Positions 1 through 64,000 of a stretch of 64,000 nucleotides of DNA are shown piece after piece; the first letter of the stretch is position 1; each line of letters begins with the position of its first letter. Below the pieces are notes generated by a model, which saw nothing but the letters and a program-made list of their open reading frames with translations, had not been told where the DNA came from and made no database searches. The DNA is from Zingiber officinale (Eukaryota > Streptophyta > Magnoliopsida > Zingiberales > Zingiberaceae). The stretch spans positions 11,604,894 to 11,668,893 of the forward strand of contig NC_056002.1 in the NCBI RefSeq assembly GCF_018446385.1, read 5' to 3'. A program made the translations under genes and the position numbers.

Positions 1-1018
1 CAAGGATGCAAAGACACATTGATTATTACATCAACGACCTCTCATCCAGCTCGATAAGGCTGGAGATGGTTCGCACTCCATGGCCTTTCCAGTCGTCGTG
101 CGTCCCCATCCTTCAAGTAGTAGCACCCGAGCGAAGCTTCTCTGCAACCTTGAAGGGTCCAGCCCATGGAGGCTCTAACTTGGTGACGTCGCCGACCAGT
201 TTCACTTTCTTTCATACCAAGTCGTCGACCTGGAACGATCTTGGGATCACCCTCCAATTGTATCTTTGCTTCATCCTCTGCAGGTATGCCATCAACTGGA
301 CAGTAGCTTTTGCGCGCGCTTCGTCCACCAAGTCTAGTTCTAGAAGCCTCCGCTTGGCGTTGTCCTCACTGTAGTGTTATATCCAATCAGATTCAACTTC
401 GACTTCAATGGGGACGACCGCTTCACCGCCATACACCAGGTGGAAAGGAGTTGCCCCAGTCCCTTCCTTAGGAGTCGTGTGGAGCGCCCATAGCACACTG
501 GGGAGTTCATCGACCCAGCTGCCTCCCATATGATCAAGCCGAGCGTGCAAGACTTAGAGGATTTCCCGATTGGTGACCTCTGCTTTTCCGTTACTTTGTG
601 GATAGGCCACGGAAGTGAAGGCTTGCTGGATACCGTATCCTTCACACCACTCCCTGAGCCTTTGGCCGGCGAATTGTCTTCCATTATCTGAGACGAGCCG
701 ACGAGGGATGCCGAACCGGCAGATAATGTTATGTCATATGAATTTTATGACCATCTACTCGGTTATCCTTGCAAGCTGCTCGGCCTCCACCCACTTTGAG
801 AAGTAATCTATGGCCACGAACAGAAACTTCCGATGGTCGGTCACCATGGGGAAAGGCCTCACAATGTTCATGCCCCACTGATCAAACGGGCAAGAGACTG
901 TGGACGTTTTCATCTCTTTGGTCGGTCGATGCGAGAAACTATGATATTTCTGGCATGATAGGCAGGTGGACACCGTCCAAGCGGTATCTTCCTGGAGGGT
1001 CGGCCAAAAATATCTCGC
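1..1018 (-). pseudogene. Gypsy integrase, core and C-terminal part (fossil)
   Basis: Minus-strand translation gives an integrase zinc-binding tail (CLSCQKYHSF) followed by the start of the core domain (FDQWGMNIVRPFP, then FVAIDYFSKWVEAE), typical of Ty3/gypsy integrases of the Tat lineage. The N-terminal part of the same domain lies on the far side of the LINE, at 4495-4690. It is a fossil and is not expected to be functional. Confidence 0.85.
1009..1018. repeat. Left target-site duplication of the LINE
   Basis: The 10-mer AATATCTCGC occurs here and again at 4495-4504, exactly bordering the LINE. Both copies belong to the gypsy integrase zinc-binding region, so the duplication marks the insertion point precisely. 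Confidence 0.85.
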
Positions 1019-1030
1019 ATCTTTGGTCCT

Positions 1031-2338
1031 TATGACAACGGAAGATGACATCAAAAGAGCTCTCTTTAGCATTGGTGATCAAAAGGCCCTGGGGTCGGAT
1101 GGGTATGGATTCAAATTCTTCAAGCACTCTTGGGACACTATTAAAGAAGATTTGGTGGCTGCCGTACAGGAATTCTTTAGACATGTAAGGCTCCTCAAGC
1201 AATGGAACCACACGCTCATCTCACTAGTGCCAAAAGTACCACATGCTACTCGACTTGCGGAGTTCTGTCCAATATCATGCTGTACAGTCTTCTACAAGAT
1301 AATCTCGAAGCTATTGGCATCTAGGCTTGCTGAGGTTGCTGACCACCTTCTCCACCCAGCCCAGGCTGCATTTGTTAAGGGGAGAACCATCACGGATAAC
1401 ATACATCTAGCACAGGAACTCATGAGGAATTACATGAGGAAGCGGCTCTCCCCCCATAGCATCATGAAGATAGACCTACAAAAAACTTTTGACATAGTAC
1501 ATTGGGATTTCATATTAGAGACATTAGCAGGGCTACAGTTCCCACACACTTACATTGCTTGGGTACGGGAGTGCATCACTACGACCAGTTTCTCTCTGTC
1601 CGTCAATGGTGGCATGTATGGACACTTCAGAGGTGCCAGAGGACTACGGCAGGGTGACCCTATCTCTCCCTACCTCTTTGGGATATGAATGGACTACTTG
1701 GCCAGGATGATTAGCCAGCAGACACGACGTGCAGACTTCCACTTCCATCCTAGGTGCCATAGACTCCGTATAACCCACCTAGCATATGCTGATGACCTAC
1801 TACTATTCTCCAGGGCGACCAATCCTCCACTAGTATTCTCATGAGCTGCTTGGAGAACTTTGGCATGATGGCAGACTTGCGGCTGAACCTGAGCAAATCC
1901 TGTATCTATATGGCTGGACTTGAGGAGGATGTGAGGCAGGACCTGCTCACCATCACAGGGTTTCAGGAGGGACGTATGCCTTACAGATACTTAGGGATCC
2001 CCTTGGCCTCAGAGAAGTTGAAGATTGCAGACTACATCCCCCTAATTGATGCTTTGAGGAATATCAATGCTTGGCCGAAGCTCACGCTCTCATATGCGGG
2101 GAGAGCGCAGTTGATACAGTCTGTCCTACAGGGGGTGGAATGCTACTGGATGTCGATTTTGCCACTGCCGATTGGAGTTATTGACCGCATATATAGCCTA
2201 TGTCAGAGTTTTCTGTGGACATCCAAGCCCCCCCCCCCCCCCCCCATAGCTTGGCTTGACATATGCAAACCTAAAGAAGAAGGAGGGCTTGAGTTTAGAG
2301 AGCTAAAGGCATGGAACACTGCTATGGTGCATACATGA
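1031..2338 (+). pseudogene. LINE reverse transcriptase domain remnant
   Basis: The translated product copies LINE RNA into DNA at a nicked target. Visible motifs, in order, are KALGSDGYGFKFFK, AFVKGRTITDNI, KIDLQKTFD, GLRQGDPISPYLF and the catalytic YADD box encoded at 1785-1796. The YADD box sits in the same frame as the first part but beyond a TGA stop at 1686-1688. The following NLSKSCIYMAG/YLGIPL segment is in a different frame (1841-2338) and ends at a stop before the C-terminal zinc finger. A pure C run of about 18 bases at 2229-2246 encodes a PPPPPP tract and is probably slippage-prone. Confidence 0.88.
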
Positions 2339-2591
2339 TAAGCAGGATGCCCTCTTGATTTGATGGGTTCACCACACATACTTGCAGGGCACGGATATAT
2401 GGCACTGGAGGGCCAAGCACACTGACTCCCCGCTTCTCAAGCAGATAGCTCAAATACGAGAACAGATGATCAGCTCAGTTGGCTCCATCATGGCGGCATA
2501 GTAGATCCTGGCAGGTTGGTTTGACCAGCATAGTCCGAGCCGATGTGTCACCAGTCACGCTTATGACTTCTTCCGAGATACTGGAGCCCGT

Positions 2592-3071
2592 GTGTTGTGG
2601 GCAGGGACAGTATGGAGGAAGCATATTCAGCCCAGCCACAGGTTCACTCTCTGGTTACTCGCACACCGTAAGTTGCCCACCAGGGATTGGTTGGAGTACT
2701 TTGGAGACACTGAGCGGGTCTGCGCCTTTTGTGGCACCATGGAGGAGACCCAGGAGCACCTGCTCTTTGGATGCCTACACACTCGCCAGCTTTGGGACCG
2801 CATCAGAGAGTGGTTATATATGACTCATGAGATGACAACTTACAAGAGGATGCTGCGGATCTATGGGCGCCACTACCGAGGGGCAGGGGTAGTCATGCAC
2901 ACCCGTCATGTTGTTATGGAGGCACTGATACATTATGTTTGGCAGGCAGGCAGTCGATTGAGGTTCGAGAGTGTGTCTTTTGACTCGGACCAGGTCTTTA
3001 GGCGGATCCAGACTCGTGTCTACCGCACATTGGGCACCGGATGCTTTGAGGCTTTATTTTATGAGAAGTGA
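2592..3071 (+). pseudogene. LINE C-terminal zf-RVT zinc-binding domain
   Basis: The translation contains the plant LINE C-terminal zinc-binding reverse transcriptase domain: WRKHIQPSHRFTLWLLAHRKLPTRDWL, then CAFCGTMEETQEHLLFGC, which gives the C-X2-C-Xn-H-X4-C pattern. This domain normally ends the second LINE protein, and the stop at 3069-3071 fits that. It returns to the frame of the first reverse transcriptase piece. Confidence 0.85.
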
Positions 3072-4494
3072 TGTGGGTGAGTATGAGGGATGTAATAATC
3101 CATGTATATAGGAAAAAAAAAAAAAGAGGAAAAAAAAAGAGAGGAAAAAAAAAAGAGAGAAAAAAAAAGTCCATGTACAGATTTTGAGGCTCACCCATGG
3201 AGCTCCCCTTGACATTATTTGCAGACTTTTGAAGCCTCCTTGCTACCACAAGGAGATACACTTGTGATTGCTTTGGCTATATGCAGAATTGGAGCTATCA
3301 TAGATTATTGGCAGCTTGAAGCTCAATCTGGCCATCACAAAGACCCTTTCTAGGGATTGTGGTTGGACATGTGCAATTGAAGACTTCATCAGAGATTATC
3401 CATAGGAAGGAAGCTGCAGCTGGCGGGATGTGGAGGTGTTACATGTGAGCAATGCAATGGACGGCAGTGCAAGTATGAGATGGTGCGGGCCTCACAAATT
3501 GAGAAGGTGAGGTGAGGCCACTCATGTATGTGTGTGAGAGATACTATAGGGGCAGCTAGGGAGTTTGTACAGAGAGGGGCAATGAGAGTGAGGATAGTGT
3601 AATTGTATATTGGCCACTGAGTGGGGCATGGGGTGAGGGTGAGGATGGTGAATAGATCCACCTAATGATCTATCTAGTCCGCAGCAAACTGCTCGCGGTA
3701 AGGACACGCCAAATCCATTGATGGCTGGGGCTTTTCCAAAAAACCCAAGAGGATTCATAGATCGATCAGAAAGATCTATTTAGTCCGCAGCAAACGGCTC
3801 GCGGTAAAGATACGTCAAATCCGTTGATAGCTGACCACTTGCTAAAAGTGGGACGACAACACTTGGCAGGATGACATCCTTGGTATGGTGACCTTGTGGA
3901 GCTTAGTAGAGACATACCGGAGATGGACTGCACATTATAGCAGACGGATGCTCTTATGGGCGGTTGTTGTGGATGAGAGTCATTACAGGAGATGGACTGT
4001 ACACTATATTCGACGGATGCATGTACGGGTGTTTGCTGCGGGCGACAGGTCAGTGGATGTGGCTGAGGACGATCTGCGGCCAAGGCCAGATACACTCATG
4101 ATGCAGACATTCGTAGGCCTTGAGCGATTGAGATGTCGAATGTGGTCAGTGCTGGGACACTTTTGCATACTACTGAGACTGATAAGACCGGACATGGAGG
4201 TTGACCACTACGATATGGGAGCCTCCTTGCTATCTTTAGAGACTAGTGCAGTGGGGTCAAGGCACTGATTGTATTTGGTGGATGGTAGAGTGAGCACATA
4301 TGTGTGGCTGGATGTATTTTGTGAGGATAGTATAGTGAGAGTACATTGCATGTACATGGGCTTCTTAGAGGCCATACCTCAGATAGCCACCCAGATCTGA
4401 CACTTCATCAGAGCCGATTGGATATCCCAGGGCATGTAGATTGTACATTTTTCTTTGATGATATATAATTTACCTTTCATCAAAAAAAAATAAG
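3072..4494 (+). repeat. LINE 3' untranslated region with internal duplications
   Basis: This 1.4-kb stretch has no domain. It holds a purine-only A/G tract (about 3111-3168). It also holds two copies of a block starting GATCTAT(C/T)TAGTCCGCAGC at 3667 and 3773 (period 106 bp), and two copies of a block around GGAGATGGACTG at about 3920 and 3989 (period about 70 bp). The end at 4480-4494 is the short A-rich tail. The duplications are diverged, so they predate or accompanied the spread of this LINE family. Confidence 0.6.
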
Positions 4495-5527
4495 AATATC
4501 TCGCCAGTAGAATCTTTCTTGCTAACGAGTGGCTGCCTGAATGTTCTCCACAAGATCCTTGGTGCACTTCTTGTAGTATGTAGTCGGCGTCCTCCGATCC
4601 GACACACTTGAGCAAAGGTCGGGAGAAGACTTTATTGTATAACTTATCCCCGATTAGCATGAATCGACCGACCCTTTTTTTCAATAACCGAGCCTCCTCC
4701 TAGTCGGACGAGGTCGTTTCCGACCGCAAGAATTCTACCAGTGTGGTCCTCCAGTCGTTCGGGAACGTGAGCCCTTCCATCCGATCGATATGTGCCACCA
4801 AAGAGACTTGTTCGATCGGCTGCGCTATGACGATCGACGATATTGAGCTGGCTAATTTGGCCAACTCGTCTGCAGCCTGGTTCTCTGACCGGGGGATCTT
4901 TTGTATGTAGACCTCCAGGTAGTGGGCCTTCAGCTTCTCGAAGGCTTCGGTGTAGAGCTTGAGTCGGGTGTTACTTATCTCGAATGCCCTAGTCAACTGC
5001 TGATCTGCCAATTGGGAGTCTGAGTGGATGAGGACTTTGATAGCTTCGACGTGTCGGACGGCCTGTAGGCCGGCTATTAGCGCCTCGTACTCGGCTTCAT
5101 TGTTTGTTGCCCTATAGCCCAGCCAAATGGACAGTTGAATCCGCTCTTCTTGGGGGAAGATGAGTAATATGCCGATCCCCCTCCCCTGCCGAGTAGACGA
5201 ATCATCCACATATACTTTCCAAACGGCTTCTGGCTCGGAATTTTGTACCTCAGTGATGAAATCTACTAAGGACTGTGCTTTGATGGTCATTCGAGGCTGG
5301 TACTGGATGTCGAAATCGCTAATCTCCGTCGTCCATTTGACCAGACGTCCGGATGCCTCTGGATTGAGGAGCACTCTCCCCAAGGGACTATTGGTCATCA
5401 CGATTATGGAGTGAGCGAGGAAGTACGAGCGGAGCCTCCGAGCTGCGAGTACCAACGCATAAATCAATTTCTCGAGACCAGTGTAGCGGGACTCAGCGTC
5501 TTTCAATATATAACTTAGGAAATACAC
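4495..5527 (-). pseudogene. Gypsy integrase N-terminus and tandem RNase H domains (fossil)
   Basis: Minus-strand translation from 5527 shows the pol RNase H (ESRYTGLEKLIYALVLAARRL, then VMTNSPLGRVL) followed by a second RNase H unit with WKVYVDDSSTRQGRGIG and NNEAEYEALIAGL. The second unit is the archaeal-like RNase H carried by the Tat lineage. Below about 4690 the integrase zinc-binding region begins (HQGSCGEHSGSHSLARKILLA) and runs into the LINE junction. The region is part of a broken pol gene. Confidence 0.88.
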
Positions 5528-7200
5528 CGGTCATTCCTTGTCGTCCTGCTTAACTAGGGCCGAGCCAACCACATGCTTGGTTGACGACAGGTAAATTTGG
5601 AGGGGCTCGCCGACAAGTGGCTTAGCTAATACAGACATAGAATTAAGATATGCCTTGAGTTCGTCGAATGCTCGATCGCACTCCTTGTCCCACTGGAATT
5701 TGATGGCTCGGCGCAGTATCTTGAAGAATAGCAAGCTCCGATCGGATGATTTGGAGATGAACTGAGACAGTGTTGTTATCTGACTGGTGAGACGCTGGGC
5801 TTCTTTCAAATTTCTAGGCGGCAACATGTCTTGTAGTGCATTTACTTTGCTGGGGTTTGCCTCGATGCCCCGCTCGATGACGATGTAGCCCAAGAATCGC
5901 CCGCTTTTTGCACTGAATAGATACTTGTTCGGATTCAGCTTGATCCCGTATGTCCTGAGTGTATGGCAGGTCTCTCTGATATCTGCACACAGGTCAACAG
6001 CTCGGAGAGATTTGATTAATATGTCGTCGACATATACCTTCACGTTACGGCCGATCTACCGTCGAAACGCTTTATTCATTAGCTTCCGATAAGCGGTTCC
6101 GGCGTTCTTCAATCCGAACGGCATAACATTGTAACAGCATATTCCGTCGGCCGTAATGAAGCCGATCTTTTCTTGATATGCTCAGGTGAGCGACACTTGG
6201 TGGTACCCTTGATATACGTCCAACATGCAAATCAGCTCGCACCCTGCAGTGGAGTCTACCATCTGATCAATCCGAGGCAGCAGATAGAAATCCTTTGGGC
6301 ATGCTTTGTTGAGGTCCCAGAAGTCGATGCAGACTCATCACTTGTTGCCCAGCTTGGAGACCAGCCCGACATTTGCGAGCCAGCTCGGGAATTGAACTTC
6401 TTGTATGTGGCCGGCCTCCAACAGCTTCTCTATTTATGCTCGGATGATCAAGTTTTGTTCGGCGCTGAAGTCTCTCTTTCTCTGCTTTACCGATGGAGCG
6501 TCCGGTTGGATGTGAAGTTTGTGTTGTGCGATGCTCGGGGAAATGTAGGGAAGCTCGTGAGTCGACCACGCGAATACATCGTGGTTTTGCTGTAGGCATG
6601 TGATCAGCTCCGCCTTCTGCTCGGCTTCCAGATCGGATGCTATGAAGGTTGTTGTCTCTGCTCGGTCGGGATGGATTTGGACTTCCTCCTTTTCTTCGTA
6701 GGCGGTTTTTCGGTGATGGCGCTTACCTCTAGCCGGGGAGATTTCCGAGCGGACTTGGCCTCGGTCTTGACCATCTCGACAGAGCGGCCAACTGGTCACC
6801 TTTGACTTCCTCGACTCGGTCGTTTACTGGGAATTGATCTTTTGGCAATAGGTTGAAACTACTGCTCGGAACTCATTAAGGGTCGGTTAGCCTAGGATAA
6901 CGTTGTAAGACGTCTACCATAATGAAATTTGTGGTTCTGGTCCTCCTGAGCGGCTCTTCTCTTAGCGATATGAACAACTTGGTTTGGTCGATTGGCAAAA
7001 CCTTGTTGCCCGTGAAACTGTACAGTGGGGTCTTCATCGGTAATAGCTCACCTTGGTCGATCTGGAGCTGATCGAAAGTCTTCTTGAAGATTATGTTTAC
7101 CGAGCTCCCAGTGTCAACAAAAATTTGGCGAATGGTATAATTTATGATTACCGCTCGGATGATAAGGGCGTCATCGTGAGGACCTTCTACTCCCTCTAGG
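5528..7200 (-). pseudogene. Gypsy protease and reverse transcriptase region (fossil)
   Basis: Reverse transcriptase motifs on the minus strand include MKVYVDDILIKS (the catalytic YVDD box, about 6030), LNPNKYLFSAKSGRFLGYIV, and the pre-RT segment DVFAWSTHELPYISPSIAQHKL at about 6480-6640. Sequence between about 6850 and 7200 lies where the aspartic protease belongs and shows protease-like pieces (for example IRQIFVDTGSSVNIIF-like text around 7110). Fossil, several breaks in the element as a whole. Confidence 0.82.
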
Positions 7201-8760
7201 TCCTAGGGTCCAAAGTTGATTTCAGGCCCGCTCGTCTTCTCTCGGCTGCAGCCAACTGCATGGATCTTTAGTCGTCGAGCGTATGTCTTCTTGGCTCGAT
7301 TGGAGTCACCGCTAGTCGGTCCGCCGGCGATGATGTTTATTTCTCCCCGAGTGACGTTACTTCTGTTTTCCTCCTCCAGAGCAAATGACATGTTTTGTTC
7401 ACACAAGGCTCGGGGATGATCAGCATTTTCCCTTTGCTGATGGTGTTGTTGTCGTTCGGGTGATCTTCTTGCATCTTCCCGTCGCTCGACAGATTGATGC
7501 CCGTGTTGCCGGTTGGGAGAGGGAGATCGGCGGTGATATCCTCTTGGAGCTGGTCTGGCGATCGACGTTAGGTCGCGACAGTCGCCTGTGTTGTGCGACG
7601 CCGACTGGTGGAAGGAACAGAACATGAGCGTCTATACCTTGCCCTTGTACACCTTTTGCTGTTCGGAAGCCACATGTTGCATGGCATGCGCTCTCGCCTC
7701 TTGGTGTGGCCGCATCCCTTTGACTCTGGATCCTCTTAACGGCTGGTGGTTGCTCGGTTGCTGGCGTTCGGTCGGCACTGAAGGTTCGGCTGGTTTCTCC
7801 TTCCTTCTTGTTGTCTGTGCTTCTTCCACATTTATATACTCGTTAACTTTCTTAAGCATGTGGTCGTAATCTCGGGGCGGCTTCCTGATGAGTGATCGGA
7901 AGAAGTCTTCTTCAACGAGCTCCTAAGTGAATGCATTCATCATGGTCTCAGATGAGACCGAAGGGATATCCATGGTTACATGGTTGAAGCGCTAGATGTA
8001 CGCTCAGAGAGCCTCTCTTAGTCCTTGCTTCAAAGAAAACAAACTGACGCTCGTTTTTTGGTAGCGTCTACTGCTCGCGAAGTGGTGTAGGAAGATGTTC
8101 GGAAATCCTTGAAGCTTTGTATCGATCCGTCCGGTAGTCTCCTGAACCAACGTTATGCCGAGCCGGAGAGCGTGGTGAGGAAGACTCAGCACTTCACCCC
8201 ATCTGTGTATTGGTGAAATGTAGCCGCATTGTTGAACTTACCCAAATGATCATCCGGATCAATCGACCCGTTATACTCTCCGATCGCCAGTGGAGCATAG
8301 TGTCTCGACAGTGGGTCATGCAATATTGCTTCGGAGAACTGGCGATTAATCCGTTCGGGGGACACATCATCTCGGGGCGCCTTCCCTTTCCGTGCGTCCC
8401 GAACAGGCGATTCGATTGAAGAGGATCTTCGTTCTAGATTCGCCTAAGTGATTTCCGAGGGCGTTTGGAACAGAGTCGATGGAAAGGTATCGGCGGTGGT
8501 GGTGCCACCCCATGCGTACCTGTCGGCCCTCTATTCTGTCCCCAGATAGAGAGTTGCTCCAGCCGGTCATCATGCGTCACTCGGCCTCTCGATGCTAACG
8601 TTGCATGTTGGGCCAACCGATCGGCGAGTGCCTTTTGCTGCTGCTGCTCGACTATCTTTGATGCTCGAGCTTGCGTGAGCATGTCGAGCTCCACTTGGGT
8701 GAGCGCCACGGTGTGAAGTCGTCCAGCGTCCTCCATCTTCTGAGCTAGGATGCAGGTTGC
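7201..8760 (-). pseudogene. Gypsy gag region (fossil)
   Basis: This is the segment between the primer-binding site and the protease. A zinc-knuckle-like CSFHQSASHNTGDC lies near 7600 and a charged, arginine-rich tail follows (7200-7560), both usual near the end of Tat-type gag. The upstream portion (8434-8760) gives a Q/A-rich helical segment (ARASKIVEQQQQKALADRL). Gag proteins form the virus-like particle; this copy is broken. Confidence 0.7.
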
Positions 8761-8780
8761 ATTCCCATAGACGGCGCCAA
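8761..8780 (-). other. Primer-binding site of the gypsy element
   Basis: The minus strand reads TTGGCGCCGTCTATGGGAAT directly downstream of the LTR end. This GGCGCCGTC type of primer-binding site is characteristic of Tat/Retand elements. Confidence 0.8.
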
Positions 8781-8783
8781 ATT

Positions 8784-9724
8784 TGATCATGTCCGAAAGT
8801 CGAGCCGACGGATGCTGGGGATGTGGCGCTCCTGTTGACTGTGCGAAGACTCTGAGCGAAGCGGATCTGCAACCACAAGCATGTCAGTGCCGAGCTAGGG
8901 AAGGGTTCCCCGGCGTTGGCCCTCCGACGCTCAAGTCAGTCACCGGCGATGTGAAAACAGTAGAACGAATAAGTAGAAGAACAGTAGCAACAGTAATATG
9001 TGTATACCTCCGACAAAACTTGAACCCCTTTATATAGGGCTCCTGTAGCACGTATGCACGCTTCCCAAGATGTGCACACTTCTCGAAGCTTTCCTTGAAA
9101 AGATATATCAATAAAGTGTCCCTGACACAATACCTCAACGAATTGAGCACGTCTCTGATGTGACAGTGGAAGCTTCCATCGTACGATCCTCTGCCTGACC
9201 ATGCCGCCAACCATATCATCTGTCGGGAGCACAGGCTCCTAGAAGGATGTCATCAGATCCTCCTTTTGTCCGTTACTGGGTCGAGCGGGTAAGTCGTTCG
9301 GCCAACCATCGACCGTCCGGACGCTATCGTTCTCGGGCCGAGTGGGATGGCCGCTCGACCGACCTTCCACTGTCCGAGCTCCGCTGTTGTGCCGAATGGA
9401 GCTATGTTTGAATGTAGCCTACTTGGTCGCGTCCCCGCTTTGCTGGTTCTGAGGCTTGATGTAAATCCGAGCGGGCTGGCCACTCGGCGTGTGTCTAACC
9501 GACACATGCTTTTCTGAGCGTCAGAAGCTCGGTTCGTGGCCGAGCTATGATGATGTCGAACCGGACACTCTTTATCCCGGTCGGGCAAAGGGGGTTGCCC
9601 AACCAGTCAATGATGTAAGAGAGTTGACTACACCTTGACTTTGACTTCCACCGTGGCCTTACCCCTCCTTGGGGTAGGTCCCTTATCCCCGCATCATATA
9701 GAATTTAAATTATCATTACCAACA
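8784..9724 (-). repeat. 5' LTR of the Tat/Retand-like gypsy element
   Basis: On the minus strand the LTR starts TGTTGGTAATG at 9724 and ends about 8784, just before the primer-binding site, giving about 941 bp. A TATA-like TATATAAAG (minus strand) lies near 9030. The same LTR family recurs as relics at 16490-17255 and 30556-31966, sharing the block CTCCGACGCTCAAGTCAGT on the plus strand. Confidence 0.75.
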
Positions 9725-10168
9725 CTTTTTGAGGATGATCGGCTTAGGCTCGGTGTTGGATAGCTCCTCAGCAATAATCGGACGTATCAACGTCGTAGCG
9801 GAGCAACAGCAAGAAGCCGGAGCAATCAGAAGTTCAATCAGACGCATACAAACTTGTAGGAGAGTTGATATTAAAGTCTTGGTCAAACAGCTCCTTTATA
9901 GAATGTGGAAGGTGTCTTCCATAGCGCTAAAGGCACATTCAATGTGTAAAATCTGATCCCCAACAGTTCGCCCTTTATCGTCGACGAAATCTGATTTTAT
10001 CCGATGGAAGGTATCTTCCATGAACAGTACTCAAGGCGCCTTCAAAGCTCCCAAAGATGCCTCGGGTATTGTTCACTTAAGACACTTTGTACTCCTTTTA
10101 TCCTGTAAAATGTGTTAGTCTAATACTAAAATATCTAACCTGTAAAACAAAGTTAGCACAATACTAAT
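9725..10168 (-). repeat. Remnant of an LTR related to the minus-strand solo LTRs
   Basis: No gene is seen. The end of the segment (GTAAAACAAAGTTAGCACA at about 10141) matches the same position in the solo LTR at 41148-42494, where a CAAAACAAAGTTAGCACAG block follows the palindrome array. I read it as the broken remainder of a copia-type LTR that received the insertion at 10169. Boundaries are approximate. Confidence 0.45.
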
Positions 10169-11859
10169 TGTAAGATCGTTGCACTAGAGAAGGTGAATAG
10201 TACTCGTGGCTTTCACGTTTGTATAAAAACGTTCGAGTTAAGACACTGCGAAATAAGAAAGAAAAGAAAGAAAGTAACAAAGCAATCGTGAACACCAAAA
10301 GTTACTTGGTTCGGACGTGAGAGTATTTTTGATGGACAATCCACTAATTAATCTAAAGTTACAAAGAGATTTTCAATTGTAGTACAAGTAACTATTAAAT
10401 AAAACAATACCGCCGACTTGGAGAAATAGATCTTCAACGTAGTAGTCATCTGAGCAGCTTCAGGCGTCGAGAGGCTTTATCGAAGTAGCACGCAAGTGCA
10501 AAAGTCATTCTGAATATTGTTGTCAAGCTCCTGGTCGAATGCTGCTTATATAGGTTATTCCAGACGCCTAGAACCCCTCCAGGCACCTGGACCACATGTC
10601 CCACCTAATCGACGCGCTCCATGTAAACTTATGGATGATTTTTCGAGTCTGGTAGTCTGGACCGAGTCCGGGCGGGCGCCTGGACTGAGTCCGGGCGCTC
10701 GAACCGCCTGGCCACCTCCCGCCTGCCCGGGGCGAGCCTGGTCCGAGCGCCTGGACCAAGTTTTCCATCCAATTGATTTTCTATAAAACAAAATTAGTCC
10801 AGACAATAAACAATATATATATATATATATATAATGTGAATTTGACAGTCTTTAACTGTCCGATTCTGACTTAGGTCAAACCGACACTTACTGTTCCCTC
10901 TTCGGAGGAATGCGTCCTCACCTACTCCTCTCAAGAAAATTTACATTTTGCCAGATCGGTCCTTCAAGTCATTTAGACTTTTACTCAGCATCCGAAACTG
11001 ATCGTCCTTTCCACGACCCGTCCAGACTTCCACCTAGTCTGCGACCACCAAGATTTTCACCTACAGTCCCCGACTCTAGGATTTCATCCAAGGTGCTCGA
11101 CCCGCCAAGACTTCTACTTGCCTAACTACGGTTAGGACTTTTCAGCACCTAAGGTTACCTCCCCCTATAACTTAGGATTACCTCTCCCTAGGATTTTCCA
11201 CCTTTCTAAAATCCACTAGAACTTTTGCCTAAGAACACTTAAGACATCCTGCAAGTTTATTCAACTTTGTTAGATAACAAATAACCTTAACTTTATACCC
11301 TTTACCCTAATCAAAATTTAAATTCGATCGTCTGGTACTCTCTGCACCAAGACTAATAAGTAATAATAATTAATTCTTGTCCTTCCATAACCAGGAATTA
11401 ATCAATGTCTCAATTTAAAAATTTAAAATGAAACTAAACTGGACCAACGCCTAAAGTCCAAACTTGGACTCGTCCACGCCAAAACTCTCTCCTCCAATGA
11501 CCTACCTTCACTTATCAATTGATAATATTTTGACTAGCCTATTGACTCACTAAATCTTTGCACCAATTGTCAGGTCCGTAGACCCAACTAGATTTCAACC
11601 AACTGCCAAGCCCGGTGAACCCAACTAGACTTCGAGCCATATATCAAATCGTCCCTTTGATCTATTTAAACTTCGCACCAACTATTAGGTACTCAAAACT
11701 AGTTAGGTTTCATCCTAATGTCAGGTCTCCTAGACACGTCAATCTTTACACGTTCAATAAATGCATTAGATTATAAAAATACCTAACTTAACTCATTTAT
11801 CATTCATTAAAATCTGAATTATACCGTGAGTTAGACCATTAATGCATCTTACTCCAACA
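10169..11859 (-). mobile_element. Old solo LTR (copia-type), minus orientation
   Basis: The segment starts TGTAAGATCG and ends ACTCCAACA. It is flanked by CTAAT (10164-10168) and CTTAT (11860-11864), a five-base target-site duplication with one difference, so it looks like an old solo LTR. Internal landmarks resemble the LTR at 37260-38372: a GGTTCGGA block after about 130 bp, GC-rich GGCGCC-like motifs (10560-10760) beside a TATATAGG box (about 10548-10556), and a decayed tandem array of TAGACCCAACTAGA-type units (11570-11720). A (TA)n run sits at 10818-10833. No coding sequence. Confidence 0.7.
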
Positions 11860-11946
11860 CTTATTCCTACATATCTATCTTGGAGTCAAGGGCCATAGGA
11901 AAATTTTGATAAATTCCAAAGCAATTCAAGAGCAATTAGGAACATA

Positions 11947-14900
11947 CTACCACTGTGAATTATCAATGTAGATTTGAGTGGGTGGGGGTGGTTCAGTTAT
12001 CTCCTCAACAGAAACAAAAGGCAGAGAGGCATCAGCAAGTGCTGAAAGTGTGTTTAAGACATCATTTGTGTCGTCCAAGTAATACCGTGCCTTGCTTGGT
12101 TTTTGGCCAACAGTGCAACCGAATATTGCCTTATTTGAAGCTACCATGTTCTTTGCTACTACGCCAGCAATGCCTTCAAACATGTCCTCATCAGACCTGT
12201 CATCACCAATACACAGCACAAAATCAGCTGGTCTTCCCTTTGCAGCCATTGATGACAGAGTTTTATCTGCTACTATGCCTTTGCTAACTCCCTGTAACAG
12301 AAACAGCAACACAATAAAATGTAGTAAAGATAACAAGGCAAGAATTTGCAAAATTGTAAAGTCAAATAGTAGGTTCCAATGGTAGATAACACTAGGAATA
12401 TAACCATGAAGCCCTAGGGATGCAGCATTTCAGAGTAAATGACCTAGCATAGAGCATATTTGAGATTTGTCATTTTGACATGCAACTAGTACACTAGGAA
12501 AAAGCATACCTGAGGTTTCACTTCAACGATAAACTTGCCACTCTTCACGGTGACTGGTTCATTTGCAAGTACACTCTCTAAATGATCAAGCATCTCCTTC
12601 GCCTGGGAAGACCCAAAGCCAGGATCAGCATCCCTATGGTGCCAAACTAAAGCACTTTCTTTGGGTTCAATAGAAGATCCATCAGTAGACTCCGTATACA
12701 ATTTCATCACTGGTTCAGCAATCTGCATCCATGCAAAATCAGTGGTTTGGTTATGGGTTTCCCATTCTTCATCCTGAGTCCACCTGCATATATTGAGATG
12801 GCACAAGCATATTAATAATACTACATGAGTGTATTTTTTTTTCTTCCACTTTTTAAATGGCATACATACAAGCAATGTAGAGCATCAGAAACCATGTTTT
12901 TTGAAATTACGAAATATTTGCTGTAGCATATAGTGGAAAGGAATAGATTCCTCTGTGTGGTTACTGGTGATTATAAATGTTTTGACTATGTAACACAGCA
13001 TTCGAAGACATCAAATAATTGTTCATTACTTTGTTGGAGAACTTAAATGTAGCTCAGCTTCAAATTGATGGGTGTACTGTTTGAATTATAAAGCATGGCT
13101 TGTTGTACCATGTATCTCAACTATCATGAACTAACAAGTCTTTCTACGAATGTCTTATATACCTAGCATAGAACTTTCTATGCATTGTTTGAACCTGTAA
13201 AGTACCATGTTGCATGTAATTCTTTCTTTTCATGCCAACACTACCTTTTCCTCTCTTCTCAAGTGTCATATTTGCCAATGATCTCTTTTCAAATGCACTG
13301 TATAAATAGCAGATAACTCTGTGTACTTCATGGTGAATGATCCATTATCATAAACACCACGAATAACAAAAGAATGAATAACAAAAGAAATAACCAAATT
13401 TATTAGGCTATTTATGCAGTCATACGCCCAATGATGTAATCCCTAGATTTGTTAGGTCAGTCTTTCAAATGGAATGTTCTTAAACACTTTTAAAAAGTTA
13501 AGAATAGCAATAATTGGAATGTTGAATAGCATAAGAGAAGAAGAGAGTACCTAATGAAGTATCCATGTTCAGCTGCAATTCCAAGTTTCTCGCATGGTGA
13601 AAACCAAGCATCTAGACTCTGTCGGCCTCTTCCACTAACAATAAAAACAATATTGTTCTTATCTGCACAAAGGGTATTGACTATCCTAATAACTTCTTGA
13701 TTAGGCTTTTTGTTAATGGATGTTTGTGACATTAATGTTCCATCATAATCCAACAAGATAGCCCTACTCTTAGCATTTGTATAAGCTGAGACCAATAGTT
13801 CAGCATCAAGCTTTCTAAAGTTGGGATCCACCGCAATGACCCTGAATCCAAAACCGAGACCTATTCCCCAACAGTTCCTCCTGAAATTGTCCTTGCAGGT
13901 TCTCTCCAAGTCCTGCATGAAGCTCTTTGACCAATAAGCAACATCGTGAGTGTTAACATAGCGGTAGTGTTTCTCATGCCGCAATTGCTTCTCGCCATCA
14001 GAAAGAGAGATAGCCTCATTCATCGCTTCCCCTGTGGTCTCTATATTCCATGGATTGACTCGAATCGCACCACTAAGAGACGGAGAGCAACCAATGAATT
14101 CCGAGACAACCAGCATGCTCTTCTTTGGCTCATTTGGCACTGAATCTCTGGCGTCAAATATCCCTTGTCTGCAAACAATGTATTCATAGGGAGTTAAGTT
14201 CATTCCGTCCCTAACTGCAGTGACTACCACGCACTCAGCAATAGTATAGTAAGCAATCTTCTCAATGGCCGACATGGGCCGCTCAATGAGAACCACTGGC
14301 CTGTACCCTTCGTGACCAAAGGTTGTATTGATCCTTTGACAGCTCTCCTCAATCTCGACCAGGATCTCCTTCAGATCCTTTCCTTGTGCCCTTGCCGGAT
14401 TGACAATTTGGACAAGAACTGCTCTACCCTGCCACTTGGGGTGAAGCTTTAGCATGTGCTCAAAAGCAAGCAGCTTGAGGTTGATCCCTTTGAATATGTC
14501 CATGTCGTCAACGCCGAGGAGGACAGTTTTTCCGTCGTACTGTTGGCGAAGTTCGTTGACCCGCCACTCCCTGTCGGGGAGGCGGAGCATGGACTGGAGT
14601 TGGCCCATGTGGATGCCGACGGGTAAGATCTTGATCCCGATGGTACGGCCGAAGTAATCGAGGCCAATGTAACCGCGCTTGGACTGGTACTCGATGCCCA
14701 GCATGCGGCTGCAGCAGGAGAGGAAGTGGCGGGCGTAGTCAAAGGTGTGAAAGCCGATGAGGTCGCAGTTGAGGAGAGCCTTGAGGATTTCCTCGCGGAA
14801 GGGGAGGGTGCGGTAGATCTCCGAGGAAGGGAAGGGGACGTGGAGGAAGAAGCCCATCCGGAGGCGGTTGAAGAGGCGGCGGAGAAAAGTGGGGAGGGCC

Positions 14901-15562
14901 ATGAGGTGGTAGTCGTGGATCCACACGTAGTCCTCCTCCGGATTGATCACCTCGATCACTTTCTCGGAGAAGAGCTTGTTGGCGAGGACGTAGGCCTCCC
15001 AGAGGGAGCGATCGTAGCGGCCGCCGCGGGAGGAGCCGGCGGAAAAAGGGAGCAGGTAGTGGAAGAGCTGCCATAAGCGGCGCTTGCAGAACCCATGGTA
15101 GAAGCGGTCGTGGAGATCCGGAGGAAAGAAGACCGGCACGCATTTGAACCGCTCAAGCAGCGTCTGGGCGACGTCGTCCTGCTCGTGAACTTCGACGTCG
15201 ACGCGAAGGGTGCCGACGTAGAGAACCTCCATATCTTCCGGGAGCCCGTCCTTGAGCTGGAGGAGGAGAGAGTCCTCGTCCCAGGCGAAGATCCACCCGC
15301 GTCCGTCCAGCCGGCGGCGGGCGAGCACAGGGAGCTGGTTGGCGACGATAATGATCCGCTCCTGCGCCTGCGAGGACTGCACGTCGGAGGCCACGCTGCT
15401 GGCCCGCTCCTCCTCCTCCTGCAGCTCCATAAGCGTCCCCGGCACCGTCATCACCCGCGGCATCCGCCGCAACCCTCGCCCCCCTCCGCTCCCGCCCAGA
15501 CTCAGCGCCCCAAAGTTCCCCGCGGCCAGATCGAGAAGGTTAGTATACGATCTGGACATCAT
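11947..15562 (-). CDS. TPS7: Class II trehalose-6-phosphate synthase/phosphatase-like protein (three exons)
   Basis: Exons on the minus strand: 15562-13551, 12783-12510 and 12291-11947, all with GT-AG introns; together they encode about 876 residues in one frame. The start MMSRSYTNLLDLAAGN matches the usual class II beginning; an upstream in-frame ATG at 15592 is possible but less likely. The synthase-like domain starts near residue 69 (ERIIIVANQLP) and includes VWIHDYHLMALP and HVPFPSSEI. In the sugar-nucleotide loop, class I enzymes read VDRLDxxKG but here it is VDDMDIFKG: the catalytic arginine is replaced, as in other class II members, which are thought to be regulators and not active synthases. 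The C-terminal phosphatase domain (HAD fold) keeps LDYDGTL near residue 600 and GDDRSDEDMF in exon 3. The closest family member I recall is Arabidopsis TPS7. Class II genes are typically sugar- and SnRK1-linked. Exon 1 is much more GC-rich than exons 2 and 3. Confidence 0.95.
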
Positions 15563-16048
15563 CTTGCCCTTCAACCGCTTCTTTCCCTCCACCGAGCTCG
15601 GATCGGGAGCGAGAAGCCCTAGAAGCGAGTGAAGGAGGAAGCAAAGGCCGCGATGGATGCCCGTGACGGTCGATGGGATTGGATAAAGAGAGGGAAGAGA
15701 TTTGGGTCAAAAAGGCAATGCGAGAGAAAATATTTTATATCCTGAAACTTTTTTATTTTACTCCTCGGTTCTACTACATTTACAAAATAATATTTTCTAA
15801 AATTTCAAAATCAGTACAATCTCGATTAACAAAAGGTGGGCTTCAATATGTCATTTTGCAAATTTAAAATTTTATAATATTTAAGGGTTTATTTTTGCAC
15901 TTTCACCCACAAATTTGTTAAATTTTAGTTATAATCACACTATAAATAACATAACAGTACCCCTAATAATTAAATTTCTTTTATGTAATTAGCCACCAGA
16001 AATATAGCTTGAGAAAACAACCCCATCTAAAATTTTAATTTAAAATTT

Positions 16049-16088
<40 letters not shown>

Positions 16089-16489
16089 TCTATAGGTAGT
16101 TCATAGTTTGGTGATAAGTTGATGTCGTAGAAAATTTAAATCACGTGCTGAAAATGTCAACTGACTGGAGAGTAGGCCCAAGCTTTATTGGACCACTGGA
16201 TTATTTCAAGTTATCATTGTTTAAATGGGACGGATTTACAGTCTTGGGATTAAATTTCAATGAGCGTAAAATGTTTTGTTGGTCGTTTGATCTTTCTCAC
16301 GTAAAGGGCCAACTAAAATATAGTGGATGTATTTAAATCTATTTCATATGAATGGAAATCAATTCATTAATAAAAAGACTTTATTAAAAAAACTAAAATA
16401 AATTTAAGATCAATTGTGATCCTGTTTGAAAACATGAAGTTGAAAAATTAAAAGGTAGTGACTTGGTTGATCAGATATAGATTTTATTT
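15563..16489. other. TPS upstream region, no gene
   Basis: The first about 100 bp upstream of the TPS start are probably 5' untranslated sequence. Beyond this the DNA is AT-rich, with a run of about 34 A at 16051-16084. I see no gene. The promoter must lie here, but no convincing TATA box could be assigned. Confidence 0.5.
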
Positions 16490-17255
16490 CGCTCTGTAAA
16501 ATAGAGGACGTCAGTGCCAAGTCAATGAAGAGGTCTCTGACATTGATCCTCCGATGCTCAAATCAGTCACTGGAATGTGGAGAAAAACGGAGTAATAGTA
16601 GAACTCAAGAATAATGCGTACCTCTGTCGGTGATGGACCCTTCTTTATATAGAGCTCCGGTAGGCGACATGCATGCTTTCGAAGGCATGAGCACGCTCTC
16701 CAATATATCTTATGAAAAGACATGTCAGAAAAGTACCTCTGATATCATACCTTAACATGACATACATATCCCAGATAAGATAGTAGAAGTTTCCGTCGTA
16801 CGATTCGCCTGTCGATCATGCCTCATATCAGCGACACTATTTCCCAAAAGGATGTAGAAAGATATTACATTAGTCCCGTTGCTAGGTCAAGCGGGGGTAG
16901 CCGCTCGGCTGGGACCCCCTCCCCCGCTCTAACGACCTCATGTGGCCCTTCCATGCAGTAACTCCGTAGTAACATGTCATCCCCCGTTCGGACTAGCTAT
17001 ACGGTCTCCCTTGATGTCCTGCTACATCTTATTGAGCGTTGGCTGTCCTACGTGTCATCTCGAGCTGGACGGGTGGCTTGCTCGGACATGTCTCCCGTTG
17101 GTCGGACCCTGACTACCTAACCGGTCATTGTCATTATCTTCCTTTTGACCCTTTGGCATCCGAACATTAATAACCTTCTTGACTTTGACTTCTACTCTAA
17201 TAATTGATTTCGTATCAGGTAGGTCTCCCTCTATCATCCTATCAAATTGAATAAA
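16490..17255 (-). repeat. Relic LTR of the Tat/Retand-like gypsy family
   Basis: The segment follows the LTR at 8784-9724 block by block: GTCAGTGCC, CCTCCGATGCTCAAATCAGT, TTTATATAGAGCTCC, CGTCGTACGAT, GTTGCTAGGTCAAGCGGG, TTGACTTTGACTTC and GGTAGGTC. It has no internal coding region next to it, so it is a solo LTR or a fragment. No target-site duplication could be seen and the right end appears truncated. Confidence 0.7.
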
Positions 17256-19059
17256 AAAAAAAAGACAAGGAGGTTTTAATCTAGTCTTTTTTTTCTAGAA
17301 GTTTAGTTTATAATCTTCAAATACTATGTCACAAAGTGCTCTTCTATATTGTCACTCTTTAATCTTTATTGTCCATCAATGCCTTATTGCTACGTTGTTG
17401 CAATACCACACAGAACATGAATCTCATTGCATAATCATCCCAGTTATTAATAAAAAAAATATTTTTTAATTGATATTAGATATTTAATTTAAATTGACTA
17501 ATTTTATTGACTATCCTAGTAGTTTAGGATGAGATAGGAATCAATAGCCTTGTCAAACTTACTACCATCGTAACTTGATCGTTATCTAAATTTAGGCAGC
17601 CGTACAATATAGAATAGAAAAGTCATTATCGCCTTTATAAAAAAAAAAAAGAAAGACAATTTGGCCCTTCTTAGAGGATTTGCTCGCCTATAATACCTTC
17701 ATCAACTCCTCCTCTCCTTAAATTAATAAGAAGATGATAAATCATAGATTACTATTTAGCTATTAATACAGATAACTAAAATATATAAAAAAAATATATT
17801 CAAACATATTAAATATTAAATTTTGATCTCAAAATTTTATATGATAAATGTTTTAATCATTGCACCACTAGACCTTTCTTTCTTCTTTATCAGTTTTTAC
17901 CAACGAGTGTTCAATATTTTATATTTTTACAATGCACAACAATTTGAATTCAAATTTTTATAGAAGTGATAATTTTTTATATTGCTAAATATTTTTTGTT
18001 ATATTTTTATTTTTGAAAAAGATTAAACAAGCTCTAATTTAGACATATACAATTATATCTACAGTTAAAAAATAATATAAAATTTTAGTTCTTTTATTTA
18101 CCCGATGTGAAAATATGAAATACTATCAAACAATGCTTCATCAGTCAAAACGCTTCAAGATTCCATCTAAATTTGACAAAGTCAAAATCTAATCCCAAAA
18201 CAAGTTTTTGGTTTTAAAAATAATAAAATTATCATACCTAATTTGTTTTTCTGTTGGATTGTCATCCTATGCTATGCTTAAGAGTTTCAAATAGTACCAT
18301 TTGAACAAGAATAGATTGAGACATACAAGAGTTTCGCGGTCCATGGATCAAGCTAGGGACAATATAACATGTGATCGGGTCAAGATCAACTAACGTAATC
18401 TTACAAGATTAACTATTTTACCTTTGAGATATTAAAATTGATAAAATATATCTTTCCTCCTTATATTTTATTTATAACTTTCTAATACATTTTTTAGAAA
18501 ATAATCAAAGTCAAACGCGACTCGGTCTCCTATAACTAATGAATAATGATGTTAGATTAAGGACAAAATGATAGTAGTTTAAAGTCATGCATGTGCTTTT
18601 GAACTTATACTTAAATTATTAGTCTTGAAAATAGATGATTTTCTGACCTGTATATTTAAAAATTAATTTTTAAATATTTCATTCTTTTTAAAATTGAATT
18701 GTTTTTTATTAAATAAGAATGCGACATTATAAGGGGAAAAAACCTTCAATCTTAAGATTGAAATTTTTTGGATATTTTTCAATGGTTATTGATTAACATG
18801 CCCCCAAAATATGCCCAACTAATCCATATAGTCTTCCACAGCCCATCACAATCCTTCAAAAGTTGGATGAGACAGGAGGGCAATAGATTAGGGTTGTGGA
18901 TGGGTTTGGTCTCGTTTTGGATAAGAATGTGACTCATGCCTTTGGAGAAAATATGCTTTCTTTTTATATCATATAAATATTTCATGGATGGGGAATAAAT
19001 GAGAATTTTTGTTGTGTCTGTAGGGGGCGAAGAGGACAAAAATAAAGTCAGGGTTAGGG
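17256..19059. other. AT-rich intergenic DNA
   Basis: No gene, RNA or recognisable mobile element. The stretch is very AT-rich, with several A-runs (17254-17266, 17640-17650). The short open frames in it have no domain. Confidence 0.6.
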
Positions 19060-20260
19060 TTGTTGGTGGTCCACTATATTAGTGCAATTAACTTCTAGTA
19101 TATTTATTTATCAATATATTTAAGAGAGGTTGATCGGATAACTTATAAGAAAGAAGTCTAGTTAGATTAAAAATTCATTGGACAACTAATAAGAGAAAAT
19201 TCTAGTGAATAAAGTTTGATGATGGAAGTTCTGATAAGTGAAGTTAGATAGTGAAAATCATAATGAGTGAAGATAGGTGGTGGAAGTCCTGGTAAGTGAA
19301 GTCAAGCTATAAAAGTTCTAATAAATGAAGTTAAACCCTAGTGAGTGAAGATAAGTTGTGAAAATTCTAGTGGGTGAAGTTAGATAATGAAAAGTCCTAG
19401 CAAGTAAAGATAAACAATAGAAAACTCTATGGGGAGGTAACCCTAGGTAATGAGAAGTCTTGAATGAGTGAACTCCAAGCATATGTGACCACGATCAATC
19501 AGACCAGTGAATCTTGAAAGCTGCTAACCTTTACCTTACTGTTTATATCTATTGTGCTAATTCAGTATTACAGGTAAGTCTTAGTTGATTAGATTGATCA
19601 GATACTAAGCAGTATCATAGAAAGTCCAAACAGATCAGGTAAACAACTAGAGAAGAGAGATCTAGTGAGGATAAGTCCTAGTGAGACTATAGGTGTTGAT
19701 TCTAACTTAGATTCATTTTGAAAATCTTAGTTGAGACCAAGATTAGATCTTGGTTGTGTTAAACAAAATATAATTTATAATTATATTTATGCATCTGTAT
19801 TAACTCTATTTTGCAAATAATTTTATTATTTGGACTAATATATTTGTTTACAAGAGTTAAATGTAAAAAAAAATAACTTCTTATGAATAGTACTTAAGGC
19901 ACCTCAGATAATTAGAGGCACCTCGAGTAAGTGACTAAAGGCGCCTTGAATGGATAGAGGCGCCCAAGAGTGAATAAGCTGTGAATATGAAGTTTCAGTC
20001 ATTAGAAGCGCCCTGAATTGATTAGAGGCACCTCGAAATTAATTGGAGGCACCCTCGGCTGAATGTAGGTGTCATCGAGTGGATAACAGTCGTAGAGTTC
20101 AAATTGGATTGGCATGATTGGAGGCACCCTGTTATAATTAAAGTTATCGAGCACCTCTATACTAAAGTGGTATATGAATGGCTCGAGTCGTCTCTCAATG
20201 AATATAACGATGGATGATAACCTTCGGATTGTAAGTTATTGCTTAGAGTTTTTTTTTTTT
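19060..20260 (+). repeat. Very old LTR-like relic with a decayed hairpin array
   Basis: From about 19140 to 19460 the sequence is a degenerate series of units such as AAGTCCTGGTAAGTGAAG and CCTAGTGAGTGAAGATAAG. This is the same module found in good condition in the LTRs at 23313 and 28389. It is followed (19890-20130) by repeated GAGGCACC/AGGCGCC motifs, the same order as in the intact copia LTR at 39856. I therefore read it as a plus-oriented solo LTR much older than the others. Ends are approximate. Confidence 0.5.
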
Positions 20261-21423
20261 TTTGACATGAAAATGGAGGTTGTATTTGAATGTTAAAACT
20301 AAAAAATGAAATAGCAAAGCAAGTATAAAACTAAACCTAATTAATAAAAGGCAATGCAAATAAAAGAATTCTAGCCTAACCTGAACTATGATTGCACGGG
20401 AAGTAAAAACACATCTAATGATACGAAACTTAGAGCATATAACAAAACCTAAACTAATTACATTCAAATGAAAAACTTAAACATAATAGATTCAACACAA
20501 ACAAAAACAATCGAAACAACTAACTAAGGAATTACCAAACTAAAATCTACTACTTAGAGAAACATTCCATCAAACAACTTACATTCATCATCCGGTTAGA
20601 ACCAAATACATGAAACCTAAAACATGGAAGATAGAATCTATTATAATCAACAATCAAGAACTCATTCAAACAATTAGCACATCAAAGAGACAAATCAATT
20701 ACCTAACAATAGATAAACCCAAACTCGACCAAGAGCAGATTGAAGCTCGGATGTGGTTGATCAGTTGACGGAGTCTTCTGCTAGAGCTTGAAGAAGATCA
20801 GAACTGATGGAGTAGCTGTAGTGATGAACGCGGATCTGATCGGGAATCGGAGCATGTTCTGTCCAGATCTGGTCCGAATGAAAGAGGGAGAAGTTGTGGA
20901 TGCCGAAATTGATGGTGTGCTGATGGAGATGGAGGGGCTTCTCCTCTTCTAACCTAAAGAGGAGATGATAGGGATGGAGACTGGCTGGATCTGGAAGCTC
21001 CGGTTCCTCCTCTTCTAACCACGAAGAGGAGGTTGGTGTCCTGCTTTGCGAAGGAAGGCTACTAGTTACTCCTCTTCTAACCACGAAGAGGAGATATACA
21101 AAGGTGGGAATGAATTGGAGAGGAGATGAAGTGGCCAGCCGACGGCGATGAAGGAGATGGGTGGCGAGCGTCGACCGTTGATAGAGGAGGCAGAAGGTGG
21201 TGTCGACGTCCGTGTGAGAAGTGATCGCGTCCCCAAAGAGATAATTTCCCAAGATCTGATCGAATGGCCAAGATTGTCCCAGATCTAGATGAATGGATGA
21301 GATCAAATCTGAGTGAATGGTCAAGATTGGCGGGAACCAGTTGAATGGTTAGGATGATTAGATATTAATGAACGACTCCGATCATCCCAAATTTACACAG
21401 ATGGACCTAAATCAAGTAGATCT
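20261..21423. other. Non-coding segment of unknown nature with triple hairpins
   Basis: It starts with a T-run at 20251-20263. The stretch 20261-20700 is A-rich and 20740-21330 is purine-rich on the plus strand. A minus-strand open frame of 187 codons (20761-21324) is low-complexity and matches no family I know. Three similar inverted repeats lie in it (listed separately). It may be the body of an unrecognised non-autonomous element. Confidence 0.4.
20941..21093. repeat. Three spaced copies of a CTCCTCTTC/GAAGAGGAG hairpin
   Basis: Inverted repeats at 20941-20964, 21006-21032 and 21069-21093 share arms CTCCTCTTC and GAAGAGGAG around a TAACCAC loop. The first copy has the loop TAACCTA and slightly shorter arms. 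Spacing is about 63 to 65 bp, consistent with a tandem unit. Confidence 0.65.
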
Positions 21424-21747
21424 AGGGGTGATTGCGGATCGAGTTGGTTCGGTTATTGGGGTAAAAAACTATCCAACCCTACTAGATCAGATAATGTAAT
21501 ATCAGGACATATACCTGACCCTATATTTGACGGTTTTTATGTATCAGATATCCGACGAGTTATAGTTATTTGGATATCCGACCCTATATCCAATGAAATA
21601 AAAAATATAAATAAAAAACAAACTATTTTAAAATGATAATAGACATTACTCATTACATGTTATAGCAGCTAATTGGCAATAACTGCTACAACGTGTAGCA
21701 GCTTATCGGCAGTAGCTAAAACAACATGTAGCAGCTTATCGACAGTA
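21424..21747 (+). repeat. Repeat block also present at 39637, beside the hAT remains
   Basis: The first about 85 bp (GGGGTGATTGCGGATCGAG onwards) are clearly similar to 39637-39720, in the same orientation. The end contains three copies of a unit around GTAGCAGCTTATCGGCAGTA (21655-21747). These may be terminal or subterminal sequences of the hAT element or of a neighbouring copy. Confidence 0.5.
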
Positions 21748-23312
21748 AGAAAAATGATAATCCCAGTTAGTCTTATTGACTATCCCTGGGGTGAATAAAA
21801 ATGATAATCCCAATTAACCTCATTGACTATCCTTAGGGGTGACCGACCCGACCCCATGAAAGTTTTCCACCTGTCACTAGGGTAAATCGGGAAGTGCACG
21901 CGACGGCTAGCTCAGAAACCCAACATCCTTTAGTTACGCCCCCCATTTGGAGGAAAATTTTTTACAAATACACCATAGATGGGGTTCAAACCGTGGGTAC
22001 CTGGGTGACAACCTGCATGTCTTACTGCGACACCATAGCCCATGGCAGATCCAAACAAAAATTTAGAGGAGTGCTCAAAGAAGAGACTAAAAAAATATTT
22101 CTTACTATCAAATAAATATATCAAAAGATAAAAGTACTAAATTGATAATGAAAATGATACAAACATAAAAATATGAGCATACCAATAAAGTAATTATTTT
22201 TTGATACTTGAACCACTAGTATCAGATCTAGACATACAAACAAGAGGACACAACTGTATCCTACGAGTGTTCATTTGTTGAAAATGTTGTAAAATTTGTT
22301 CATTTTCAATTGTGGCAAAAATATCCTTCTCGATATATACTACCAAACTGGCATCCATCCCCTATCCTATTATGCAAATCAGTCATGATAATTTTCATCG
22401 CAGAAAAAACCCTTTCAACAAAAGCAGTTGCAACTGGTAAAACTAATGCTAAATCGATATACTAATGAAAAAATTATATTATTGCCCGTTTCAACCATCT
22501 TTTTAGCAAGACTTCCCAAATCTTCAATCATGAAAAATTCACCTTATACATTTTGAATGTAAGTCTCAAGTTGGTCCTCAAGTAATACACGATCAATCAA
22601 TGAAAAGTTCTCCGGATAAAGTTCAGCAAGGTGAAGTAGCTTACTAATATCAAATTGAGAAAAAGAATCCTTTAGATCTAAGCAAACAATGCAAGTAAGT
22701 ACCTCTATACTTGATTCTGAAAACTGATTATTCATCTCTGAAACCATTATATCAAGAAACTAATATTGTAACAATAAAAAAATAAATAAAAAACATTATT
22801 AGAAACTTAAAATTCAATAAAATATTTAAAAATAATACTTGACAAAAAATTTCAACACGTTAGTGATGAAAATTAGTAATCATTTGTCCATTACATCTAC
22901 TGCGACCACGAGTTCTCATATTTTCTTCCATATTCGGTACTGGGATCATATTGTTACTACAAAATTTGTTGACGACGTACAAAAAATTCTCCCATCCTTC
23001 CTCTCTCAATTTTTGCAATATAACTTTCATCGTCTTGATCAAACTGACAACCAGTACAATGTTTTGATCCTTTTGTTGCAAGACAAGTGGCAATTCATTT
23101 GTGGTTTTCAATAAAGATTTCATCAAATGCATCACAAACACAAAATCATAACTCTCCATCTTATAAATCAAACTGGTGGCGATACCACTATTATTATCAT
23201 TAGTACCATTATCGTACACATTTTCAAGCACTTGCAAATTGAAGTCTATGTAGACATCAAACGGACAATACTCATGTAATGTGAACCCCAATGAGTATCC
23301 CCTGGTCATTTT

Positions 23313-25022
23313 TGTTGGTGCAATTTTCAATAGGTCAAGGTTGACCTAATTGACCAAGCGTAAACCTTGGTCATGGTTTCGATGTTTGACAATACAGAAA
23401 GACATGTAGACATGGACAATGCAGGTGCAGTTGTCCATGCGGAGATATACTGATCAGGGTCTGATCAGGTTGGATGAAGAAGAGTCAAGTAGGTCAAGGT
23501 TGACCGGATACTTGACTGGGAAGTCCTAACTGGGATGTTAGGCAGTTCGAAAAGTCCTGGTGAGTGAAGCCAGGCAGTTCGGAAAGTCCTGGTGAGTGAA
23601 GCCAGGCAGTCGGAAAATCCTGGTGAGTAAAGCCATGTGAAAATCCTAGTGAGTGAAGCTAGGTGAAAGTGAAAGTCCTGGTGAGTGAAGCCAGGCAGGG
23701 GAAAGACCTAGTGAGTGAAGCTAGGCAGTTTGGAAGTCCTGGTGAGTGAAGCTAGGCAGATGGAAAGTCCTGGTGAGTGAAGCCAGGCAGTTGGAAAGTC
23801 CCGGTGAGTGAAGCCAGGCAAGGGAAATCCAGATAGGTCAAGGTTGACCAGACATCTGGTGAAAAGTCCAAGCAGGGAGCTTGGCACGAGAAAAGTCCAA
23901 GTATGGAGACTTGGCACGGAAAAGTCCAAGCAGGGAGCTTGGCACGGGAGAAGTCCAAGTATAGAAGCTTGGCATGGGAAGTCAGAGAGAGCTCGGTAGC
24001 TCGGTAGCTCGGTAGCTCATAGCTCGGCAGCTCGCTCTCCGGACTAGGTCAGAGAGGGCTCGGTAGCTCGTTCTCTGGACCGGATGGAGTCGGAGAGGGC
24101 TCGGTAGCTCGGTAGCTCGGTATCCCGGTAGCTCGGTAGCTCGGTAGCTCGTAGCTCGGCAGCTCGGCAGCTCGCTCTCCGGACTAGGTCAGAGAGGGCT
24201 CGGTAGCTCGTTCTCTGGACCGGATGGAGTCGGAGAGGGCTCGGTAGCTCGTAGCTCGGTAGCTCATTCTCTGGACCGGACAAAGTCGGAGAGGGCTCGG
24301 CAGCTCGTTCTCCGGACTAGGTCAGAGAGGGCTCGGTAGCTCGGTAGCTCGGTAGCTCGGTAGCTCGGCTGATTGGTCCCCAAGACCGATCAGAACACTC
24401 CTGGACCTATCAGGAGTGTGCCTGATCGGTCCAGGCCCTAACCGTTGCGACACAACGGCTAGTTTATCTGTCTTCTTCTTCGTAGGTTATATATCAAGGT
24501 CGAGGGCCTCTACAGAAACACCTCTTCTTCCTACTAACTGCGACTTGAGCTTTGCTGAGCTCTCGGTTTGCTGAAGCTTCGCGTGAGCTTCGTGCTGGTT
24601 TTCTAGCTGCTGGAGCCGTGAAGCTGCTGCTTCATCAACGGACTCCGACGAGAAGGCAAGCAAGTGTGTTTACAATTTCTATTGTTCTTGTTTGTTTCCT
24701 CTATTGTTGTACTCCTCTGTTTTGCTGTTGCAAAGACTTTGTGGTGAGATTTCTCCACCCAGAAGGAGTTCATATTAGCCGGTTATCCGGGGTCTCATCC
24801 ACCGACGGATTGATAGGCTTCGTCCACCTTACGGACACGCCGAGGAGTAGGAGTATCATCTCCGAACCTCGTTACATCCATCGAGTTTGAGGTTTACCTT
24901 CTTACTTTTCGTTTCTACGGTTTCATTTCCGCTGCGCTAACCCTAATCGTAGGAAGAAACGCGAAGGATTTGGGGCGGCTATTCACACCCCCCCTCTCTA
25001 GCCGCGACCATCGATCCTAACA
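23313..25022 (+). repeat. 5' LTR of the gag-only element
   Basis: 1710 bp, from TGTTGGTGCAA to CGATCCTAACA. Parts in order: the LTR start; a tandem array of AAGTCCTGGTGAGTGAAGCC-type units (about 23526-23830); CCAAGC..GCTTGG units (23866-23975); an array of nine-base CGGTAGCT units (about 23990-24370); GATCGGTC palindromes (24370-24435); and a TATA-like TTATATATC (24487-24495). The end carries the GGGGCGGCTATTCACACCCC block. Confidence 0.92.
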
Positions 25023-25024
25023 AG

Positions 25025-25040
25025 TGGTATCAGAGCCAGG
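25025..25040 (+). other. Primer-binding site (initiator Met-tRNA type)
   Basis: TGGTATCAGAGCCAGG lies two bases after the 5' LTR. It is the standard plant copia primer-binding site, complementary to the 3' end of initiator methionine tRNA. Confidence 0.92.
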
Positions 25041-25084
25041 TTGCTCTTCGTCGGATTAACACCCGGGGAAGCACAAGCTAGAGA

Positions 25085-26548
25085 ATGGATCGACTCGGAG
25101 AAGACATCATGATTCCATCCTTCTACGAGTGCTGTGACTTCGCGTATTGGAAGGTAAGAATGAAGTATTTTCTTATGACTAACCTAGCAAATTGGAATTG
25201 TATACAAGTAGGTTTTATTCCTTCGGTGGATAGAAAGGGAGAACTTCTCAAGAAAAAGAAGTGGACGAAAGAACAAATCCACCAATCCACAATCAACGAC
25301 GAGGTAACGAAAATCCTTGAATTTTCATTACCTAGTGATATCTTGTGTAAGATAGGTAGATACAACAATGCCAAGGAGTTGTGGAACAACTTGGTTAAGT
25401 TCCATGAGGAGAGCTCCAATTCAAGTCATGAAGAGGAATCAAGTGAGCCAAGTAGCTCACATCATGGAGGTAAGAAATTAGAAGTTGAGGGCTACTCAAC
25501 ATCTATGGAAGAAGAGGAGGAGAGTTCTTCTTCAAGATTGGTGCAAGAAGAAGCTTCTACCTCCGGAAGGGATGAAGAAGAGAGATTACATCCATCCTCA
25601 ACCCTAGGTAACTCAAGCGATTTAATTTCAAGTAAATTACATATAATGTGCTTTGAGTGTAGGGAATATGGGCATTACAAGAGTAAATGTCCAAAGAGGT
25701 TTAGGAAGACTCCACTGGCACCAAAGGTCAAGGAAGCCGGAGTCCCGAAACGCAAGGGCAAGGAGCACGTGGTGTGCTTCCAATGCAAGCGAAGGGGACA
25801 TTATAGAAGTCAATGTCCGAGGGGGAGGCAACCTCACAAGGACAAGAGACCAAGCACATCTATAGGGGGAGCTAAGGCAAACCCTAAGGTATCCTTTAAG
25901 GCACATTCTTGCAATACTAGTAAGATGCATGCTAGTAGTTTGATTGCAATTGACAATAATGATAAGCATGATAATTATAGAAATCGATACACATGCTTAG
26001 GTGCCAAACATGTGAGCCCAGATAAGGATAACACTAGGAAAGCCAACCCTAGGATCAACTCGTCTAAGGTTAAGGGAAACCTAGATAGGAATCCCAAAAC
26101 TACTAGACATATGTCTAGGAGTACCTCAAAGAAAAATGATAAATTAAAGCTTGAGGTATTAGAGAAAGAAAATCAAGTCTTGAGGTCAAGACTTGACTCT
26201 CTAGAAAAGGCTCTTGAGGATTTGACTCTAGGGTCTAGGGGTCAAAAATCCAAGTCCAAGGACAAGAAAAGTTTGGGTCACAAACCTAAGTCCCAAGTGG
26301 TCAAGCCCACTTATCGCAATGTTCCATTCGATTATGGAACAAAATCTAGAGCTAGGAAGACCATCACCAAGGTCACAAGGGGAGTCACCCCTAGAGTTGA
26401 TCTTGATGAGTCCCAAATGACCAAGGTTTCAAAGCCTAGGAGGGTCATTAGGAGGGTTGCTAGGGAAGTCATCCCTAGTGAATATTTAGTGAACCCAATG
26501 AGCTCCAATATGTATTGGGTTCCTAAGAGCGTGATTCCATCACGCTAG
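25085..26548 (+). CDS. Gag-like protein of the non-autonomous element (487 aa)
   Basis: An uninterrupted 487-codon frame beginning 62 bp after the LTR. The N-terminal part (YWKVRMKYFLMTN, then LCKIGRYNNAKELWNNL) is the usual copia gag fold. Two CX2CX4HX4C zinc knuckles follow (CFECREYGHYKSKC at residue 189 and CFQCKRRGHYRSQC at residue 231), separated by a basic linker. A leucine-rich coiled coil (KLKLEVLEKENQVLRSRLDS) lies near residue 360. The C-terminus NMYWVPKSVIPSR resembles NLYWVPKSCLV at the end of the gag at 62301-63758. Gag binds the RNA and forms the particle. No pol domain follows in the remaining 1.8 kb. Confidence 0.85.
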   Translation: MDRLGEDIMIPSFYECCDFAYWKVRMKYFLMTNLANWNCIQVGFIPSVDRKGELLKKKKWTKEQIHQSTINDEVTKILEFSLPSDILCKIGRYNNAKELWNNLVKFHEESSNSSHEEESSEPSSSHHGGKKLEVEGYSTSMEEEEESSSSRLVQEEASTSGRDEEERLHPSSTLGNSSDLISSKLHIMCFECREYGHYKSKCPKRFRKTPLAPKVKEAGVPKRKGKEHVVCFQCKRRGHYRSQCPRGRQPHKDKRPSTSIGGAKANPKVSFKAHSCNTSKMHASSLIAIDNNDKHDNYRNRYTCLGAKHVSPDKDNTRKANPRINSSKVKGNLDRNPKTTRHMSRSTSKKNDKLKLEVLEKENQVLRSRLDSLEKALEDLTLGSRGQKSKSKDKKSLGHKPKSQVVKPTYRNVPFDYGTKSRARKTITKVTRGVTPRVDLDESQMTKVSKPRRVIRRVAREVIPSEYLVNPMSSNMYWVPKSVIPSR

Positions 26549-28376
26549 ATGGTTTAGGGTGTGCCAACCTTACTTGAATAGGTAATTAACCTAATCATGG
26601 CAAAAGGTGGCACTTTAGGATTTTTCAAGGTGTGATCAAGCCTTGAAAATGAAATGAAAAATTATTCCTAAGATAATTAGGATGTGCCAACCACATTTGA
26701 GGAATTTTCTAGAGTCAATGTAGTTGGCACATAGTGATCTAAAAGTCTTGAGGATATGATTTTAGGTCTATTACACTTAGGAATATAGAATTTATGGCAA
26801 AATGATCAAAATTATCAAAAATGGCAACTAAGGCTAGAATTAGGTATTTTCTATACCTTTATGTGCTATCTGCCATATATTGTTTGCCATATGTCATGTC
26901 ATGACATCATATTTATTTTATGATCATTTAAAATGTCATGATAATGCTTAGGTTATTTATATGTCATGCTTTATTTAAGTTTCATACTTTATGCCATGAC
27001 ATCATGACATTGTCACATGTTATTATGTATGATATCATTTTATGCCATGTCATCATTTCTTGCATTTATAATCAATGAAATTGATTTAAGGTTAAAAACA
27101 CAAATTTGATATGGAGATCAAATTGATGTTTAGAAAATGCATGAGACCTTAGTCTAAGATAACCTAAACTCATATCTCACATCAAAATTGACTTGGATGT
27201 ATTTGATACACCTTAGATGTGTGTGAGATATTAGGATGATGAGTTAGGAACAAGGTGCATAGTTCTTGTACCTAGATGAGCCTAATTCAAAATTGGGGAT
27301 CATAGGGAAAGCTTATGTACAAGTCATGTACATTTAGCCCTAAGATTATGATCCTAAATTGAAGGTTTTAAAATTATTTCAAAATTGATTTGAAAAACCT
27401 TGATGAAGCTTTTCTAATGATAGCATTCATCATTGAACAAGGTGATACAAAGATGAGTTAACTTTGAGCTATTTCAAAGACTTGTGAACTTTGTATCAAG
27501 ATTGAAAAATGGAAGCTATTTTCATAGAAAACTATTTTTCCTTGATAGTATATGTTATGAGGAATGTATCCTCAAAGTTTTATAATTTCTGGAATTTTCT
27601 GAAATTTTGTAGGGGTTTCTGAATTTTGGAAGGAAATTCAGAAACTGATATCAGAGGTTGTGGACCAATCAGAAGGGAGTCTGATCGGTCCAGGCAGTTG
27701 TGGATCGGTCACTGTGAGCGATCCAGGGAAGACCTGATCGGTCTGGTGACCGATCAGGGCGTGCCAGTTTCGACTATGCTGTCTGAAATTTCAGCAATGA
27801 AGTTGGAGTTTTGGATTTCTAAAGGGTTGAAACTCTCCAAGACATTGTTGGTGCAATGATCAAGGGGGAGTTGACCTTTAGGGGGAGTTTTACCTATTGG
27901 TCAAGGGGAGTTGACCTTTTGGGGGAGTTGTCATGAGTGATATGGGATTATCACTAAATTGACTATTGACATTAGTATCAAGGGGGAAATTAAGGGTTTC
28001 AATGAAAGGTATGGGACTTTCATTAGGAAGAAACTCTTGACCTTGATTCACTCTTTTTGATGTGTGTCAAAAAGGGGGAGAATGGAGAATGTCTAGAGAA
28101 TGTTCAAGGAAGAACATTGGAGTTAGTGGGAAGAGTTTGTTGATCACAACGAGTGAAGTTGTGAACAACGGTAACTTACTCTTCAGGGGGAGAGTTTGTT
28201 GATGTGTGCCAATAGGGGGAGAATGAAGGGTTTAAGTTAGGCCTTCATTATCTAAGAAGGAGGTTGTCTTCTTAGAAGGAGAATGTAAGGTTGTAACTTA
28301 TGTTTTATTACCTAGTGGCATGAAGAAAGTTGAGGCTATTGGATTAGCCTAACTTAAAGGTATTGTCAAACATCAA
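26549..28376 (+). other. Non-coding interior of the gag-only element
   Basis: No domain of pol. Around 26850-27060 the text is rich in ATGTCATG-like words. At 27660-27770 GATCGGTC palindromes appear that are shared with the LTR. From 27861 to 28386 there are about nine polypurine-tract-like runs (AAGGGGGAG or AGGGGGAG). Confidence 0.6.
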
Positions 28377-28388
28377 AAAGGGGGAGAT
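28376..28388 (+). other. Polypurine tract of the gag-only element
   Basis: An AAAAAGGGGGAGAT run sits immediately before the 3' LTR start at 28389. It primes plus-strand DNA synthesis in LTR elements. Confidence 0.85.
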
Positions 28389-30173
28389 TGTTGGTGCAAT
28401 TTTCAGTAGGTCAAGGTTGACCTAGTTGACCAAGCGTAAACCTTGGTCATGGTTTCGATGTTTGACAATACAGAAAGACATGTAGACATGGACAATGCAG
28501 GTGCAGTTGTCCATGCGGAGATATACTGATCAGGGTCTGATCAGGTTGGATGAAGAAGAGTCAAGTAGGTCAAGGTTGACCGGATACTTGACTGGGATGT
28601 TAGGCAGTTCGGAAAGTCCTGGTAAGTGAAACCAGGCAGTTCGGAAAGTCCTGGTGAGTGAAGCTAGGCAGTTCGGAAAGTCCTGGTGAGTGAAACCAGG
28701 CAGTTCGGAAAGTCCTGGTGAGTGAAGCCAGGCAGTTCGGAAAGTCCTGGTGAGTGAAGCCAGGCAGTCCGAAAATCCTGGTGAGTAAAGGCAGGTGAAA
28801 ATCCTAGTGAGTGAAGCTAGGTGAAAGTGAAAGTCCTAGTGAGTGAAGCCAGGCAGGGGGAAAGACCTAGTGAGTGAAGCTAGGCAGTTTGGAAGTCCTG
28901 GTGAGTGAAGCTAGGCAGATGGAAAGTCCTGGTGAGTGAAGCCAGGCAGTTGGAAAGTCCCGGTGAGTGAAGCCAGGCAAGGGAAATCCAGATAGGTCAA
29001 GGTTGACCAGACATCTGGTGAAAAGTCCAAGCAGGGAGCTTGGCACGAGAAAAGTCCAAGTATGGAGACTTGGCACGGAAAAGTCCAAGCAGGGAGCTTG
29101 GCACGGGAGAAGTCCAAGTATGGAAGCTTGGCATGGGAAGTCAAAGAGAGCTCAGTAGCTCGGTAGCTCGTAGCTCGGCAGCTCGCTCTCCGGACTAGGT
29201 CAGAGAGGGCTCGGTAGCTCGTTCTCTGGACCGGATGGAGTCGGAGAGGGCTCGGCAGCTCGGTAGCTCGGTATCCCGGTAGCTCGGTAGCTTGGTAGCT
29301 CGGTAGCTCGTAGCTCGGTAGCTCGGCAGCTCGCTCTCCGGACTAGGTCAGAGAGGGCTTGGTAGCTCGTTCTCTGGACCGGATGGAGTCGGAGAGGGCT
29401 CGGTAGCTCGTAGCTTGGTAGCTCATTCTCTGGACCGGACAAAGTCGGAGAGGGCTCGGCAGCTCGTTCTCCGGACTAGGTCAGAGAGGGCTCGGTAGCT
29501 CGGTAGCTCGGTAGCTCGGCTGATCGGTCCCCAAGACCGATCAGAACACTCCTAGACCGATCAGGAGTGTGCCTGATCGGTCCAGGCCCTAGCCGTTGCG
29601 ACACAACGGCTAGTTTATCTGTCTTCTTCTTCGCAGGTTATATATCAAGGTCGAGGGCCTCTACAGAAACACCTCTTCTTCCTACTAACTGCGACTTGAG
29701 CTTTGCTGAGCTCTCGGTTTGCTGAAGCTTCGCGTGAGCTTCGTGCTGGTTTTCTAGCTGCTGGAGCCGTGAAGCTGCTGCTTCATCAACGGACTCCGAC
29801 GAGAAGGCAAGCAAGTGTGTTTACAATTTCTATTGTTCTTGTTTGTTTCCTCTATTGTTGTACTCCTCTGTTTTGCTGTTGCAAAGACTTTGTGGTGAGG
29901 TTTCTCCACCCAGAAGGAGTTCATATTAGCCGGTTATCCGGGGTCTCATCCACCGACGGATTGATAGGCTTCGTCCACCTTACGGACACGCCGAGGAGTA
30001 GGAGTATAATCTCCGAACCTCGTTACATCCATCGAGTTTGAGGTTTACCTTCTTCCTTTTCGTTTCTACGGTTTCATTTCCGCTGCGCTAACCCTAATCG
30101 TAGGAAGAAACGCGAAGGATTTGGGGCGGCTATTCACACCCCCCCTCTCTAGCCGCGACCATCGATCCTAACA
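28389..30173 (+). repeat. 3' LTR of the gag-only element
   Basis: 1785 bp and nearly identical to 23313-25022 apart from repeat-number changes in the hairpin array and the CGGTAGCT array. The 75-bp length difference comes from these arrays, as expected of tandem repeats. The end CGATCCTAACA meets the flank GTTTT. Confidence 0.92.
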
Positions 30174-30555
30174 GTTTTAAACTGATTTCCTGATTTTTTT
30201 TTTCTTTGCCATTAACAATATCTCCTTTCTCCAAATATTCTACAAGTCTATAATGTTCAAGTTGTCTAAACTTATCTTTTCTTTTGCATGAAGCACCAGT
30301 AATATTCATAATCATAGTAACATATTGGAAGAAATCACTCACAATTCGATTGCTTTTAATAACTGCAACAACAACTAGTTGAAGTTGGTGAACAAAACAA
30401 TGGACATACCATATAAATGAATTTTCCTTCAATATTAGAGCCTTCAATCCATTATACTCACCTCACATATTTGAAGCTCCATTGTATCCTTGACCTCTCA
30501 ATCTTAATAATAACAACTTATGTTTTGCAAACAATTCATCAATAGCCTTTGATCC

Positions 30556-31966
30556 TGTCTGAGAAGCCTGACAAAACGGAAAGTTGGGAGAAAACCTACT
30601 GCTGATGAAGAATAATACCTGTAGAATACCGATTCGAGAAACCCAAAGCGGATCTAGGAGAATGAAGTCAAAGAATGCCCTCCTTATGCGAAGATCCAAA
30701 GACGAAAGGAAAGCTTTAATGAAGAAAACCGAGATATGGAGCTTCCAAGGCTTCCTACGCACAAGAGACCAACCAACACTATTGTCAGTGACCTAAGACC
30801 GAGGTGGGAATCCCTGACTAGACCCTCCGACGCTCAAGTCAGTGATATCTCTTTTTTGTGTGGAAAACCAAAAAGAAGAAGAAGATGAACAGTAGTTGAA
30901 AACTAGGGTTGTCAGTGTGAGCATCAACGTGAGCATACCTGGCCAACGGAGAGGATTCCCCCTTTTATACCACTTCATATAACCTCCGTAGTCATGAAGT
31001 GGACCCCGGTTTGTTAGAGTTTGTTATGAGATGACGTAAGCCACGTACTTGCAGAAAATGACTTTTAAAAAATCTTTTTTGTACCCCAGATGTACCTTTT
31101 TTGTCATCTAGTACCTGCAGAAGAGTCTAGAAACATTCTTCCTGCCGAGTTAGTCAACCTGTTATACGATTACATAAAGCAAATATTTTCATAAGCTATT
31201 CATAAATATCCTTAAAATGTTTATTCTCGTCCTGTCCTATAAGTTATATTTTATCACCTTTATTTGGTTATCCTGTCTTCACTATGTTGTGGACAACCCG
31301 ATATTATATTATGTTTTGTATCGGTCGGGATTGACCATAGGTTTCGTACAAGCGGGTTATTATTTTTATTTAACACATGTCCTCTTCGTCCGATAATATA
31401 TTATAAATCCTGTACGGTCTTGTAGTTGCTCATTCTCGGACGATCATATACATCCGCCTGATATTAGTCTATATTCGCATGTGCTAGCTCAGACAATCCT
31501 GGCCGATATTGGCCTTTCTTTCTTAAGATATATCCTGACCGATATTAACCTATCCTTTCTTTAAGATATTGTCTCGGCCGGTGTTGACCTATATTTTCTT
31601 AAGTGTGTTAGCTCGTCCGATATTTGCCTATATTTCCTTAAGCATGTTGTCTCGGATGATATTAGCCTACCCTTCTCAAGATGTACTCCGACCGGTATTA
31701 GCCTATCTTTTCTTTAAGGTATTATCCCGACCGGTGTTGGCCTATCTTTTCTTTAAGGTATTATCCCGGCCGGTGTTGGCCTATATTTTCTTAAGCATGT
31801 TACCTCGTCCGATATTTGTCTATATTTCCTTAAGCATGTTATCCCGGACGATATTAGCCTATATTTTCTTAAGCCCGATATCTCGGCCGATATTTACATT
31901 ACTTAATTCTGCTATCTCTTTTCTTTCCCCTTTTCTCCGGGGACCTACTAAAACTAACCCATATCA
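30556..31966 (-). mobile_element. Solo LTR of the Tat/Retand-like family inside the hAT transposase
   Basis: About 1.4 kb separates two neighbouring coding pieces of the hAT transposase. It contains the family block CCTCCGACGCTCAAGTCAGT (about 30824) and a TTTATACC TATA-like site. Its right half carries a long series of CCGGCCGGTATTGGCCTAT-like units (about 31480-31900), roughly ten imperfect copies with varying CCGATATT/CCGGTGTT cores. No target-site duplication is certain, so both borders are approximate. Confidence 0.65.
31480..31900. repeat. Tandem array of about 40-60-bp units in a gypsy solo LTR
   Basis: Imperfect units of the form CTCGGCCGATATTxGCCTAT followed by TTTTCTTAAG recur about ten times. 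The arrangement suggests unequal expansion inside the LTR U3. It produces a repetitive but meaningless open frame on the plus strand. Confidence 0.75.
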
Positions 31967-34038
31967 GTCTTCTTCAAAGAAATAGCAGAAGTGTTAGATA
32001 CATATACAATAGCAAGAAATCTTTCAATAACACATCCATGTTTGTTCACGTATATTAAAACAACTCTCATTTGCTCTTTGACTGAAATATCTCGACATTC
32101 ATCAACCATAAGAGAAAATATATTGTCTTATATTATTAAGAATGACATTTGTGACTTCAACAGCATAAGCTCATGTTAAATCCTTTTGAACTGTTGGAGA
32201 CATCATTTGATTGTTTCCAGAGGCATTTTCATTCATTGTTTTAGCAACCTCGTCATTTCTTTGGGTATACCACTCAATCAATTCAAGAAAATTACCTTTA
32301 TTTGAGAAATTCAATGACTCATCACGTCCACGGAAAGACAAACCTGTTGGTTAGTCCTAGGAAGATCGTACTGGTTCCACTGTATAAAAATTTTGTACAA
32401 GTGTCGAACCTTTCCTAAATAACCTATTGTGTTCTTTAGAAGTTAAATTAGGAATCGCAGATGGAACTTAACATCATTGATTCCAAATTTAACTTATCTA
32501 TTCTTAATGGTTTAGATTTGAATCGCAAGCGGAACTTAACACTATTGATTCAAATCCACCTATGTTATTAATTCCATTAAATATTAATTTCCAAAATTGG
32601 CTTCCAGGACTGTATGACGAGACACATGACCTTCTTGGATATGGTAGCAACCACCACCGCCTAGACAAAGCCTTTTAAGGAAAGCTAATATTTAATTTCC
32701 TTAAATAACTCTAGGTTTAACCAAAAAAAATAATTGAATCACAAATTCAAAAAATAAAATAAAAGAAACACAACTTCGAAACAAATCTGAAAACTCTAGA
32801 ATCATATGTCTCTTGTGTTTGGTATTTCCAAAAATAACTATACAAAGAAAACTAGTATGATGTCGAAAATAATTACTAGTTATACCTTTCTTTGTAAGCA
32901 AATAATCTCTTGATCTTCTATCGTATTCCTCTTCTTATCCCGGACGTTGTGTGGGCAACGATCTACCACGATGAGAATCCACCTAAGTCACCTTCTTCTC
33001 TAAGCAAAATTTGGCCATCATAATTCTCCAAGAGAAGTAGAGGTCCGACCACCACCATCAAGCTCCAAGGGATGCTAGAAACAAAAATTTCTTTCTCTCC
33101 TTCTTCTCCTAGCTAGAACCAGCCACCATTGATTGCTCTTGTGTTGATGCCGCTGACCACAAAGGAGGAAGAGAAGAAAAGAGAAGAAGAAGAGACCCTA
33201 GGGCCGGCCACACCAAGGAGGAAAAGAGAGGAAGAAAAAAAATAGAGTCGTTAGTCATGAAGGCACCTCTACCCCCTCTTTTATAATCCTTGGTCTTGGC
33301 AAATAAGGAAATTTTAATAAAAACTTCCTTAATTCTTTTGCCATGAAAAATAAAATTTAATTAATTAAAATTAAAAATCTTTTCTCACATATCATGGTCG
33401 GCCACTATAAACTCCAAAACAAGGAGAGTTTTAATTAACACAAGAATTAAAACTTCCTAATTTGTTTCCAAAAATTTATAAAATATTTCTCCAATAATTT
33501 TTCCCTTCATGGTGATTTGTAAAAAGGAAATTTTATAAATTAAAATATTTCTTTTAAATATGTGGATGATTTCCAAAAAAGAAAGTTATCTCAAAAAATT
33601 AAAATCTCCTTTCAATCTACAAATAAGGAAAAATATCAAATCTTTTCTTAATCTTTTGTAGAAACTAATAAAAAAAATATTTAATTTTTAAACTCTCTTT
33701 CAAATCATGAACATGGTTAAAAAAGGAAAGTTTTCTTAAAATTAAAATCCACCTTTCAATCTACAAATAAGGAAAGATTTCAAATCTTTTCTTAATCTTT
33801 TGTAGAAAGCTATAAAAGGAAAGATTTAAATTTTAAACTCTCTTTTAAAACCATGGAATCCACATAAGAAAAATTTTTAAAATAAAATTACTTTTTGTTT
33901 TAATAGGGTCGGCCACCTAAGCTTGGGTTCAAGCTAGGGCCGGCCACCTCATGAACCCATGAACCATGCCTTTGGCCGACCCTAGCTAACTTGGTCGGCC
34001 CCTATAGGATGGGTAAGAAGGTGGGTATAGGTGGGTAT

Positions 34039-36457
34039 CGTTGGTTGCTACTCAGAAAACCTAGAGGTTCCACTGTACAAAAATTTTGTACAAAGGTCTG
34101 AACCTTTTCCTAGCTATCATGTGTTCTTTTAAATTAAATTTTGGATCGCCTGCGGAACTTAACACGTTTGATCCAAAACTTAATCTATTTGTTCTTTTAG
34201 GTTTTGACTTGGATCTCCTGCAAAACTTAACACGTTCGACCCAAACCACCTTAAGTTATTAATTCCATTAAATATTAATTTCCATAATTGGTTCCCAGTA
34301 CTGACGTGGCGAGGCACATGGCCTTCTTGGATATGGGAGCGACCACCACCGACTAGACAAAACCTTTTATGGAAAGCTAATATTTAATTTCCTAAAATAA
34401 CTTTAGGTTAACCGAAAAGAACAATCAAATCACAAGGAAAAATAAAACAAAAGAACACAACATCGAAAAACATATTCGAAATACTAGAATCGTAAGCCTC
34501 TTGTATTTGGTATTATTTCCATAAATAACTAGTATGATGCGGAAAGGAAAAATTACTAGTTATACCTTCTAGAAAGACCTCTTGATCTTCTACCGTTTTC
34601 CTCTTCTAACCTCGGATGTTGTGTGGGCAACGATCTTCCGAGATGAGAAACCACCAATCACCTTCTTCTCCTCCTAGCTAGGTTCGGCCACAACAAGGAA
34701 GCTTTACCAAGGATGAAGAACAAAACACCAACCAAGCTCCAAGAGATGCAAGCTTTCTCTCCTTCTTCTTCTTCTTCTTCTCCAAGTAGTATCCGGCCAC
34801 CACAAGAGCTCCAAGGGAGATGAGGGATTTGGCCACCACAAGAGGAAGAGAGAGAGAGAGGATGATGGCCGGCCACAACACCAAGGAAAAGAGGGAGAGA
34901 AATAATAGAGGTTCTCTCTCATGAAGGCACCCCCTCCCCTTCTTTTATATTCCTTGGCCTTGGTAAATTAGGAAATTTAATTACAATAAAATTTTCTTAA
35001 TTTCCTTGACATGATTTAATTGAGAAAAATAAAATAAAATTTCGCAATTAAACTATAATGACCGGCCACGTCATGGAGGAATAAATTAGACAAGTTTTAA
35101 TCAACAAATTAAACTTCCTAATTTGTTTCCGGAAATTTTAAAAATAAAATTTCTTTTCAAAAATCTCTTCATGGTTGATAAAAAGAAATTTCTATAATTT
35201 TAATTTTTCAACATGTGAATAATTTTTAAAGAGAAAATAAAATATCTCACCAATCTACAAATAAGGAAAGAGATCTAATCTCTTTCTTTAATCTTTTGTA
35301 GATCATTTACAAGAGAGATATTTTAATTTTAATTCTCTTTAATAAATTATATCTTCCACATAATAAAAATTAAAATTAAAATTCTTTTTTTTTAATTTAA
35401 TATGGCCGGCCCCTTCTAGCTTGGGTTCAAGCTAGGGCCGGCCACCTTAAACCATGCTTAGGCCGACCCTAGCTTGATTCCAAGCTAGCTTGGTCGGCCC
35501 CCTTTAGGTGGGTATAGAAGGTGGGTATAGGTGGGTATAGTACTCTATAAATAAGAGGCTACGATAGGGACCGAGAGGAGGAATTGGTTTTGGTCTCCCG
35601 ATAAAATTAAGCATCTCGTGTTCGCCCCGAACACACAACTTAATTTTATCAATAATAATTCATTCCACTAGAGAACTATTATTGAACTACCGCACCAATC
35701 CCAAATTACATTTTTGGGCTCCTTCTTATTATTAGTGTGTTAGTCTCCCTGTGTTTAAGATATCGAATGTCCACTAATTAAGTGAGTTACTGACAACTCA
35801 TTTAATTAATATCTTAGTCCAAGAATAGTACCACTCAACCTTATCGTCATGTCGGACTAAGTCCACCTGCAGGGTTTAACATGACAATCCTTATGAGCTC
35901 CTCTTTAGGACATTATCAACCTAGTATCTCTAGGACACAGTTTCCTTCTATAATCAACAACACACACTATAAGTGATATCATTTCCCAACTTATCGGGCT
36001 TATCGATTCATCGAACTAAATCTCACCCATTGATAAATTAAAGAAATAAATATCAAATATATGTGCTTGTTATTATATTAGGATTAAGAGCACACACTTC
36101 CATAATAACTGAGGTCTTTGTTCCTTTATAAAGTCAGTATAAAAGAAACGACCTCAAATGATCCTACTCAATACACTCTAAGTGTACTAGTGTAATTATA
36201 CAGTCAAGATAAACTGATACCTAATTACACTACGACCTTCTAATGGTTTGTTCCTTTCCATTTTGGTCGTGAGCTACTGTTTATAATTTATAAGGTACTG
36301 ATAACATCATCTTCTGCATGTGACACCACATACTATATTATCTACAATATAAATTAATTGAACAACTACAATCAAATGTAGATAATTTGACCAAATGTGA
36401 TTCTTTATTCAAAATAAATATTTACAAAAGCTTAGGCTTTCAGTATACACTCCAACA
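34039..36457 (+). mobile_element. Solo LTR nested in an LTR of its own family
   Basis: A 2419-bp unit beginning CGTTGG and ending CCAACA, flanked by a perfect GGTAT duplication (34034-34038 and 36458-36462). It is similar to the host LTR over its whole length (for example CCACTGTACAAAAATTTTGT at the start and GCATCTCGTGTTCGCCCCGA in the second half). A strong hairpin (35418-35493) lies about 55 bp before a TATA box (TATAAATA, 35546-35553). It landed about 10 bp upstream of the equivalent, now decayed, TATA position of the host LTR. Confidence 0.88.
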
Positions 36458-37259
36458 GGTATAGTACTCTATCATTAAGAGACTACGATAGGGACCGAGA
36501 GGAGGAATTGATTTTGGTCTCCCGATGAAATTAAGCATCCCGTGTTCGCCCCGAACACATAACTTAATTTCATCAATAATAATTCATTCTACTAAAGAAC
36601 TATTATTGAACTACCGCACCAATCCCAAATTACATTTTGGGCTCCTTCTTATTATGAGTGTGTTAGTCTCCCTGTATTTAAGATATCGAATGTCCACTAA
36701 TTAAGTGAGTTACTGACAACTCATTTAATTAATATCTTAGTCCAAGAGTAGTACCCCTCAACCTTATCGTCATGTCGGACTAAGTCCACCTGCAGGGTTT
36801 AACATGACAATCCTTATGAGCTCCTCTTGGGGACATTATCAACCTAGATTACTAGGACACAGTTTCCTTCTATAATCAACAAGTCACACTATAAGTAACA
36901 CCATTTCCCAACATATCGAGCATTTTGATTTATCGAGCTAAATCTCACCCTTTGATAAGTCAAAAAAATAAATGCTAAATATATGTGCTTGTTATTATAT
37001 TAGGATTAAGAGCACACACTTCCATAATAACTAAGGTCTAGTTCTTTTATTAAGTCAGTATAAAAAGAACTTACCTAAAATGGTCCTGCTCAATACACTT
37101 AGAGTGTACTAGTGTAATCTATTAGTCAAGATAAACTAATACCTAATTACATTATAACTATTCCAATGGTTTGTTCCTTTCCATTTTAGTAGTGAGCTAC
37201 TGTTTATAATTTATAAAGAACCGATAACACGATCTTCTATGTGTGACACCACACACTAT

Positions 37260-38372
37260 TGTTGGATCGTAAAACATCGATAGAGGGGGGGGTGAATATC
37301 GAGTTGAAAAATAACGAGTATAAACGCAGCGGAATAAGAAAATTGAACACAGTGGATTTACTTCGTTCGGAGCCTGTGACGACTCCTACTCGAAGGCCCG
37401 TACTCCGTGAGTACTTTCGTTGGGCAATTCACTAGCAATTCGAAATATAGATTACAAGTTAAGTACAATATTGCTAATAAGGAAAAATTACCGATAATAA
37501 AAAGACTTAGAACAGAAAGGAAAAGCTTGTCGGAGATCGCAGCGCAGCAGGAGCACAAGGAAGCAGATTCTTCGTTCTGAGAGTTGTGTCCTTGAAGCTT
37601 GCTCACCCCCTCCTTTTATAGCCCTTTGGAGGGGTCTCCAGAGCTTATCAGATCCCAAAAATTCGGATCAGATGAGGAGAGTTCGAATCTGGCTGATCTG
37701 AGTCGTCTCCAACTACTTGTTTGACACAGTCATCTTCCAAAGGTCATAACTTTTGACTCCGAACTCGGAATCAAGCTTTGTCAGTTGCTACGCGTGCAGA
37801 ATTTGAAGCTCTACATTTGTATCTACAAAATAGAGTTAGAAAAATATATGTATAGACATGTTATATAGATTTATGAGTTAGGTCTTGTCTTTCCGAGACC
37901 AGAACCTAGTCAGGGTCTCAATTTAGAGATCCAAAATGGACCTAAACTGGACCGACGCCTATTGTCCCTTAACTGGGATGCGTCCTCACAGTCACTCTCC
38001 TCCAGAGACTTACCTTTACTTACCTGCCAGACGTTCGGTCAGCCCTTCGACCCATCTGGACTTTGTGCCAACTATCCGGTCAGCCCGTCGACCTAGCTGG
38101 ACTTCATGCCAAGCGTCCGGTCAGCCCGTCGAAACGCTTGGACTTCGTGTCATCTATCTAGTCAGTCCGTCGACCTAGCTGGACTTCTCGCCAAGCGTCT
38201 GATCAGCCCGTCGACCCGCTTGGACTTCGTGCCAGACATCCGGTCAGCCCGTCGACCTGTCTGGACTTAGCCTGCATACTCGATCAAAGCATTAGATAAC
38301 GACAAACCTAACTTAACATATTTGTCATTCATCAAAACCTGGGTTAAATCGCTAGTGCTAACCGCACCAACA
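37260..38372 (-). mobile_element. Solo LTR (copia-type) nested in the long solo LTR
   Basis: 1113 bp with ends TGTTGG and CCAACA, flanked by a perfect ACTAT duplication (37255-37259 and 38373-38377). Read on the minus strand it begins TGTTGGTGCGGTTAGCAC, almost the same as the copia LTR at 39856, and carries the same hairpin array (38020-38270) with its own arm sequences. A TATA-like TATAAAAGG (minus strand) lies near 37615. Confidence 0.9.
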
Positions 38373-39104
38373 ACTATGTTATCTACAATATGAATTAATT
38401 GAACATCTACATTTGGTATGAATGTAGACACTTGACCAATGTAATTTCTAAATAAATGTTTATACAAAAGCTAGGTTTTTAGTATATACTCCAACAAAAC
38501 CTTATTTCAAAAGAAAGCGTGTAACATCCAAAGTTGTCATTAATCGAGTGTGATATGCAACCTCCATTCCACGCCCCTGTGCTTGTAGCAAATGTGACAC
38601 ACTTTGTCGTTGATTTTGAAAAGCCTCAAGTTGTGTTCTTGCATCATTGTGAGCACTAGCTACACCACCAACATGCGTATTAAATACTTCCATTGCTTTT
38701 CTCCAATTAGTCATCCCTAAATTAGTAAATGCCTCATCTCTAACTCGACATCCTCTATGAGAATTTTTAAAGAGATAAAATCAAAACAAAAAGTTGCATC
38801 TTTTGATATGCAGTGCTCTAACCATGAAAATTTGTTAAACCAAGCAACTTGGAAACTTTTATGCTTTTTACCAAATTATATTTGGGGATAACTATGACCA
38901 AATGGTTGGCAAGGTCCTCTAATCAAATATTATCTTTGAATATAATCTCTAATAGAAACATCAAATTTATTAATTGGGTTGCGTAGCCTTGGGTCACTAA
39001 CAACATCATTCGGGTTGAATTCAATGCGAGGATATTTTTTTTTTACTGTTTTCTTCCATATAATTCTCAGAAGACTCAATACTTCGTTTTAAAATTTTCT
39101 CCAT

Positions 39105-39855
39105 AACTTATGTCAATTCATCAAAATTATTGATTTATGCAATCAACATAACAATTAAAGTACTACCAAGTATAAATCATGAAATTAGGAATTAGATGAA
39201 ATAAGGAACAAGATTCACCTAAAATTGAAGGGATTTTACTTGTAGTGGAGAATCGTCGGCGGAGCACAGTGGTAGCGGTGTCAACCGAATAGGCGAATCG
39301 CAAACAGTAGTGGCGTCACTGGCGTGAGGCGTCGATGAAGTGAAGAGGCGCAAAGATGAGGGCAACGGTTTGAGGAGATCGGAGAGGGGGAAACAATGAG
39401 ATCTCTTAGCGCGATTAGGGTTTTTTGTTTGAAGAAGAAAGGGTGGCTTAGAAAAAGAAGGTTCAGCTACTGGAAAAAGCTTTTGGAAAAAGGATTGAGA
39501 ACGAGAAAGAAAAGGAAAGCTATTGGAAAAAGGATCGGGAATGAGAAAGAAAAGGAAAGGTGTTTTTAATGACACTTTTGAGAAATGGTCCAATAAGTTT
39601 AAAAAGGAGACCAGCTTATCGACAGTAGTTGCTATAAGTAGGGGTGATCATGGATCGGGTTGGTTCAGTTATTGGGATAAAGAATTATCCGACCCTACTA
39701 GATCAGATAATGCAATATCAGAACCCTACATCCAGTCCTATATCCAGCGATTTTTTTTTAGTTCAATTTGGGTCAGTATGAGCTGGTTTGTCTGTTTAGA
39801 GGGTTGACTGCTCAACCCTGTAGATCTTAATGAACAACTAGAATTAATTATATAT
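39105..39855. other. hAT 5' flank and repeat block, no gene
   Basis: Upstream of the hAT start. It contains a tandem duplication of about 48 bp around GCT(T)TTGGAAAAAGGATxG (39477-39560). A 16-base direct repeat of 21732-21747 lies at 39612-39627. At 39637 begins a second copy of the block seen at 21424. The copia element at 39856 cuts this block. Confidence 0.5.
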
Positions 39856-40822
39856 TGTTGGTGCAGTTAGCACTAACAGTGTAACTCAGATTTTGATGAA
39901 TGACAAAGTAGGTTAAGTTAGTTTCGTTGTGATCTAATACTTTGACTAAGTGTGTCGGAGAAGTCCAGCTAGGTCAACGGGTCGACCGGATAGCTGGCAC
40001 GAAGCCCAGCTAGGTCGACGGGCCGACCGGATAGCTGGCACGAAGCCCAGCTAGGTCGACGGGACGACCGAATAGCTGGTATGAAGTTCAGACAGGTCGA
40101 CGGGCTGACCGGATGTCTGGCAAGTAAGTTAAGGTAAGTCACCGGAGGGGAGTGACTTGGTGAGGACGCATTCCCAGTTTAAGGGAACAGTAGGCGACGA
40201 TCCAACTTAAAATCATTTCGGGAATCTAAGTTGAGATCGTGACTAGATTCCAATCTCGGTGAGACGGAGTCTAATTACTACTCTATAATTATGCTAACAC
40301 TTTATTTTGCAGGGTAGTATAAATTTCATTTGCCTCGGACTAACATTTTCTTGCAAAAAATTGAGTTGCTGGAAAATGGTGGTCCAGGCGCCCGGACTCC
40401 GGGCGCTCGGAAGGGATCCGGGCGCCCGAAGCTTCCTATATAAGGAGGCCACCACCTGAGCAAAAGACAACAACTTTTGCTACGATTGGCCTCATGTGCG
40501 ATGCTTTCAAGATGCTTTTGCTACGCTACGAAGCTTCTCCGATAACCAACAATTTAGTCTTTACTCTCTTGTTGTCGATAATTTAATTTTGCAAATTCCT
40601 ATACTCATTTTGTAAATATCTTTTCGAATTATTAGTGATTGCTCAACGAAAGCACTCAATGAGTACAAGCCTTGGAGTAGGAGTCGACGAAGGCTCCAAA
40701 TCAAGTAAAATTAGTTTGTGTTAGCATTGTATCTTTCGTATTTCCACCGTGTACTCCACTCGATTTAATTATGAATTTTTTGAACGCTATTCACCCCCCT
40801 CTAGCATTTTCATGATCCAACA
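39856..40822 (+). repeat. 5' LTR of the copia element
   Basis: 967 bp, TGTTGGTGCAG to GATCCAACA. Four hairpin units at 39965-40120, then GGCGCCCGG-type palindromes (40385-40430) directly before a TATA box (CTATATAAGG, 40436-40445). Confidence 0.92.
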
Positions 40823-40824
40823 AG

Positions 40825-40838
40825 TGGTATCGGAGCAG
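40825..40838 (+). other. Primer-binding site of the copia element
   Basis: TGGTATCGGAGCAG two bases after the LTR, the initiator Met-tRNA type with one difference from the usual form. Confidence 0.85.
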
Positions 40839-41147
40839 GTACCACTCTGATTTGGTGCAACCACCAATCAAACAAAAGGGGTGAAATGCTTTTTTATTTT
40901 TTTCCGACTTTAAGTTTTTTGATACAAACTAAACTGATATCGTTACCTTTTTGGAATTATTTTTTTTAGTAAATTAAACTGAATTGGTGCAACACCAATT
41001 CAGTCTTAAATTTCCTTTTTCTCCCGCACTGCTAATCCAAGACCAAGTCTTGAGATTTTTTTATTGTTTCCTTATGTGCAAGATCAATGTCTCAAATCGA
41101 AGGTTTCAGCACAGTTCGTCCTCTTCTGTTCAATGGTGACGACTTCC

Positions 41148-42494
41148 TGATAGATCGATTAAGTGCGATAGAGGGGGGGGGGGTGAATATCGCGCTCTTT
41201 TAAAAACTTTTCTTTTTATATTTCAAAACAATTCGAGTAAGCAGCGGAAAATATAAAGAGATAATAAGTTCATTTACTTCGTTCGGAGCCTAGCTCGACT
41301 CCTACTCGAAGGCTCGCAATCCTTGACTGCACCAATGAGCAATCCACTAAGATTCTTCTTCCCGAAAATCTCGGAAAGAAGTAATGCGTATAAAATATAA
41401 TAATATAAGATAGTAACAAGCATACTATCTTATATGAGTTTAAGTGCAATACAAAAGTAAAGTATACCGACAGTATGTGAAAGTTGAAGCTCGATCGGCA
41501 CTTGCTTGCGTGTAGAAGAGTTGTAGAGCAGTAGCACAAACAATAGCAGCTAGCACAGAGATTGACTTCGAACTTGAATAGTGTTTTTTAGCCCTGGACC
41601 TTGAGCTCTCTTTTATAAGAATCGTCGACGTTCGGTCGACCGATCCCTGGGTTCGGTCGACCGAACCCGCTCCATTCCTTCTGTGCTGAGATTCGCTGAG
41701 ATCTGATCTTCAAGCATTAACTGATCTTTAATGGTTCGGTCGACCGATAACCTTGTTCGGTCGACCGAACGATGGACTTTCCTTCTCGTCAAGATTCGCA
41801 CTTAATGCTCCATTAATGCTTTTACTATTCAGTCGACCAAACCTCATTTTCGGTCGACCGATCATGCTGTGATACCATATTTGCGAGCCTGATCTGTTTT
41901 GCCATTTTTGCTTGTTCGGTAGACTGATAAAATGTCTTTTTTGATCGACCGAACCTCCTGTTCAGTTGACCGAACCCTTGGTCAAATGAAGCTTTCTAAG
42001 TGCTAGTCGCATGCCCGCTGACAGAGCCTGATTCTGAGTTCTGAGTCAATAGTTATGACTATTTGAAGTTCAAAGGGTCATATATATGATTCTGCAACAC
42101 AAAGTTAGTTCGATATAATAATAATATTCCTGCAAAACAAAGTTAGCACAGTTATAATACATGAGTAGTAATATGCATGAGTATAACAATTAGGACTGTC
42201 TTGATCTCAACTTGGAAACCTTCCCGGTTTCTTCAGTTGTATCAGCGACCTTAGGTTGTTCCCTTCAGGAACCCGACCTCACTGTCGCTCCTCCAGTTAT
42301 TTACCTCAACCTACCTGCCAAACGTTGGGTCCTCCAGACCTGTTTGGACTTTACTGTCTGGTCGTGACTAGGACTTTCTCGATTGAGTAAATAGCCTGCA
42401 CACTTAACTAAATCATCAGATCATAACAAGACTTAAATTGAACCTTTGACAACATCAAAACTCAGGTTTGATTCTGGTGCACCTTACACCAACA
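41148..42494 (-). mobile_element. Solo LTR (copia-type) inside the copia gag, with a TTCGGTCGACCGAA array
   Basis: 1347 bp flanked by a perfect CTTCC duplication (41143-41147 and 42495-42499); ends TGATAG and CCAACA. It is in minus orientation relative to its family. At 41630-41980 it holds about eight copies of the palindrome TTCGGTCGACCGAA or close variants, next to a TATA-like TTATAAAAG (minus strand, about 41610-41618). A CCAAAC..GTTTGG hairpin lies near 42318-42350. No coding sequence. Confidence 0.9.
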
Positions 42495-43820
42495 CTTCCC
42501 CTACTGGAAGAAGTGAATGAAGGTCTATCTGAAGACCGCCTTCGACCAGTGATTTAGCGTCACCAGAGGCTACAAGGCGCCTATCGACAACTCCAAAAAT
42601 CCATTGGACCTGAAATAGTGGAATCCGGACATGAAGAAGAAAGCCCAGACGAACTTCAAAGCCCTCAACACGTTGTAATGCGGGCTAACGAAGGACGAGA
42701 TGAACCGAGTGGGCCCGCACCAAAATGTAAAAGAACCGTGGGACAAGCTTATTGAACTGCACGAGGGAACAAGCGACGCTAAGGTAACCAAATGAGACAT
42801 TTTATTAAATAAATTGTTTAATATTAAAATGAAGGAAGGAGAAACGACAAGTCAATTCCATGCAAGAATAAAAGATATTCTCAACGGGCTCCACACTATG
42901 GACTACTAAATGGAGAACCGCGACTTAATCAGGTACGCTCTAAACGCATTTCCTCGAAATGCATTGTGGGCATCCATCATGGATGCCTACAAGATTTCGA
43001 AGAATATTTCAAAGTTAAAGTTAGATAAGTTGTTTTGTGAACTTGAGTTACATGAGCAAACTAACGCCAGAACTGAGAAAGGTGTTGCTCTTTTTACAGG
43101 TTCCTCCAAGGAAAAGACAAAGACCAAGCCTGAACCTGAAGATGAGTCTGACCAAGATTCAGAAGACGAAGAGTACATGGTGAACTTGGTAAGAAAGATG
43201 TTCACTAGAAGAAAGAAAAACTTCAGCAAAAAAGACCTGCAGAAGATCAACTCCACCGACGAACCAAGAAATGTGACATGCTTCGGGTGCAACAAGAAGG
43301 GTCACTACAAGAACGAGTATCCAAAATTGAAGAACGACAAGTCAAAGACAACCAAAAAGAAGGCACTCAAAGCAATGTGGGATGAATCGTTTTCAGAGGA
43401 ATCGAAGTCGAAGACTAGAAGAACCGGAGCTACCTCGCGCTGATAGCCCGCGAGTCAGAATCGGAGGACGAATCAGAAGACGGATCTGAACCTGAATCGA
43501 GTCACGAGTCCGTACTCATTTCCGAAGGTTCCAATGAGGTAAATTTTTATTTGAGCAGAAAGTTTTTTAAAGTTATTTCTTGCCTAAATAGAAAATTAAC
43601 TGAACAAGAAAATCAAAATAAATTGCTCCTTGAGGAAAACCAACAACTCAAAGAACAAATTGCAAATTCTAATCCAAATCAAGTTTTAACACTCGAGGAG
43701 GAAAATTCAACACTAAAAGATGAAATTAACAAACTAAAAGGGCAATTAGAAAACTTTACAACTAGATTTAAAAATTTAGATCTTATCTTAAATAACCAAA
43801 AGGTTGTATAAATCTGGACT
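42495..43820 (+). pseudogene. Copia gag region (fossil)
   Basis: Translations show the copia gag fold (for example RDLIRYALNAFPRNALWASIMDAY), a zinc-knuckle region (CFGCNKKGHYKNE), acidic stretches, and a coiled coil (LLEENQQLKEQIANSN, 43551-43811). The same domain order is seen in the gag at 62301. Part of a broken element. Confidence 0.85.
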
Positions 43821-45000
43821 TGGACACAAGTCAAACTCAAATAAATCATTTATATCACTAATAACGCAAAATAAAAAAACAAACCAAAGCTTGGGTTCCG
43901 AAAACATGTTTAACCACGCAAGTAGGAATTAATAAATATTATGTACCTAAAAATAAAATATATTATGTAAAAATCCAAAAATCCAATTTAGAATTCTAAC
44001 TATAAAATTAAATCAATTAAACCAATATCAAATAATAGAAATAACTATAGAACCAAAATAAAACCAAACTATCATCAAATTGATTACAATTATAAAAGTA
44101 ATCGACATAAACCAAAATTAAAATTTAACTCAGATCAATAATTTAGGGGGAGACTTCAAACTAGTTGGCACATCCAAAAATAACCTACCCGGCAGGGTAA
44201 TTAGGATTAGCTTAAAAAGGGACTAAGTTTAACTTGACCTACGGTACTAATAAAATTTTAAATGATAGTAGGTTAGGGAAGCTCAGTCTATGCATGTTTA
44301 AGAAGATATGGCTTCGACTTAGTGCATTTGGTTGAGTGGAACTAACTGAAGCTACCCCTTACAGATCCTAACCAGTTAGACCAAGGTTTTGTATTAAGTT
44401 CAGTGGATAAGACTATTTGGAAAACCTCGAACACATGATTACTCTAATGATGTCCAGGTGACTCACCATAACCCAAAAGTTTATACAAAGAATGTCTATT
44501 TGTTATGTCCAAAGCTAAATCTGAATCTAACATAAAGTTAAACCAAACCCTAAAAATTGAACTTAACTTCATCTCACAAAAATTATAGATTTCCCTGATT
44601 GAAAACATAAATCGGGTGAGATGACTAAGGACTTTAAATTAAATTAAATATAATTAAATTAAATTAAATTCAAAGTTTAATTTTAAAATTTTCTTAAAAA
44701 TATTTTAGCTTAAAATTATTTTAAAAAACATTTTAATTTAAAACTTATTTTAACTTAAAAAATTATTTTAAAATTTATTTGAACTCAAAAAAATTACTTT
44801 AAAATTATTTGAAAAATTATCTAAACTTAAGATTTTCTTTTAAAAAAAATATTTTAACTTAAAATTTTCTAAAAAAAAAATATTTCAAAAATTAACTTAA
44901 CTTAAATGTTTAACTTAACTTGAATTTGATCTTAAAAATTAACAATTAAAACTTAAAAATTAGATTAAAATTAACTTGAACTAATTTTTAAACTCCTACC
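43821..45000 (+). other. AT-rich stretch between gag and pol of the copia element
   Basis: No domain recognised. 44640-44990 is almost purely A/T, with AAATTAAATTAAATT-type repeats, and may have expanded after insertion. The retroviral-type protease would be expected at its end or just after. Confidence 0.55.
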
Positions 45001-46070
45001 TATTGTAGGAAACCAAGTGGATATTGGACAGTGTTACTCCAAACATATGATTGGAGATCATACCAAATTCACTTAATTAACCTACAAAAGCCTAGGAACC
45101 GTTGCCTTTGGAAACAACGACAAGCTCAAAGTAATTGGGATAGGTAATATTGAACTCAAAACCGATTTCATTATTAAGAAAGTTTTACTTGTTGAAAAAC
45201 TCAAGTACAATCTGTTCTTAGTATAAGTCAACTGTGTGATTCTAGTTATAAGGTTAGGTTTCTTTCTAATGAATGTTTAGTTAAGCACTTAGATAACCCT
45301 ACTATAAGCCTAAAAGGGTTTAGAAAAGACAATATCTATGCAATTCACCTAACATTTTCTTCACTCAAGTGTTATTTAACACAAAAAGAAGAAACATGGT
45401 TATGACATAGAAGAATGTCACACACAAACTTTAGAAATATAAGTAAATTAAATGGATTAGTTAGAGGCTTACCAAAATTATCCAATTTAGACTCAATAAT
45501 TTGTAATGCTTGTCAACAAGGAAAATAGATAAAATCAACTCACCAATCAACTAATCAACTTCAAACAAATTCAATATTAGAACTATTACACTTAGATTTA
45601 TTTGATTCTCATGGGATTAAATCAATAAATGGAAGTCTATATTGCCTGGTGATAATAGATGACCACTCTAGGTTCACTTGGGTAAAATTCTTAAAAAGTA
45701 AAGATGAAACATTTGAAATCTTCATTAATTTTTGCCAACAAGTTGAAAATGAAAAAGATCTAAAAATTAAAAGAATCAGAAGTGACAACGGAGGAGAATA
45801 TAAAATCACAACTTTAACCAATTTTGTCTGGAAAATGGTTACTATCACGAATTCTCATACCCTAAAACACCTCAACAAAGTGGAATCGTAGAAAGAAAAA
45901 ATAGAACTCTACTTGAAGCTTCTAGAACAATGCTGAATGAATACAACTTACCAAAATATTTTTGGGCAGAAGCTGTTAGTACAACCTGTTATGTACTAAA
46001 CCGCAGTACAATAAATAAAACTCATAATAAAACATTATTTGAAATATATTATAATAAACAACTTAATATT
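45001..46070 (+). pseudogene. Copia protease/pre-integrase/integrase region (fossil)
   Basis: Integrase text is clear: a HLDLFDS-like start, then YCLVIIDDHSRFTWVKFLKSKDE (split here only for description), IKRIRSDNGGEY, and the second part LNEYNLPKYFWAEAVST. Before it, at 45400-45550, the pre-integrase zinc-binding domain can be made out. Broken. Confidence 0.85.
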
Positions 46071-46289
46071 AATTATTTTAAAGTACAACCAAGTGATTTT
46101 GTTCAAAATAGCCCTAGTGAAAATCTAAGTCAAGAAGAAGAAGAACAACCTCAATTAAATGAACCTAATAAAACCATAAGAGTCAACCCAAATCATCCAA
46201 TTGAACAAATAATTGGTAATCCAGACTTAAGGGTTCAGACTAGGTCATCCTTTAGAAACTAAAGTCAAATATCCTTAATCTCAAAAATT

Positions 46290-47825
46290 AAATCCAAAAC
46301 CATAGCTGAATCCTTACTTGACCCAGACTGGATCATAGCTATGCAAGAAGAGTTGGCCCAATTTGAGAGAAACCAAGTCTGAGATTTAGTACCACCACCT
46401 AAGAATAAAAAGATAATAGAAACAAAATGAGTAGTCAGAAACAAATTAAGTGAAACCGGGAAAATTATTAGAAATAAGGTCAGATTTGTTGCCAAGGGAT
46501 TTAGTCAAGTAGAGGGACTTGACTATGATGAAACATATGTCCTAGTAGCCAGACTTGAGTCCATTAGAATGTTGCTCAGCTATGTAGCTCATAAAGGATT
46601 TAAACTCTATCAAATGGATATTAAATCCGTATTTTTAAATGGGCTAATAAAAGAGGAAGTGTATGTAAGTCAGCCACCTAGGTTTGAAAGTCTAGATCAT
46701 CTTGACCATGCATTTAAACTAAAAAAAAGCCTTATATGACCTTAAACAAGTACCTAGGGCATGGTATGAAAGGTTAACCTCTTACTTAATTTCTAAAGGA
46801 TTCAACCAAGGACAAATTGACCCAACCCTATTTGTTAAATCAATCAAACAAGATATTTTTATAGCCCAAATCTATGTAGACGACATAATTTTTTGGTCAA
46901 CAAATTCAGAATTTTTACAAGAATTTACAACTCTAATGGAACATGAATTTGAAATGAGCTTAGTAGGAAAATTAACTTAGTTTTTAATGTTACAAATTAA
47001 ACAAACAAATGAGTACAATTATATTTATCAACAGAAATATGTTAACAAATTACTTAAAAAAATTGGAATGGATAACACTAAGGAAATAAAAACACCTATG
47101 ACAACTAACACAACCTTAGATGATGATCCAAATGGAAAATCAATTGACTTAAGATACTATAGGAGTACCATAGGTAGCCTATTATACTTAACTGCAAGTC
47201 GACCTGATATTCTATTTGCAGTTAGTAAGTGTGCTAGATACCAAACCTGTGCTAAAGAATCACATTTGACACAAGTCAAAAGAATCTTTAGATACCTTAA
47301 AGGAACATCAAATATAGGAATTTGGTATCCTAGGACAAGCAACTTTGAACTAATAGACTATTCTGACTCAAATTACCCTGGCTGTAAACTAGACCGAAAA
47401 AGTACAAGTGGTGGATGTCAACTACTTGGCTCATCACTTGTCAGCTGGTTTAGTAGAAAGCAACATTGTGTTGTCTTATCTACTACTGAGTCAGAATATA
47501 TAGCTATAGAAGAATGTGTTGCATAATTATTATGAATGATGCACACCTTAAAAGATTAATTTTAACTTAAACTTTACAAATATAAAAGTACTAAATGATA
47601 ATATTAGTTCAATAAATTTAACAAAAAATCCTGTGCATCATTCAAGAACCAAACACATTGAAATTAGACATCACTTTATCAGGGATCATGTCACTAAAGG
47701 AGATATTGAACTCAAATACATTGAGCCCAAGTCTAACTTAGCTGACATATTCACTAAACCTCTTCCTGAAAGTGAATTTAGTAACTTATGTCGACAGTTA
47801 GGAATGTGCTTAATAGACTAGGACT
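46290..47825 (+). pseudogene. Copia reverse transcriptase and RNase H (fossil)
   Basis: Reverse transcriptase landmarks include [23 protein letters not shown] at about 46610, and the catalytic YVDD box near 46875. RNase H landmarks follow: YRSTIGSLLYLTASRPDI, DSNYPGCKLDRKSTSGGC, STTESEYIA and the tail HIEIRHHFIRDHV with NLADIFTKPL, which is the standard copia pol end. Broken. Confidence 0.9.
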
Positions 47826-48869
47826 CTTACTTTTAAAATTATTTTCAAAATTTCCTTTAAAATTTTAGGGTAAAACTTTTTATTTTCCAAACTTCCCTAT
47901 TTTTTAGATTTTTAAATTAATTCTAGCCTTAGTCTAGATCAAACCCTTAGAAAGCATGCTCCTATAGGTCTAGAACTTGACAAGCATCTCACCAACACAC
48001 TAGGACTACCTTATTTGTGAAAGGGGTGAGATGTATAGGCAGATTGTCTGGACTTAAGATGTTTATATTTGTGCATTAACATAAGTCTAGGCGTTAAATA
48101 CTAAACTAATATTAATCATGTTAAGTTATTCAGCTCAATCAAACACCAACTGAATACATTAACTTAACCTGACTAACCAAGTGAAAGCTGCTATCTTTTG
48201 GTAGTTAGTAAATAACTAATGGTTAGATAGCTATGTTACTTTAAAAGTAATGTAAGGTTCAGGGGGAGAATTATTATTGAAAATATTTTGCAAAACTTTA
48301 TTTCAAAAATTATTAAAATGAAAAAAATAGCTTCAAAAATTATTAAAAACTTTAAGATTTCAAAATCTTACTTAAAGTTTTACCATTCGATTTTTGAAAA
48401 CCTCTCTTATATTTTTTTTTAAAATAATAATAATAAAATAAATAATAATAATAATAATAAAATCATTTTTAAAGTATCCCTTGTTTTCAAAATCCACCCT
48501 TATCATCTTATTTTTGAAAGCCTTATATTTTTAACAAGATATTTTTGAAATTATCCCTTTTTTTTAAATTCAATTTTTGAAAGTGTTTTTCAAATGATTT
48601 GAAAAATGTTTTAAAGGTTTTCAAAATTCACTTTCATTTTTTTATATACTTTTAATTGTCTAACTCTTTCTAACATTTTTAAATTTTATATTCTTTGAAA
48701 AGATAGTACATTTTGTAAATTATGGAAACTATTTTTTACAAAAACTTTATTTGAATTCTTGAAAATTAAACTTTCCCATTAATCCTTACAAATTTTCTGT
48801 TAAACTTTTTCTCTTTCCTTTACTTAGCCATTTTTCTTAAACCTATTTATGCTTGTTTTTTTTTTTTTA

Positions 48870-49018
48870 TGAATATCAAAGGGGGAGGGTTAGATGGATT
48901 AAGTTAGGTGAAACATCAAACATCAAACATCAAAATAACACTAACTTAAACCATATCCTATTTATTCATATTTTCACTAACTTAACTCAGGTTGTCATTG
49001 CATCAAAAAGGGGAAAAT
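48870..49018 (+). other. 3' untranslated region and polypurine tract of the copia element
   Basis: Purine runs AAAGGGGGAGGG at about 48879 and AAAAAGGGGAAAA just before 49019. The latter directly borders the 3' LTR. Confidence 0.65.
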
Positions 49019-49996
49019 TGTTGGTGCAGTTAGCACAAAACGGTCTAACTTATGTTTTGATGAATGACAAAGTAGGTTAAGTTAGTTTCGTTGTGATCTA
49101 ACACTTTGATTGAGTGTGCAGGAGAAGTCCAGCTAGGTCGACGGGCCGACCGGATAGCTGACACGAAGCCCAACTAGGTCGACGGGCCGATCGGATAGCT
49201 GACACGAAGTTCAGACAGGTCGATGGGTTGATCGAATGTCTGACACGAAGTCTAGCTAGGTCGACGGGCTGACCTAATCGCTGACACAAAGTCTAGACAA
49301 GTTGACGGGCTGACTGAATGTCTAGCAGATAAGTTAAGGTAAGTTACTGGAGGGGAGTGACTTGGTGAAGACGCGTTCCCAGTTTGAGGGAATAGTAGGC
49401 ATCGATCCAACTTAAAACTATTTCGGGAATCTAAGTTGAGATCGTGACTAGATTCCAGTTTCGGTGAGACAGAATCTAATTACTACTTTATAATTGTGCT
49501 AACACTTTGTTTTGCAGGGTACTATAAATTTCATTTGCCTCGGATTAACATTTTCTTATAAAAAATTGAGTTGCTGGAAAATAGTGGTCCAAGTGCCCGG
49601 ACTCTAGGCGCCTGGAAGGGATCCGGGCGCTCAGAGCTTCCTATATAAGGAGGCCACCACCTGGAGCAAAGGACAACAACTTCTGCTACGATTGCTCTCG
49701 TGCGTGCTGCTTCCAAGAGGCTCTTGCTACGCTGTGAAACTTCTCCGACAACCAACAATTTAGTCTTTACTCTCTTGTTGTCGGTAATTTAATTTTGCAA
49801 ATTTCTGTACTCATTTTGTAAACATCTTTTCGAATTATTAGTGATTGTCCAACGAAAGCACTCAACGAGTACGAGCCTTGGAGTAGGAGTCGACGAAGGC
49901 TCCGAACCAAATAAAATTGGTTTGCATTAGCATTGTATCTTTCGTATTTTCACTGTGTACTCCACTCGATTTAATTATGAATTTCACAATCCAACA
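49019..49996 (+). repeat. 3' LTR of the copia element
   Basis: 978 bp, TGTTGGTGCAG to ATCCAACA. It has five hairpin units (about 49128-49324) where the 5' copy has four, so array copy number has changed since insertion. TATA CTATATAAGG near 49641. Confidence 0.92.
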
Positions 49997-50001
49997 TATA
50001 T

Positions 50002-51248
50002 GAATTCTTTAAATAATTTACTTTAGATTTAATTTAATGATTCCTATTTCACTATATTAGACTTCTCCTTGACTCAAACTTTTAGATTCAATTTAGTCCA
50101 ATTTAAGTTTAATCCCTACAAGATAAGAGTGTATAATTATAAATAAGAATTCATAAAAATAGGAAATAATATAACAAAACTCATAATATAAATCCAACTC
50201 AACAAATATGTTAAGAATCAATAATTAATTATATAAAAGAATTAAAACATGAAAATTATAATTATAATTATGTGACAAAATAATAATTATCAGCATAGTT
50301 AAAAAGAGATTTTTTATTATTTCCGTTGTAGCTGAATGAGGTTTTCTTTTTTTAAAAAGTACGAATTTTAAATAAAAAAAGAAAACAAAGTTTTTTTTAC
50401 AAAAAAATTGAGAATCACCTTTATCTCGTTCATTTTGATCTTACGTACCAAGGGGGCATTGCCACTTATATGTTGGAATTTTCTTTCTCTATTTAGACAA
50501 CATGACATGTTAGAATACTTTCTTTATAATGATTTTTTTTTTTGTGAAATACTTAAAGCTAAATTGTTATAAACTCACTGTCTAGTTGGATTTTGGTTTT
50601 TAGACAACATGGCATGGTTCATTTAGATATCACCAAGCTTTTAATTCAAACATATTTGATTATTTAAATTTTATATTTTAATTCTTTTTTGATTGATTGA
50701 TAATTTGATATTTTAAATTTATTTGTTAGTTCTAAAAGTTTTTATTTATTTATTTATAAATTTAATAAGAATTTTATTGATGAATATAATTTAAAAATAT
50801 TATTCGTGGATATTATTATAATATATCTACAGACCATTCATAATATAGATATATTCAAATTTATTCCCAATCTATATTTCTTTATCAACTTAATTAAACT
50901 TGTATTAAATTTTATTAAAATTATTTTAACCTATTTGAAATTATTTTGATATTGTTGTAGCAATTATATCCATATGATAAGATAAGATATTATTTTTATA
51001 TTTTTTAAAAAAAAGTTATGTTATTGGCAAAAATATAACAAGGAAGCTTTTTGATTTTCCTCGCATACGTTTCATGTGCACGTGGGCCTGGACCTGTGTC
51101 CTTCTCGGTCCGTTTCGAGGCCCGAATATTCATTGCGATATGGCTCGCATACACTCGCTGCCACCGGCGAGCACTCCACCTTGCTTTTCCTCCACCGCCG
51201 CATCGCCAGCTTCCTCCGCTTTTTCCCCTACTACCCGTCGGCACCCTG
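50002..51248. other. AT-rich DNA upstream of the phosphodiesterase gene
   Basis: 50002-51050 is extremely AT-rich, with no gene or repeat I recognise. From about 51050 the base composition changes sharply to GC-rich, marking the promoter/5' untranslated region of the next gene. No clear TATA box was seen. Confidence 0.55.
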
Positions 51249-51986
51249 ATGGCCGAAGATCCAGCCAAGGCGGCGAAGGAGGTGTACTCCGTGTGGGCCC
51301 TTCCGCCGGATGACGTCAGGGACCGGATCAAGCGCATCATGGCTGCCCTCCGCTCCGAGTTCGGCGGCCCTGCTTTCGAGCCCCACATCACCGTCGTCGG
51401 CGCCATCTCCCTCGCCCCCGACGATGCCCTCTGCAGGTTCCGATCCGCCTGCGCCGCTCTCTCTCGCTACCCTGCCCGTGTCTCCGCCGCCGCCCGCGGC
51501 ACCTTCTTCTACCAGTGCGTCTTTCTCCTCGTCGACCCTACCCCCGAGGCACGCCCTTACTATCCAAATCCCTCATTTTCCCCCCTTCAGATCCCACCTC
51601 AAAACCTTAACTGGATTTCTTCTTTTGTTTGCTATTGACAAGGTGGTCGCGACCAAATCCCACTCCTGCATCCACTTCGGATACGAGAATTCAACGCGTA
51701 AGCTTACCAATTTCACTCAAAATTTGCTCTCTTCCTGGAGATTGTTGGACTTCTGATTGCCCTTCGGATCGCAGCGTATATGCCGCATTTGAGTCTCTTG
51801 TACGCGGATCTTCCGGACGAGGTGAAGGAGAAGGCTCGGTTGAGGGTGGAAGAGCTGGACAAGGAGATCACCGGCATCAACTTCGAGGTCGCAGCGCTCG
51901 CGCTCTACAGGACGGACACGGAAGACAAGAGCTTGGAATCGTGGGAGCCAGTGGAGGTCTACCAGCTGCCCCCAAATCCCAAGTAA
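51249..51986 (+). CDS. Cyclic phosphodiesterase, 2H phosphoesterase family (three exons)
   Basis: Exons 51249-51548, 51643-51697 and 51775-51986 encode 188 residues in frame. The enzyme family opens ADP-ribose 1'',2''-cyclic phosphate, a by-product of tRNA splicing, and acts in the cytoplasm. Both catalytic H-x-T/S motifs are present: PHITV (His46, Thr48) and PHLSLLYA (His123, Ser125). The start MAEDPAKAAKEVYSVWALP aligns with the Arabidopsis cyclic phosphodiesterase start, and the length (about 181 to 190 residues in the family) fits. The end ALYRTDTEDKSLESWEPV is also typical. Intron 1 (51549-51642) uses a GC donor, and intron 2 (51698-51774) is GT-AG. Exon 1 is very GC-rich, usual in monocots. 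Nothing suggests it is broken. Confidence 0.93.
51549..51642 (+). other. GC-AG intron of the phosphodiesterase gene
   Basis: The exon ends CCCGAG and the intron starts GCACGC; the acceptor is GACAAG before GTGGTC. Joining here gives PTPE-VVATKSHSC, which matches the family alignment in phase 0. No GT donor nearby keeps the conserved FLLVDPTPE residues. Confidence 0.8.
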
Positions 51987-54085
51987 ACTCCTCCGTTCCA
52001 TTTCACTCATAAACGGTTCTTAGTATGCATACAATCTGCTCGACCAATGGCCACAATGAACTGCAATAAGCTTTTGAATACTTTCTGCAATGCTTCTACC
52101 CAAAATAGTTATTTGTTACTGAATTTCTAAATCTGTTTGGCGATAACAATGCTATAAAATTGCAATCCATAAATCTGTTTGGGTCACAATAAATGAACAA
52201 ATCAACAGTAAGTATTAGGTTTGTAGATTTTCTTTTGAGACAAGCAGATATTCTAAAATGAGAGCCAATGTTGATAATTCAATGCCATCTCAATATTTAT
52301 GGGCATCCAACATTTTGATTGTACAATGCAATGGACATCAATCAATCTGATAGTGGCAGTCCATGTATCAGTGAACATCTACAATTCCTGGTGAATTTGT
52401 CACCCTCGTGACCATCTATTGAAGGGCATTGCTTCTGAGACCTTTTGATCGCCAGTTAACTACGGAAGAATTTGTTTCTTCTTTTATTTTGTTCTGAAGA
52501 ACAAGGATGAGCTTAGATGGTTCAGTAAAACCAAGTGCAACTTACAATTGTAATAAGATGGTGTAATGAAATGAAAACCGAGAATCTGATGCTGGAAAAG
52601 GATGTGTTGTGCGACTAAAATATCATAGTGTTGTTGGTAAGCAATGACCATTTATGTTTACCGATATCATGAAGAGATCAAAAGAAAGTTCATGACCTCA
52701 TCCATCACCTGAAGATGAATGGCAAGCTTAACGAGAGGAATGGTAGATCGTCATACTAGGTAACAACGAAGTGAGAAGCTTAAGGACGAAGAGGGAAATG
52801 TTAGGAAAAGCAAGTGCAATTTTTGTTTTGCAGTAAGTGTTGTGACAAAATGAAAAGTGAGAAATTGATTCCCATCAAGGATGTGCGTCCAAAATATCAT
52901 TCAAAGCACATGTGGATAAGCTATGACCAGTTATGTTTGCCAATAACTTTGAGAGTTTGTAAGGAAGTTTATGACCCTGAAAAATCTTATCCAGTCCCCC
53001 AAGAGAAATAGTAGGTATTGAGAAGGAAAAAGAGCATCTTAAGACTTGAAATGTATGGAAACAGGTGGAAAGAGGAGAAAATAAGAATAAAAGTAAACAG
53101 GATACTGAAAACCCAATTGAATTAGATTGAATGACCTCAAACGTTCAACTAAGGACAAATCTTATTCTTTTATTCTTCAATTAGAGAGCAAAATGTATAG
53201 GTGGTATTTAAAAACACCTCATAATAGAGAAGCCAAAATTCTGACAGATCAACAATCTGTCTGTCCTTTTCTTGCATTTAAGGATAGAGAACACCTTAGA
53301 TAACTACATCAGCAGTAAAAGCTTGTCATTTGAGAAGTGAAAACCCAATCCGTAATCTACAATTATATTTGCTAAATAAAGTTTCTTCAATATAAATAGA
53401 ATGGTGAGAAATAGAATAAAAATATTGATTCAATTGTTAGTCATAGGAGTATATGACTGGCTGTATGTGACAATTGCTGGCCAAGAAGACCAATAAAAAA
53501 GTAATCGCTCAAAATATTTGTTTACAGATAACATCGTCTTCTAGGAAATTATTGGATTAAGTCCTAACTTCTAAGCATCCTCAGCCATTCAGTGATCATC
53601 CATCTTCCCATGATCTACATGAAGACAACACAAAATTGCCGGAAATGATAGAACAAATATATATGAACATTCTTCGAATCTCTTGCCCTCATGCTTAACT
53701 GTTCTCTGCACTGTTTCTTGCGCAATGTTTTGTTGCTTGACTATGACTTAATTTCCAGGTATATATGTACACTAGTCATGACCTACAATCTATGGTTGCT
53801 TTTGAATCATTGCTTTTGAAATCAACTCATATAGTCTGAATCAGTTCTCCAAATTGATGTTTTAAAAGTCGAATAAGTGTTTTGGAAGTTTGCTATGGCC
53901 ATTGACTGGATTACTGAGCAATTTAATTGGTAAGTGCCTGTCAAACTGACCATTAATGAAGACTTTCATATCCAATCTTGTCAATGCCTGATAGGATTAG
54001 CCATTGTTGCATCTTAATTAGTTTAGAATCATAAAGGAAGTAATAATAACATTAATCATGCCATATCACTCTGCTTGCTCTGCCC
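51987..54085. other. Intergenic DNA with a diverged direct duplication
   Basis: The first few hundred bases are probably 3' untranslated sequence of the phosphodiesterase gene. About 52535-52720 and 52815-53010 are diverged copies of one block (AAGTGCAA..., AAAATATCAT, AGCTATGACCA/AGCAATGACCA, TTATGTTTxCC). The second copy has a 65-codon open frame containing KYHSKHMWISYDQLCLP, which I do not recognise. No other gene seen. Confidence 0.45.
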
Positions 54086-54093
54086 TATAAATA
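54086..54093 (+). promoter_or_regulatory. TATA box of the S40-like gene
   Basis: TATAAATA lies 50 bp before the start codon at 54136, leaving a short 5' untranslated leader. Confidence 0.6.
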
Positions 54094-54135
54094 TATCACC
54101 TCCTCTGCTACTCAAATTAAAGAAGCAATTTAGAT

Positions 54136-54441
54136 ATGGAGGAGTTAAATGAATCAGAGGTGATGTGGCCGGATGATGACCGCCGGACCAATGTGGTGGT
54201 CGCAGATTGGTTTTTGTCTTCCTTCCCTGCTGCACCCAAGGACATCACAAACACTAGCAGTGAAGAGGAGAAGGAGAAGGGGTGGGTGCCTCCACATGTT
54301 GAGGAGGCATGTAGACGTCGGGGGATGGAAGGGAGGGCAGCGATGTCGGTGTGCTCTGGGCGGGGACGAACGCTGAAAGGCCGCGACCTCTGTGACGTCC
54401 GGGACTATGTACTCTGGTTGACTGGCTTCTTGGAAGGATGA
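54136..54441 (+). CDS. S40-like senescence regulator (DUF584), single exon
   Basis: A 101-residue intronless frame. The N-terminal MEELNESEVMWP resembles the S40 opening (EEFQESDVLWP type). The C-terminal half carries the family hallmark: VPPHVEEACRRRG, then SVCSGRGRTLKGRDLCDVRDYVLWLTGFLEG. S40 proteins are small, mostly nuclear plant proteins linked to leaf senescence and stress; the biochemical role is unknown. The protein is shorter than the common 120 to 180 residues because the variable serine-rich middle is reduced. Most family members read RDLRRVRNxVLRxTGF; here RDLCDVRDYVLWLTGF differs at normally basic positions, so it is a divergent member. It lies alone between the phosphodiesterase and the VQ gene, on the same strand. 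Confidence 0.85.
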   Translation: MEELNESEVMWPDDDRRTNVVVADWFLSSFPAAPKDITNTSSEEEKEKGWVPPHVEEACRRRGMEGRAAMSVCSGRGRTLKGRDLCDVRDYVLWLTGFLEG

Positions 54442-56259
54442 TAGATGGACGAGAGTTTGATGTTCTGCAGTAATTATAAGAGATCTCTCTTCTCTATGGA
54501 TTAGGGGAAAAGTTCAAGAGTGTTCATAATGAACATTTGATAAGAAAATCTCCTGTTTTGTAGAATTTAACCAGACAAATGAACCAGCAGTTGTTGTCTG
54601 TTCAAATGAACAAGTAGTTTGCTGGCAATTGCCATAAAACAGTGCACCAAAAATTAGGTCATTACTCATCAGAAACACCATAAAGGTTGACTTATAAATG
54701 CAGTAAATGAGTCTTAAATGGCTCATTGGAGTCGTCTCTGTCTTGATTGTTCATTCAGCAACTGCGTGCCACAGTCTCCTTCCACAAAGTTGATAAAACT
54801 TGTCATAGAAAGATGGAATAATGATCAATTCGGATAGGCAGGAAATCAGGAGTACTTTTTTTTTAAGTTAATATTATTAAAAGGCACTTCTCTTTTTAAA
54901 ATTATCAATATATATATAATTTTCTATTTAAAATATCCTTTGCTCCACTTTAAAATTATATTCAATAACATCACTTTAGAGCTGCTTTTTCTCAAATTAG
55001 TTCAGAGCAGTTTGATCAAAACAGCTTTAAGGTAGAGTAATTTTGACGAAAATAGTTCTAGCATAGTATAATTTTAGTCACAAGAGCTCTAAGATGGAGC
55101 ATATAGGAGTATTATAGATAAAAATAAAAATTAAGTTAAACTTTTTGAATATTCTTTTAAAGTGGGCACTCATTAATTTTCTGTCATTTGGATAAATTGT
55201 AACAGATAACTAAAAATGATTATATAATGTAATAAAAAATATGAAATTAATTTTTAACAAACAACAGATAATGGACGAAACATTCTGCATCATGTTTTAT
55301 AGACAATTTCAAATCAACATCATTTCATCTTGTCTCATCATGTTTTATCAGAATCGTATTGAATTAAAAAAAAAATGTTAAAACATCGACCAAACTGCTA
55401 CAACGCATCATGGTTCAGACAATCGTCATCTGCACCATCTCTCCTGGTCTCCTATGTGTTACAAAATCCAAAACCATATGAAATCGGCTCGGTTCAAGCC
55501 AAAAAAAAAATAACACCAGATCAATTTCAAAGTCCTCGCAATTTATTTTCTCATTATATAATCTAAAAATGGACTATATAAAACATCTCAAATGAATATA
55601 ATTATCTTTGCTATAATGATTACGAGCCAATGCCCAAAGAAATGACGTGTCACTTATGCTTAGTGTTCCAAAGCCGTCTCTATTAACCATTTATAAAAAT
55701 ATTCATATCAATTTTTTTATAAAATCTCTTAAATCTAAAATAAATTATCTATTTTATTAAATTTGGACATCATTTTTTCCTACCCACTACATCAGCTACT
55801 CTAAAATTTTATTATCCGCCCCTAGAACATAACTCAGACAATGAGCACATGACATTTCTGACAATGAGCACATGACATTTCTGACATAATAATTAAGGGT
55901 CGATTCTCAAGAACTAACGACTTAATATTTATACTACCATCCACCTAATGTTTGTATATTTATATTTAGCTCTCTCTATATCCATGAGGTCGACATTAAA
56001 GAGACCATTAATATAATCTATTTATATTTTTCTAAAAAAAATTTATCTTAATTTTTTTATTATTTTCTTCTATCTTTCATTATTTTTATTTTTATTTTCT
56101 CTTATAATATTTATTTTTTATTATCTAATTTATCCTCTTTATTTTTCATCTCCCTTAAATTAAATAATATTTTAATATTAAAAAATATTTTTATTTAAAA
56201 TTTAAAATTTAAAATTTTAGAGAAGCTGCCCTCTTAAAATTAATCGATTAACTTGATTA
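54442..56259. other. Intergenic DNA, mostly AT-rich
   Basis: No gene recognised. A duplicated block GACAATGAGCACATGACATTTCTG occurs twice in tandem at about 55838-55885. 55890-56010 resembles 56865-56975 (AGAACT, GACGAC, ATTTAT, TATATTTATAT, CCATGAGG/CTATGGG, CGACA), so parts of one element lie on both sides of the MITE. Confidence 0.5.
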
Positions 56260-56267
56260 ACCTGATC

Positions 56268-56692
56268 TAGGATGCAAACAAATCGAATTGAGTTGAGTAT
56301 ATAAAAAAATTTAAGGTTCGAATTTGGCTCGAAATAGGTATATTCGAGTTCGAGCTCGATTCGAAGCTCGAAAAATTTAAAATATTTGGTTCGAGTTCGG
56401 TTCGAATTAGGGCTCGGGTTCGAGTTCGGCTCGACATATTTGAACATGTTCGCGAACTATTCAAATTATTGCTAAAAAATAAGTTCGAAAGGCTCGAAAT
56501 TTATTTATTTAACTTATATTAATAAATATTAAGGCTCGTTAGCAGTTCACGAGCGACGCGAACAATATAATTTGGACTCGTGTTCAAACATGTTCAAGTT
56601 CGACTCGAATTCGATAAATTCGAATACAAATCAAATATTTTTCGAACTGAATCGAAAAGCTCGCAAGCTAACTCGATTCGTTTGCAGCCCTA
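56268..56692. mobile_element. hAT-type MITE (425 bp)
   Basis: Terminal inverted repeats TAGGATGCAAACAAATCGA (left) and, on the other strand, TAGGGCTGCAAACGAATCGA (right), about 20 bp with few differences. Flanks are ACCTGATC (56260-56267) and ACCTGACC (56693-56700), an 8-bp duplication with one difference, the size made by hAT transposases. The inside is rich in TTCGAA, GCTCGA and TTCGAG words. No coding capacity. Confidence 0.85.
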
Positions 56693-56779
56693 ACCTGACC
56701 AAGCCGATCCAAGAGCCTATTCCCTTTTATGAATGGGCCAAATTTGACTCTCACTATAGAATAAAAGCAACCCAGGACG

Positions 56780-56990
56780 TAGCACAAACGATAGGTGTAT
56801 GACATCTCTAGCATAATAGTCAGAATTGATTGGTATATGACATCTCTAGCATAATAGTCAGAATTGATTCTCAAGAACTTGACGACCTAGGATTTATCCC
56901 ATCATATGCTTGATGTCTATATACTTATATATACTTCTTTCCATATCTATGGGACCGACACTAGGACGATTGTACATTAAAGAACCAGGG
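56780..56990. repeat. Short repeats in the VQ gene upstream region
   Basis: TATGACATCTCTAGCATAAT is present twice (about 56798 and 56835, period about 37 bp). The block that follows is related to 55890-56010. A TATATATAC at about 56926-56936 could act as TATA for the VQ gene. Confidence 0.5.
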
Positions 56991-57056
56991 GAAGAAGCAG
57001 ACTCCAAGCTCCCTCCTCTTCCTCTCCTGCCTCTCCCGCTTCTCCAACCCTAAAAA

Positions 57057-57788
57057 ATGGATTTTTATCCATCAATGGAGAAGGAGAAGACCCAGTCCCC
57101 GAGCTTCTCCGCCAGCAGCAGCAGCAGCAGTAGAAATGGAGCGGCGGCGGCGGCGGCGGTTCCGTCATTGATCATTCCCAAATCAGTGCCAAAGTCTGTG
57201 GATGTCAGCGCTTTCGTCACCACCTTTATCCAGGCCGACGCCGGATCCTTCAAGCAGGCCGTCCAGATGCTCACCGGCTCCTCCGAAACCGCCGCCAAGC
57301 ACCACCATCACTCGGCGCCTGCTCTGCTTCCCGCAAAGAACGGGGTCTCGGTTGCAGCCATGGCGACGGGGCCGAAGAAGCCGGCGTTCAAGCTCTACGA
57401 GCGCCGCGGGAGCCTCGAGAATCTGAAAATGATAAGCCCGATGATCCCCAGCTTCGCGGGGCCTTACTCTAGTTCCCCCCTCGGCGCCGCGTTCTCCCCG
57501 CGCAGGCAGCCGGAGATCCTCTCCCCCAGCGTGATCGACCTGCCGTCGTTGACCCTCAGCCCCGTCACTCCGTTGATCCCTGATCCGTTCAACCGGTCGC
57601 CGCAGCCGAATCCGCCACCGGCGGGCGCAATCTCGGCTGAAGAGCGGGCCATCGCCGAGAAGGGATTCTACCTGCACCCTTCTCCTAGGACCACGCCGAG
57701 GGACGCGGCGCCACCGACCCTGCTGCCGCTCTTCCCGGTGACATCGCCGACGGCACCCGCTGCTTCCGCCGCCGCCTCTTCTTCCTGA
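57057..57788 (+). CDS. VQ4: VQ motif-containing protein, VQ4-like (single exon)
   Basis: A 243-residue intronless frame. The VQ motif FKQAVQMLTG is at residues 65-74 (F65, V69, Q70, T73, G74) after TTFIQADAGS; it binds the C-terminal domain of WRKY transcription factors. Downstream blocks match the VQ4/VQ19/VQ33 subgroup of MAP-kinase substrates: FKLYERRGSLENLK, FSPRRQPEILSPSVIDLPSLTLSPVTPLIPDPF, ERAIAEKGFYLHPSPRTTPRD and LLPLFPVTSP. Many serine/threonine-proline pairs are likely MAP-kinase sites. The role is nuclear, in immune and stress signalling. The N-terminal part is low-complexity (serine run, alanine run). Start codon 57057 is chosen because it follows a stop-free short leader; Met7 is an alternative. 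The lack of introns is usual for angiosperm VQ genes. Length fits the family (about 240). Confidence 0.95.
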   Translation: MDFYPSMEKEKTQSPSFSASSSSSSRNGAAAAAAVPSLIIPKSVPKSVDVSAFVTTFIQADAGSFKQAVQMLTGSSETAAKHHHHSAPALLPAKNGVSVAAMATGPKKPAFKLYERRGSLENLKMISPMIPSFAGPYSSSPLGAAFSPRRQPEILSPSVIDLPSLTLSPVTPLIPDPFNRSPQPNPPPAGAISAEERAIAEKGFYLHPSPRTTPRDAAPPTLLPLFPVTSPTAPAASAAASSS

Positions 57789-59758
57789 GAGATGCTTGCT
57801 CCTCGTTTCGTGGTATGAGAATCAATCAATGATTGAATTGTACAAATTTTTTTCTGCAGCTTCCTTCCTGCCATCTCCCTACTGGGCAATCTACAGCTTA
57901 ATCGATCAAACATGGGATGGATGATTCCTGCAAGATTTCGCTACCTTTTCTTCCACAAAAAAAACTCATTTTTATCTCATCCAATACTTATCTACTTGTC
58001 AATTGTTTAATTTTCTTGTGATTTTCCATGAGATTTCCTCGCAATTTTACTGTTCTTGACAGCACAGAAGACGAATCTGATTCACAATTCCACTTACTCC
58101 TAAATAGCTGCTTTCTTCCATTGACAACCTGTGACCTGCTTTTTCTTGCTTCTTCTTCTTCTTCTTCTTTTGTCATTTGGCAAGTATACCTAACCTTTGA
58201 GAACTGTACAAACTCCTCAAAGTGGAGAATAACTTACAGTGATCATGAAGTCACGAGAGTTTATGTTTCATGATAGTAAAGGAATAAAAGCTTTCAGACT
58301 CGATGCCTACTTGTTCACGCATTAAAGCTGCCATTGACAATCTTCCTTATCTATTTGCAGCTGAAGTGAGTCCGGTGAAACAACTGAAAATGAAAGAATT
58401 GATAGCCAAACAACTTTTGAAATTTCTGAGAAAATGCAGTTGCAGGTTACGTTGAATTTAACAACAAAAGTAGAAAAAATTGGCAATCTTTTGGCCAAAG
58501 TTTCAAGCAACGCTGACAGATTTGACTGACACTAATGGATTAGTTGTTGTTTTTAATTGATTAATCTTAGAGCAGAGAGGCTTCTTCCTGCTTAATGAGG
58601 ATAAGATTGAACCTCGTCTTGGTTTCTTATTCAACATCTTGCTTGAACAATTTTACGGTCCGATTTCTTTTTCATCGGTTCTCACAATAAGTCACAGAAT
58701 TGCAGCATGTTTCACCTTTTCCCGGGATAAATCATGAAAGTGTTGCAGCCAATTATCGGCAGTGACCCATAGTCTTCATCCTCTGATAAGACCGCCCAAT
58801 GCTAAATCAGTACCAGATGCTTTTTCCCAACGATCGTCCGGTTCAAATTTTTTCCATTAAATTCAATGCCAGCACTCCCTTTAGCGGTCCACAGTAGCTT
58901 GACCGCTGCAGCGATGTGTGGGCGAGGGGATTAAGTTTTTTCTCTGTGCTATAGGGGGGATTTAATGATTTTTTTTAAGTCTGACAAATTTTAACTCAAT
59001 CCTCCCTTTTTGGGTTCTTAATTTTCTCCACTCATGCAATTAATGGTTTGCCTGAAGAAACCGAAGCTGGATTACGAATTAAAGGATGATCCTTTCTCAT
59101 ATATTTATGGAAATTGATTATCCGCATCTACTTTACTGATGAAGTTCATCAATCTTCACTAATATACTAATATATGTAAAGAAACAATCCTCTGATCATA
59201 AAAGCGGATCAAGGATATTCTCTGAAAGAAACCTTGTACTTTTAGGTTGAAATATTAATGGCCAGTTTCATAAATATTAGCTATTTTAACAAATAAATTG
59301 CATTTAATTTATATATATATATATAGATAGATAGATGAAAAGATATGCTAACCGACCGTTCATTGGGAAATAGTCCGTGATAAAAAATTTTAATGGCTGG
59401 AATTAATCTAGGTATTTTGATTCATTTTATTTTATTTTTTATTTTTAGTCGGGCATCTGGATTTGATCCCAAGCTCGACTCTTGTGTTTTTTTATTTGTT
59501 TTTAATTTTTAAAAATCATAAATTTCTTAAAACATCCTAAATACATATATTATCTAGCACCTATAATTATTTATCTTGGACATTATAATATAAGAGAAAC
59601 CTTAATCCTATAGAAAAATCTTATTAGTTTAAATCTATTATAATTTTACCTCTAAATTTTAAAATCTTAAACCCTAATACATATAATATATACCATGAAA
59701 GTCTAAAATTTTTAATCTTAAATAGTAAAATTAAAAAAAGGAAGCTTGATCCTAGAGG

Positions 59759-59795
<37 letters not shown>

Positions 59796-60751
59796 TAAAA
59801 TCCCTTAGAATATATTTTGATGAAATATTTAAATCATAATTAATGTGTTATACTAAAAATATCATTAATTATTAATATAATCATCCAAAGTACGGCAATA
59901 AAGTCACTCATCTAAGAGTGAGAGCCCAAATATACTTCTACACTTTGATAATTTTTTAAATATAAAAATTAAAAACATAAAAAATTGTAGTGCCTGAGGT
60001 TATGTTCACTCCAGGCACCGTTATAATCCGTTGTAAGATTATAAAAAACAGGAGATAAATTATGGGATAATTTTATAGCTAATCGTTGTAAGATTATACT
60101 AAGGATGGGAGGGGAATAAAATTAGTAATGATCTGGGTGGTAAAAAGGTAATTCGACCCAAGTGAATATTAGTTTTGGACACTTCAATAACACATGAAAA
60201 AGTACAGACACATGATTACTAATGAACAGAGACCTGATTACTAATGAAGATTTAATCCTAAATTTTATAATGACAATACTACTGCACTGGCCAATTATAC
60301 ATCCCGATAGGGCAAGTGATTGCAGTTTAGTGTGTAGTGTCCTTGCTAATACTAGTAGGGGTTTCGAAGTTGGATAACTGGGCCGGATACGGCCTGGGTC
60401 CAGTTGGCCCCTTTTGTTTAGTCTGCCGGATTTGCCCGGTTTGTGAGGGACTGTGTCAGGCCCGACTTGTCACTTTAAGCCCTCCCGATTTTTCCAAAAG
60501 CTATAAAATAATAAAAAAATAAAACATCTAAAAATATCCCGAAATAAAAAGAATATATAAGCTTTTTGTAAAAATAAATATTTTATAAAAATATTATATA
60601 TTTATTTATTTATTTTTAATTATCTCCAGTTAAGATCGCAATTGGCTTAATCGATTGGCAACTGGCTTAATCCGATTGGCATCTCTGCTTCTCTTCATAT
60701 GATTTTAGTGCTATCTCACTGAACTATCCACGTGGACATGTTTAATGGAAG
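57789..60751. other. Intergenic DNA after the VQ gene
   Basis: The first 100 to 300 bp are presumably 3' untranslated sequence of the VQ gene. Simple repeats are present: CTT at 58148-58166, ATAG/AT at 59310-59336 and (AT)n at 59760-59790. The remaining open frames are short and without domains. I see no gene. Confidence 0.55.
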
Positions 60752-61272
60752 TCCATAAGAGCATTCACAGTGGTTAACGCCCATTGAGAGCTCCTTCGTT
60801 ATCATGTCTGCGCCACATCAAAAGTTAAAAACCTCACACCTCTTTCCACTATCAAAAAATCTCTCAACAATTATTTCATGGGTCTCACACTTTTCATTAT
60901 ATATAATTCTCATTTCTCCTTTATATTTTACATTATACACTATTAAATTTTTATATAATTTAAATTTATAAATTATTAATATGAAATAACATTAATAATT
61001 AAAAAAATACATAAATATTACAGTATATCAAATAAAAATATATAAATTATAATAATATATAAAAATAAACGTAAACTCATCTACACTAGGCCATGTCTCT
61101 GTTTATTTTTTTTCTATCATTTTCTCATGTAAATAAAGTTGTCCTGGTGTCATCTCACTAGTATCCTTCATAAGAATTTAATAATCCTTATGAAAGATCT
61201 CGACTTCCCTTAAAGTCATTTTTGTATTTGATATTCTTTAATATCTTGTCATTCTTTGTCGATGTTATATTC
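60752..61272 (-). mobile_element. Possible PIF/Harbinger-like relic cut by the right copia element
   Basis: AGAGCATTCACAGTGG at about 60759 resembles the start of PIF/Harbinger-type MITEs. At 61100-61270, the minus strand gives pieces (DDTRTTLFT, ENIKYKNDF) that recall the MYB-like second protein of such elements, but with shifts and stops. No right terminal repeat is visible because the copia LTR begins at 61273. Tentative. Confidence 0.3.
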
Positions 61273-62244
61273 TGTTGGAACCCCAAGGTTGGTTTTGGTG
61301 TGATCAACAAGTTAAGTTAGGTTCTGTTGTTTTCTAACCTTGTGTCTAAGTGTGCAGAAGCTTAGGAGCACATGTACTCGAGCGGAAGACGCAGCTAGCG
61401 AGAAGGACGGCACGCGGTGCGTCCGAGGGACGAGGCGCTGCGGAAGAGTACACCGGCGGACGAGAAGGAAGTGCGCGCGATGGTTCCGAGGTACGAAAGC
61501 CAGAGCGGAAGATTGCTCAGGGAGCAAGAGACGCAGCTAGCGCGAAGGTTGGCACGGGGTGCGATCGAGGGACGAAGTCTGCGGATGAGTACGCTGGTGG
61601 ACGAGAAGGGACACGCGGCAATTCCGAGGGACGAGAAGCCGGAGAGAAGCACGCTCGAGAAGATCGGAAGATGGGTTCGGGTAAGCCATATTCCGGATGT
61701 CAGAGATCACCCAATCAAGCGGATCCGGAGCAGAAGACCCGGACCGAGACGGGGACTTAACGGAGAAGTGGTCCCGGACAAAAAGTCAACCGTAGTTGAC
61801 TTTTTGCTCCGGGGCGCCCGGACCCTGATTTTGACCAAGATCGCGATTTACGTGATCTGAACGTTGGGGATAAAACTTTATCCCCAGGCGCCCGGAGCCT
61901 CCGACCAAGGCTATAAATATAGCCTTGGTCCAGAAGCTCTTCATCAGTTCAGAAATTGTAAACAACACTTGTGTCCTTCCACTGTTTAGATTAGCTTCTG
62001 TCTTTCTGTGCTTACACTGCTGTAAACGAGGCTTCTCCGCCTGAAGGAGCTCTTAGTGCGATCTTCATCCTTGGATTAACAACCTCCCCGGTTGTAACCA
62101 AGTCAAATTCGGTGCCTCGTTTTTATGCTTTATTTTCTGTTTAATCTATTTTTTATGTGTTAGCTTAATCGTACGAGAAAGGGTTGTGTTTGATTTTTCA
62201 GGGCTATTCAACCCCCCCTTCTACCCGGCTGCATCGGTCCTACA
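61273..62244 (+). repeat. 5' LTR of the right copia element
   Basis: 972 bp, TGTTGGAACCCC to GGTCCTACA. It contains a duplicated block of 142-bp period starting GACGCAGCTAGCG (61388 and 61530) and a series of perfect palindromes (61779-61930) around the TATA box. GGCGCCCGG occurs at 61813 and 61887. Confidence 0.88.
61779..61930 (+). promoter_or_regulatory. Palindrome cluster with the TATA box of the right copia LTR
   Basis: Three perfect inverted repeats: CAAAAAGTCAAC/GTTGACTTTTTG (61779-61806, loop CGTA), TGGGGATAAA/TTTATCCCCA (61865-61886), and GACCAAGGCTATA/TATAGCCTTGGTC (61903-61930). The last has its axis in the TATA box (TATAAATA), so the box can be read from both strands. Confidence 0.8.
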
Positions 62245-62246
62245 AG

Positions 62247-62260
62247 TGGTATCAGAGCCG
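62247..62260 (+). other. Primer-binding site of the right copia element
   Basis: TGGTATCAGAGCCG two bases after the LTR end, the initiator Met-tRNA type. Confidence 0.9.
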
Positions 62261-62300
62261 AGGTGCTTCAGGAGGACTAACCGCCGAACGAAGCAACAAG

Positions 62301-63758
62301 ATGACCGGATCCAACATCCACGCACCAAAATTCGAAGGGGACTTCGCTAGCTGGAAAAATCGAATGAAGGTATTTCTTGAAACAGATTATGATTTATTAC
62401 TAACAATGGAATTTGGCTATGAAGCACCAGAGGGCAAAGCAAGAAATCAATGGTCAAAGAAGGAGCAGGCTGACCACGTGGCAAATAAGAAAGCAGAATT
62501 CCATCTGCTAAGTGTACTTCCAACACAAGAAGTCAATCGAGTCGGTACCTACAACTCGGCAAAGGAGCTTTGGGAGAAATTCCTGGAGTTACACGAAGGA
62601 ACATCCGAAGCCAAACTTGCAAGACGGGATTTACTTCGTAACCAGCTTACAAACCTCCGATTTGAAGAAGGTGAAACAATTGCACATCTACACTCGAGGA
62701 TTCAGGAACTCATCACTAGACTTACGAATCTCAGAGAAGAGGTAAGTAACCGAGATTCGCTAAGGTATGCCCTAAATTCCTTTCCTAGAAACTCAAAATG
62801 GGCATCACTAGTAGATGCCTTTTACATTTCAAAAGATCTAGAAAAAATTTCATTAGACGAATTCTTTTCAACTTTTGAAGTGCATGAGTCAAGATGTGCA
62901 GGTCCGAAGGAGCCCAAGAATAATGTCGCTCTTAAAGCTTCGAGAGACGAACCTGAGTCAGAATCTTCTCTCGACAACGAGGAAATGGTAATGATGGTAA
63001 GACGATTTAAAAATATTTGTAAATCTAGGAAATCTAACCATCCGCAGGGAAGAAAGAAAAGAACCATCCGCTGCTACCATTGCGATGAAGAAGGGCACGT
63101 CAAGGACAATTGCCCTAAACTGAAGAACAAAGGGAAGGACAAGGGTAAGAAGCCTATCCAAAAGCGCAAGGCCCTAAAAGCGACGTGGGACGATACGTCG
63201 TCGGAATCGGAAGTCGAGGAGTTCTCCGGGCTCGCGTTAATGGCGAGTCATCAAGACGACGACTGCGAGTCAAGCTCTTCCGAAATGAGCATCGAAAGCA
63301 TCGATGAAGGGGGAGCCACGTCCGAAGAGAGCAACAGTTCAGGGGGAGAAACCGACAACGAGATCGACAAGGTAAGTGAGGTACGATCTCTTCCTCCTGA
63401 TAAAATGTTTAAATTCATTAAAATTTTAACAAAAGATTGCTGCAAATTAGAAAATGAAAATAAAGATTTAAAAGCAATATTAGCTACATCTTGTCCGTTA
63501 GAAATGCTAGATAAATCAAATTTAGAAAATGAAAAATTAAAATTAGAAATTCAAAATTTAAAAATTCAAGTAGAAAACTTGAAAAACTCTGCTTGCTCAT
63601 CTAAAACCAATTTTAGAAGGTTCAATAATTTGAATTGGTATTATAGATATCACCAGGGACAAATTAAAAATATCTCTAGAAAATATGTCCCTAAGAAATT
63701 TTTAGTTAATCCAGTAGGTTGGAACCTTTATTGGGTTCCTAAATCTTGCTTAGTGTAA
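62301..63758 (+). CDS. Copia gag protein (485 aa), intact frame
   Basis: Start MTGSNIHAPKFEGDFASWKN is chosen; the frame is open further upstream into the LTR, which is unlikely to be used. N-terminal gag fold: WKNRMKVFLETDYDLLL, TYNSAKELWEKFLELHEGT, ARRDLLRNQLTNLRF, and RDSLRYALNSFPRNSKWASL. One CX2CX4HX4C zinc knuckle (CYHCDEEGHVKDNC, residue 258) with a basic tail. Acidic serine-rich stretch, then coiled coil (LENEKLKLEIQNLKIQVENL). C-terminus NLYWVPKSCLV. It is close in length and design to the gag at 25085-26548, but that one has two knuckles. Particle-forming RNA-binding role. Confidence 0.88.
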   Translation: MTGSNIHAPKFEGDFASWKNRMKVFLETDYDLLLTMEFGYEAPEGKARNQWSKKEQADHVANKKAEFHLLSVLPTQEVNRVGTYNSAKELWEKFLELHEGTSEAKLARRDLLRNQLTNLRFEEGETIAHLHSRIQELITRLTNLREEVSNRDSLRYALNSFPRNSKWASLVDAFYISKDLEKISLDEFFSTFEVHESRCAGPKEPKNNVALKASRDEPESESSLDNEEMVMMVRRFKNICKSRKSNHPQGRKKRTIRCYHCDEEGHVKDNCPKLKNKGKDKGKKPIQKRKALKATWDDTSSESEVEEFSGLALMASHQDDDCESSSSEMSIESIDEGGATSEESNSSGGETDNEIDKVSEVRSLPPDKMFKFIKILTKDCCKLENENKDLKAILATSCPLEMLDKSNLENEKLKLEIQNLKIQVENLKNSACSSKTNFRRFNNLNWYYRYHQGQIKNISRKYVPKKFLVNPVGWNLYWVPKSCLV

Positions 63759-64000
63759 ATTTTAAAATCAAAGTTAGCGCTTTAAGTGAGAAAATTAAAC
63801 AAAAATTTCTTTATGGGCTTTGACTAGAAAGTGGTTGTTGCTCCAATAACCAAGAAGGCCTAGTGCCTCGCCACTGCCTGGAAGCCAAATATTGAAATAA
63901 ATGTTTAATTAATAAAGCATTAATACTAGAATTATTTAATGCTTTAAAAAGTTATTCAAACATGTTTCAAAATTTTGACATAAATTTTTTTTTTAAATAA

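Follow-up and report, generated by a model that had tools for sequence, protein, structure and literature searches.

Tandem hairpin units in the LTRs of a ginger retrotransposon raise the question whether arms that differ from unit to unit, and still pair, mark a structure under constraint or only reflect the way in which these repeats were copied. The units lie in a 64,000-nt stretch of the Zingiber officinale genome (contig NC_056002.1, hereafter the window) and belong to a copia element that we call element A. Its LTRs are organized as follows.

39856..40822, + strand: 5' LTR of element A, TG...CA, 967 nt, junctions read from the sequence
39965..39997, + strand: hairpin unit 1 of the 5' LTR, arms CCAGCTA/TAGCTGG, 7/7 paired
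40006..40038, + strand: hairpin unit 2 of the 5' LTR, arms CCAGCTA/TAGCTGG, 7/7 paired
40047..40079, + strand: hairpin unit 3 of the 5' LTR, arms CCAGCTA/TAGCTGG, 7/7 paired
40088..40120, + strand: hairpin unit 4 of the 5' LTR, arms TCAGACA/TGTCTGG, 6/7 paired
40388..40432, + strand: promoter-side CCGG palindromes, RM-like boxes seen by eye, apart from the hairpin units
40437..40443, + strand: putative TATA-like box, TATATAA
49019..49996, + strand: 3' LTR of element A, identical to the 5' LTR at 844 of 958 aligned bases
49129..49325, + strand: five hairpin units of the 3' LTR, 33 nt each, starting at 49129, 49170, 49211, 49252 and 49293

A preliminary description of this locus had reported four units in the 5' LTR, with AGCTA opposite TAGCT in units 1 to 3 and AGACA opposite TGTCT in unit 4, and all of them are present at 39965-40120. 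Five units had been assigned to the 3' LTR; each was located, three are paired 6/7 or 7/7, and units 2 (CCAACTA/TAGCTGA, 5/7) and 4 (CTAGCTA/TCGCTGA, 4/7) are decayed. The period is 41 nt in both arrays. The 5' LTR units occupy about 110-265 nt from the LTR start, apart from the promoter-side boxes, and since they lie upstream of the TATA-like box they are presumably part of U3. TATAT precedes the 5' LTR and follows the 3' LTR, a likely target-site duplication. Differences between the two LTRs at 114 of 958 aligned bases mark the insertion as old. Because one LTR carries four units and the other five, in a different arm order, the array has probably changed after insertion. It is not better kept than the LTR as a whole (134/157 versus 844/958).

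Hairpin units are also found in other LTRs of the window.

38027..38264, - strand: six hairpin units of a minus-strand LTR (5' end at 38372), several arm types including AGACA/TGTCT and AAGCG/CGCTT
42318..42347, - strand: single hairpin unit of another LTR family, CCAAACA-GGTC-TGGAG-GACC-CAA-CGTTTGG, one A-C mismatch
41631..41861, strand not assigned: five TTCGGTCGACCGA boxes, the core of a published Sirevirus RM box (PMC2829016)
23313 to about 29500: element B, 3' LTR starting at 28389
23485..23515, + strand: hairpin unit of an element B LTR, TCAAGTA-GGTCAAGGTTGACC-GGA-TACTTGA
23829..23859, + strand: hairpin unit of an element B LTR, CCAGATA-GGTCAAGGTTGACC-AGA-CATCTGG
27863..28386, + strand: six copies of the AGGGGGAG polypurine motif in element B, with AT/TG, a Sirevirus hallmark, after the last one at 28379

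The arm types previously read in the minus-strand LTR at 38 kb (AGACA/TGTCT, AAGCG/CGCTT) and near 42.3 kb (CAAAC/GTTTG, in full CCAAACA/CGTTTGG) were confirmed. Positions 36079-36457 match 37001-37259 and 38365-38496, the sequences on either side of the minus-strand LTR at about 37.3-38.4 kb, and lack the LTR itself; this nearby copy looks like an empty site, which fits insertion of a solo LTR. The TTCGGTCGACCGA boxes look like the RM boxes of the literature and are distinct from the hairpin units; they probably belong to the same LTR as the 42.3-kb unit. LTRs of element B (23540-24368 and 28602-29519) hold further tandem simple hairpins, CCTGG..CCAGG and CCAAGC..GCTTGG, which lack the GGTC/GACC core and are followed by AGCTCGGT arrays. 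This element has one zinc-knuckle ORF (25082-26545), and by eye alone none of four other stop-to-stop ORFs of at least 90 aa in 24400-28600 is pol-like; element B looks non-autonomous.

Judged by the hallmarks given in PMC2829016, the elements hosting the units appear to belong to the Sirevirus lineage. Polypurine copies are multiple in element A too (AGGGGGAG at 48261 and 48880, the terminal one degraded), and the terminal tract is followed by the AT/TG junction in both elements (28387-28390 in B, 49017-49020 in A). The Sirevirus primer site consists of CA, ATTGG or AGTGG, and then TATCAGAGC; in element A, where this site was checked, the LTR end at 40822 reads CA AGTGG TATCGGAGC, one base off. 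By eye, an inverted repeat (gtcaaacatc/gatgtttgac) surrounds the polypurine/3' LTR junction of element B near 28379, and poly-C lies near the LTR end of element A at 40794. The coding region of element A is broken; among its ORFs searched, the integrase core alone passed the cut-off (rve, E 2.7e-8). With these hallmarks in the host elements, the units are one variant of the palindromic repeats already known from Sirevirus LTRs.

All genome pattern searches covered the plant's own genome (3.09 Gb, 211 contigs), and they show that the covarying bulged hairpin module is real and larger in scale than previously described. From 5' to 3', a unit consists of a 7-nt arm, GGTC, a loop of 3-9 nt, GACC, a 3-nt bulge (usually GGA) and the complementary 7-nt arm. 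With arms left free, the main form has 43,253 exact matches and its reversed control none; the pattern thus exceeds chance. A form with the GGTCAAGGTTGACC core and the same architecture has 33,930 exact matches versus 0 for its control, a free-loop pattern 60,090 versus 13, and a free-spacing pattern whose loops begin with C or T 5,809 versus 119; these four counts overlap in part, and one locus may score once per haplotype if the assembly is the haplotype-resolved one described in PMC8342452 (3.09 Gb, 22 pseudochromosomes). The core GGTCGACGGGCCGACC of the preliminary description is one variant, with 1,874 exact matches.

For closer analysis, 168 loci were taken together with the window; 21 were removed as overlaps, one of them the window's own LTR, and 148 sources remained. 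Main-core units with at most 4 mismatches were present in 128 of these, giving 601 units in 134 arrays, and 20 fetched loci belong to a different family. The sample is non-random, as it was drawn from the start of contig 1, the best matches to two window LTRs and sites with a rare first arm base. The core GGTCGACGGGCTGACCGGA occurs exactly in 207 of the 601 units, 426 of 467 neighbour distances are exactly 41 nt, and 108 of the 134 arrays contain 4-6 units. Many arrays are near-identical copies, and 20 of 95 contiguous arrays share one unit order.

Four arm types dominate the main family: AGCTA/TAGCT, AAGCG/CGCTT, AGACA/TGTCT and AGACG/CGTCT. Leaving out 106 of the 601 units, in which an arm could not be typed, the two arms agree in type across 19 nt in 478 of 495. 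The arms of one unit, at a distance of 19 nt, share 1.60 of 1.80 bits of mutual information; for arms of adjacent units that face each other across only 8 nt, the value is 0.26 of 1.46 bits (355 pairs). Strong association within the unit and weak association between neighbours, despite the shorter distance, argue against simple linkage. The proposal that arms change together is thus borne out strongly and beyond linkage alone.

Covariation is confined to part of the hairpin. When the columns of 505 unique 49-mers were compared, with correction for background, three arm pairs came near the top of the 1,176 column pairs (ranks 1, 5 and 6) and a fourth came at rank 18; the remaining eight predicted pairs lie at ranks 103-568, so that covariation in the main family concerns four base pairs only. 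The core GGTC/GACC, the outer CC/GG and the first A-T pair show no covariation in this family. Pairs that are fixed cannot covary; such changes as do occur in them look independent, which is what dead copies should show. The first arm base is other than A in 165 genome units, compared with 43,253 units in all; among the matches listed, 98 of 100 such units keep the T partner and one has G-C, which agrees with independent variation at non-covarying pairs. Old copies thus vary in a way that looks independent, and on this point the original claim is not supported.

We wondered if mismatched combinations of arm types are found as well. Chimeric AGCTA/CGCTT units number 167 in the genome, versus 11,476 units with an AAGCG 5' arm, and by eye 92 of 100 AAGCG units among the matches listed keep CGCTT. 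The two LTRs of one element should show up as arrays on the same strand, 3-15 kb from each other; among the 100 matches listed of each kind, such a partner was seen for 8 of 98 chimeric arrays and 37 of 70 AAGCG arrays, a rough comparison in that the two listings span different distances and seek different partners (chimeric versus any AAGCG). Few partners suggest that chimeras mostly arose after insertion and were seldom transmitted. Shared arms are less frequent between neighbouring units than after shuffling of the unit order (54 versus 71.5 in all arrays, fraction 0.14; 29 versus 33.8 in distinct orders, 0.10; 16 versus 21.0 in distinct mixed orders, 0.08); this is not significant, and avoidance of like neighbours to prevent cross-pairing is not claimed.

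Other arms and loops are found in the same architecture. Examination of 597 dyads of the form GGTC-N3..10-GACC in the fetched loci showed that 496 of them pair at least 5/7 in the expected register. These 496 units contain 82 different loops, and their bulge is mostly GGA (313), AGA (62), TGA (47) or GAA (41). Perfectly paired 7-nt arms fall into 20 types, 13 of which occur in at least two loci and 7 in one locus only. Among 448 dyads pairing at least 6/7 in any register tried, 428 have a left gap of 0 nt and a right gap of 3 nt; the strand of each dyad was the one scoring better in the expected register, a choice that favours this register over its mirror image and not over other gaps, and many loci had been fetched with patterns fixing the register for at least one unit. 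In fetched LTRs of the element B type, as many as five bulged hairpins follow one another, and four or five different arm pairs occur among them.

Among the matches listed for the free-spacing pattern, 53 rows are distinct; 26 of them fit best with a gap of 3 nt, 11 with 0, 3 with 1 and 2 with 2, and 11 show no arm match of at least 4/5. By eye, zero-gap rows are mostly symmetric boxes, CTGATCGGTC..GACCGATCAG, RM-like. Zero-bulge boxes CCTGATCGGTC-N..-GACCGATC recur as well, e.g. at C1:1641006 and C1:2538725, and seem to form a separate symmetric class.

Complementarity outside the main family was compared with 10,000 shuffles, using distinct rows that fit the 8-nt spacing and leaving aside non-fitting free-spacing rows and GGTCAAGGTTGACC-core rows. 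Fitting rows among the matches listed for the free-loop and free-spacing patterns yield 34 distinct arm pairs with a mean of 3.85/5 complementary positions, where the best shuffle mean is 3.09; nine pairs are perfect, versus 7 in the best shuffle. When main-family pairs seen at least three times are added, matched or not, the 59 pairs reach a mean of 3.98 (best shuffle 2.97), with 14 perfect pairs (best shuffle 9).

Units 1-4 of the 5' LTR are predicted to fold as drawn (z -3.65, -3.68, -4.64 and -1.82), with about 12 pairs in each single unit. In the 3' LTR, the drawn fold is predicted for units 1 and 5 and shifted forms of it for 3 and 4, whereas unit 2 does not fold in this way. The 186-nt 5' array is more stable than its shuffles both as RNA (z -2.48) and as DNA (z -3.82). 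Its best RNA fold is a nested cross-unit pairing of units 1-3, not a string of local hairpins; these units nest into each other because their arms are alike. G-U exceeds A-C among mismatches of unique units (279 versus 226, p 0.02). The ratio is 219:182 (p 0.07) in better-paired units, where one column carries the excess and another opposes it, and 29:24 (p 0.58) in distinct arm pairs with one mismatch. The excess, which we considered as proof of RNA, is weak and uneven and gives no clear sense-RNA signature. The structured element put forward in the preliminary description is upheld in part, by an architecture that recurs with other arms, loops and LTR families, and RNA and DNA substrates are not separated by this weak preference for G-U over A-C. 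The one-sided bulge argues for a fold of a single strand over a double-stranded dyad site.

How could such arrays arise and persist? We consider it fairly probable that the units, placed in the 5' part of U3, serve Sirevirus-lineage LTRs as a structural signal, and that its fold is selected while lineages transpose. Architecture, covariation between arm types and recurrence across LTR families are observed; selection, substrate and ligand we infer. The single-stranded unit would fold into a lower helix made of the variable arms, a 3-nt bulge on the 3' side, an upper GGTC/GACC helix and a variable loop. The constant part, i.e. GGTC/GACC with the bulge, is probably what a protein recognises, and the arms would serve as a scaffold, free to change provided that they pair. 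Selection would act on the fold as long as the lineage transposes, and inserted copies would decay afterwards. As substrate, either the 3'-terminal U3 of genomic RNA or single-stranded cDNA would be most likely, and Gag or a host protein might bind the hairpin there. We count in favour of a selected structure the agreement of arms, the recurring architecture, the rarity of chimeras and their apparent lack of transmission, units that fold as drawn and, weakly, the G-U excess of unique units. Against it we count covariation limited to four pairs, the fading of this excess in better-paired units and in distinct arm pairs, the nested array fold, the lack of extra conservation of the array and the rows with gaps other than 3 nt.

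Four other explanations, not mutually exclusive, were weighed. The GGTC/GACC dyad might be a double-stranded transcription-factor site upstream of the promoter, with arm pairing secondary, as proposed for RM boxes. Position upstream of the TATA-like box agrees with this, and GGTCAA..TTGACC holds what we take to be two facing W-box cores. Palindromes with proposed regulatory roles are moreover a published pattern of Sirevirus LTRs (PMC2829016). We nevertheless regard a cis-regulatory site as unlikely to account for the units, as a sequence-reading factor would need neither 20 different, still complementary arm sequences nor a second dyad axis shifted by a one-sided 3-nt gap. Founder effect, where a few early unit types spread whole by duplication and transposition so that pairing is inherited and not maintained, would explain why the main family consists mostly of four arm types, why many arrays are near-identical (the shared order of 20 in 95) and why old-copy variation looks independent; it does not fit well with facing neighbour arms that are weakly linked although nearer, nor with the same architecture bearing other arms and loops in other LTR families, and we give it a low probability.

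One arm might also be rewritten from the other without selection, by template switching during reverse transcription or replication. Such a mechanism is described for RNA hairpins (PMC8794818), and arm types indeed differ in multi-base blocks (AGCTA, AAGCG, AGACA). Inverted loops are one footprint that it predicts, and core-loop inversion was not encountered in the 601 units: the reversed linker lies upstream in 0 of them, the forward linker in 533 and neither in the rest. Since pairs beyond the four variable ones bear no sign of copying and the constant bulge is left unexplained, templated copying seems doubtful as the source of the pattern. Least probable of all is a role of the arrays as hairpin templates from which small RNA is made, a role proposed for the palindromes of maize Sireviruses. 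Palindromic LTR regions of maize Sireviruses are linked to small RNAs (PMC10760457) and the 186-nt array folds below its shuffles as RNA, but a single unit offers only about 12 pairs, and a template for host silencing would presumably give the element no reason for compensated arms and a constant bulge.

Returning to the selected bulged hairpin, its function can be specified only tentatively. It is possible, with distinctly less confidence than for selection of the fold, that the units represent a general class of bulged protein-binding hairpins, in which the GGTC/GACC helix and 3-nt bulge are constant and the arms change freely but still pair, and act as a Sirevirus cis-acting signal in genomic RNA or cDNA, e.g. 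for packaging, export or strand transfer, being arrayed with different arms so that each folds alone. Sirevirus LTR palindromes may act as promoter boxes, silencing templates or structural signals; a constant bulge, taken with covariation, sets a structural role apart from one in which the sequence is read. As a single genome holds the unit in tens of thousands of copies, the evolution of the arms is open to statistics, and so is the choice between template switching and selection.

Among known systems, the closest are the Sirevirus RM boxes, described by Bousios et al. (2010, PMC2829016) as palindromic repeats of high copy number that form clusters in the LTR upstream of the TATA box; several of the boxes include GGTC/GACC, e.g. 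CGGTCTGACCG and CGGTCGACCG. Hairpin units likewise form a repeated palindromic LTR cluster upstream of a TATA-like box (40437 in element A). They differ from RM boxes in that the CGG-CCG dyad is absent, the main unit being (A/G)GGTC...GACCGG without the outer C-G pair; in that the dyad is not symmetric, given the one-sided 3-nt gap of nearly all well-paired dyads (428/448); and in their variable covarying arms, 41-nt period in the main family and placement apart from promoter-side boxes. In contrast, the promoter-side boxes of element A (40388-40432) do resemble RM boxes. LTR palindromes with strong predicted structure and rapid evolution were reportedly the subject of a later study by Bousios in 2016. 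Passages citing such rapidly evolving palindromes with predicted strong secondary structure (PMC10760457, PMC5311732) give CACCGGACNNNGTCCGGTG, which, compared by these passages alone, is a symmetric palindrome, unlike the bulged unit.

In the literature, a text search for GGTCAAGGTTGACC gave no match, and the 18 papers matching GGTCGACGGG were unrelated by title; covarying LTR hairpins were not found among the matches listed, which is not grounds to call the finding unpublished. Tnt1 and Tto1 are plant copia elements with tandem boxes in U3. Tandem repeats are thus common to the U3 of these elements and of the LTRs studied here, and the part of PMC3601003 that reports the repeats of Tnt1 does not mention covarying bulged hairpins. 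Retrozymes, plant non-autonomous LTR retrotransposons, have structured RNA with a hammerhead ribozyme (PMC4918200), whereas region 39850-40840 of element A, searched at E up to 1, has no match to any Rfam family. This sets the element A LTR apart from retrozymes. Retroviral TAR and CTE hairpins consist of a helix, a 3-nt bulge, a short upper helix and a small loop, the same succession as in the hairpin unit. The ginger units differ from them in having the bulge on the 3' strand, in lying in U3 and not in R, in being repeated in tandem and in that their ligand is putative.
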